DNA of 35,857 nt from Acidimicrobiales bacterium (lineage in GTDB: Bacteria > Actinomycetota > Acidimicrobiia > Acidimicrobiales > SZUA-35). Position 1 is the stretch's first letter. Every line of letters begins with the position of its first letter. Location of the stretch: contig JAHDFH010000017.1 in NCBI GenBank assembly GCA_020628305.1, positions 1-35,857 on the forward strand, written 5' to 3'. A program made the position numbers and the translations under genes. The notes under the pieces are model-generated. The model did no database searches. It was given only the letters and a program-made list of their open reading frames with translations, and was not told the origin of the DNA. Below, piece after piece: positions 1-35,857 of this stretch.

Positions 1-1164
1 TGAAATCCATTTAGTGGCCGAAACATAGCCATACAAACCTGACACCACCAAACGGGCCGGAAAACCATGATCGATAGTAAGTGGCTCACCATTCATCCCA
101 ACTGCTAGTAATGCTGTTCTTCCATCGAATGCTCGTTCAATTGGAAACCCACAGGTCCAACCGTCGACTGAGCGGCTCGCCAGCTGCTCAGCTTCTGGCA
201 ACACTCCTGCCTCGTCTAACAATTCGGAAAGTGGAATGCCTTGCCAAACTGCATTGCCAACCAGTTCTCCCCCTACTGGGTTAGAGACACAAGACAATGT
301 GACTGGAGCAATGGTTGTTGAACGCTCCAGGAGTTCGGCGTAGGTGTATGACATCTCTTGGTTGACAAGGCCTTTGATTGTTAGTGACCAGTTGTCAACA
401 TCAACTTGTGGCTTGATAAGGGCAGTATCAATTAGATAGAAATCGTCTGCCGGAACTACATATGGAGTCAGATTCGGCGTTTGGTTGATCCCACTAGCAA
501 CTACTTCATCAACCGCTGTCTGCACTTCAGGATTCTTCGGCGCGGAAAGAAACAACTGCCGCCGCTTTTCATCAACAGCTCTTAAACCTCTCGCAGCGTT
601 GGCCCCGATGGCACTAAGCCCTGCAAGCACTACCCCGCCACCTAAAAACGTCAAGAAACCTCGCCTAGAAAGTGGAGGAACTGTTTCAGCTGGGCGCTTT
701 GCTACATCTTCGGACTCGCTGCTTGCAGCTTCACCAGCTGCCACACTTCGCACCATGGCGTTGCCCAAACTCAAACAAGCTGACGCTACTCCGCAGACGA
801 ATAGTGACATAGCTATTGCGAAGATCCAGCCGGCCTGTGGATCTGAACCAATCGATAACAGTGCGATAGCGAAGAAAACTACAAGCCAACGCTTAGTAGA
901 GAATCTGGAGTTGAGCGCTGCTGCAAAGACCACAGTCAACAGGACAGTTCCCACTATGAGAGCCGGCTTGTCCGAAAGCTGAAACAGAGACTTCCCAAGT
1001 TCAATGAACCAATTGGGAGCGTACTCAATCACTCGATTAGCTACAGCTATCACCGGACCCGGACGTGGCTGGAAAAACGCTGCGACTAGTTCACCTAAAG
1101 CGAGCGAAAGGAGCGCTGCGACTACCCCAACTGCCATTCGATAGAAGCGTTCATTGTGAGTCAT
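1..1164 (-). CDS. Molybdopterin-dependent oxidoreductase, sulfite oxidase/MsrP-like, membrane-anchored N-terminus (partial)
   Basis: The minus-strand frame is open for 388 codons from ATG 1164 and runs off the left edge, so the C-terminus is missing. Residues 1-140 hold several hydrophobic stretches that look like membrane helices. A twin-arginine-like motif, SRRGFLTFLGGG, follows near residues 166-177. The rest resembles the sulfite oxidase-type molybdopterin fold: LSCVSNPVGG carries the expected Mo-thiolate cysteine (about C292), and the HGFPARLVVSGLYGYVSATKW block near the break is a family hallmark. The likely role is oxidoreduction of a small sulfur or methionine-sulfoxide-type substrate outside the cytoplasmic membrane; the substrate cannot be read. 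A TATCCT box ends 6 nt before ATG, suggesting a leaderless mRNA. It is divergent from a lipoprotein and a YedZ-like haem protein, which may be its electron partner. Having the Tat motif internal, after membrane helices, is typical of some actinobacterial members. Family call strong, substrate unknown. Confidence 0.88.
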   Translation of the reverse strand, partial: MTHNERFYRMAVGVVAALLSLALGELVAAFFQPRPGPVIAVANRVIEYAPNWFIELGKSLFQLSDKPALIVGTVLLTVVFAAALNSRFSTKRWLVVFFAIALLSIGSDPQAGWIFAIAMSLFVCGVASACLSLGNAMVRSVAAGEAASSESEDVAKRPAETVPPLSRRGFLTFLGGGVVLAGLSAIGANAARGLRAVDEKRRQLFLSAPKNPEVQTAVDEVVASGINQTPNLTPYVVPADDFYLIDTALIKPQVDVDNWSLTIKGLVNQEMSYTYAELLERSTTIAPVTLSCVSNPVGGELVGNAVWQGIPLSELLDEAGVLPEAEQLASRSVDGWTCGFPIERAFDGRTALLAVGMNGEPLTIDHGFPARLVVSGLYGYVSATKWIS

Positions 1165-1170
1165 TTAAGA

Positions 1171-1176
1171 AGGATA
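1171..1176 (-). promoter_or_regulatory. -10 box of leaderless promoter for the molybdopterin oxidoreductase
   Basis: On the minus strand TATCCT is followed by exactly 6 nt (TCTTAA) and the ATG at 1164. No Shine-Dalgarno can fit, so transcription probably starts at or next to the start codon. Confidence 0.55.
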
Positions 1177-1324
1177 ACTTTCTATCTAGGTTGCGGCCCT
1201 CAGCCTAGTTCACAAGCTCGGGGGCTCTGTGTACTTTTAACTACCAAGTCGCCGAATATATTCTCCCAGATAGCGAACTGGCAGATTTTCGCTATCTACC
1301 TAATTAGAAGTCGGACCTGTCTGC

Positions 1325-1330
1325 CATAAT
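1325..1330 (+). promoter_or_regulatory. -10 box of leaderless promoter for the lipoprotein operon
   Basis: CATAAT, preceded by TGC (extended -10 form), lies 6 nt before the GTG at 1337. There is no purine-rich ribosome site, which fits leaderless initiation. Confidence 0.5.
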
Positions 1331-1336
1331 GTCAGC

Positions 1337-2038
1337 GTGAGTAAAAAATGGACTAAACCCGCCACTCTATGTCTGGCCTTGATGTTGACACTCATAGGGT
1401 GTTCTTCAGAAACCGAACCAGAAATAGAATCACTCAGCTTGGAACAAGCTGACATCTTGGCAAATGCTTTATTTCGCAACTTCGAAGACGGCGCAGTTGA
1501 GCTCAAGGTGACCCGTGCTGTTGCGAACCAAACGGCTGGCGTCACTTACACAGGATCCATTGACTGGAGTCAGGGGTTAGCGCTGTTCGACATAGAGGGC
1601 GACGATCAGACCACTGGAATTGCTTGGACCCCAACAGTTTTGGTTGAAAAAGTTCCTGAATTGACTGCCGAACTAAAGAACTTAACGGGCGACACTGTTG
1701 AATGGTTCTTCACCCCACTGAATGAGAACAACAACAGGCAAGCTGCGTCCGCTGCGTATGACATCATCCACACACTGGGCTCCAACACACCAGACAATGC
1801 CGTGCTAATCCGACAGAACCCAGGCGCTGGCTTCGTGTCGGAATCTGACACAGAGGTTATCTTGGCTTATTCAAATTCATCTGTGTTTACCTTTGATACA
1901 GAAACCAACCTGATGAACAAGTTCGAATTTCTTGATGGAGCCGGCAACCCTATATGGACCGCTGAAGTCATAGATCGTGATGCTCCAGATGTCGTCGTGC
2001 CAGAGCTGGCTATTCCCAAACCAGCTCCTGCGCAGTAG
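1337..2038 (+). CDS. Lipoprotein of unknown function (LppX/LprG-like at most)
   Basis: This 233-aa protein starts with GTG. It has a charged N-terminus (MSKKWTK), a hydrophobic stretch and the lipobox LIGC, so C22 is probably lipidated and the protein sits on the outer face of the cytoplasmic membrane. The mature part has alternating short strands and a Pro-rich tail, loosely like the actinobacterial LppX/LprG fold that carries lipids; the resemblance is by general pattern only. The gene is 3 nt upstream of the haem membrane protein, so they are very likely co-transcribed, and it is divergent from the molybdopterin oxidoreductase. A role as a periplasmic-side accessory or carrier for that redox locus is inference from position. 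Confidence 0.75.
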   Translation: MSKKWTKPATLCLALMLTLIGCSSETEPEIESLSLEQADILANALFRNFEDGAVELKVTRAVANQTAGVTYTGSIDWSQGLALFDIEGDDQTTGIAWTPTVLVEKVPELTAELKNLTGDTVEWFFTPLNENNNRQAASAAYDIIHTLGSNTPDNAVLIRQNPGAGFVSESDTEVILAYSNSSVFTFDTETNLMNKFEFLDGAGNPIWTAEVIDRDAPDVVVPELAIPKPAPAQ

Positions 2039-2041
2039 AGA

Positions 2042-2632
2042 ATGAAAAAGTATCAGACAACCCTGATAGCAACGTCATGGGCTCTAGTGGCCGGAGTCGT
2101 CGCTTCTCTTGGTGCTGGATTTCTAGGTTTGATCAGAGTCTCTGAGGCTTACGATTCTGCCAGAATCTTCAGCGAACATCCCGGTGTTGTAGTTCTCTCC
2201 TTGATGTTCATGTGCAGTCCTCTGCAGCGCATCACACTTAGAAGCTGGGTGAAGGTTCGCAAACACCTCGGAATTATCTTTGGTCTTCTTGCTCTGACTA
2301 ACGCCGGCATCTTCTACGCAAGCAACTCTCGGTTCTCAACAGCTGAGATGTTTGTAGCTGCTGGAGCTTTAGCAACAATCATTTGTGTGCCTCTACTTGC
2401 TACTTCTTTCAAACCAGTAAAACGATGGATGGGCTCAGCGAAGTGGACGAAGTTACACAAGCTCAGCTACGCTCTGCCACTTCTTGTAGGCATTCATCTG
2501 CTTACCAACCCGTCACTTCCGATAGGCATGTCTTTTAGTGTTCTGTTATTCGCAGCTGGATTTAGATTCGTTGTTTACAGAACCAACTGGCTCATAGCCA
2601 GACCGAAGGCACATTTGACAGCTAGGATTTGA
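2042..2632 (+). CDS. YedZ/MsrQ-like ferric-reductase-type haem membrane protein
   Basis: This 196-aa protein has about five to six membrane helices. It resembles the ferric-reductase-like transmembrane domain of YedZ/MsrQ, the haem subunit that passes electrons to the periplasmic Mo protein MsrP. SPLQRITLRSWVKVRKHLG matches the 'R-x-L-G' region of that family. LHKLSY (H139) and GIHLL (H152) reproduce the 13-residue spacing of two known haem histidines (H151/H164 in E. coli YedZ). At the position of the third ligand (H91 in YedZ) the sequence reads LLALTN, with N87; the nearest histidine is H75, twelve residues earlier. Either ligation has changed or one haem is lost. The ATG is 3 nt after the lipoprotein stop, so the two are coupled. 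With a Mo oxidoreductase divergent next door, an electron-transfer role is a reasonable inference. Confidence 0.7.
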   Translation: MKKYQTTLIATSWALVAGVVASLGAGFLGLIRVSEAYDSARIFSEHPGVVVLSLMFMCSPLQRITLRSWVKVRKHLGIIFGLLALTNAGIFYASNSRFSTAEMFVAAGALATIICVPLLATSFKPVKRWMGSAKWTKLHKLSYALPLLVGIHLLTNPSLPIGMSFSVLLFAAGFRFVVYRTNWLIARPKAHLTARI

Positions 2633-2640
2633 CTTAGCAT

Positions 2641-3723
2641 ATGGAATCGGCAAAGGTTAAGAAAATCATCGGCATAACTGTTGTGGTTGCGGTCGTAGCC
2701 GTCGCAGCAAGTTTCTCGATTCGCACCCTGTTCAAGCATGACCCAATCACGCTCACAGTGGAGTCAACGATCCAAGAAACAGTGGATCAGGCTAAACAAG
2801 GCGACACAGTTGTTGTCCCGGCAGGCGTTTATGAAGAGTCAGTCGAGATCCTGACTCCGAATATCACGCTCCGAGGCGAACTAGACGATGAAGGTAACCC
2901 GTTGTCTAAACTCGATGGTGGAGATACGAAGCTGTTTGGCATTATCGGAACAGCAGATGATGTTGTAATCGAGAACTTCGAGATCACAAACTTCACCAAC
3001 TCAGGAATTATGATTACCGGTGCGGGCGGATTTGGAAGTTACGAAGGCGAAGATCGTGTTCAATCTGGATATGCAATCCGCAACATCGTATCGAAAGATA
3101 ACAACCAGTACGGCATTTACGCTTTCCAAGCTGAAGGCGGAGTGATTGACAATGTCACCGCTTCAGGGCATTGGGATTCAGGCATTTACATAGGACAATG
3201 CAACCCCTGCAACGTCACAACAACAAACTCACAAGCGTTCGGAAACGATATCGGCTTTTATGCCACCAATGCATCTGTTGGAGTGATCGTTGAAGACTCA
3301 GTTTTCGAAGAGAATCGCATTGGAATGGCGCCGAATTCTCAAGAGATTGAACGTCTCGCCCCGCAACGAGAATCAATAATTAGAAACAATGTGATTCGAA
3401 ACAACGGCGAGCAGTACAACCCTGACCTTGAAGCTATGCCACAATCAAACAATCCTGACGGGATTGGCGTTATGGTCAGTGGCAGTCAAGGCAACATCGT
3501 GGAAAACAACGAAATTTCAGGTCACATCGTAGGCGTGTTGATTCGAGACAACGACGGCTATGTAGCTGAAGGCAACCGGGTTGAAGGTAACAGTTTCGAA
3601 GGCAACGATCTACCCTTCAAAATCGAAACCCAGGGTTCTAATTGCGTCACTAACAACAGCTACGAGCCTGGAATCACCATCGAAGAACCCTGCGCTCTAC
3701 TAGATAGTTTGAGCGGCGAATAG
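2641..3723 (+). CDS. Membrane-anchored right-handed parallel beta-helix protein (NosD-like)
   Basis: This 360-aa protein has a hydrophobic signal anchor at residues 10-28, then a right-handed parallel beta-helix. The entry motif TIQETVDQAKQGDTVVVPAG and the phrase GVYEESVEI are typical of NosD/pectate-lyase-like proteins. They are followed by repeated turns with I-x-N-N-x-I patterns (NNVIRNN, NIVENNEISG, NRVEGNSFEGN). A CNPC pair lies mid-helix and a second Cys pair near the C-terminus, suggesting disulfides. NosD proteins support cofactor or copper insertion in N2O reductase; other members act on polysaccharides. Nothing here separates those options. The gene follows the YedZ-like gene by 8 nt, so it likely belongs to the same operon and may assist the extracytoplasmic redox enzyme, or act on surface glycans. 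Confidence 0.75.
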   Translation: MESAKVKKIIGITVVVAVVAVAASFSIRTLFKHDPITLTVESTIQETVDQAKQGDTVVVPAGVYEESVEILTPNITLRGELDDEGNPLSKLDGGDTKLFGIIGTADDVVIENFEITNFTNSGIMITGAGGFGSYEGEDRVQSGYAIRNIVSKDNNQYGIYAFQAEGGVIDNVTASGHWDSGIYIGQCNPCNVTTTNSQAFGNDIGFYATNASVGVIVEDSVFEENRIGMAPNSQEIERLAPQRESIIRNNVIRNNGEQYNPDLEAMPQSNNPDGIGVMVSGSQGNIVENNEISGHIVGVLIRDNDGYVAEGNRVEGNSFEGNDLPFKIETQGSNCVTNNSYEPGITIEEPCALLDSLSGE

Positions 3724-3772
3724 GAAACACAATAGCTCCAAGAGGTGACGCAATTTTCCATTCGATAGGTGA

Positions 3773-3778
3773 TACCCT
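3773..3778 (+). promoter_or_regulatory. Extended -10 box upstream of the orphan gene at 3.8 kb
   Basis: TGA-TACCCT forms an extended -10. A transcript starting about 7 nt later would miss the TTG at 3782 but would give a roughly 20-nt leader with a GGGG stretch before the ATG at 3806, favouring that start. Confidence 0.4.
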
Positions 3779-3805
3779 CATTTGAGCGGTTGGAACGGGG
3801 CAGCT

Positions 3806-4486
3806 ATGGGCAGGTTGGGTTTGAGTGATGAACCGCGTTCAGCACAAGAGCTAGAGTTTTGCCTACAGGAGCTTTGCAGTTTGCTGGATCTAAACGTTGA
3901 TTTTACAGTTCTCGATGGTGAAGTTGATATTGAGGACCCGATCCTCACTGCTGATGATGCACTTGAAGTTGCCGCAACAAAGCAAATGTTAGATTCAGAC
4001 CTTAGCGATGAAAAGGCGATTAAAACTGTAGATGCCTGGATAATTGTTACCAGAGCGGAACTACAAGATCAGGCTATCTTGTCAGACTTCCACACGCTCT
4101 TGCTAGTTGTCGACAAGGTGACCTCCGAGGATGTTTTCGTGTGCATGCCATATGTTACGGAGGAAGCGTCAGCAAAGCTTGAAATTGACTTTGATGAAGC
4201 CCTTGCTTGCTATCCCAAAGAGCGTATAGCTGGGATACTCTTGCCCGAAGTAGCTACTGTCAATGATGCCCTGGATACAATCGAAAGCATTGTGGATGCA
4301 CTAGCGGAAACGAAGCGGCAACCCAAAGAAAACGCCAGAGACGCAACTATCCTAGCCTTTCCGGTCATGCTTCCAGTCGCAGTATCCTCACAGGCGGCTG
4401 CCAGTCAACGGAGTGGGCTGACGGGTGAAACTCCCCAGGGTGTAGTCGACCTAGCCGTGCAGCGCTACAACCGTCGAGGACCTTAG
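3806..4486 (+). CDS. Hypothetical acidic protein
   Basis: I do not recognise this protein. The frame can start at TTG 3782, but ATG 3806 is preferred because a GGGG-containing leader and an extended -10 box lie at suitable distances. From ATG 3806 it is 226 aa: soluble, acidic in the first two thirds, with a central strand-like hydrophobic stretch (WIIVTRAEL; FHTLLLVVDKV) and then helical segments. The tail, after about residue 175, is different in nature: Ala/Val-rich (AFPVMLPVAVSSQAAASQ), then a basic end (QRYNRRGP). It has no signal peptide and no clear membrane helix. The stop is 4 nt from the stop of the convergent glutaredoxin gene, so it is a separate transcription unit from both neighbours. 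Coding reality is supported by length, promoter and tight packing. Confidence 0.6.
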   Translation: MGRLGLSDEPRSAQELEFCLQELCSLLDLNVDFTVLDGEVDIEDPILTADDALEVAATKQMLDSDLSDEKAIKTVDAWIIVTRAELQDQAILSDFHTLLLVVDKVTSEDVFVCMPYVTEEASAKLEIDFDEALACYPKERIAGILLPEVATVNDALDTIESIVDALAETKRQPKENARDATILAFPVMLPVAVSSQAAASQRSGLTGETPQGVVDLAVQRYNRRGP

Positions 4487-4490
4487 CACT

Positions 4491-4730
4491 CTACCTAAGC
4501 ATCTCCTCGACTTGTTCAACAGAAGGGTTCACCTCAACAAGCTTGCCCACCTTTACTGTTGGGACTACCTCATTGCCATTAGCCACTGAACGAACGTACT
4601 CAGCAGCACTTGGATCTTCCCAAATGTTACGCTTGGCATAGGCAATGCCTTTGCTGTTAAGACCTCGTTCGAGATTTACACAAAACGGGCAGCCTGGGCG
4701 CCAATACATTTCAACTATTGCTTGTTCCAT
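4491..4730 (-). CDS. Glutaredoxin/mycoredoxin-like thiol oxidoreductase
   Basis: This is a 79-aa single thioredoxin-fold domain. The redox site GCPFC lies near residues 13-17, the cis-proline motif is VVPTVKVG, and a C-terminal NPSVEQVEEML helix matches the layout of actinobacterial mycoredoxin-1 and NrdH-type glutaredoxins. Mycoredoxins reduce mixed disulfides with mycothiol; a CxxC site can also serve dithiol exchange. Which low-molecular-weight thiol is used cannot be told from this protein alone. The ATG at 4730 is 8 nt after TATGTT, so the mRNA probably has little or no leader. It is a single-gene unit, convergent with the hypothetical gene. Confidence 0.85.
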   Translation of the reverse strand: MEQAIVEMYWRPGCPFCVNLERGLNSKGIAYAKRNIWEDPSAAEYVRSVANGNEVVPTVKVGKLVEVNPSVEQVEEMLR

Positions 4731-4738
4731 AGTCTCTC

Positions 4739-4744
4739 AACATA
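4739..4744 (-). promoter_or_regulatory. -10 box of the glutaredoxin promoter
   Basis: TATGTT on the minus strand lies 8 nt before the ATG at 4730, giving at most a 1-2 nt leader. Confidence 0.4.
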
Positions 4745-4791
4745 GCTGAGGCACAATTTGTTCCCTTGTTCCGCGGCCCGAACCACCACCA

Positions 4792-4850
4792 TCATTCACC
4801 GAAGCTCAAAGCCGAACAAGAACCTCTGGCCCATGCGACGATGTCATTCT
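4792..4850. repeat. Degenerate dispersed intergenic repeat
   Basis: ATTCACCGAAGCTCAAAGCC followed by GAACAAGAACCTCT, and then GTCATTCTCAAGGCCTCT, are decayed matches to the repeat at 21334-21370 (GTCATTCTCCAAGGCTCG then AAGCCGAAGGAGAATCTCT). There is no ORF in this 243-bp gap. Confidence 0.4.
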
Positions 4851-4910
4851 CAAGGCCTCTAACCACCTTTCAAAAGAGATCAAAGTAAATCCCAAAGACC
4901 ATCGAATCAG

Positions 4911-4967
4911 ATAGGACCGTCCCCACCGTACCTTTAAAAGCCGGATAGGACCGTCCCTACCGTACTC
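4911..4967. repeat. Two copies of a GGGAC-core palindromic repeat downstream of ilvD
   Basis: Two direct copies, 4911-4932 and 4945-4967, share ATAGGACCGTCCC-ACCGTAC with one C/T difference. Read in the ilvD direction each contains a TAGGG-ACGG-TCCTA or TGGGG-ACGG-TCCTA hairpin core. The first copy met downstream of ilvD begins only a few bases after its stop, so it may act as a 3' end or mRNA-stability element. Related copies lie at 21590 and 32911. Confidence 0.75.
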
Positions 4968-4973
4968 CCACAA

Positions 4974-6668
4974 CTAGCTATCTGTTACGCAGCCGTGGCT
5001 GGCGTCGGTCACCAGCTTTTGGTATTTGAAGAGGGTACCAGATGAAGTCTTTAGCGCTGGCTCTTTCCAAGCTGCTTGGCGTTCTGCCATGGTCACATCA
5101 TCAATATTGACAGAGATCGTGTGCGACTCATCGTCAATTGTAATTTCGTCACCATCCTCAACTACAGCTATTGCACCACCCTCTTGAGCTTCGGGAACAA
5201 CGTGACCGATGATAAAGCCATGTGAACCGCCCGAGAAACGCCCGTCGGTGATGAGCGCTACATCATCCAAGAATCCCGCCCCGGCGAGCGCTGAAGTTGG
5301 TTTCAACATCTCAGGCATACCTGGCCCGCCACGAGGACCTTCATAACGAATCACAATCACATCGCCCGATGTGATTTTTCCTTGCTCGAGACCTTCAATC
5401 ATTTCTTCTTCAGAGTCAAACACTCGAGCGGGTCCGGTGAATGCTAGACCTTGCTTGCCGGTGATTTTCCCAACAGCTCCACCTGGCGCTAAGTTGCCAC
5501 GCAAGATTGAGATGTGACCTCGGCTCTTAAGAGCGCCCTCAACCTTTGCAACAACCTGCTGGGCATCTGCCAAACCTTCCGCCTCGTCTACATTCTCAGC
5601 CAACGTTTTCGAGGTCACAGTCATTTGGGTTCCATCAAGCAGGTTCTCTTCGAGTAGATACTTAACAACACCTGGCACTCCGCCAACTTCGTGGAGCTCT
5701 TCCATCACATACTTACCACTTGGCTTAAGATCAGCCAGTAGAGGAACACGGTCGGAGACCTTTGCCCAGTCATCAATGGTTAGCTCAATCCCAAAAGAGT
5801 GTGCCATTGCAATTAAGTGCAGTACGGCGTTCGTTGAACCACCCAACGCCATCGTTATGACCATGGCGTTTTCTAACGACGCTCGGGTTACGATCTTGCG
5901 TGGAGTTAAGTCCTTCTCAAGTAGGGTTTTGATAGCTACACCAGCTGCGTAACATTCGTTAGATTTTGCGTCATCTAAAGCTGGTGTGCATGATGAGTAT
6001 GGCAGGCTCAACCCCATAACTTCGATAGCAGTTGCCATCGTGTTTGCTGTATACATGCCACCGCAAGCCCCAGCACTTGGGCAAGCATTGGCAACAATAT
6101 CTTGACGTTCTTCCTCAGTGATTGTTCCAGCGAGTAGCTGCCCGTAGCTTTGGAATGCAGAAACAACATCCAGCTTTTGTTCTTCCCCACCTATGGTGGC
6201 ACAACCTGGTTTGATTGTTCCTCCGTAAACCATAATCGCTGGACGATCCAAGCGCCCCATCGCCATCACAACTCCCGGCATATTCTTATCACAGCCAGGC
6301 AGCGTAACTAGCCCGTCATACCACTGAGCACCCATTACAGTCTCGATTGAGTCAGCAATGAGATCACGGCTCTGTAGCGAGAAACTCATACCGTCGGTTC
6401 CCATTGAAATTCCGTCTGAAACTCCAATGGTGTTAAACCTCATACCGATGAGATCTGAATCGCTCACCCCCGAGTACACCTTGTCAGCCAGGTCATTTAG
6501 ATGCATATTGCATGGGTTACCTTCGTACCAACATGAAGCAATGCCCACTTGAGCTTTTTGAAAATCACTTTTAGTTAGGCCAGTTGCATGAAGCATGGCC
6601 TGAGACGCTCCCTGGCTAGCCGGTTGGGTAATGGTGGCAGAATACTTATTAAGCTGTTGATCAGACAT
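4974..6668 (-). CDS. ilvD: Dihydroxy-acid dehydratase
   Basis: The 564-aa product is full length for the IlvD/Edd family. It dehydrates 2,3-dihydroxy-isovalerate and 2,3-dihydroxy-3-methylvalerate to the 2-keto acids in valine and isoleucine synthesis, in the cytosol. The Fe-S cysteines are C53 (NPCNMHL), C126 ([10 protein letters not shown]) and C202 ([10 protein letters not shown]). D127-K128 of GCDKNMPG supply the Mg2+ and carboxylated-lysine ligands. The C-terminus ends HGCVTDS, where the family usually reads K-G-A-V-T-D; this is a small change near the conserved end. The ATG at 6668 is 6 nt after TAGTTT, which lies in one arm of a palindrome shared with the divergent glycosyltransferase. 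No other branched-chain genes are next to it, so it is an isolated pathway gene here. Confidence 0.97.
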
Positions 6669-6673
6669 GACTA

Positions 6674-6700
6674 CAAACTAGCTGCCTAAGAGCTAGTTTG
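6674..6700. promoter_or_regulatory. Symmetric divergent promoter: perfect 10-bp palindrome holding both -10 boxes
   Basis: CAAACTAGCT (6674-6683) and AGCTAGTTTG (6691-6700) are exact inverted repeats separated by 7 bp. Each arm, read outward, contains TAGTTT. The left one is 6 nt from the ilvD ATG (6668) and the right one 8 nt from the glycosyltransferase ATG (6708). Both genes are then essentially leaderless, with back-to-back -10 boxes. The same palindrome could be an operator or an mRNA hairpin. Confidence 0.6.
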
Positions 6701-6707
6701 AACATCT

Positions 6708-7835
6708 ATGACCAATCGCGGCATTAGGGACGCGGTCGATTGCCGCGGTCAGCAGACGACTATCTTCCTGGTTGAGCCCTTCTACTCGGGTTCACACAAA
6801 GCCTGGGCTGATGGATTGGTAGAGCATTCAGACCATACAGTTGAACTAATCACCATGCCTGGCGAAAGGTGGCGCCATCGAATGCGGCATTCTGGAGCCC
6901 AGCTAGCGGCAAAGATCAACGCTGCGATTGAGCAACAATCAGCGAAAGAAACAAAGAATGTTGTCGCCCATCAGGGCGCGACGAGTGACCGCGTCCCTAA
7001 TGCCGCGATTGTGCTGTCGTCTATGACGAATGCTAAGGACTTTGTTGAGGGACTCGATTTTCGGTTGCCTGTTCTTCTTTATATGCATGAGAACCAACTC
7101 GGCTACCCGGGATCGCAGGCAGACAATGAGTTTGCTCGGATCAACATTGACTCTATTGAAGCCGTTGACCATGTGGCATTCAACTCTCAGTTTCATCTGG
7201 AGCAGATGCATATGCTGCTACCGACGGGACTCCTTGACGACAAACATATCCATGTTCTGGAAGTTGGCATTGATCCGCCGCAGTTCCAGCACCAACCAAG
7301 CTCTCCTCCCCTTGTCATGTTCAATCATCGCTGGGAGTTTGACAAACAACCCGATATCGCTATCAGTGGGTTTACATTAGCTCGCGATCAAGTTGAATTT
7401 GATTTAGCTCTGTGCGGCGAACATTTCCCAGGCCGCCATGCCATCGCTACCGCCGAGCTCAATCCAAAATTTGCGGGTTACCTTCCCCGCTCAGAGTATC
7501 TAGCCGCTCTAGCTGCAACCGACGTTATAGTCAGCACCTCTCAACATGACTACTTTGGCATATCAATCGTCGAAGCAATGAGTTACGGCGCAATTCCTGT
7601 GCTCCCAGGTTCTCTCAACTATCCAAACCTTGTGCCAATAGATCTACACACGAGTCTTCTATACCAACCAACTACGGCAGAGGAGTTCTCATCAGCTCTA
7701 ATTCGAACTCTTAAGAACCTAGCAACTTTTGACAGATCGGTGCTGCAACAACATGTGACTCAGTTCCACTGGCCGAAGCTCATCAAAATCTATGACTCGG
7801 TCTTTGATGACTTAACAAATTCAGCAATAACCTGA
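6708..7835 (+). CDS. GTDC1/DUF3524-type glycosyltransferase, probable tRNA-queuosine mannosyltransferase-like
   Basis: This 375-aa GT-B glycosyltransferase of the DUF3524/GTDC1 (QTMAN) family is related to the enzyme that mannosylates queuosine in tRNA-Asp of animals. Landmarks are FLVEPFYSGSHKAWADGL, MPGERWRHRMR, LLYMHENQLGYPG, FNSQFHLEQM, MFNHRWEFDKQPD and the C-terminal donor site STSQHDYFGISIVEAMSYG. Bacterial substrates are less certain, so the tRNA role is inferred from the family. Two copies of a palindromic DNA repeat lie inside the frame: one encodes residues about 3-13 (NRGIRDAVDCRG) ahead of the conserved FLVEPFY start, the other residues about 88-101 (QGATSDRVPNAA) in a variable loop. 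The frame is intact through both. The gene ends with a 46-nt antisense overlap with the menH-like gene. Confidence 0.85.
   Translation: MTNRGIRDAVDCRGQQTTIFLVEPFYSGSHKAWADGLVEHSDHTVELITMPGERWRHRMRHSGAQLAAKINAAIEQQSAKETKNVVAHQGATSDRVPNAAIVLSSMTNAKDFVEGLDFRLPVLLYMHENQLGYPGSQADNEFARINIDSIEAVDHVAFNSQFHLEQMHMLLPTGLLDDKHIHVLEVGIDPPQFQHQPSSPPLVMFNHRWEFDKQPDIAISGFTLARDQVEFDLALCGEHFPGRHAIATAELNPKFAGYLPRSEYLAALAATDVIVSTSQHDYFGISIVEAMSYGAIPVLPGSLNYPNLVPIDLHTSLLYQPTTAEEFSSALIRTLKNLATFDRSVLQQHVTQFHWPKLIKIYDSVFDDLTNSAIT
6713..6747 (+). repeat. Palindromic repeat copy A within the glycosyltransferase N-terminal codons
   Basis: TAGGGACGCGG at 6725-6735 lies in a block whose ends, CGCGGCA (6717-6723) and TGCCGCG (6741-6747), can pair. 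Bases 6713-6737 are the exact reverse complement of 6987-7011. TAGGGACGCGGT and TTGCCGCG recur at 29233-29255. Confidence 0.8.
6971..7011 (-). repeat. Palindromic repeat copy B, inverted, inside the glycosyltransferase
   Basis: Read on the minus strand, 7011-6987 repeats copy A exactly for 25 bp and then continues as a diverged copy ending CGCGCCCTGA. AGGG-A-CGCG and CGCG-CCCT can form a hairpin. The copy is translated in frame. Confidence 0.75.
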
Positions 7836-8617
7836 GCAGCTTCAACTGGCGATTCCAAATGAGCCGCATGGTGACCTGGAATCAGACGCAAACTTGAATT
7901 CTGCAACTTTAAGTCAAGTTGGCTCGCTAACGAGATAAACCGAGTGTCAGACTGCCCGACAAGTTGAAGGATTGGGACATCAACGTTCTCGAGCGAAAGA
8001 TCTAGATGTTCTTGGGAACCCAAACCTCTAGATCGCAAGGAAGCAGCTAGTCCTTCGGGACGGTTCTCCAAGCGTTGCGGAACGCACCTGGCTGCAGTAG
8101 CAACTTTGTTGAACATATGAGAGCTCAGCCAGTCATCAAGAAACTTGTCTAAGCCTTGTGCCTCTAGGAAGTTTGCTTTCTGAAAGTCTTCTCGCCTACG
8201 CAATGCTGGATCGACCAAGCCTGGGTGCGCTCCAATCAAACTAACAGATCGGCACAACTGCGGGCTATCGATCATTGAATGCATAGCAATTCGGCCACCC
8301 ATTGAATAACCAACAAAGTGTGCAGGTGTTCCGCCAGCAGCCGCTAACAACAGCTGGCCTGCTGCCTGCAGATGCACCTCATCAAGCGATTCATCTGCCA
8401 GACCATGCCCAGGAAGATCAACAAACACAAGCTCAAACTCCTCAGCCAATAGATCAGCGAAGGTGTGCCAGCAGTTCATATTCTGAGTGAAACCGTGAGC
8501 TAAAACAACTCGCTCAGCTCCTGGACGTTCAAGAAGTCTTGTTGGCAGCCCCGTAGGCTTGAGTGGTTGTTCTGACAAGGCACTCCAGCCTAGTCCAGAA
8601 CAGAACCTCCGCAACAC
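7790..8617 (-). CDS. menH: Alpha/beta hydrolase, MenH-like
   Basis: This is a 275-aa alpha/beta hydrolase closest in motif to MenH (SHCHC synthase of menaquinone synthesis): VVLAHGFTQNMNCW oxyanion region, nucleophile elbow GYSMGGR (S105), LIGAHPGL, the LRSRGLGSQ segment, acid D224 in GQSDTRF and His in GHHAAHLESP. The triad is complete. No other men genes are in the window, so the reaction is inferred from the GYSMGGR and LIGAHPGL pattern; another small-molecule hydrolase remains possible. The start is GTG 8617 with AAAGG 5-9 nt upstream. About 35 N-terminal residues precede the core. The last 46 nt overlap the glycosyltransferase gene tail-to-tail. Confidence 0.75.
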   Translation of the reverse strand: MLRRFCSGLGWSALSEQPLKPTGLPTRLLERPGAERVVLAHGFTQNMNCWHTFADLLAEEFELVFVDLPGHGLADESLDEVHLQAAGQLLLAAAGGTPAHFVGYSMGGRIAMHSMIDSPQLCRSVSLIGAHPGLVDPALRRREDFQKANFLEAQGLDKFLDDWLSSHMFNKVATAARCVPQRLENRPEGLAASLRSRGLGSQEHLDLSLENVDVPILQLVGQSDTRFISLASQLDLKLQNSSLRLIPGHHAAHLESPVEAAQVIAEFVKSSKTES

Positions 8618-8657
8618 TAGACCTTTTCAGCAAGATATTTCACTTGCATTACATGAG

Positions 8658-8685
8658 TTGCGCTCGTTTACACAGTGCTTACAAT
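8658..8685 (+). promoter_or_regulatory. -35/-10 promoter of the GT4 glycosyltransferase gene
   Basis: TTGCGC (8658-8663) and TACAAT (8680-8685) are 16 bp apart. Start near 8692 would leave a leader of about 35 nt containing GGTGGAG just before ATG 8727. This gene uses a conventional leader, unlike many neighbours. Confidence 0.5.
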
Positions 8686-8726
8686 TAAATGTGACCATCT
8701 CGGTCTCTACGTAACTTGGTGGAGTA

Positions 8727-9941
8727 ATGGCAAATAAAAAACTGCTCTACATAATCAACCAATACCCTGCGATCTCACACACTTTCATTGAAGGTGAAAT
8801 TCGAGGACTTGAAACCCTCGGTTTCGAGATTGACCGACTTTCGTTCAACACTCCCGATCGTCCAATCGAGGCCCTGTCACTAGCTGAAAAAAGTGAAGCG
8901 GCATTGACAACCTGCCTCAAGCAAGAGCTCAAGGACCGCCCACACATCTATCTGTTATTCGCTTTGCTACACCCAATACGGTCAATTGCAGCTCTGCGAA
9001 CCGCCCTGAAGATGGGCAAAAAGGCAAACAAAAGAGCCAAGCACTTCGGCTACTTTCTTGCGGCTCTTGTTGCTGGGAAGATAGCGTCAGATTCAAAACC
9101 GGACCTCATTCACGCCCACTTCTCAACCCAGGCATGCAGCATTGCGCTGCTGGCGTCAAGACTATCCAAGGTTGGCTATAGCGTCACTGTGCACGGACCA
9201 GATGAGTTTTATGATGTCGAAGCTAACAACCTTAAGGAGAAGTACTCCAACGCTGACGCTATTATCACTATCAGTGAGTTCGCAAAGTCTCAGGTACTAA
9301 AACAGCTAGAACTAAGCCAGTGGGACAAAGTCTTTGTAAACCACCTTGGCGTTGATGTCGATAAGTTTGCACCTCAGCCGAAAACCGCTCAGCCCGGACC
9401 CCTAAATGTTTTATGTGTTGGACGACTTGTCAACGCCAAAGGCCAAGGAGTGCTATTGAGGGCACTCGAAATTATTGATTCGCTTGAAACAGATGTGAGC
9501 GTAACGCTTGTCGGCGACGGCCCCGATCGAGAACAGCTCGAAGAGTATGCAGCGATGCGAGCACTACCCGCCACGTTTGTTGGGATCATAAACTCAGATG
9601 AACTTCCAGATGTCATTGCCGAAACCGATCTTTTTGTCCTGCCAAGCTTTGCTGAGGGTATTCCTATCGTCCTTATGGAGGCCATGGCAATGGGCGTACC
9701 TTGTATCACCACCCACATCACAGGCATCCCTGAACTGATAACAGATGGGCTTGATGGTCTGCTAGTGCCGGCCGGCTCTGCCGAGCAGCTAGCAACAGCA
9801 ATCAAAAAAATGCATGATGACCCTGCAATTAGAAGAAATCTGGGCCACGAGGCTATCACTACGATCAACAACTCGTGGCAGATTAAATCAAGCAATGAAC
9901 GCCTAGCTGAGCTGTTCGTCAAGCTAACTAGAGGCCTGTAA
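8727..9941 (+). CDS. GT4-family glycosyltransferase (WcaL/colanic-acid-like)
   Basis: This 404-aa retaining GT-B glycosyltransferase of family GT4 has the N-terminal acceptor motif YPAISHTFIEGEI, seen in WcaL-type exopolysaccharide enzymes, followed by HAHFSTQ and VTVHGPDEF. The C-terminal donor half starts near LNVLCVGRLVNAKGQGVLL and carries VGDGPDREQLE and the E-x7-E site FAEGIPIVLMEAMAMG. It transfers a hexose from an NDP-sugar to a lipid-linked or cell-surface glycan at the cytoplasmic face; the sugar cannot be told. A strong GGTGGAG ribosome site precedes the ATG by 5 nt. It stands alone, not in a polysaccharide cluster, so its target is open. Confidence 0.9.
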   Translation: MANKKLLYIINQYPAISHTFIEGEIRGLETLGFEIDRLSFNTPDRPIEALSLAEKSEAALTTCLKQELKDRPHIYLLFALLHPIRSIAALRTALKMGKKANKRAKHFGYFLAALVAGKIASDSKPDLIHAHFSTQACSIALLASRLSKVGYSVTVHGPDEFYDVEANNLKEKYSNADAIITISEFAKSQVLKQLELSQWDKVFVNHLGVDVDKFAPQPKTAQPGPLNVLCVGRLVNAKGQGVLLRALEIIDSLETDVSVTLVGDGPDREQLEEYAAMRALPATFVGIINSDELPDVIAETDLFVLPSFAEGIPIVLMEAMAMGVPCITTHITGIPELITDGLDGLLVPAGSAEQLATAIKKMHDDPAIRRNLGHEAITTINNSWQIKSSNERLAELFVKLTRGL

Positions 9942-9995
9942 AACCAACATTTTTGCTGGCCTAAGCAATTTGCAACTTCAGCCGATTGTAAAGGC

Positions 9996-11186
9996 ATGGA
10001 TCAAGATCTTCTCCTTGTGCCTCCAGGACGTCTAGGCGCTTTGTTATCGAACAGTCGCAGAACCCTCGGAGAAGACCTACCCTCGCTCGCTTCTAAGTCA
10101 GATGGAATGTTCGATCCAAGACAGCTTGAACTCATCGAAAGGGGCCAGGCAAGCGTCAATGAAACTCAACTGCGTCTCATCGCTGAGCTGTATCAAGTCG
10201 GTGCTGGCAGAATTATCCCGAGTAGATCCCATCTTGTAATCGATCTCGATAATCAACAACTTAGTGCCGGGAATCATTCACTGACCTTTGCCAACAACTC
10301 TGATTCGGAAGTCTTAGAGCAATATCTTGCTCTTCTATATCTCCTTCGGGAGACAAAGCCCGGAACCGAACTTACCCTCAGGCAGCCAGACCTTGAAACC
10401 TTAGAAGAAGCTCTTAGAAAATCGGTTGACGACATTGAGGATGATCTCTTTCGGTTGATGACCCAATCAATCGTTGAGGAAAGAACCCGCTGGCTTTCCC
10501 AAAGGCTGGTAGTACCATCTGCCGGACTCCTCGTTGGGCTCACCGCAATTGGTTCAGTTGTGATGATCAACGGTCCGGAAAATGTTCTTCGAACTACTTC
10601 AAACGATACTGGAATTACACAAATAGCTGAGCAGGCAACGGCTGCAACAGTCAATATTCAAGGCGTGAGCGCTCCAGCTGCACCTACTACTATTCAGACG
10701 CCAGCTACATCACAAGCTGCAACATCTAACTCCGAAACAGCGGCTGTTGCTGGATCGCCGGCGCTAGTTGGGGCACAAGCTGAACAGCTGATCGACTATG
10801 ACTACGCTTCCTTACTACCGGGGTGGGAGATTGAGTTTCGAGGTGATCGAGATGGTTACAGGGGCTTGACTTTTGTCAACGAAAAGCGGATCGAAATCTA
10901 TGTAGACCCGGGAGAATCTGCAGAATCTGTTGCTGGCATTTTGGCTCACGAAGTTGGTCACGCAATCGATGTTGAGTATCTATCTACTGCTGAACGTAAC
11001 CGTTGGACTCAAGCCAGGAACCTGCCGAGTGCATGGTGGCCTGGTAATGGTCTTTCAGATTTTCACGTTGGCGCTGGAGACTTCGCAGAAGCAGTAGCCA
11101 AACTACTGGCAGACTCCCCCAGCGACTCCCATCATGGAGAGTTCACAACCGAGCAACTTGAGCTTGCAAGAGAATTGCTGCCGTAG
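9996..11186 (+). CDS. Single-pass membrane protein: HTH-like N-terminus plus zincin-type metallopeptidase domain
   Basis: This 396-aa protein has an unusual layout. Residues 8-75 look like a degenerate XRE-type helix-turn-helix (GRLGALLSNSRRTLG ... LELIERGQASVNETQLRLIAELYQV). Residues 100-165 are helical. Residues 171-192 form one membrane helix. About 65 residues of low-complexity Ala/Thr/Ser/Gln linker follow, then a C-terminal domain with HEVGH (H318, E319, H322) preceded by IEIYVDPGESAESVAGILA. E365 in GDFAEAVAKLL is a plausible third zinc ligand. This reads as a cytoplasmic DNA-binding or scaffold domain joined through the membrane to an extracytoplasmic zinc peptidase-like domain. No substrate or partner can be named. 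It starts 54 nt after the glycosyltransferase and may be co-transcribed with it. Confidence 0.75.
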   Translation: MDQDLLLVPPGRLGALLSNSRRTLGEDLPSLASKSDGMFDPRQLELIERGQASVNETQLRLIAELYQVGAGRIIPSRSHLVIDLDNQQLSAGNHSLTFANNSDSEVLEQYLALLYLLRETKPGTELTLRQPDLETLEEALRKSVDDIEDDLFRLMTQSIVEERTRWLSQRLVVPSAGLLVGLTAIGSVVMINGPENVLRTTSNDTGITQIAEQATAATVNIQGVSAPAAPTTIQTPATSQAATSNSETAAVAGSPALVGAQAEQLIDYDYASLLPGWEIEFRGDRDGYRGLTFVNEKRIEIYVDPGESAESVAGILAHEVGHAIDVEYLSTAERNRWTQARNLPSAWWPGNGLSDFHVGAGDFAEAVAKLLADSPSDSHHGEFTTEQLELARELLP

Positions 11187-11191
11187 GCTAA

Positions 11192-12106
11192 TCAGTTGGC
11201 TCCGTCGCTACGGGCAATATCGTCCCTATAGACTTCCATCTCGCCCGTAAGATTCCAAGATTTGGAGGATCTCACAAGACCGCGACGCACACCCACAAGG
11301 TAGTTAACGGCGCCGCCAATCAAAAGGGCCTGGGATGCCAGCCAAATCCACGTAAGAACAAATAGACCAGCACCCACTGCTGCTCTAACTTCGTTGCCGC
11401 CGCCCAGAAATCCAACGATTCTTCCAAAGCCGAAGTAAAGCAAGGTCCAAAGCAGCGCTGCTGTGGCCGCTCCCGGAAGATCGTCCCACCAACGGTTTCT
11501 ATCTGCTGGCCCAAAGAACAAAATGATGAAGGCCCAAGCAACAGTAGTAACGGCAACTGCAAAATACCGTACCAAATTGGCCAAAAAGATTGAATCAACT
11601 GCCGACAAAACCACTTGCTCGACCACAATCAGTGGGAGTAACAAAGCCATTGTGCCAAGTCCGAGCAAGATAGCCACAACACGTGTGACATACCAGGGCC
11701 TACCGTTGATGATTCCATAGGTGTCTTCCAAGGCTCTTATCAAACCAGCGAAACCTCTTGAAATTGACCAAAGTGCAAACAGGATCGAGATAGTAAAGAG
11801 ACCTGGATTGGATTGATCAAACAGTGAACCAATGGCTTGTTTAACGTCCCCCGAATCGTCGGTCAAGACTCGATCTGCAAACTCTTCGACATTGGCTCTA
11901 ATCTCGGTTTGAAACCCAAATGGAGCATATTCATCGATTGGTCCAAGCACAGCCAACATTGCCAAAACGAAAGCCGGAAGTGAAATCAGCATCCAAAAGG
12001 TAACTCCAGCTGCGAGATCCCCAAGCCCTCCGTGATACCAACGCAAGGAGACATCAACAATGAGGCGCCAAGCTGATGCGATCGCTTTGGATGGGTTTAG
12101 ACTCAT
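11192..12106 (-). CDS. YihY/BrkB-family integral membrane protein
   Basis: This is a 304-aa YihY family protein with about six membrane helices. Conserved pieces are SLRWYHGGLGDLAAGVTFW near the N-terminus, SISRGFAGLIRALEDTYGI in the centre and WDDLPGAATAALLW towards the end. The family was once called ribonuclease BN, but that activity belongs to another gene; the true function is unsettled, with transport or envelope roles proposed. The start is placed at ATG 12106 because CGGGGAGAT lies just upstream; a TTG at 12127 in the same frame is less likely. It is convergent with the zincin gene (5-nt gap) and divergent from the hydrolase at 12192. Confidence 0.88.
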   Translation of the reverse strand: MSLNPSKAIASAWRLIVDVSLRWYHGGLGDLAAGVTFWMLISLPAFVLAMLAVLGPIDEYAPFGFQTEIRANVEEFADRVLTDDSGDVKQAIGSLFDQSNPGLFTISILFALWSISRGFAGLIRALEDTYGIINGRPWYVTRVVAILLGLGTMALLLPLIVVEQVVLSAVDSIFLANLVRYFAVAVTTVAWAFIILFFGPADRNRWWDDLPGAATAALLWTLLYFGFGRIVGFLGGGNEVRAAVGAGLFVLTWIWLASQALLIGGAVNYLVGVRRGLVRSSKSWNLTGEMEVYRDDIARSDGAN

Positions 12107-12191
12107 ATCTCCCCGACGAGTAAACAAAATAGACGTTGAAGTGCCGAATTAAAGCACCCGAGGATACTATCAGGTTGTTCAAAATAATATC

Positions 12192-12863
12192 ATGACTGAA
12201 AAATCACCCTTCACACCAAACAAAGCAGGCGAAGCCTTTTTGATAGATCCATCAAAGGACTCTCAAGGCCCTGGAATCCTAGTACTTCACTCTTGGTGGG
12301 GTTTAAACCAATGGGTCAAGGATTTCTCTAGTCGGCTAGCTAAAGAGGGATACACAGTGCTGGCACCAGACATGTTTGCTGGAGTGCAGCCAAGCTCAGA
12401 GGAAGAAGGCAAACAAACACTTGCTGACCTCGATGCAGATGAACTTTCAGGGCTCGTAATGTCTTCAGCACAAACACTTCGCGCAGCATCAGCAGATTCT
12501 TCCAAACCAATTGGCGTCGTCGGTTTATCAATGGGCGCTTCTTTAGGATTTTGGCTTTCGGCGAGAATACCAGATGTCATCAATGCAGTCGTAAGCTTCT
12601 ATGGCACTCAGGCAATTGATTTCGACAGCGCCAGCGCCGACTACCTAGGGTTCTACGGAGAACAGGACCATATGGTTTCAGCAGATGAGCGGGTCTCTAC
12701 TGAATCATTCATTAGACTTGGCGGCAAAAACACAGATTTCATCACCTACGCCGATGCAAAGCACTGGTTCTTTGAAGCTGGCGCCAACTTTAACCAAGCG
12801 GCTGCGGATGACGCTTGGGACAAACTAGTGCCATTTCTAGCTGAGCGACTCCAAGACAGCTGA
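12192..12863 (+). CDS. Dienelactone-hydrolase-like alpha/beta hydrolase
   Basis: This is a 223-aa hydrolase of the dienelactone hydrolase family, with VLHSWWGLNQWVKDFSSRLA and VLAPDMFAG in the usual places. The nucleophile elbow is GLSMGAS, so Ser113 replaces the cysteine of classical dienelactone hydrolases. D159 (YGEQDHMVS) and H191 (DAKHWFF) complete the triad. The family's regulating Glu next to WWG is Ser here (HSWWG). Together this suggests an esterase-like enzyme rather than a true chloroaromatic-pathway member. It has no signal peptide. The upstream region holds TACTAT at 12166-12171 and CAAAAT 6 nt before the ATG, either of which could be the -10. The last 27 nt overlap the pseudouridine synthase gene tail-to-tail. 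Confidence 0.85.
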   Translation: MTEKSPFTPNKAGEAFLIDPSKDSQGPGILVLHSWWGLNQWVKDFSSRLAKEGYTVLAPDMFAGVQPSSEEEGKQTLADLDADELSGLVMSSAQTLRAASADSSKPIGVVGLSMGASLGFWLSARIPDVINAVVSFYGTQAIDFDSASADYLGFYGEQDHMVSADERVSTESFIRLGGKNTDFITYADAKHWFFEAGANFNQAAADDAWDKLVPFLAERLQDS

Positions 12864-13760
12864 CAGGTTCTCAGGTAGTTCAGCCGAGAACGACTGAACA
12901 GAACCATCGCTTGGATGATTAAAGCTAAGTTCTCTAGCGTGCAGAAAGATAGCGCCATCGGCCAATTCAGTCGTGGCGTTGTATTTGCGGTCGCCATACA
13001 CGGGGTGCCCAATAGAACTCATATGAACTCGAATCTGGTGCGTCCTTCCAGTTTCAAGTTTGCATGTTACCAGTGCGTAACTGTCAAAGTTGCGCTCAAC
13101 ACTGTAATGAGTGACAGCCAACTTACCATCAGCCATAAGCGACTGTTTAGTTGGATCTTTACTAGAACGTCCAATTGGAGCATCAACCTTGCCTTTGGAG
13201 TGAGACATCGGCTGTTCAACCAAGGTTGTGTAAATCCTTGAAACGGTCCGCCGTCGCAATTGGTCGGTCAGAGAATCATAAGCTCGTTGAGTTCGAGCCA
13301 CCACAAACAAACCTGTGGTCTCTTTATCTAGCCTGTGAACAACACCTGGTCGGGCAACCTGCCCTACCGTAGCAATCTCCGGATATCGAGCTAACAATCC
13401 GTTTACGATCGTTCCGGAATTGTTACCAGCGCCAGGATGAACAACCTGGCCGGGCTGTTTGTTGACGATCACAAAATCTACATCTTCGTAAACGATTGAA
13501 ATTTCAATGCTTGGTTCTGCTTCGGGCAACTCGGTTTTTGAGACCACAACAAATGTAACCTCATCATTTTCTTCAAGCCGATGAGAAGACTTAGTTACAA
13601 AAGAACCATTAACAGCCACCTCGGAATCGCCAATGAGCTCGCTTGCGTGGGTCCTGCTGATGTCGCCAATCATGGCGACTACACGATCAAGCCTTTGTCC
13701 AGCTAACGCTGCGGGTATCTCTTCTGAAAATTGTGTTTCGCTACTACTATCTACGCTCAT
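12837..13760 (-). CDS. rluD: RluD/RluA-family 23S rRNA-type pseudouridine synthase
   Basis: The protein is 307 aa from ATG 13760. It has an N-terminal S4 RNA-binding domain (AGQRLDRVVA ... RTHASELIGDSEVAVNG) and the pseudouridine synthase core with HRLDKETTGLFVVA, whose Asp (about D145) is the catalytic residue, plus GRTHQIRVHM and GHPVYGDRKY. It converts uridine to pseudouridine in structured RNA, probably 23S rRNA helix 69 or a related site; RluA, RluC and RluD cannot be separated confidently from motifs. An in-frame ATG at 13805 would add 15 residues (MELGNNGTSGSNRVC) unlike the family and would overlap a TATCAT -10-like box, so 13760 is preferred. Confidence 0.88.
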   Translation of the reverse strand: MSVDSSSETQFSEEIPAALAGQRLDRVVAMIGDISRTHASELIGDSEVAVNGSFVTKSSHRLEENDEVTFVVVSKTELPEAEPSIEISIVYEDVDFVIVNKQPGQVVHPGAGNNSGTIVNGLLARYPEIATVGQVARPGVVHRLDKETTGLFVVARTQRAYDSLTDQLRRRTVSRIYTTLVEQPMSHSKGKVDAPIGRSSKDPTKQSLMADGKLAVTHYSVERNFDSYALVTCKLETGRTHQIRVHMSSIGHPVYGDRKYNATTELADGAIFLHARELSFNHPSDGSVQSFSAELPENLSAVLESLS

Positions 13761-13807
13761 ACACACCCGATTCGATCCGCTTGTACCGTTGTTTCCAAGC
13801 TCCATGA

Positions 13808-13813
13808 TACGAT
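13808..13813 (+). promoter_or_regulatory. Extended -10 of leaderless promoter for the ABC-2 operon
   Basis: TGA-TACGAT, 9 nt before ATG 13823. The overlapping minus-strand TATCAT (13809-13804) may serve the divergent pseudouridine synthase gene with a leader of about 37 nt. Confidence 0.45.
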
Positions 13814-13822
13814 GAACTCGCT

Positions 13823-14755
13823 ATGGAACCCTCGCTCCCACTGATAAGTGCAGCTAATCTGGCCAAAAGCTACGGATCCAAACCTGTTCTCAACGACGTC
13901 TCGTTTCAGGTTTTTCCTGGAGTTACAGGACTACTTGGATCTAACGGGGCTGGCAAAACAACGGCCCTAGGCATGATTCTTGGGCTGCATAATCGAGACA
14001 GAGGCTCACTTGAAGTCTTTGGCGCTGATCCTTGGACAGCTGGGGTGATGGCCCGTGAGAAGATAGGTTACGCTCCTGAACATCACACGCTTTCCCCAAC
14101 GATGGCTGCATCAGAGTTTGTTCAACTGGTGTGCGAATTGCATGGACTACCAAAAAATGAAGCTTTGACAGCTGCAAATGATGCACTGTCGATAGTTGGT
14201 CTAGGCGAAGAGCGTTTCAGACCCATGGGCAGCCTAAGCACGGGGCAGCGCCAACGCGTCAAGCTAGCTCAGGCTTTGGGACACAACCCCGAGCTCGTCA
14301 TTCTTGATGAACCTACCGATGGCCTAGATCCGGGGCAGCGAGAAACCGTACTAGAGCTCATCAAATCTCTCTCACACACCCACAAAATCAGCGTCTTGCT
14401 CTCTTCTCATCTAATTGAGGAAGTCGACGAAGTGTGCGATTCAGTCATCATAATTGGTGATGGTCGCACTCTTGCTTCAGGCTCCATTGAGCATCTTAAA
14501 AACAGGGTTGAGCAGTCTATTCATCTTGAACTTGTTCCAAGCGACCTAGGATACTCCCACTTCGCCGAAGCTCTAACAGCTAAGCCAGCAATCAAAGATG
14601 TAGCAATCGACGGCAACAGTTTGACTATAGGAGTCCACTCTGATCAGGCATTTGATGACGTTCGCGATGTTTGCGCTGAGACCAACTCGGGGATAGTGAG
14701 CTTTGGCCGGCGCAGCCTCTCATTAGAGGATGTATTCATGGAGAGCATGTCATGA
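13823..14755 (+). CDS. ABC-2 type transporter ATP-binding protein 1
   Basis: This is a 310-aa ABC ATPase with all nucleotide-site motifs: Walker A GSNGAGKTT, Q-loop region near GYAPEHHTL, signature LSTGQRQRVKLAQAL, Walker B LVILDEPTDGLDP and H-loop LLSSH. About 85 residues follow the core, forming the short C-terminal domain usual in ABC-2 exporters. It should power the membrane subunit encoded immediately downstream, whose ATG overlaps this stop by 4 nt. The cargo is unknown. It is first in a four-gene chain of overlapping genes and is read from a TACGAT box with no Shine-Dalgarno. Confidence 0.93.
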   Translation: MEPSLPLISAANLAKSYGSKPVLNDVSFQVFPGVTGLLGSNGAGKTTALGMILGLHNRDRGSLEVFGADPWTAGVMAREKIGYAPEHHTLSPTMAASEFVQLVCELHGLPKNEALTAANDALSIVGLGEERFRPMGSLSTGQRQRVKLAQALGHNPELVILDEPTDGLDPGQRETVLELIKSLSHTHKISVLLSSHLIEEVDEVCDSVIIIGDGRTLASGSIEHLKNRVEQSIHLELVPSDLGYSHFAEALTAKPAIKDVAIDGNSLTIGVHSDQAFDDVRDVCAETNSGIVSFGRRSLSLEDVFMESMS

Positions 14756-15642
14756 CCTCAGCCAATATTTACAGCCAAGGCTTTCGCCCCTACGAGGGAG
14801 TACGAACCGGCCACAAAGGTGCGGCCAAAGCTCTCTTCAAACAATCACTCCGCAACGTATTTGGCATCAACCGCAAGTTTAGAAATAAGGTAGTTCCAAT
14901 TCTTGCTTTGCTGTTGGCCTACATTCCAGTGATTGTGTTTATCGCAATCGTAGTCTTGGCAAGCAATATCTTTGGTGATCTCATTTCGGCAGATGATGTT
15001 AGAGACGCACTCCCCTCTATGACAGAGTTTTTTGGATGGATCAGAACGCCAATCTTCCTTTTGGCTGGTTTTGCTGGACCGCTGTTACTAAGCGATGACC
15101 GACGCGATGGCATGCTGGGTGTTTATCTATCCTCTCCTCTAACCAGAACTTCTTATGTGCTGACCAAGTTTCTAAGCACGTTGACGATTGTTCTAACTGT
15201 GTGCTTCATCCCGCCTCTCATTCTTCTGGTAAGCCTTTATGTACAAGGCCTCGAAGATGGTGGGATCGTAGGATTCTTTGCGAGCTTGTTTGAAACAGCA
15301 GCAGGCGCCTTAATCATCGGAGGTTTCTACTCAGTTATCTCGCTCGCAATAAGTTCGGTCTCAGATCGCAAATCCGTTAGCTGGACGAGCTACTTTATTG
15401 CCTTACTTATTAGCGCCTCAGTCGTGGAATCAGTTGCAGACGCTACAGAAGCTACATGGGTTCGACCATTTAACTTTCTTGACTTGCCAAACGAGCTAGT
15501 TCGTCGACTGGCTGGAGAGACCGGCGACTGGAGTGTTGCTGATAACCCAACTTCCATTCTTTGGCTAACCTGGCTTGGCGTTATAGCTCTATGTTGCGGG
15601 TTGATCTGGAATCGTTACTCAAAGTTGTTGGTGAGACGATGA
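14752..15642 (+). CDS. ABC-2 type transporter permease 1
   Basis: This is a 296-aa integral membrane protein with about six helices after a basic cytoplasmic N-terminus (SQGFRPYEGVRTGHKG, FKQSLRNVFGINRKFRNK). A conserved loop, LLSDDRRDGMLGVYLSSPLTRTSYVLTKF, resembles the substrate-side elbow of ABC-2 permeases. It pairs with the ATPase upstream (4-nt overlap) and overlaps the second ATPase start by 4 nt, so all subunits are probably made in balance. It is likely an exporter; the substrate cannot be read. Confidence 0.87.
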   Translation: MTSANIYSQGFRPYEGVRTGHKGAAKALFKQSLRNVFGINRKFRNKVVPILALLLAYIPVIVFIAIVVLASNIFGDLISADDVRDALPSMTEFFGWIRTPIFLLAGFAGPLLLSDDRRDGMLGVYLSSPLTRTSYVLTKFLSTLTIVLTVCFIPPLILLVSLYVQGLEDGGIVGFFASLFETAAGALIIGGFYSVISLAISSVSDRKSVSWTSYFIALLISASVVESVADATEATWVRPFNFLDLPNELVRRLAGETGDWSVADNPTSILWLTWLGVIALCCGLIWNRYSKLLVRR

Positions 15643-16616
15643 CCCAAGTAGATCCAAACCTTGCTCCCCCGCCTGTTGCTTGGCCGCCAAGCGATGCGAC
15701 CGTCGTCTGTTACAACGTCTCGAAGGCGTTCTCCAATCTTGTTGCGCTCTCCGATGTGAGCGTAGCTTTTCGCCCTGGTGTCACTGGTCTACTTGGGCCA
15801 AACGGTGCTGGCAAGTCAACTCTGATCCGAGTTATGTGTGGGCTGGCTAAGCCAAGCATCGGAAAAGTGTGGGTTGCAGGCGGAGACCCACGAGAAAATG
15901 CTCAAGCTCGCAAAGCCATCTCGCTAGTTCCGCAACAAGATGGAATTTTTGAAAACTTAACAGCTTTGAAGTTTGTTGAGCTTGCTGGAAAGTTGAACGG
16001 TATGGATGAAGTTCACAGCCGGGCAATGTGGGCGCTCGACCAAGTCCACCTAACAGATGAAGCAAATCGCCCGGTTGGAGAATTTTCGAAAGGTATGCGC
16101 CAACGAGCCAAGATTGCCTACGCACTTGTTTCTAATCCTGCGGTAATTGTCCTAGACGAACCACTCAACGGTCTAGATCCAAAACAACGCAAAGCTATGA
16201 TTCAGCTCTTTCGAGAGCTCGGCGAAATGGGCAAAACCGTTATCGTCTCTTCTCATATCTTGGATGAGGTCCAACGATTCGGATCACACATTACAGTGTT
16301 GGCCAATGGCCGCTTAGCCGCTGAAGGCGACTACAAAGCAATCCGAGAAAAGTTAGATTCACAGCCTCGCACAATCTTGATTGAATGTAATTCTGCCTCA
16401 ACACTTGGCGCTAGCCTCATTACCTCTGAGACGGTACAAGGACTTACCGTCTCAAGTAATAATGAATTGATTGTGAAGACTTCTACTCCCAACGACTTTA
16501 GATTTGCAGTGGCTAAGGCGGCACAGACCTCAAATGTCCGCCTACAGAAGATAAAGCCCATGGATGAGGATCTTGAAAGTGTGTTCCGCTATCTTGTTGA
16601 AGGGAAGAGACAATGA
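15639..16616 (+). CDS. ABC-2 type transporter ATP-binding protein 2
   Basis: This 325-aa ABC ATPase has Walker A GPNGAGKST, a Q-loop near LVPQQDG, signature FSKGMRQRAKIAYAL, Walker B VIVLDEPLNGLDP and H-loop VSSH. The start is set at ATG 15639, overlapping the stop of permease 1 as ATGA; the longer frame back to 15561 would lie inside permease 1 and lacks a ribosome site. It differs clearly from ATPase 1 in sequence, so the pair is not a recent tandem duplication. It may form a heterodimer with ATPase 1 or a separate transporter with permease 2. Confidence 0.92.
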   Translation: MTQVDPNLAPPPVAWPPSDATVVCYNVSKAFSNLVALSDVSVAFRPGVTGLLGPNGAGKSTLIRVMCGLAKPSIGKVWVAGGDPRENAQARKAISLVPQQDGIFENLTALKFVELAGKLNGMDEVHSRAMWALDQVHLTDEANRPVGEFSKGMRQRAKIAYALVSNPAVIVLDEPLNGLDPKQRKAMIQLFRELGEMGKTVIVSSHILDEVQRFGSHITVLANGRLAAEGDYKAIREKLDSQPRTILIECNSASTLGASLITSETVQGLTVSSNNELIVKTSTPNDFRFAVAKAAQTSNVRLQKIKPMDEDLESVFRYLVEGKRQ

Positions 16617-17335
16617 ACGCCTTTGGTATTCTCTTCGAACTGTTTGTACGAAATCAAACTACAAAGACGCGACTGTTTATGACCGGAGCATTGGCCATAG
16701 GTGCGTTACTGCTAGCAGTGCTGGTCAACCGCAACGAAGCTTCAGGCGACCTAATAGAAGCTGGCAGCACTCTGGTTGTTGTTTATGGTTCTAACCTCAT
16801 GGTCCCACTAGTAGCTCTGCTTTTAGCCGGAGGTGTCCTTGGACAGCTACTTCAAGATGAGACTTTGGTTTACCTTTGGCTCACCCCAACTTCAAGAGTT
16901 GGCACTACCCTGGCGGCGGTGACTGCCTGTGCAACGGCCGGTGTTGTATTGGTTGCTGTACCACTCTCTATTGCTGCTCTGCTAGCAACTGAAAGTTCCA
17001 TAGTGGCTATTCATACATTCATTGGTTCCACACTTGCCTTGTTCGCTTACTCAGCCATCTTCTCTTTGTTGGGGCTGATCACAAAAAACGCAACAATCTG
17101 GGGCGTAGTCTTTATAGTCCTCTGGGAAACCTTGTTGGCAATTGTGACCGGTCCATTGTCGGTGACATATCATTCACGGTCGATCATCGCCCAACAAGCT
17201 ATTGAGAACGACACCGGACTAGGAGACCTTGGGCTTGTAACTTCTCCAACAACAGCCACTATCAGTCTTGTCATTATGACGATCGTCTTCACAGCGATCG
17301 CAGCATTACGACTAAATCGTATGGATGTCGCCTAA
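16613..17335 (+). CDS. ABC-2 type transporter permease 2
   Basis: This is a 240-aa membrane protein with about six hydrophobic helices. It lacks the long cytoplasmic N-terminus of permease 1. ALLLAGGVLGQLLQDETLVY and a loop with LTPTSRVGTTLAA correspond to the permease 1 region. It is last in the operon, coupled to ATPase 2 by a 4-nt overlap, and followed within 10 nt by a hairpin terminator shared with gatB. Two unequal permeases plus two unequal ATPases in one operon suggest a heteromeric exporter. Confidence 0.83.
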   Translation: MNAFGILFELFVRNQTTKTRLFMTGALAIGALLLAVLVNRNEASGDLIEAGSTLVVVYGSNLMVPLVALLLAGGVLGQLLQDETLVYLWLTPTSRVGTTLAAVTACATAGVVLVAVPLSIAALLATESSIVAIHTFIGSTLALFAYSAIFSLLGLITKNATIWGVVFIVLWETLLAIVTGPLSVTYHSRSIIAQQAIENDTGLGDLGLVTSPTTATISLVIMTIVFTAIAALRLNRMDVA

Positions 17336-17342
17336 CTACGCC

Positions 17343-17370
17343 AAAGGGCGGTCACTGGGGACGTCCTTTT
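17343..17370. terminator. Bidirectional terminator between the ABC operon and gatB
   Basis: AAAGGGCGGTC and GACGTCCTTT pair with one G-U and one bulged G around the loop ACTGGG, followed by TTTTC; on the other strand the stem ends in a run ending TTT. It sits between convergent genes. The CACTGGGGACG within it also occurs in the repeat at 33079-33105. Confidence 0.6.
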
Positions 17371-18825
17371 CTAGGAGCTGGCCTTCTCGGCAAGAATCTT
17401 GTTGATGGCTTTTCCGTCAGCTTTTCCTTGTGTTGCTTTCATAATCTGACCGACAAAGAAGCCTTGTAGTTTTCCTCGTACCGACGCATCACCTTCACAG
17501 AAACGCTGCCACTCGCCTGGTGATTCTTCAATCACTTTTGAAACAAGCCCTTCGAGTTCTGAGGTATCCATTGCTTCGAAACCATGTTCAGCTGCAATGT
17601 CCGCTGGAGACTTGTCGCTCTCCAACATTTCCGCAAGTACTGTCTTGGCTTGCGTAGCAGTAAGCTCCCCTGCTGACTCCATCTTCACAAGTGCTGCAAA
17701 TCGAGGGGCATCAAGTTGTGAAGCTTGTTCGTCAGCCAAGTTGTTCTCACAATGTTTGAGAACTTTAGCCGCATCAGCGCCAAGCTCAACTGTTTCTAAT
17801 GCGAGGGTATCAAGGTCTCGTTGAGTGATTACTCCTGCGGAGAGCGCACTCGCACCTAAAGCCATCAAAGACTCCCGACGCTGCTTAGGTAGAGCTGGAA
17901 GGGAAGCTCGAATTTCTTCGATCCATTCAGCTGACGGTTCCAACGGAACAAGATCTGGATCTGGGAAGTAGCGGTAATCTTCAGCGTTTTCCTTAGAACG
18001 GCCAGGCCTCGTGCGGCCGGCTTCCTCATCCCAATGCCGAGTCTCTTGAACCGGGCGCTCCTCGGCGTCGTAGAGATCAACGTGACGCTTTGCTTCATAC
18101 TCAATCGCTCTTGTCAAAGAACGCAGTGAGTTAACGTTTTTGATCTCACAACGGGTGCGAAGCTCGTCTGAACCCAAAGGACGAACAGATACGTTCGCAT
18201 CAACTCGCATGGAGCCCTCTTCCATCTTGCCATCAGATGCACCGACCGCAACCAGAACAGACCGCAGCTCTTCAACATATTCTTTAGCCTGAGCCGGGCT
18301 GCGTAGATCAGGTTTCGACACGATCTCAATCAATGGGACACCAGAACGGTTGTAGTCCACGAGTGAGTAGCCAGCATCATGAATCCTGCCAGACTCACCT
18401 ACGTGTGTTGACTTACCAGTGTCTTCTTCCATATGGGCTCGTTCAATACCTATCGTCAAGCCTGAAGGAAGTTCCAACTCCCCTTCGCCGTTCAGTGGCA
18501 GATCATATTGAGATATCTGATAGTCCTTTGGCATGTCCGGATAGAAGTAGTTCTTTCGAGACCAAACACATCGCCCAATCTCACAACCTAAGGCAAGCCC
18601 GATACGGATTGAGTACTCAACAGCTTTGCGATTGACTACTGGCAACGTACCGGGAAGACCTAGACAAACCGGATGAACGTTGGTGTTTGGAGCTGCACCA
18701 AATTCGTTCTTAGCAGGCGAAAACATTTTTGACTCCGTGGCAAGCTCAGCATGAACTTCGAGCCCTATAACCATTTCCCAGCCTTGTGGAAGATGTTCTG
18801 ACTGTTCACTAACAGGCTTAGTCAT
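17371..18825 (-). CDS. gatB: Aspartyl/glutamyl-tRNA amidotransferase subunit B
   Basis: The protein is 484 aa. GatB is the kinase/transamidase subunit that activates Glu-tRNA(Gln) or Asp-tRNA(Asn) so that ammonia from GatA forms the amide. Family landmarks are WEMVIGLEVHAELATESKMF, CLGLPGTLPVVN, RKNYFYPDMPKDYQISQYD, YRYFPDPDLVPLE and a C-terminal YqeY-like tail domain ending GQIMKATQGKADGKAINKIL. ATG 18825 is chosen because GAGGAGG lies 6 nt upstream and the overlap with gatA is then only 8 nt; a longer frame reaches 18876. It is last in the gatC-gatA-gatB operon. Confidence 0.97.
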   Translation of the reverse strand: MTKPVSEQSEHLPQGWEMVIGLEVHAELATESKMFSPAKNEFGAAPNTNVHPVCLGLPGTLPVVNRKAVEYSIRIGLALGCEIGRCVWSRKNYFYPDMPKDYQISQYDLPLNGEGELELPSGLTIGIERAHMEEDTGKSTHVGESGRIHDAGYSLVDYNRSGVPLIEIVSKPDLRSPAQAKEYVEELRSVLVAVGASDGKMEEGSMRVDANVSVRPLGSDELRTRCEIKNVNSLRSLTRAIEYEAKRHVDLYDAEERPVQETRHWDEEAGRTRPGRSKENAEDYRYFPDPDLVPLEPSAEWIEEIRASLPALPKQRRESLMALGASALSAGVITQRDLDTLALETVELGADAAKVLKHCENNLADEQASQLDAPRFAALVKMESAGELTATQAKTVLAEMLESDKSPADIAAEHGFEAMDTSELEGLVSKVIEESPGEWQRFCEGDASVRGKLQGFFVGQIMKATQGKADGKAINKILAEKASS

Positions 18826-20269
18826 TTTTGGCCTCCTCAATTGCCTTTGCGACTCGGCAAATAGTTCCTTCACCAAACTTTGGTCCGATCATTTGAATTC
18901 CAACAGGCATGTCTGCAGCACCAGTGCCAAACGGAACTGAAATAGCTGGAGCTCCAACAAGGTTGGCCGGGATTGTGGCGATATCAACAAGATACATGGA
19001 AAGCGGATCTTCTTTTGCTCCAAGCTCGAAAGCCACGCATGGCGACGTTGGACACATGAGCACGTCATACTCAGAATAGATCGCAGCGAAGTCAGCTATC
19101 AATTTGGCTCTCAAGCGTGAAGCTTTCGCATAATAGGCATCGTAGTATCCTGCGGATAGAGCGTAAGTCCCCAACATGATACGGCGCTGAACTTCTGCTC
19201 CGAATCCTTCTGTTCGGGTAGCTCGCATCATCTCGGCAGTGTTACCACCAGATGCTCGATGGCCATAGCGTACGCCGTCAAATCTTGCCAAGTTTGACGA
19301 AGCTTCAGAAGGAACAAGCATATAGTAGGCGCCGAGCGTTGCTTCGATGGCCGGAATTGAGATCTCCTCAACGTCAGCTCCAGCAGCTACAACAGTATCA
19401 ACGCTGGCTCTAAATCTATCGACAACTTCTGGTTCAAAGCCGGCCAGGCCTGATCCATTAAGCTCTTTAATGACGCCAACTTTGAGACCTTTTAAGTCTT
19501 GTGAAGCTTCAACAGCATCAGATACTGACTCTCTTGCACCAGGAAGCGAAGTTGAATCCCGAACGTCTTGGCCTGCCAAAGTGTCGTGCAGTAACGCGGC
19601 ATCTGCAACGCTGTTACCGATCACCCCGACAGTATCGAAAGAGCTAGCGTAAGCAATCAGTCCATAGCGGCTCACTCCGCCATAGGTTGGTTTGAGGCCG
19701 ACTACACCACAGAATGATGCAGGCTGACGCACGCTTCCACCAGTATCTGTGCCTAGCGAAGCTGCCACCATTCCAGAAGCAACAGCTGCAGCGGCACCCC
19801 CCGATGAACCTCCGGGCACACGGCTAAGATCTCGTGGGTTCAACACCGGACCAAATGCTGATGATTCATTCGATGAGCCCATCGCAAATTCATCACAGTT
19901 AGTTTTTCCAACAATGATCGCATCGGCAGCTTTCAGCTTCTCGACAACCGTTGCGTCATAGGGCGGCACCCAGCCTCGCAAAATGTTAGAAGAGCAAGTC
20001 GTTTCTATACCTTCAGTACAGATGACGTCCTTAACCGCTATTGGCAAACCAGCCAGCGGCCCCACAGGTTGTCCGGATGCAATCTTTTCATCTACCGCAG
20101 CAGCTTGAGCCAACGCTGAGTCAGAGGCAACAGTGTTAAATGCGTTGATCTTCGCATCATCTTGTTCGATCTTCTTCAAAGCTTGCTGGGTTGCTTCTGT
20201 TGCTGAAACGTCACCTTTTGCAACCGCAGCCGTTGTTTCTATAACACTTGCAAAGTTCACTTCGCTCAC
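18818..20269 (-). CDS. gatA: Aspartyl/glutamyl-tRNA amidotransferase subunit A
   Basis: This 483-aa amidase-signature enzyme hydrolyses glutamine and passes ammonia to GatB. The Ser-cisSer-Lys triad is K80 (PIAVKDV), S155 (GGSSGGAAAAVASG) and S179 (GTDTGGSVRQPASFCG). The length is normal. Presence of GatCAB implies that at least one of glutaminyl- or asparaginyl-tRNA is made by the indirect route in this organism. It overlaps gatC by 4 nt and gatB by 8 nt. Confidence 0.97.
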   Translation of the reverse strand: MSEVNFASVIETTAAVAKGDVSATEATQQALKKIEQDDAKINAFNTVASDSALAQAAAVDEKIASGQPVGPLAGLPIAVKDVICTEGIETTCSSNILRGWVPPYDATVVEKLKAADAIIVGKTNCDEFAMGSSNESSAFGPVLNPRDLSRVPGGSSGGAAAAVASGMVAASLGTDTGGSVRQPASFCGVVGLKPTYGGVSRYGLIAYASSFDTVGVIGNSVADAALLHDTLAGQDVRDSTSLPGARESVSDAVEASQDLKGLKVGVIKELNGSGLAGFEPEVVDRFRASVDTVVAAGADVEEISIPAIEATLGAYYMLVPSEASSNLARFDGVRYGHRASGGNTAEMMRATRTEGFGAEVQRRIMLGTYALSAGYYDAYYAKASRLRAKLIADFAAIYSEYDVLMCPTSPCVAFELGAKEDPLSMYLVDIATIPANLVGAPAISVPFGTGAADMPVGIQMIGPKFGEGTICRVAKAIEEAKND

Positions 20270-20577
20270 TGCTCTTCTCCTAACGCTGGCGGAACTTTAT
20301 ACTGGTTATTCTCAGTATCTGGAGCCGAGGCCATGACTGATTCTGTAACATCAGCGGCCTCAATGACGTCGTCTCGGTAAACATTAACCAATCCATGGGG
20401 ATGATGAGTAGGTTCATAGCCCTCTATATCAACTGAATCCATTTCAGCAACAAGACTCAAAATGGAGCCTAATTGGGGCGTGTATTGCTCGACTTGTTCA
20501 TCAGTGAGGTTCAGCATGGCTAGATCGGCCACTTTTCGAACATCCTCTGTTGTTAGTGAATTGTTGTTATCTGACAC
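20266..20577 (-). CDS. gatC: Aspartyl/glutamyl-tRNA amidotransferase subunit C
   Basis: This 103-aa small subunit braces GatA against GatB. The typical pattern is TTEDVRKVADLAMLNLTDEQ, then a helix ending near LVAEMDSVDIEGYEPTHHP, then the extended tail that wraps GatA (YRDDVIEAADVTESVMASAP). The start is GTG 20577, exactly 6 nt after the -10 box TAGGCT, so the operon mRNA is probably leaderless. The stop overlaps gatA's ATG. Confidence 0.95.
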   Translation of the reverse strand: MSDNNNSLTTEDVRKVADLAMLNLTDEQVEQYTPQLGSILSLVAEMDSVDIEGYEPTHHPHGLVNVYRDDVIEAADVTESVMASAPDTENNQYKVPPALGEEQ

Positions 20578-20583
20578 TCCAAC

Positions 20584-20589
20584 AGCCTA
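20584..20589 (-). promoter_or_regulatory. -10 box of the leaderless gatCAB promoter
   Basis: TAGGCT on the minus strand, then GTTGGA (6 nt), then GTG 20577. Confidence 0.55.
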
Positions 20590-20636
20590 GCGAATTAGGA
20601 TTGTTTTGAAGAGCAATCGGCTTAACTACGAGCCAC

Positions 20637-20642
20637 TAGGGT
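20637..20642 (+). promoter_or_regulatory. -10 box of the SCP2-like gene promoter
   Basis: TAGGGT lies 7 nt before ATG 20650. This favours that start over the GTG at 20641, which overlaps the box. Confidence 0.5.
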
Positions 20643-20649
20643 GAGATTT

Positions 20650-21063
20650 ATGACTAAGTACAAGTTCCTTTCCGACGAATGGATTGAACAAGCCAGAGCA
20701 ATAGCGGATGATTACGCTGATGATTTACCTGAACCCCCTGAAGAGATCAAGTTGAACGCCACCGTCAGTGACATCCCTCATCGCAATGGTGAAACCTTAC
20801 ACGCTCATCTCAGCACGGTTGGTGGCAGCCTAGTTGTGGAACTGGGGCACCTGGAAGATGCCGAAGTGACAGTTTCAGTCGACTACGAAACAGCTCGCCC
20901 GGTCTTAATGGAGCCAGATCCACAGACGGTTATGGGATTGTTTATGGCTGGCAAAATTCTTATTGAGGGAGACGCCACTAAATTGATTGCCATGCAAACG
21001 ATAGAGCCCGATCCAGATTCAGCTGCCATGGCTGAAGAAATAGCCGCCATAACCGAATACTAG
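20650..21063 (+). CDS. SCP2-like sterol-carrier domain protein
   Basis: This 137-aa single-domain protein resembles the SCP2/sterol-carrier fold: an N-terminal helix (FLSDEWIEQARAIADDYA), strands (LHAHLSTVGGSLVVELGHL), then the late family motif AGKILIEGDATKLIAMQTI, which matches the usual G-x-I-x-I-x-G-D-x-x-x-L pattern. Such domains bind lipids or acyl-CoA in a hydrophobic tunnel; stand-alone actinobacterial members have no fixed role. It has no signal peptide. It is divergent from gatC and upstream of a small ORF. Confidence 0.78.
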   Translation: MTKYKFLSDEWIEQARAIADDYADDLPEPPEEIKLNATVSDIPHRNGETLHAHLSTVGGSLVVELGHLEDAEVTVSVDYETARPVLMEPDPQTVMGLFMAGKILIEGDATKLIAMQTIEPDPDSAAMAEEIAAITEY

Positions 21064-21102
21064 CGGTTAAAGTTTTTGCGTGACTTGAAACGAGTTTTGT
21101 AC

Positions 21103-21108
21103 TAAGTT
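21103..21108 (+). promoter_or_regulatory. -10 box upstream of the 58-aa ORF
   Basis: TAAGTT followed by 6 nt (TCAGGC) and ATG 21115, the same spacing as at the other leaderless genes. Confidence 0.4.
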
Positions 21109-21114
21109 TCAGGC

Positions 21115-21291
21115 ATGGATCCCAAGACACAAGCAAGGCTACTCGCAACTCAAAATGCTCTTGAGCAGGAACGACTCAACAGAGAACGTCGAGAACGTAA
21201 ACTTGAAACATCAAGCAGAATCGCTTCAGATACAGCTGCTGCGGCAGCCGCCCGACAAGTTCCTGCCGCGTCTCGCTTAACTAGAGCCTAA
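21115..21291 (+). CDS. Small basic/helical protein, 58 aa, unknown
   Basis: This short frame runs from ATG 21115 to TAA 21289-21291. The product begins MDPKTQARLLATQNALEQER, continues with an Arg/Glu-rich helix (NRERRERKLE) and an Ala run (AAAAAAR), and ends VPAASRLTRA. It looks like one long amphipathic helix. A -10-like TAAGTT is 6 nt before the ATG, the same arrangement as at well-supported genes nearby. I do not recognise a family. It could be a small RNA- or ribosome-associated protein, but nothing shows this. A real but short gene is more likely than chance. Confidence 0.5.
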   Translation: MDPKTQARLLATQNALEQERLNRERRERKLETSSRIASDTAAAAAARQVPAASRLTRA

Positions 21292-21333
21292 CCCCTGACT
21301 TAACATCACTTTCTGAGGCTAGAATCTAGTCGC

Positions 21334-21528
21334 GTCATTCTCCAAGGCTCGAAGCCGAAGGAGAATCTCTAACACCCCAACACCCAAGATCCCGGCGCAG
21401 AGCACACGCCTGGTCCTTCACCACGCACTCAACACAGTCACCCCGGACTTGTTCCGGGACCTCAACAACTTAACGCCTACAGTAATTAAGATCCCGGGCT
21501 CGACCTGCGGTCGCCCCAGGATGACAAC
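21334..21528. repeat. Cluster of three dispersed intergenic repeat types
   Basis: The 327-bp gap 21292-21618 has no gene. It holds GTCATTCTCCAAGGCTCG... GGAGAATCTC (21334-21370); GTCACCCCGGACTTGTTCCG... CTCAACAACT (21437-21470), matched at 32865-32898; and, on the minus strand, GTCATCCTGGGGCGACC... GGGATCTT (21528-21488), matched loosely at 32942-32980. Each is partly palindromic. They resemble the 'GTCATCCTGAGC' class of short repeats found between genes in many bacteria. Confidence 0.65.
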
Positions 21529-21589
21529 TAATGGATAACACGCTCAACTTGTAAATGGGTCGAACCGTACCGTTCCTAATGACAATCGA

Positions 21590-21610
21590 ATAGGACCGTC
21601 CCTACAGGCT
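21590..21610. repeat. GGGAC-core palindromic repeat downstream of the PASTA kinase
   Basis: ATAGGACCGTCCCTACAGG is nearly identical to the copies at 4911 and 4945. On the kinase strand it reads CTGTAGGGACGGTCCTATTC and starts 9 nt after the stop codon. A decayed half-copy (CCGTACCGTTCCTAATGAC) lies at 21566-21584. Confidence 0.7.
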
Positions 21611-21618
21611 CTAAAGGC

Positions 21619-23568
21619 TTAAAGCCCGGTCAGAATCGTGACTGTGTCGCCAGCTTTGACCGTTGTGCCGCTAGATGGGCTCATCTGAATCACATTATTA
21701 GAGCTCGCTCCACCAGTCTGGTTAACTTTCAGACCTAAGTTCTCAAGAGCAGACCGAGCAGCGTCGCCTGTGCGCCCCACAACGTCTGGCAGCACTACCG
21801 GCTGCTGCCCCTTTGAAACCTTGATTGTTATCGTCGAACCTGGAGCTGCTGAAGTCTCTGCCCGTGGATCGCTTCCAACGGCAAGACCTTCAGACAATGC
21901 TGCGGTAAAAATTCGCTCCACTGTTGTCTCAAACCCAAGCTCCTCTAACACCTCGGCCGCACTTCCGGGGCTCAGTCCATAAACGTTAGGAATTTCGATT
22001 GGTTCAGCACCATCTGATACTCTCAGCTGAACTACTGACCCGTTCTCAAGGTTTACAGTCTCAGAAGATATATCTTCACCGTCGTACAGAACAGCAGTTA
22101 CAATACCCTTCGCTGTGTTGTTATCGAAAACCACGATACGTTCACCTAGAGACAAACCGGCTGAGGCAACAAGCGCCTCAGCTTCGGCCACAGAACGCCC
22201 AACCACATTAGGTACAAGGCCTAGTTCCTGACCATCCGATACTGTGAGGTTAACTACTTCACTCGATTTAAGCAGTTGGCCACTTTCAACATCCTGCGTC
22301 AGCACTTCACCAATCACAGTGTCGTTCTGTCGCTGTCTAGAAACCTCAACGTCCCAACCCAATTCAGAAAGAATCTCTATTGCTTGTGCCTCTGGTAAAC
22401 CTTCAACATCAGGCACTTCCATTGCCTGCGGCAAGATAAGACTCAAAGAACCGACTCGTTCGGTTTCTTCCGAAAGTGATCCAATAAATAGCCAGAGACA
22501 AAGCCCCATTCCGATAATCGAAGCCGCAGCAAACAGCAATCTACGAAGGTTGTCTTCAACGAAGCCGAACAGCCCTTCTCTGATTTCCTCAAATCGACCT
22601 GGAACAACGTAGACATCTGAGATCAAATCTTTATCGACAAGCTCTAAATCTACTTCAGTTCGATCTTGGGCTTCGATTTCAGCCAGATACTGCTCATCAA
22701 TATTCAACTCCACCAGCTGCAGCGGAGATGGAGGTTCGAGCTCTACTACGATCTTTTCTAAAGCAGCTATGCACTCGGTTGCTGTTGGCCTTGAAGCCGG
22801 ATCAACCGCACAGCACGAGTTAATAAGAGCGGCGAACTTTTCTGATTGATGCAGCTCTATAGAAACATCAGATTCTTGTCGCAAAGCAATCGTCTCAAAG
22901 GCATCCTGCCCAGACAGCGGTACTTGCCCTGTGACCATCTCTGCTAAACAAAGCCCAAGCGAATAAATATCTGAGCGAGAGTCAACTGGCTGATCTCCAG
23001 ATCTGCGTTTCATTTGTTCGGGAGCAGCATACCGTACTGTACCGACAAAGGTTCCAGTAAGTTCGGTCCATGAAGACTCAGCAACGGCTCTCGCCACACC
23101 AAAGTCTGCAATACGAAGACGGCCCGCTTGATCGAATAACAGGTTGGCTGGCTTTATATCTCTGTGGACCAGGTCTTGGGCGTGTGCTGCCTCTAATCCT
23201 GAGGCAGCTTGCAAACCAACAGAAACAGCCTGTGCTGCGTCAATGGTGCCTTGTTCTTGCAGCACTGATCTAAGGGTCCCACCTCGAAGCAACTCAGTAA
23301 CTAGATAGACCCCATCATCTTGACCCCAATCATATATTGCCAGAATATGTTGGTGGTTGAGTTGGGCAGAGATCTGGGCCTCAGACTTGAACAGGTTGAG
23401 AAACTTGTCATCATCAGACAGCGCTGGCCGAAGGCGTTTCAACGCAACCCGTCTGGAAAGAACTCGATCCATCGCAATGTACACATCCGCCGACACGCCA
23501 GAACCAATAGCTGTTAAAAGCTCATAACGGCCCCCAAGCAGGGTGCGGGTTGCAATCATCTCTGCCAT
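21619..23568 (-). CDS. pknB: Membrane Ser/Thr protein kinase with four PASTA domains (PknB-like)
   Basis: The 649-aa protein has a cytoplasmic kinase domain at residues 13-275: loop GSGVSADVY, K44 (VALKRL), catalytic HRDIKPANLL (D137), DFGVARA (D155), and Thr residues in TELTGTFVGTVRY of the activation loop. A juxtamembrane stretch is followed by one membrane helix at about 344-364. Four extracellular PASTA repeats follow from about residue 382 to the end (starting VPDVEGLP, VPNVVGRS, IPNVYGLS and LPDVVGRT). PASTA kinases sense muropeptides or lipid II and control wall growth and division. It lacks the usual pknB neighbours (pbpA, rodA, FHA genes), so it is a lone copy here. The tail is shortened after the fourth PASTA (TILTGL). 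Confidence 0.95.
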   Translation of the reverse strand: MAEMIATRTLLGGRYELLTAIGSGVSADVYIAMDRVLSRRVALKRLRPALSDDDKFLNLFKSEAQISAQLNHQHILAIYDWGQDDGVYLVTELLRGGTLRSVLQEQGTIDAAQAVSVGLQAASGLEAAHAQDLVHRDIKPANLLFDQAGRLRIADFGVARAVAESSWTELTGTFVGTVRYAAPEQMKRRSGDQPVDSRSDIYSLGLCLAEMVTGQVPLSGQDAFETIALRQESDVSIELHQSEKFAALINSCCAVDPASRPTATECIAALEKIVVELEPPSPLQLVELNIDEQYLAEIEAQDRTEVDLELVDKDLISDVYVVPGRFEEIREGLFGFVEDNLRRLLFAAASIIGMGLCLWLFIGSLSEETERVGSLSLILPQAMEVPDVEGLPEAQAIEILSELGWDVEVSRQRQNDTVIGEVLTQDVESGQLLKSSEVVNLTVSDGQELGLVPNVVGRSVAEAEALVASAGLSLGERIVVFDNNTAKGIVTAVLYDGEDISSETVNLENGSVVQLRVSDGAEPIEIPNVYGLSPGSAAEVLEELGFETTVERIFTAALSEGLAVGSDPRAETSAAPGSTITIKVSKGQQPVVLPDVVGRTGDAARSALENLGLKVNQTGGASSNNVIQMSPSSGTTVKAGDTVTILTGL

Positions 23569-23632
23569 GTAATAAGTCTTTGATCAATGGATTAGCGGGT
23601 AAGGTATATCTTAGCCGCCAAAGGAGTCGCTT

Positions 23633-24169
23633 ATGTCAGCTATCTTAAGCAAAAACATCCTGATTGGAATTGGGGCTTTGATTGCCGGAGTCCTAGTTCT
23701 ACTGCTAGCCACAAGCCGTAACGGCTCAGAACCCACTGCCACAGAAGGCTTCATCCTTTCTGGCAACCCAACAACTCAAGATGTTCAAGCTCCGAAAGCA
23801 CTAAACCCATCAGGAACAGCGCCCGCCGACTTGATAAAAGGCTTCCTACCACAAGGTGGGACTGGTGCTGCATGTTCTGAAGACGTCGGGGTACTTCTAG
23901 CACAAGGATATTCCGCCACCCTCACAATCAATGGAGTTTCCCTGGCTCCAGAAGATCTAAATGTCAATCTCGAGGCAGATGGAACGGTATCTAACGTCAT
24001 CACAGCGACTCGTTCCAAAGGTCAGTTTTCATTTAAACCTGGAACTGATTGCCCTAAGGGAGAACTAATCCGCCCTACCAATAATGCGTTGACCGTTTGC
24101 GTTTGGGCTAACTCTGACGTCAGTAGATCTTGTGTGTTGACAGAGACCTACCGATTTGACGCTATCTAG
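23633..24169 (+). CDS. Membrane-anchored exported protein of unknown function
   Basis: This 178-aa protein has an N-terminal membrane helix at residues 8-27 without a lipobox, a disordered Thr/Pro/Ala linker, and an exported domain with four to five cysteines (GAACSEDVG, TDCPKGEL, LTVCVWANS, SRSCVLTET) that probably pair. A strand-rich middle (YSATLTINGVSLAPEDLNVN) suggests a small beta domain. I do not recognise the family. AAAGGAG is 8 nt before the ATG. It is divergent from the PASTA kinase by 64 bp and overlaps the SH3 lipoprotein tail-to-tail by 4 nt. Confidence 0.7.
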   Translation: MSAILSKNILIGIGALIAGVLVLLLATSRNGSEPTATEGFILSGNPTTQDVQAPKALNPSGTAPADLIKGFLPQGGTGAACSEDVGVLLAQGYSATLTINGVSLAPEDLNVNLEADGTVSNVITATRSKGQFSFKPGTDCPKGELIRPTNNALTVCVWANSDVSRSCVLTETYRFDAI

Positions 24170-24939
24170 ACACAGCCCTGATCGCCAGCGCCTCGTAAAC
24201 AAAGATCAGTGACTTCTACAGACTTAAGAACGATAGCTTCGCCGCTTTCATCTTCTACTCCAAAGACCTGAAGCCTCGACCCTTTTGCTGCGTCATCAGC
24301 TAGACCAATAACATCGTAAGTTACGGTGTAAAGGTCACCTATCTCTACCTCGCTAACCTGTATCACTTCGCTTTGTACATCTTGTGACACAAACTGCTGA
24401 GAAACGAAATCGGCTAGATCTATTAAGGTTTCAGCAGCAGGCAACTCGCCATCGTTCGCTGCGACAACATCTGATGTTTCATCGAAGGTGAGTCCCTCGT
24501 ATGCAACGAACCGAGAATTGATCCAACCCGTCTCGCCTCTGAACTCAACCTCATACCAGTAAGACCCAGACACTTCCCAAGTTCGTCCTGTTGAGGTGAG
24601 TTCGTCTCCAGTTGGACGAGCCCCCAACAAGATTTCAGCAGATGCAGAAGGAGTAGCCCTAAGGTTAAGCAAATCGTTGTAAGCAACACCCACGACTATA
24701 AAGTTTTCGCCCTTTTGAGCAAATAGCTCGGCTTCCTCACCGTCCCATATTTCACTGCTGGCATCAGCTCCTGCTTGCTCTAATGATGTAGTTGTTTCTT
24801 CAGCTCCTTCAGGTTCTGACTGGGTGCCAGTTGTTTCAAAATCAGCCGGTTCGGTGGCTACTGAGTCCTCTGAAGATGCATTGGAGCAGCCGGCCACAAC
24901 AAGAGATAAAGCAAGAGATAATTTCAGGAACGTTGTCAT
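24166..24939 (-). CDS. SH3-domain lipoprotein
   Basis: This 257-aa exported lipoprotein has lipobox VVAGC with C18 as the lipidated residue. An acidic, Thr/Glu-rich linker runs to about residue 75. A bacterial SH3 (SH3_3) domain covers roughly 78-145: VGVAYNDLLNLRATPSASAE is the classic V-x-x-D-x-L-N-V-R-x-x-P signature, and YWYEVEFRGETGWINSRFV closes it. The remaining 110 residues are a second unrecognised domain ending with a Cys pair (DLCLRGAGDQGCV). Bacterial SH3 domains often bind peptidoglycan. The ATG is 8 nt after the ligA stop, so it may be read through from ligA, although TAAGCT overlapping the ligA stop is a possible own -10. Confidence 0.8.
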   Translation of the reverse strand: MTTFLKLSLALSLVVAGCSNASSEDSVATEPADFETTGTQSEPEGAEETTTSLEQAGADASSEIWDGEEAELFAQKGENFIVVGVAYNDLLNLRATPSASAEILLGARPTGDELTSTGRTWEVSGSYWYEVEFRGETGWINSRFVAYEGLTFDETSDVVAANDGELPAAETLIDLADFVSQQFVSQDVQSEVIQVSEVEIGDLYTVTYDVIGLADDAAKGSRLQVFGVEDESGEAIVLKSVEVTDLCLRGAGDQGCV

Positions 24940-24947
24940 GCTTTAGC

Positions 24948-27002
<2,055 letters not shown>

Positions 27003-27124
27003 TTATCGCCTAGCTATAGATTCCAATTGCATTAATTCAGTTGGGTGATCCTTGACTTTGCCTAAAGAACTTGAAAGATTCGTCGATAGCGCATGTATAC
27101 GACTCCCGAATGAGGTCAAACAAA

Positions 27125-28342
27125 ATGTACGAATCAAGTGGTTCAGAGAAGAAAAAGAACGGACTAGTCCCAATCCTGGCACTCGTTGGCATTGTCTTGC
27201 TGGCAGGGTTGGTGTTCCTCTTAACTCGTGGCGATTCCGATAGCGTAAGTTCAGCGCCAATTGGTGAAGCTGTTGATTCATCCGTGACCACTGCAGGCAA
27301 TGGTGGAACAGAACAGACAACGGGCTCGACCTCAGGTGCATTTGAGATGGGCACTACAGAAGGCCTGAAGTTTAAGACCGACGAGTTCAACTTCGGCGCT
27401 ATTGGAACTGCCGACCCCACAACAGCAGCCACTCTTGAGGCTGTAATAAATGCCACCTATGTCGATCCAACACCAACGCTTTGGTCTCCAACTGTGAGCA
27501 ACGAAATTGCGGTTGATCCTAGCGCTACTACCCCACCTAACTTGCAAGTTATAGCTGGACTGGTCAACCGACTTTCAGGCAGTGTGCAAAATGCTGAGCT
27601 TGAAATTGTGGGACAGAAGATTGTCATCGGTGGAACAGCCGCCAGCGCTGAAACTCTTGCCGAGCTGAATGGTCTAGTTGCTGCTGGACAGTGGCCAGAA
27701 GTTGAAAATAACCTGGTGGCGGCAAGCGGCCTCCAATCTGAGATGGAAGCAGTAAACGTGGACGGTGTGACAACAGTTACTGGAACCGTCGGATCTGAAG
27801 CTCTCGCTTCTGTGATTCGAGACTCAGCTCCAGTCCTGTTCGGTGAAAGTGCTGTGGTTGGTGAAGTTGCAGTAGATCCAAGCCGTTACTATGGTGTCTC
27901 TTGGAGACGCTACCCAACTTTCATTGCCGGAATGGCTAACTTCCAAAACTGGGAAGCTGGTTCTCAGAACGGTGAGCCATACGCTGTGATTCGTGAAGGT
28001 CTAAACTTCCCATCAGGCTCTGCTTCTTTGGATGCTGGTTCCGCTGCTCGTGTAGCTGGAATTCTTCCGATCATGCTGGCAGGTAGCGGGGAGATTAACA
28101 TCGTAGGACACACTGACTCTGACGGTGACGACGCTCTTAACCAGACCTTGAGCGAGAACCGTGCCCGTGCAGTTATTGGGGCTTTAGTTGCTGGTGCTGA
28201 ACAAGCTGCCGGACCAGACGCTGCTGCTGCCTTGGAAGCTCGCCTTGTACCAGTTGGTCGTGGTGAATCAGAGCCAGTTGCCACAAACGACACTGATGCT
28301 GGTAAGGCTCAAAACCGTCGTGTTGAGGTTCGCATCGGCTAA
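27125..28342 (+). CDS. Membrane-anchored BON/OmpA-domain protein (ArfA/OmpATb-like)
   Basis: The protein is 405 aa from ATG 27125, chosen because GAGGT lies about 8 nt upstream; an in-frame ATG at 27071 would add 18 residues. A short basic N-terminus (EKKKNG) is followed by a membrane helix (VPILALVGIVLLAGLVFLL), a low-complexity linker, one or two BON-like modules (NAELEIVGQKIVIGGTA; GVTTVTGTVGSEALASVI) and a C-terminal OmpA-like peptidoglycan-binding domain with INIVGHTDSDGDD, LSENRARAV and AQNRRVEVRI. This is the order seen in mycobacterial ArfA/OmpATb. The likely role is tethering the membrane to peptidoglycan or envelope stress tolerance. Pore formation should not be assumed. Confidence 0.88.
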   Translation: MYESSGSEKKKNGLVPILALVGIVLLAGLVFLLTRGDSDSVSSAPIGEAVDSSVTTAGNGGTEQTTGSTSGAFEMGTTEGLKFKTDEFNFGAIGTADPTTAATLEAVINATYVDPTPTLWSPTVSNEIAVDPSATTPPNLQVIAGLVNRLSGSVQNAELEIVGQKIVIGGTAASAETLAELNGLVAAGQWPEVENNLVAASGLQSEMEAVNVDGVTTVTGTVGSEALASVIRDSAPVLFGESAVVGEVAVDPSRYYGVSWRRYPTFIAGMANFQNWEAGSQNGEPYAVIREGLNFPSGSASLDAGSAARVAGILPIMLAGSGEINIVGHTDSDGDDALNQTLSENRARAVIGALVAGAEQAAGPDAAAALEARLVPVGRGESEPVATNDTDAGKAQNRRVEVRIG

Positions 28343-28358
28343 ATCGATTCTCATGCCC

Positions 28359-28364
28359 TAGACT
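28359..28364 (+). promoter_or_regulatory. -10 box of the leaderless promoter of the 28.4-kb membrane gene
   Basis: TAGACT, 7 nt before GTG 28372. It sits inside a GCCCT/AGGGC inverted repeat (28355-28370) that could be a hairpin or operator. Confidence 0.45.
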
Positions 28365-28371
28365 AAGGGCT

Positions 28372-29235
28372 GTGAGTATCGAGACCAAGCTGCTTTGGCT
28401 TATTCGAGGGCTATGGGTGGGCGCAGCTGTAGTCGCCTTGATGACCTTGGCTGAAACCTTACAAGAACTAGGCACTACCCAAGTCGTTGCCATAGTTGTA
28501 CCCCTGTGGCTCTGCTGGCTTGGAGGTTTTGTCGGGTTATTGGTTCCATCCAACCTCAGCCTGACGACCATCCGTGTTGTAAGCCCAATATTGACAGCCG
28601 TTTGGATCAGTTTGGCAATCGATTGGCAGACAGCAATGGCTGCGGCAGCAACCAGCTCTGTGCTACTACTTTTGATATATAGTCATCGGTTTGGTTTTGC
28701 CATGGTCAACGGTTCTGCTTATGGATCAGAAAAACGTTACCTTCTTGCTCCTCCTGTGCCGGCCGTCGCTGTTGTGAACGTTTGTGGCGCAGCCTCCATT
28801 GTTGCAGCGATCTGGTCTGTCAGGTTAATCCAGGGCGGTTCTGTTTGGATAATCGCAGCAGCCGCACTGTTCGCCGCAGCCACGTTCGTCCTCACCCGAT
28901 TCTCACACCAACTTTCATTACGCTGGATTGTCTTCGTACCTGCCGGTTTAGTAGTGCATGACCCAATAGCACTATCGCACTCTGCTTTGTTCAGAAGACC
29001 AGAAATAGAGTACTTAACCACAAGCCAATCGGGCACTGTCGATGATTCCACACTCGATCTTTCAATGGGCGCTCCAGGGCTGTCATCGAGTATCCAAACA
29101 AAAGATGAACTCGTTATAGATCTTCGATCTCAAGAACCAGTTAAGGCGACGAACATTAGAGTCACTCCGTCTGCCCCTGGAGCACTGCTAAAACAGGCCC
29201 GACTAAGAGGAATCAAAACCAAAGTCGACCAATAG
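28372..29235 (+). CDS. Polytopic membrane protein, unknown
   Basis: This is a 287-aa protein starting with GTG. About seven hydrophobic helices fall in pairs between residues 10 and 205: two near the start, two around 70-105, two around 130-175 and one after FSHQLSLRWIVFVPAGLVV. A cytoplasmic-type hydrophilic tail of about 80 residues follows, ending with basic residues (KQARLRGIKTKVDQ). Actinobacteria carry many such conserved membrane proteins without known function, and I cannot place it further. The TAG stop is the first three bases of a palindromic repeat (TAGGGACGCGG), so the gene's end may have been set by repeat insertion. Convergent with the sua5/tsaC gene. Confidence 0.72.
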   Translation: MSIETKLLWLIRGLWVGAAVVALMTLAETLQELGTTQVVAIVVPLWLCWLGGFVGLLVPSNLSLTTIRVVSPILTAVWISLAIDWQTAMAAAATSSVLLLLIYSHRFGFAMVNGSAYGSEKRYLLAPPVPAVAVVNVCGAASIVAAIWSVRLIQGGSVWIIAAAALFAAATFVLTRFSHQLSLRWIVFVPAGLVVHDPIALSHSALFRRPEIEYLTTSQSGTVDDSTLDLSMGAPGLSSSIQTKDELVIDLRSQEPVKATNIRVTPSAPGALLKQARLRGIKTKVDQ

Positions 29236-29255
29236 GGACGCGGTATCTTGCCGCG
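29233..29255. repeat. GGGACGCGG palindromic repeat at a convergent gene junction, possible terminator
   Basis: TAGGGACGCGGTATCTTGCC then GCG; CGCGG (29239-29243) pairs with CCGCG (29251-29255) around a 7-nt loop. It is the third copy of the element found twice in the 6.7-kb glycosyltransferase, and its TAG is the stop of the upstream gene. Confidence 0.7.
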
Positions 29256-29263
29256 CCTTACCC

Positions 29264-30217
29264 TTATTTGACTCGTGGAGCCGCTGCTTTAGTCAGTCGG
29301 TCAAGCACGGCTTCGATAATGTCACCTTCCGAAGGCGGAACAATGAATAGCGTGTCTAGTTTCTTGTAGTCAGCTTCGCGCAGCACAGCATAGAGACCTC
29401 TGGCGTAGCCTTCGGCGTCTTGTGGCATCGTCCATGAAACTGCGCCCTCGACCACGACGGGCGCTACTACCCCAGCATTGTCTGGCATTTCAAAATCTTC
29501 CGCCTGTAGCTCTTCTAAGGCAACGATCCGAATCTTAGCATTCGGAGCGTAATGTGATTTCATCATCCCTGGCGCTCTAGATTCACCAGCTGTCCCATCA
29601 ACCACTTCGAGGCCTAGGACTTTGTTCATTGCTTCAACGCTAACACCGCCGGGGCGCAGCAAAGTCGGTGCACCCGTAAGATCAATAATCGTCGACTCGA
29701 CTCCAACCTTGCATTTACCGCCATCGAGAACGTAACCAAGGCTGTCCCCAAGATCCGCAGCAACGTGAGCAGCAGAAGTTGGCGACACCTTACCAAACAT
29801 GTTGGCGCTAGGACCGGCTATTCCGCCACCGAATGACTCCAGTAGTTGCAGTGCTAGCGGATGGTTAGGGACTCTAATAGCGATCGTTGTTTTCCCACCA
29901 ACAGCTTCAGAGGCTACCCGGCCGTTTTTGGCCAGAACCATAGTTAACGGACCAGGCCAAAACGCTTTAGCGAGTTTCTCGGCATGTTCGCCAAACTCTC
30001 GAACCCAAAGTCTCGCTGCAGCAGCACTGGCGACATGAACAATTAACGGATGATCGCTTGGGCGACCCTTAAGTTCGAAGATCTTTGCAACCGCCTCTGG
30101 CGACGTAGCATCAGCACCAAGCCCGTAAACAGTTTCGGTTGGGAAAGCTACAAGCTCCCCTGCTTTCAGGTATTCGACGGCTCTATCAATAGATTCGCCG
30201 GTTAGTGTCTTTACCAT
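29264..30217 (-). CDS. tsaC: Threonylcarbamoyl-AMP synthase (Sua5/YrdC type)
   Basis: This 317-aa long-form Sua5 makes threonylcarbamoyl-AMP from threonine, bicarbonate and ATP for the t6A37 modification of ANN-decoding tRNAs. The YrdC domain (residues 5-200) has FPTETVYGLGADATSPEAVAKIFELKGRP with the usual basic residues, KTTIAIRVPNHPLAL and GPSANMFGKVSPTSAAHV, and VESTIIDLTG. The extra Sua5 domain follows the linker near SRAPGMMKSHYAPNAKI. It overlaps the mnmA stop by 7 nt, so it is translated from the same mRNA. It is the third gene in a tRNA-modification operon. Confidence 0.93.
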   Translation of the reverse strand: MVKTLTGESIDRAVEYLKAGELVAFPTETVYGLGADATSPEAVAKIFELKGRPSDHPLIVHVASAAAARLWVREFGEHAEKLAKAFWPGPLTMVLAKNGRVASEAVGGKTTIAIRVPNHPLALQLLESFGGGIAGPSANMFGKVSPTSAAHVAADLGDSLGYVLDGGKCKVGVESTIIDLTGAPTLLRPGGVSVEAMNKVLGLEVVDGTAGESRAPGMMKSHYAPNAKIRIVALEELQAEDFEMPDNAGVVAPVVVEGAVSWTMPQDAEGYARGLYAVLREADYKKLDTLFIVPPSEGDIIEAVLDRLTKAAAPRVK

Positions 30218-31254
30218 TCGGCCAGTGCGCCTCCGACAACTAGGTTGTCTTGGTACATAACAATTGATTGACCTGCGGCGACTCTTGGCTGTGGCTGCTC
30301 CCAGGTCACGATATAACCGTCACCTGATTTCTGGATTCGACCGTTTCGTGTCTTAGCATGAGCTGCACACTGAAACTCAAACTCGCCAGAAACTTCAGCG
30401 TTGGTCCAAACCAGTTGCGAGAGCGGTTGCGATTCTATAAGAAGCTTGGACTTAGGACCGACCTCGACTTTGTTCTCTTTACGGTCGATGTCTACTACAT
30501 AGCGGCGATCATGGTCACCACCTAGGTTGAGACCTCTACGCTGTCCAAGTGTTACCAACTCGATTGATTCAACTTCGCCAACTGCTTCGTCGTTTTCATC
30601 AACTAGCTTCGCCGGAGTTAAAGGTATTCGCTCACCAAGAAACTTTTGGCGGCCTCCAACAGAATGAATAAAGCACACATCTTGTGAGTCAGCTTTGGCA
30701 GCTGTCCGAAGCCCAATCTCGGACGCCATTTCACGAACCTTATCTTTGATGGTTATGCCAAGAGGCAGTAGGAGTCGTTTGAGTTGGGCCTGGTCAAGCA
30801 TGTAAAGGACGTAAGACTGATCCTTTTTCTCATCCGCACCACGGGCAATGTGGTAGCCAGCATCAGTAACTTCAATTGCGGCGTGATGACCTGTTGCTAC
30901 TTTGTCGATTCCTAGCTCGTCAGCTCTTTGATAAAGCTTGTCGAACTTGATGTGACGGTTACATTCAACGCACGGATTTGGCGTACGTCCGTCAGAGTGA
31001 TCTTGCACATACGGGTCAACTACAAACTCGTTGAACTCATCGCCAAAGATAAACACGTGATGTTCGATGCCGAGTTGGTCGGCCACACGGCGGGCATCTT
31101 CAACATCTGAAATACTGCAACAGCCTGAGTCGGAGTCGCCTCCCCATAGCTTCATTGTCACGCCAATAACTTCGTAGCCTTCATCTTGCAACATCGCTGC
31201 GGCTACCGAGGAGTCAACGCCACCAGACATGGCCATGAGAACTTGCTCTTTCAT
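30211..31254 (-). CDS. mnmA: tRNA-specific 2-thiouridylase
   Basis: This 347-aa enzyme installs sulfur at position 2 of wobble U34 in tRNAs for Lys, Glu and Gln. The PP-loop is SGGVDSS (residues 10-16). Catalytic cysteines are C98 (NPCVECNRHIKF) and C194 (DSQDVCFI). GHHAAIE and DQSYVLYML are family blocks, and a C-terminal beta-barrel ends the protein. An extra Cys pair, GCCSISDVEDA, is usual in the family. It overlaps the upstream cysteine desulfurase by 4 nt (ATGA), which fits direct sulfur supply. Confidence 0.97.
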   Translation of the reverse strand: MKEQVLMAMSGGVDSSVAAAMLQDEGYEVIGVTMKLWGGDSDSGCCSISDVEDARRVADQLGIEHHVFIFGDEFNEFVVDPYVQDHSDGRTPNPCVECNRHIKFDKLYQRADELGIDKVATGHHAAIEVTDAGYHIARGADEKKDQSYVLYMLDQAQLKRLLLPLGITIKDKVREMASEIGLRTAAKADSQDVCFIHSVGGRQKFLGERIPLTPAKLVDENDEAVGEVESIELVTLGQRRGLNLGGDHDRRYVVDIDRKENKVEVGPKSKLLIESQPLSQLVWTNAEVSGEFEFQCAAHAKTRNGRIQKSGDGYIVTWEQPQPRVAAGQSIVMYQDNLVVGGALAEW

Positions 31255-32381
31255 TTTTTAGCCTTTCTAATCTGGTTAACTGATTCGGTCACCTTTTCGA
31301 TCACATGATCTACTTCGGCTTCAGTTGTTTCGTAACTCAGCGACAACCTCAATGAGCCTGATGCCAGCTCTTTAGAGTATCCGATTGCGGTCAAAACATG
31401 ACTCGGCTGCATAGCCCCGCTGGCACACGATGATGCTGCTGAGGCCATAATTTCCTCTCGCTCAAGTAGGAAGATTAAAGCTTCAGAAGCGACTTCGGGA
31501 AAACAAAAGTGAGCAATGTTTGGCAAGATGTTTAAGCGACCTTCTTGGAACACTGTTTCGACTGCATCCGGCAGGCTTGCTTTAATCCCATTGCTTAGCC
31601 GATCACGAAGTTGCTTTACTTCAGAAACCTTGGCGGCTTTTCTTTCAACGGTTGCTACGGCTGCGGCAGCCATCCCGACGATACCGGGAACGTTCAGGGT
31701 GCCAGACCGCTTGCCGCGTTCTTGACTGCCTCCAACTAACTGTGGCTCAAGTTGGCAACCTTTTTTAGAAACTAGAACACCAATTCCTTTGGGCCCACCA
31801 AACTTGTGAGCACTGAGCGAGACAAGATCCGCTGCTGATGTGATCTCGGACATGTTGAGCCAACAAAAACCTTGCACTGCATCAACGTGAAATAGCGCTG
31901 TCGGTAAGTTTTCTCTTACTTGAGCTGCGACTTCTGCAATGGGCTGAAGAGTTCCAATTTCGTTGTTAGCTGCCATGCAGGAAACGACCGACGTAGTTTC
32001 TGGAAGGTCTTTAATAGCATCGGCGATTGCGACTCCGCTTTCGTCAACTGGCATGACCGCACCATCAAGACATTCGACTGGTTCGAGAACTGCATGGTGT
32101 TCTGTGTTGAAAGTTGCTGGTTTGCGTTCCGCTGTGCTTGGGCCTTTGATTGCGAAATTGTCTGACTCAGTCCCACCTGATGTGAAAATTATTTCGCTTG
32201 GTTTCACAGCCAGCAGTTCAGCAAGTTGCTCTCTTGCGTCATCTACTTTGCGGAGAGATTTGCGAGCCATCGAGTGAGACCCCGATGGATTACCATAGAA
32301 CTCCGAGAATGCAGGAAGCATGGCCTCTAAGGCCTTGGGATGCAGCTTTGTTGTTGCGGCTGAATCGAAATAGTACTCCAC
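31251..32381 (-). CDS. Cysteine desulfurase (NifS/IscS-like)
   Basis: This 376-aa PLP enzyme takes sulfur from cysteine as a persulfide for thiolation or Fe-S assembly. The PLP lysine is K193 in SAHKFGGPKG, His near HHAVLEP stacks on the cofactor, and the persulfide cysteine is C319 in ASSCASG. The short active loop is that of the NifS/IscS group I class. There is no IscU/SufU scaffold here; the coupled mnmA downstream indicates tRNA thiolation as the dedicated job. The start is GTG 32381, 7 nt after TACCCT, so the mRNA is leaderless. That box is shared in opposite orientation with the divergent gene. Confidence 0.95.
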   Translation of the reverse strand: MEYYFDSAATTKLHPKALEAMLPAFSEFYGNPSGSHSMARKSLRKVDDAREQLAELLAVKPSEIIFTSGGTESDNFAIKGPSTAERKPATFNTEHHAVLEPVECLDGAVMPVDESGVAIADAIKDLPETTSVVSCMAANNEIGTLQPIAEVAAQVRENLPTALFHVDAVQGFCWLNMSEITSAADLVSLSAHKFGGPKGIGVLVSKKGCQLEPQLVGGSQERGKRSGTLNVPGIVGMAAAAVATVERKAAKVSEVKQLRDRLSNGIKASLPDAVETVFQEGRLNILPNIAHFCFPEVASEALIFLLEREEIMASAASSCASGAMQPSHVLTAIGYSKELASGSLRLSLSYETTEAEVDHVIEKVTESVNQIRKAKK

Positions 32382-32387
32382 CTATAT

Positions 32388-32394
32388 TAGGGTA
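32388..32394. promoter_or_regulatory. Shared bidirectional -10 box
   Basis: The 7 bp TAGGGTA reads TAGGGT on the plus strand, 7 nt from ATG 32401, and TACCCT on the minus strand, 7 nt from GTG 32381. Both divergent genes would be leaderless and would compete for one melting site. Confidence 0.6.
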
Positions 32395-32400
32395 GAGGCT

Positions 32401-32832
32401 ATGTCAGAAATAGTGGTCAGTACACAGATTCCAGCTCCCCCAGAGGATGTCTGGGCCTATGTTAGAGACATCTCTAGCCATGTCGAATGGATGGCTGATG
32501 CCGAGTCGATCACGTTTACTTCTGAGTCGAGCGAAGGAGTTGGAACCAGCTTTGACTGTGTAACCAAAGTTGGACCCATCAAGCTGTTGGACAAGATGGA
32601 GATTACTGAGTGGGAAGCCAACAAAGCTATGGGTGTCAAGCACTCAGGCATTGTCACCGGGACCGGTGTTTTCACGCTCGACCCTTCCGAGGTTGGCACC
32701 GAATTCACGTGGAGCGAGAAGCTAGAGTTTCCACTCATTCTTGGAGGCAAACTTGGTGCCTTCTTCGGCCGCCCTATCCTCAAAGCAATCTGGCGCCGCA
32801 ACCTCAAACGCCTCACTGCTCAGTTCGAGTAA
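32401..32832 (+). CDS. SRPBCC/START-like polyketide-cyclase family protein
   Basis: This is a 143-aa single SRPBCC (Bet v 1-like) domain. The opening VSTQIPAPPEDVWAYVRDIS then HVEWM is the family's standard first strand and helix, FDCVTKVGPIKLLDKMEITE forms the middle strands, and the long C-terminal helix ends FFGRPILKAIWRRNLKRLTA. Such domains bind hydrophobic ligands; members include polyketide cyclases, the CoxG family and COQ10-like lipid chaperones. No specific ligand can be read. It shares a bidirectional -10 box with the cysteine desulfurase operon. Confidence 0.85.
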   Translation: MSEIVVSTQIPAPPEDVWAYVRDISSHVEWMADAESITFTSESSEGVGTSFDCVTKVGPIKLLDKMEITEWEANKAMGVKHSGIVTGTGVFTLDPSEVGTEFTWSEKLEFPLILGGKLGAFFGRPILKAIWRRNLKRLTAQFE

Positions 32833-32837
32833 CCATT

Positions 32838-33045
32838 GGGACCAGGTCCCTTTCCTTACCAACCGTCACCCCGGCCACCGTGCCAGGATCTCAGCAACTA
32901 TCCGTCTTGGATACTGTAGGGACAGCCCTATTCGGCTTTTATTGTCATCCAGAGGCCCCTCGATGGGGCCGTGGGATCTCTATTGCTTGTCTGTGAAAGT
33001 TCGTCAGAGATCCTCTCTCAGCATCGAGCGAGCCCAGAATAACAG
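32838..33045. repeat. Repeat-dense intergenic region
   Basis: The gap 32833-33104 has no gene. It holds a perfect palindrome GGGACC-A-GGTCCC (32838-32850) just after the SRPBCC stop; GTCACCCCGGCCACCGTGCC (32865-32884, continuing to 32898), matching 21437-21470; ATACTGTAGGGACAGCCCTA (32911-32930, continuing to 32941), related to the 4945 and 21590 repeats with a compensated TAGGG/CCCTA stem; GTCATCCAGAGGCCCC... GGGATCTC (32944-32980); and an inverted related copy at 33004-33045. Confidence 0.65.
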
Positions 33046-33078
33046 CTGGCGTTTATGAGTACTACCTCCCCACTTTGT

Positions 33079-33105
33079 GGACACTTAGTACCGTCCCCAG
33101 TGTCC
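33079..33105. repeat. Palindromic repeat overlapping the rhomboid stop codon
   Basis: GGACACT (33079-33085) and AGTGTCC (33099-33105) are inverted repeats around a 13-nt loop containing the core ACCGTCCCC. On the gene strand TAGGACACTGGGGACGG begins with the rhomboid TAG stop, so the repeat supplies the stop or directly abuts it. It may act as a transcript end. Confidence 0.65.
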
Positions 33106-33917
33106 TAAATCACGGGGCCGAAATAGGCTGCGACTGTTGCCGAAGCAGCTAGTGCGACAACCAACAAAGCCGCAAGAGCGTTGCGTTCTGATTTCCGAGC
33201 CTGGTCTTGGACAGCTCCGGCCAGTGACAAAGCAACAAGTCCACCACCCACAAATCCACCAAGATGACCCCAGAACGATATGCCACCCACTAGCAACGGC
33301 AGCCCTAGGTTAAGAGCGATGATGAAACCAAGAGAGCTTCCAAATATAGACAACCCGCGTTCCCTATAGGCAACGGCTAGCCCCGCGACAATTCCAAGCA
33401 CAGCTCCAGAAGCGCCAAGGGTTGGAGCAGTCCAGTCGAAGACAGAAACTGCCAAGCTGCCACCAAAGAGCCCGCCCAAGAAAATCAGTGCGTAACGGAA
33501 TCTTCCAGCTGTTGGTTCCAAGGCTTGACCCAAGACCCAAAGTGCGTAACCGTTGAAAGCAATATGAATGAAATCGTTGTGAGCTAGACCTGAGGTTAAA
33601 ACCCTCCAAAGCTCCCCTTCTGCCACGGCCGGACCGAACAGCAAAACATCGACCGTATTTTGTTCGAAATCACTAAGCTGCCACAAGAAAACTGCTCCAA
33701 TGACGCCTAGAACAGCCTTAGTCACATGCATCGCTGAGCGCATTGCACCAGGGCCCCGATATACCTTCTGTGCTCCAGAGGACGTGCAGTCAGGGCAGTG
33801 AAAACCGACCGAAGCTGAGTTCATGCAGCTTGGGCAGATTGGTTTGTCACAGCGTTGACAGCCGACAGCTGCTGGCCGACTAGCATGTTTGAAGCATTTT
33901 GTGTCTTCTGTAATCAA
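33105..33917 (-). CDS. Rhomboid-family intramembrane serine protease with N-terminal zinc finger
   Basis: The frame reaches TTG 33962. TTG 33917 is preferred because GGGTGAGG lies about 5 nt upstream and the conserved part begins shortly after; this gives 270 aa. The N-terminal B-box-like zinc finger is CFKHASRPAAVGCQRC ... CPSCMNSASVGFHCPDC, common in actinobacterial rhomboids. Six or so membrane helices follow. The dyad is Ser in GASGAVLG (about S170) and His in WGHLGGFVGG (about H218). LAHNDFIHIAFNGYALWVLG is the L1/helix-2 motif, with HND in place of the more usual H-x-x-x-x-H spacing. It should cleave membrane proteins within the bilayer; substrates are unknown. Confidence 0.9.
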   Translation of the reverse strand: MITEDTKCFKHASRPAAVGCQRCDKPICPSCMNSASVGFHCPDCTSSGAQKVYRGPGAMRSAMHVTKAVLGVIGAVFLWQLSDFEQNTVDVLLFGPAVAEGELWRVLTSGLAHNDFIHIAFNGYALWVLGQALEPTAGRFRYALIFLGGLFGGSLAVSVFDWTAPTLGASGAVLGIVAGLAVAYRERGLSIFGSSLGFIIALNLGLPLLVGGISFWGHLGGFVGGGLVALSLAGAVQDQARKSERNALAALLVVALAASATVAAYFGPVI

Positions 33918-34072
33918 TTTAACCTCACCCTTAGAACCCGCTATTCTAGCTGGATATTCCAACCAAATGAAGATACGACAGCAACTGATGCCCCATATTT
34001 CACGCTATTTCCCCTAAACTAGGACTATAGGCAAACGAACTCATTCGGGTGCCAGTTAAGGAGAACATACTC

Positions 34073-34423
34073 ATGTTGAAAGAATTTATGGGTTTCTTGA
34101 AGAAATTCAACGTAATCCCTGTGGCAGTAGGCCTAGTCCTCGCACTTGCCTTCGCACCAGTAGTGGAAGCTGTTGTGGACCTAATCCTACAGATCGTAGG
34201 TAAGATCGCTGGAACTGAAGATCCAGGCTCTTTCGTAGCAGATCTAGATATAGCAGGAATCGTTGTTGGACCAGTTCTTCAACAGCTCATCACATTCACA
34301 ATGATTGCGTTCGTTGTGTTCCTCATCGTTAAGAGCCTCAACAAGGCTGGCGCAGACACAGCAGCTGCTGCTACCCCAGATCAGGCACTCTTGACTGAAA
34401 TCCGAGACCTACTCAAGAAGTAA
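34073..34423 (+). CDS. mscL: Large-conductance mechanosensitive channel, MscL family
   Basis: This 116-aa protein has two membrane helices separated by a short periplasmic loop. It starts MLKEFMGFLKKFNVIPVAVG and ends in a charged helix (LTEIRDLLKK) like the cytoplasmic bundle of MscL. The helix-1 region VIPVAVGLVLALAFAPVVEA fits the pore-lining helix, but residues differ from the classic sequence, so this is a divergent member. MscL opens under membrane tension to release solutes on osmotic downshock. ATG 34073 is chosen over GTG 34049 because AAGGAG lies 8 nt upstream. A strong terminator follows. Confidence 0.82.
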   Translation: MLKEFMGFLKKFNVIPVAVGLVLALAFAPVVEAVVDLILQIVGKIAGTEDPGSFVADLDIAGIVVGPVLQQLITFTMIAFVVFLIVKSLNKAGADTAAAATPDQALLTEIRDLLKK

Positions 34424-34443
34424 GAATCTCAAATACTTTGAAG

Positions 34444-34490
34444 AATGAGCCTCGCTTGTGCACTGCACGGCGGGGCTCATTTCGTTTTTT
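34444..34490 (+). terminator. Rho-independent terminator after mscL
   Basis: AATGAGCCTCGC and GCGGGGCTCATT pair over 12 bp with one G-U, followed by TCGTTTTTT. It isolates the next gene from mscL. Beyond it, 34491-34583 shows no feature. Confidence 0.88.
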
Positions 34491-34583
34491 GGGCTTGTCA
34501 ATAGGTGGTGCTCTATTAGCCTCATCGCCGCCACCGTTTCAAAAGCCGCTAGCACTCCAATAGCAACTTAAGTGCATTGCCCT

Positions 34584-34589
34584 TACAAT
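34584..34589 (+). promoter_or_regulatory. -10 box of leaderless promoter for the right-edge PIN-like gene
   Basis: TACAAT, then ATATGAC (7 nt), then GTG 34597. The ATG at 34592 leads to a stop after nine codons, so it is not the start. Confidence 0.5.
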
Positions 34590-34596
34590 ATATGAC

Positions 34597-35857
34597 GTGG
34601 CGGTTGAAGATAAAGCTCTAGTAGCGTTCGATCTACAGGTCTATATTTCTTATCTGACAGGCTCCCCGGACCTAAGTCCGGAGCTGGTTGAATTCATCAA
34701 AAAGTATCGCTCCACCACCCCTGGTGACATCAAGATATTTCTTTCTGATCAAGCAGTGAGCGATATCGATGCAGTTATGTCTGTCAGTCCACAACAAATG
34801 AGGGAATGTCCGCCTCCTGGCAGCAAAGAACACAAACAAATCTTGAACAATCTTGAGAATCTCTACAAGTTTGGCGAAACAGAAGCTGCGGCCCTTCGTG
34901 ACAAGGCTTCCAGGATGAAGAATCCTGAAGTAAAGAAGCAATACGAAGACCGTGCAGCGAAGATGATGATTTGGGCGAAAGCACTAAAAACGGAATTGGG
35001 TTCTGAACGGCACCCGGTAGCTATGGCACAAATTGACGCCGTAACACAAGCTGCAGATGGGCTAACTAAAGAGCTCCGCATAAGACTCGACACGTTAAAG
35101 GAAGATTACGGTTCAGTAAAGGCTGATAAGAAAGATTTCGCCGAAGCAAAGAAATTCTGTCTCGACCGATTTGGCAAACCAGATGAAGAAGATGCTCACC
35201 GGCTAGCTGAAGCTTGGGCTCATGGTGCACATGCCATCGTTACTGACGACAGAACTTTTCTTCAGGCGCGCTCTACACCACCTAACTTTCCACTACCCAT
35301 ATTCTGGTCTTTGGAAGACTTCAGCAACCTTGATGTAGCATCCCTAAGAGCAGCAATAACTTGGTCTGAGAGCAACCAAACTCAGAGAGCATACTTTGCC
35401 AAGGTAGCCGATCCCGTACGGTTGTTCGGCCATGACGCTGGCCTTCGAAGCGTTAATCCAGATCTAAACAGCCAAGAGGTGTGGATTACAATCTCGATAA
35501 CCTCGGTGGACGAATTTGGTGAAGACGAAGAATTTGACCCAATCGTATCTGAAGTTAAGGTGAGGGGAAGATACTTCACTTCGACTGCTGCAGTGGTCGA
35601 TGCTGTGGTTGAGACTGATGCAATTGGATCAGTCGAGGCAGCAGTAGGGCTGGTAGAAGATTTCGAAGTTCTCCACGGTGTCAAGATTACACGGGTTGCA
35701 ATCATAGTTGAAGACGCACTTTACAATAATCCTGATTTCAACAATTTCGTTCACGAAGAACTCGCGGGAACGGCAGAATATGGAGTAGAAGTTCATCTTC
35801 CGCTCATATTGAGAGCATCAGAGTCAGAGCGAACAATTTTCGGAGATGATCAAACAA
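34597..35857 (+). CDS. PIN-like domain protein with helical insert and unknown C-terminal domain (partial)
   Basis: The frame is open for 420 codons from GTG 34597 and runs off the right edge. Residues 7-60 look like the start of a PIN nuclease domain (ALVAFDLQVYISYLTG with D12; then IKIFLSDQAVSDID). Residues 65-185 are a charged, helix-rich insert unusual for PIN. Residues 190-225 return to the PIN pattern: DEEDAHRLAEAWAHGAHAIV then TDDRTFL, with the acidic residues expected for metal binding. From about 265 a strand-rich acidic domain follows (EVWITISITSVDEFGEDEEF, VRGRYFTSTAAVVDAVVE). PIN domains cleave RNA, often in toxin or quality-control roles. No antitoxin-sized gene precedes it; the previous gene is mscL beyond a terminator. 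The first Asp sits in FDLQVY rather than the usual D-x-N/S, so activity is uncertain. The reading frame is certain, the family assignment moderate. Confidence 0.65.
   Translation, partial: MAVEDKALVAFDLQVYISYLTGSPDLSPELVEFIKKYRSTTPGDIKIFLSDQAVSDIDAVMSVSPQQMRECPPPGSKEHKQILNNLENLYKFGETEAAALRDKASRMKNPEVKKQYEDRAAKMMIWAKALKTELGSERHPVAMAQIDAVTQAADGLTKELRIRLDTLKEDYGSVKADKKDFAEAKKFCLDRFGKPDEEDAHRLAEAWAHGAHAIVTDDRTFLQARSTPPNFPLPIFWSLEDFSNLDVASLRAAITWSESNQTQRAYFAKVADPVRLFGHDAGLRSVNPDLNSQEVWITISITSVDEFGEDEEFDPIVSEVKVRGRYFTSTAAVVDAVVETDAIGSVEAAVGLVEDFEVLHGVKITRVAIIVEDALYNNPDFNNFVHEELAGTAEYGVEVHLPLILRASESERTIFGDDQT

Follow-up and report, generated by a model that had tools for sequence, protein, structure and literature searches.

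Palindromic repeats translated within a QTMAN gene of an Acidimicrobiia genome are probably REP-like mini-elements of a RAYT-type transposase system

Why does one gene of an Acidimicrobiales bacterium carry the same palindromic DNA twice, in opposite orientations and in its reading frame? The gene lies in the window, the whole stretch of 35,857 nt analyzed here, which is contig C60 of a 2.36-Mb genome in 132 contigs (assembly approximately 95% complete). An earlier, sequence-only reading had proposed either a translated palindrome resembling those of Rickettsia or a segment that inverts and switches the gene off. In a Pfam scan, the product of ORF 6708-7835 matched PF12038 QTMAN_N (E 2.8e-29) and also Glycos_transf_1 (E 2e-11). 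QTMAN homologues were present in 41 of the 61 genomes searched, the nearest with only about 43% protein identity; a sequence search of the PDB found no relative, and a scan of genome contigs with the QTMAN protein gave no match. The IlvD protein is 80% identical to that of Acidimicrobiales/Acidimicrobiia metagenome genomes, which places the genome in this group.

The inverted pair, designated I1, has arms of 35 nt (6713-6747 and 6977-7011) that are 89% complementary. Its inner 25 bp (6713-6737 and 6987-7011) were confirmed to be exact reverse complements, whereas approximately 5e-7 such perfect pairs would be expected in the window from base composition. Both copies are in the frame of the 375-aa QTMAN ORF, as had been claimed. 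The element proper is about 31 nt long (6717-6747 and, on the minus strand, 6977-7007), and the 25-bp identity therefore covers a portion of it together with 4 bases of flanking sequence (CAAT). The features of the window are listed in the table.

Table. Palindromic elements in the window and the gene that carries two of them
Feature	Position	Strand	Evidence
QTMAN/DUF3524-type glycosyltransferase gene, 375 aa, with two elements	6708..7835	+	ORF, Pfam PF12038, homologues
Type B palindromic element, copy 1; codes part of the N-terminal extension NRGIRDAVDCRG	6717..6747	+	pattern, fold, homologues, start codons
Type B element, copy 2, opposite orientation; codes the ATSDRVPNAA stretch	6977..7007	-	pattern, inverted pair
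Inferred insertion block, 42 nt / 14 codons	6966..7007	+	homologue comparison
Third type B element, between convergent genes; Sua5-type gene next, minus strand	29225..29255	+	pattern, ORFs
Type D core GATAGGACCGTCCCCA, intergenic	4910..4925	+	pattern
Type D core GATAGGACCGTCCCTA, intergenic, in tandem with the 4910..4925 core	4944..4959	+	pattern
Type D core AATAGGACCGTCCCTA, intergenic	21589..21604	+	pattern

Comparison with homologues showed that the internal copy adds residues to the protein. A block of 14 aa is absent from 16 QTMAN homologues, which run directly from helix to strand, and the residues at this copy are thus extra, as the first reading had supposed; it placed them at about 88-101, close to the 90-100 (GATSDRVPNAA) found here. 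With 6966-7007 removed, the translation becomes KNVVIVLSSMTNA, which agrees with GDIVILCSSMTNA in a homologue from the same genus. At one edge, the 42-nt block coincides with the element's CGCGG start; at the other, it extends 11 nt past the other arm. One arm of this copy has decayed (CGTCGCG) and its fold is weak. A clean empty site at the DNA level was found in none of the relatives compared, none of which is close.

The first copy encodes residues 3-14 (NRGIRDAVDCRG), and its outer stem, CGCGGCA/TGCCGCG, folds. The first residue of most QTMAN homologues aligns with window residue T17, and the codon of T17 (6756) is ACG where most of them have a start ATG, as if the ancestral start had been lost once the upstream start and the element took over. 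This copy could instead be a regulatory hairpin in a 5′ untranslated region, with translation starting downstream at a non-standard codon and the second copy alone being coding. The T17 codon is one base from ATG, and Di Nocera 2013 (PMC3733652) warned that many N-terminal REPs are misannotated. However, the ATG at 6708 is in frame, no ATG, GTG or TTG occurs in frame between it (residue 1) and residue 37, and a start at residue 37 would lose the conserved FLVEPFYSGSHKAW motif. An untranslated hairpin is accordingly considered unlikely, and copy 1 is read as translated by elimination, since the ATG at 6708 is the sole standard in-frame start before residue 37.

The element is present elsewhere in the genome: TAGGGACGCGGT occurs exactly 10 times against 0.27 expected. 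Copies were surveyed by pattern searches and by inspection of sequence stretches, copies with many mismatches being missed, and eight weak pattern matches were dropped by eye ahead of counting. Degenerate patterns gave about 64 copies of three types, 34 of type A (consensus TGGGACATTGGGGACGGGGGTATTTGTCCCA), 27 of type B (consensus CGCGGCATTAGGGACGCGGTCACTTGCCGCG) and 3 of type C. Type D (core TAGGGACGGTCCTATC) gave 28 matches, compared with 0 for a reversed-pattern control; two of the 28, which lie at contig ends and share the same flanking sequence, may represent a single copy. All types together amount to approximately 90 related copies, of which the window holds three of type B and three of type D. 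The third type B copy, placed between genes at 29233 by the earlier reading, does exist but is not strictly intergenic, since ORF 28372-29235, upstream of it, terminates at the element's TAG. A short tandem cluster of three type A elements on the same strand was also seen on contig C117 (1538-1642).

The outer stem was paired in 88% of cells and 37 cells had changed on both sides, figures reached in none of 500 shuffles, although much of this covariation signal is the split between two subfamilies and does not represent many independent events. The inner stem, formed with a second copy of the 5′ arm, was likewise supported, and through this double pairing positions -3, 11 and 23 covary together. 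The loop is conserved in sequence as well as the stem.

The genome was also searched for elements inside ORFs, as the earlier reading had suggested, and further in-frame copies were found in gcvT (two) and nuoL. One gcvT copy falls within the GCV_T domain, at a site where the majority of homologues are shorter by 7 aa; the second is at the C-terminus, in the opposite orientation and 0.6 kb away. The nuoL copy is in a linker that is shorter or different in homologues. A murJ copy was dropped as an insertion, its homologues having the same length there with no net change; going by such protein comparisons, the in-gene copies do not all appear to be simple insertions. N-terminal overlaps with the aroQ, cytidylate kinase, LepA-like and carboxyltransferase ORFs were excluded from the count, the true starts probably being downstream. 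Many copies lie 3′ of genes, and several genes receive their stop codon from the TAG of the element. Random insertion in a gene-dense genome would make most copies intragenic, and few are, which suggests selection against intragenic ones.

With one mismatch allowed, the pattern gave 52 matches in the genome, 0 in the control and 0 in 38 genomes of the same family. In other genomes of the order, single strays were found in only 5 of 297, with similar strays for the control. At this sampling (38 family and 297 order genomes), the expansion is lineage-specific.

Three transposase genes of PF01797 (Y1/HUH, IS200-like, RAYT-type) were detected in the genome, on contigs C98, C13 and C49. Inverted type A copies (683-713 and 1564-1594 of locus L107) lie on either side of the C98 gene, the C13 gene is flanked by inverted type C copies, and the C49 gene by inverted type D copies in clusters; a gene flanked by type B, the window's own type, was not found in the approximately 95%-complete assembly. 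HUH and Tyr motifs are kept in the C98 product (GNHFHL, FNYVHRNP; PF01797 E 8.5e-9) and in that of C49 (SNHYHL, GYIHRNP; E 4.6e-14), and the C13 gene is a degenerate, truncated remnant that has HFQ. For all three, the best NCBIfam match was NF047646 REP_Tyr_transpos (E 3e-12, 1e-12 and 6e-4), with scores of 46.6, 47.9 and 19.7 bits that do not reach its 80-bit cut-off. Pfam gave no match to a C-terminal helix-turn-helix at E up to 5, and the length of 264-289 aa leaves room for one. Beside the C49 gene is a 188-aa ORF (L108:1053-1619) whose C-terminus is encoded by two type D elements.

Related RAYT genes were found in 11 of 60 other genomes, and in sister genomes several of them lie between inverted AGGGGTCAGG/GGGGACAGG repeats. 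At six sister loci (L211, L212, L215, L217, L219 and L222), RAYT-like genes were observed with long flanking inverted repeats, several having GGGGTCAGG-type ends. Because inverted copies lie on both sides of three Y1 transposase genes in this genome, the family is assigned to the RAYT-associated REP/TIR type. The repeat very probably belongs to a RAYT/TIRYT (Y1 HUH-tyrosine, IS200-like) system, as a non-autonomous, REP-like mini-element that spread in one Acidimicrobiia lineage.

Two other explanations bear on the family or the pair as a whole. The perfect 25-bp inverted repeat encloses 249 bp within a single gene, and recombination between the arms would invert this segment and cut the protein off after about 25 residues, turning the gene off as a phase switch. 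However, the arms are two members of a dispersed family of about 90 copies, gcvT likewise bears two opposite copies, and 25 bp is short for homologous recombination. No recombinase was found among those window ORFs that were scanned with Pfam, and inversion of 6738-6986 would destroy the QTMAN ORF; the invertible segment of the earlier reading is therefore very unlikely.

The elements might also be RNA hairpins selected as terminators or mRNA stabilizers rather than mobile DNA, in-gene copies being chance look-alikes; their frequent position after genes, some of which take the stop codon TAG from them, agrees with this. Against it, conservation covers the loop besides the stem, the family is confined to this genome among relatives, transposase genes are bordered by elements, and host proteins carry extra residues compared with their homologues. 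We regard selected hairpins as very unlikely and retain the RAYT-associated mini-element.

RAYT-associated (TnpA_REP-associated) REPs are 20-40 nt palindromes, dispersed, species-specific and mostly outside genes (PMC3733652; PMC6006769), as are the elements found here, which at 31 nt, with about 64 A/B/C and 28 type D copies and compensatory stem changes, have the size and abundance of REPs (20-40 nt, many dispersed). REPs inside genes, genes that carry two of them and TAG stops have been described (PMC3733652), as have REPs inserted within transposase genes (PMC6006769); shared here are stops supplied by the repeat, some in-frame intragenic copies and some genes hit twice, and Y1 transposase genes with copies on either side were found for types A, C and D but not for type B. 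The tag differs. REPs have an unpaired GTAG at the hairpin foot, whereas here it is (A/T/G)TAG or TTGG rather than strict GTAG, lying inside the outer stem (WTAG/TTGG at positions 2-5), and types A and B have no G at the first position. The inverted AGGGGTCAGG/GGGGACAGG transposase ends of the sister genomes resemble the TIRYT ends, GGGGWSAS (PMC3733652, PMC6006769), of TnpA_REP subclass 2.1. The type A core GGGGACGG is one base off GGGGWSAS; the own-genome ends, GGGGACGG or AGGGACGG, deviate from it and, unlike TIRYT ends, are short palindromes that also occur as many free copies.

Rickettsia palindromic elements (RPE) are likewise in frame and translated in unrelated protein genes, and the present elements may be said to work like them, the likeness observed being one of behaviour. 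The elements here differ in flanking transposase genes; CGTC-type repeats, RPE-4/6 included, have no transposase association (PMC3733652). Of the proposal of a Rickettsia-like coding palindrome in an actinobacterium, a repeated palindrome in frame in coding DNA, missing from homologues at the internal site and found in other genes too, has held up; its kind is refined to the RAYT-associated REP/TIR type by the three Y1 genes flanked by inverted copies.

A transposase of the RAYT/TIRYT group would have cut single-stranded copies and pasted them into new sites. Survivors would be mostly intergenic or at gene ends. The few in-gene copies would have survived because their length preserved the reading frame, because most frames through the element are open, and because the added residues ended up in a loop or at a terminus. 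QTMAN would have received one copy at its N-terminus and another in the loop that precedes strand IVLSSM; together they would form an inverted repeat through chance orientation and not as a switch.

Reciprocal type A/type B hybrids were observed on the same strand of contig C49 (10527(-) and 14830(-); L272:1535-5746), flanking a 1403-aa ORF. The C-terminal part of its product resembles a 497-aa, surface-like protein with DUF11/SdrD_B domains on contig C2 (L084), which also ends in an element. This arrangement fits integration of a circle via recombination between two elements, and the hybrids suggest possible cross-recognition between types. A wider scenario is possible but doubtful: terminal repeats of TIRYT type in Acidimicrobiia may have become free-standing mini-transposons, diversified four ways and adding new in-frame peptides to core genes. 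In types A and B, the same 5′ arm occurs twice before one 3′ arm, all three covarying between types, which would give two exclusive hairpins that could guide the site of cleavage; the hybrids around the 1403-aa surface-protein gene would mean that whole genes are carried too.

GTAG repeats have been listed from Proteobacteria, Cyanobacteria, Chloroflexi and PVC, and CGTC repeats from five phyla, Actinobacteria not among them (PMC3733652); for Actinobacteridae, only subclass 1.1 (IS200-type) proteins were listed (PMC6006769). A limited search of the open-access literature found, provisionally, no relevant report of RAYT or translated palindromes in Actinobacteria. REP-like mini-elements tied to RAYT/TIRYT transposases, some of them translated, are thus a known kind, apparently unreported for Actinobacteria, and the present case extends translated RAYT-linked palindromes to a phylum absent from the lists in PMC3733652 and PMC6006769. 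Here coding palindromes share a genome with candidate transposases, a connection that the Rickettsia elements lack. With several families, three tied to their own transposase gene, and insertions in core enzymes, site choice and peptide tolerance become testable.

One further palindrome was noted in the window. Between the divergent ilvD and QTMAN genes, an almost perfect palindrome, CAAACTAGCT-gcctaag-AGCTAGTTTG, spans 6668-6708 and may be an operator or terminator.
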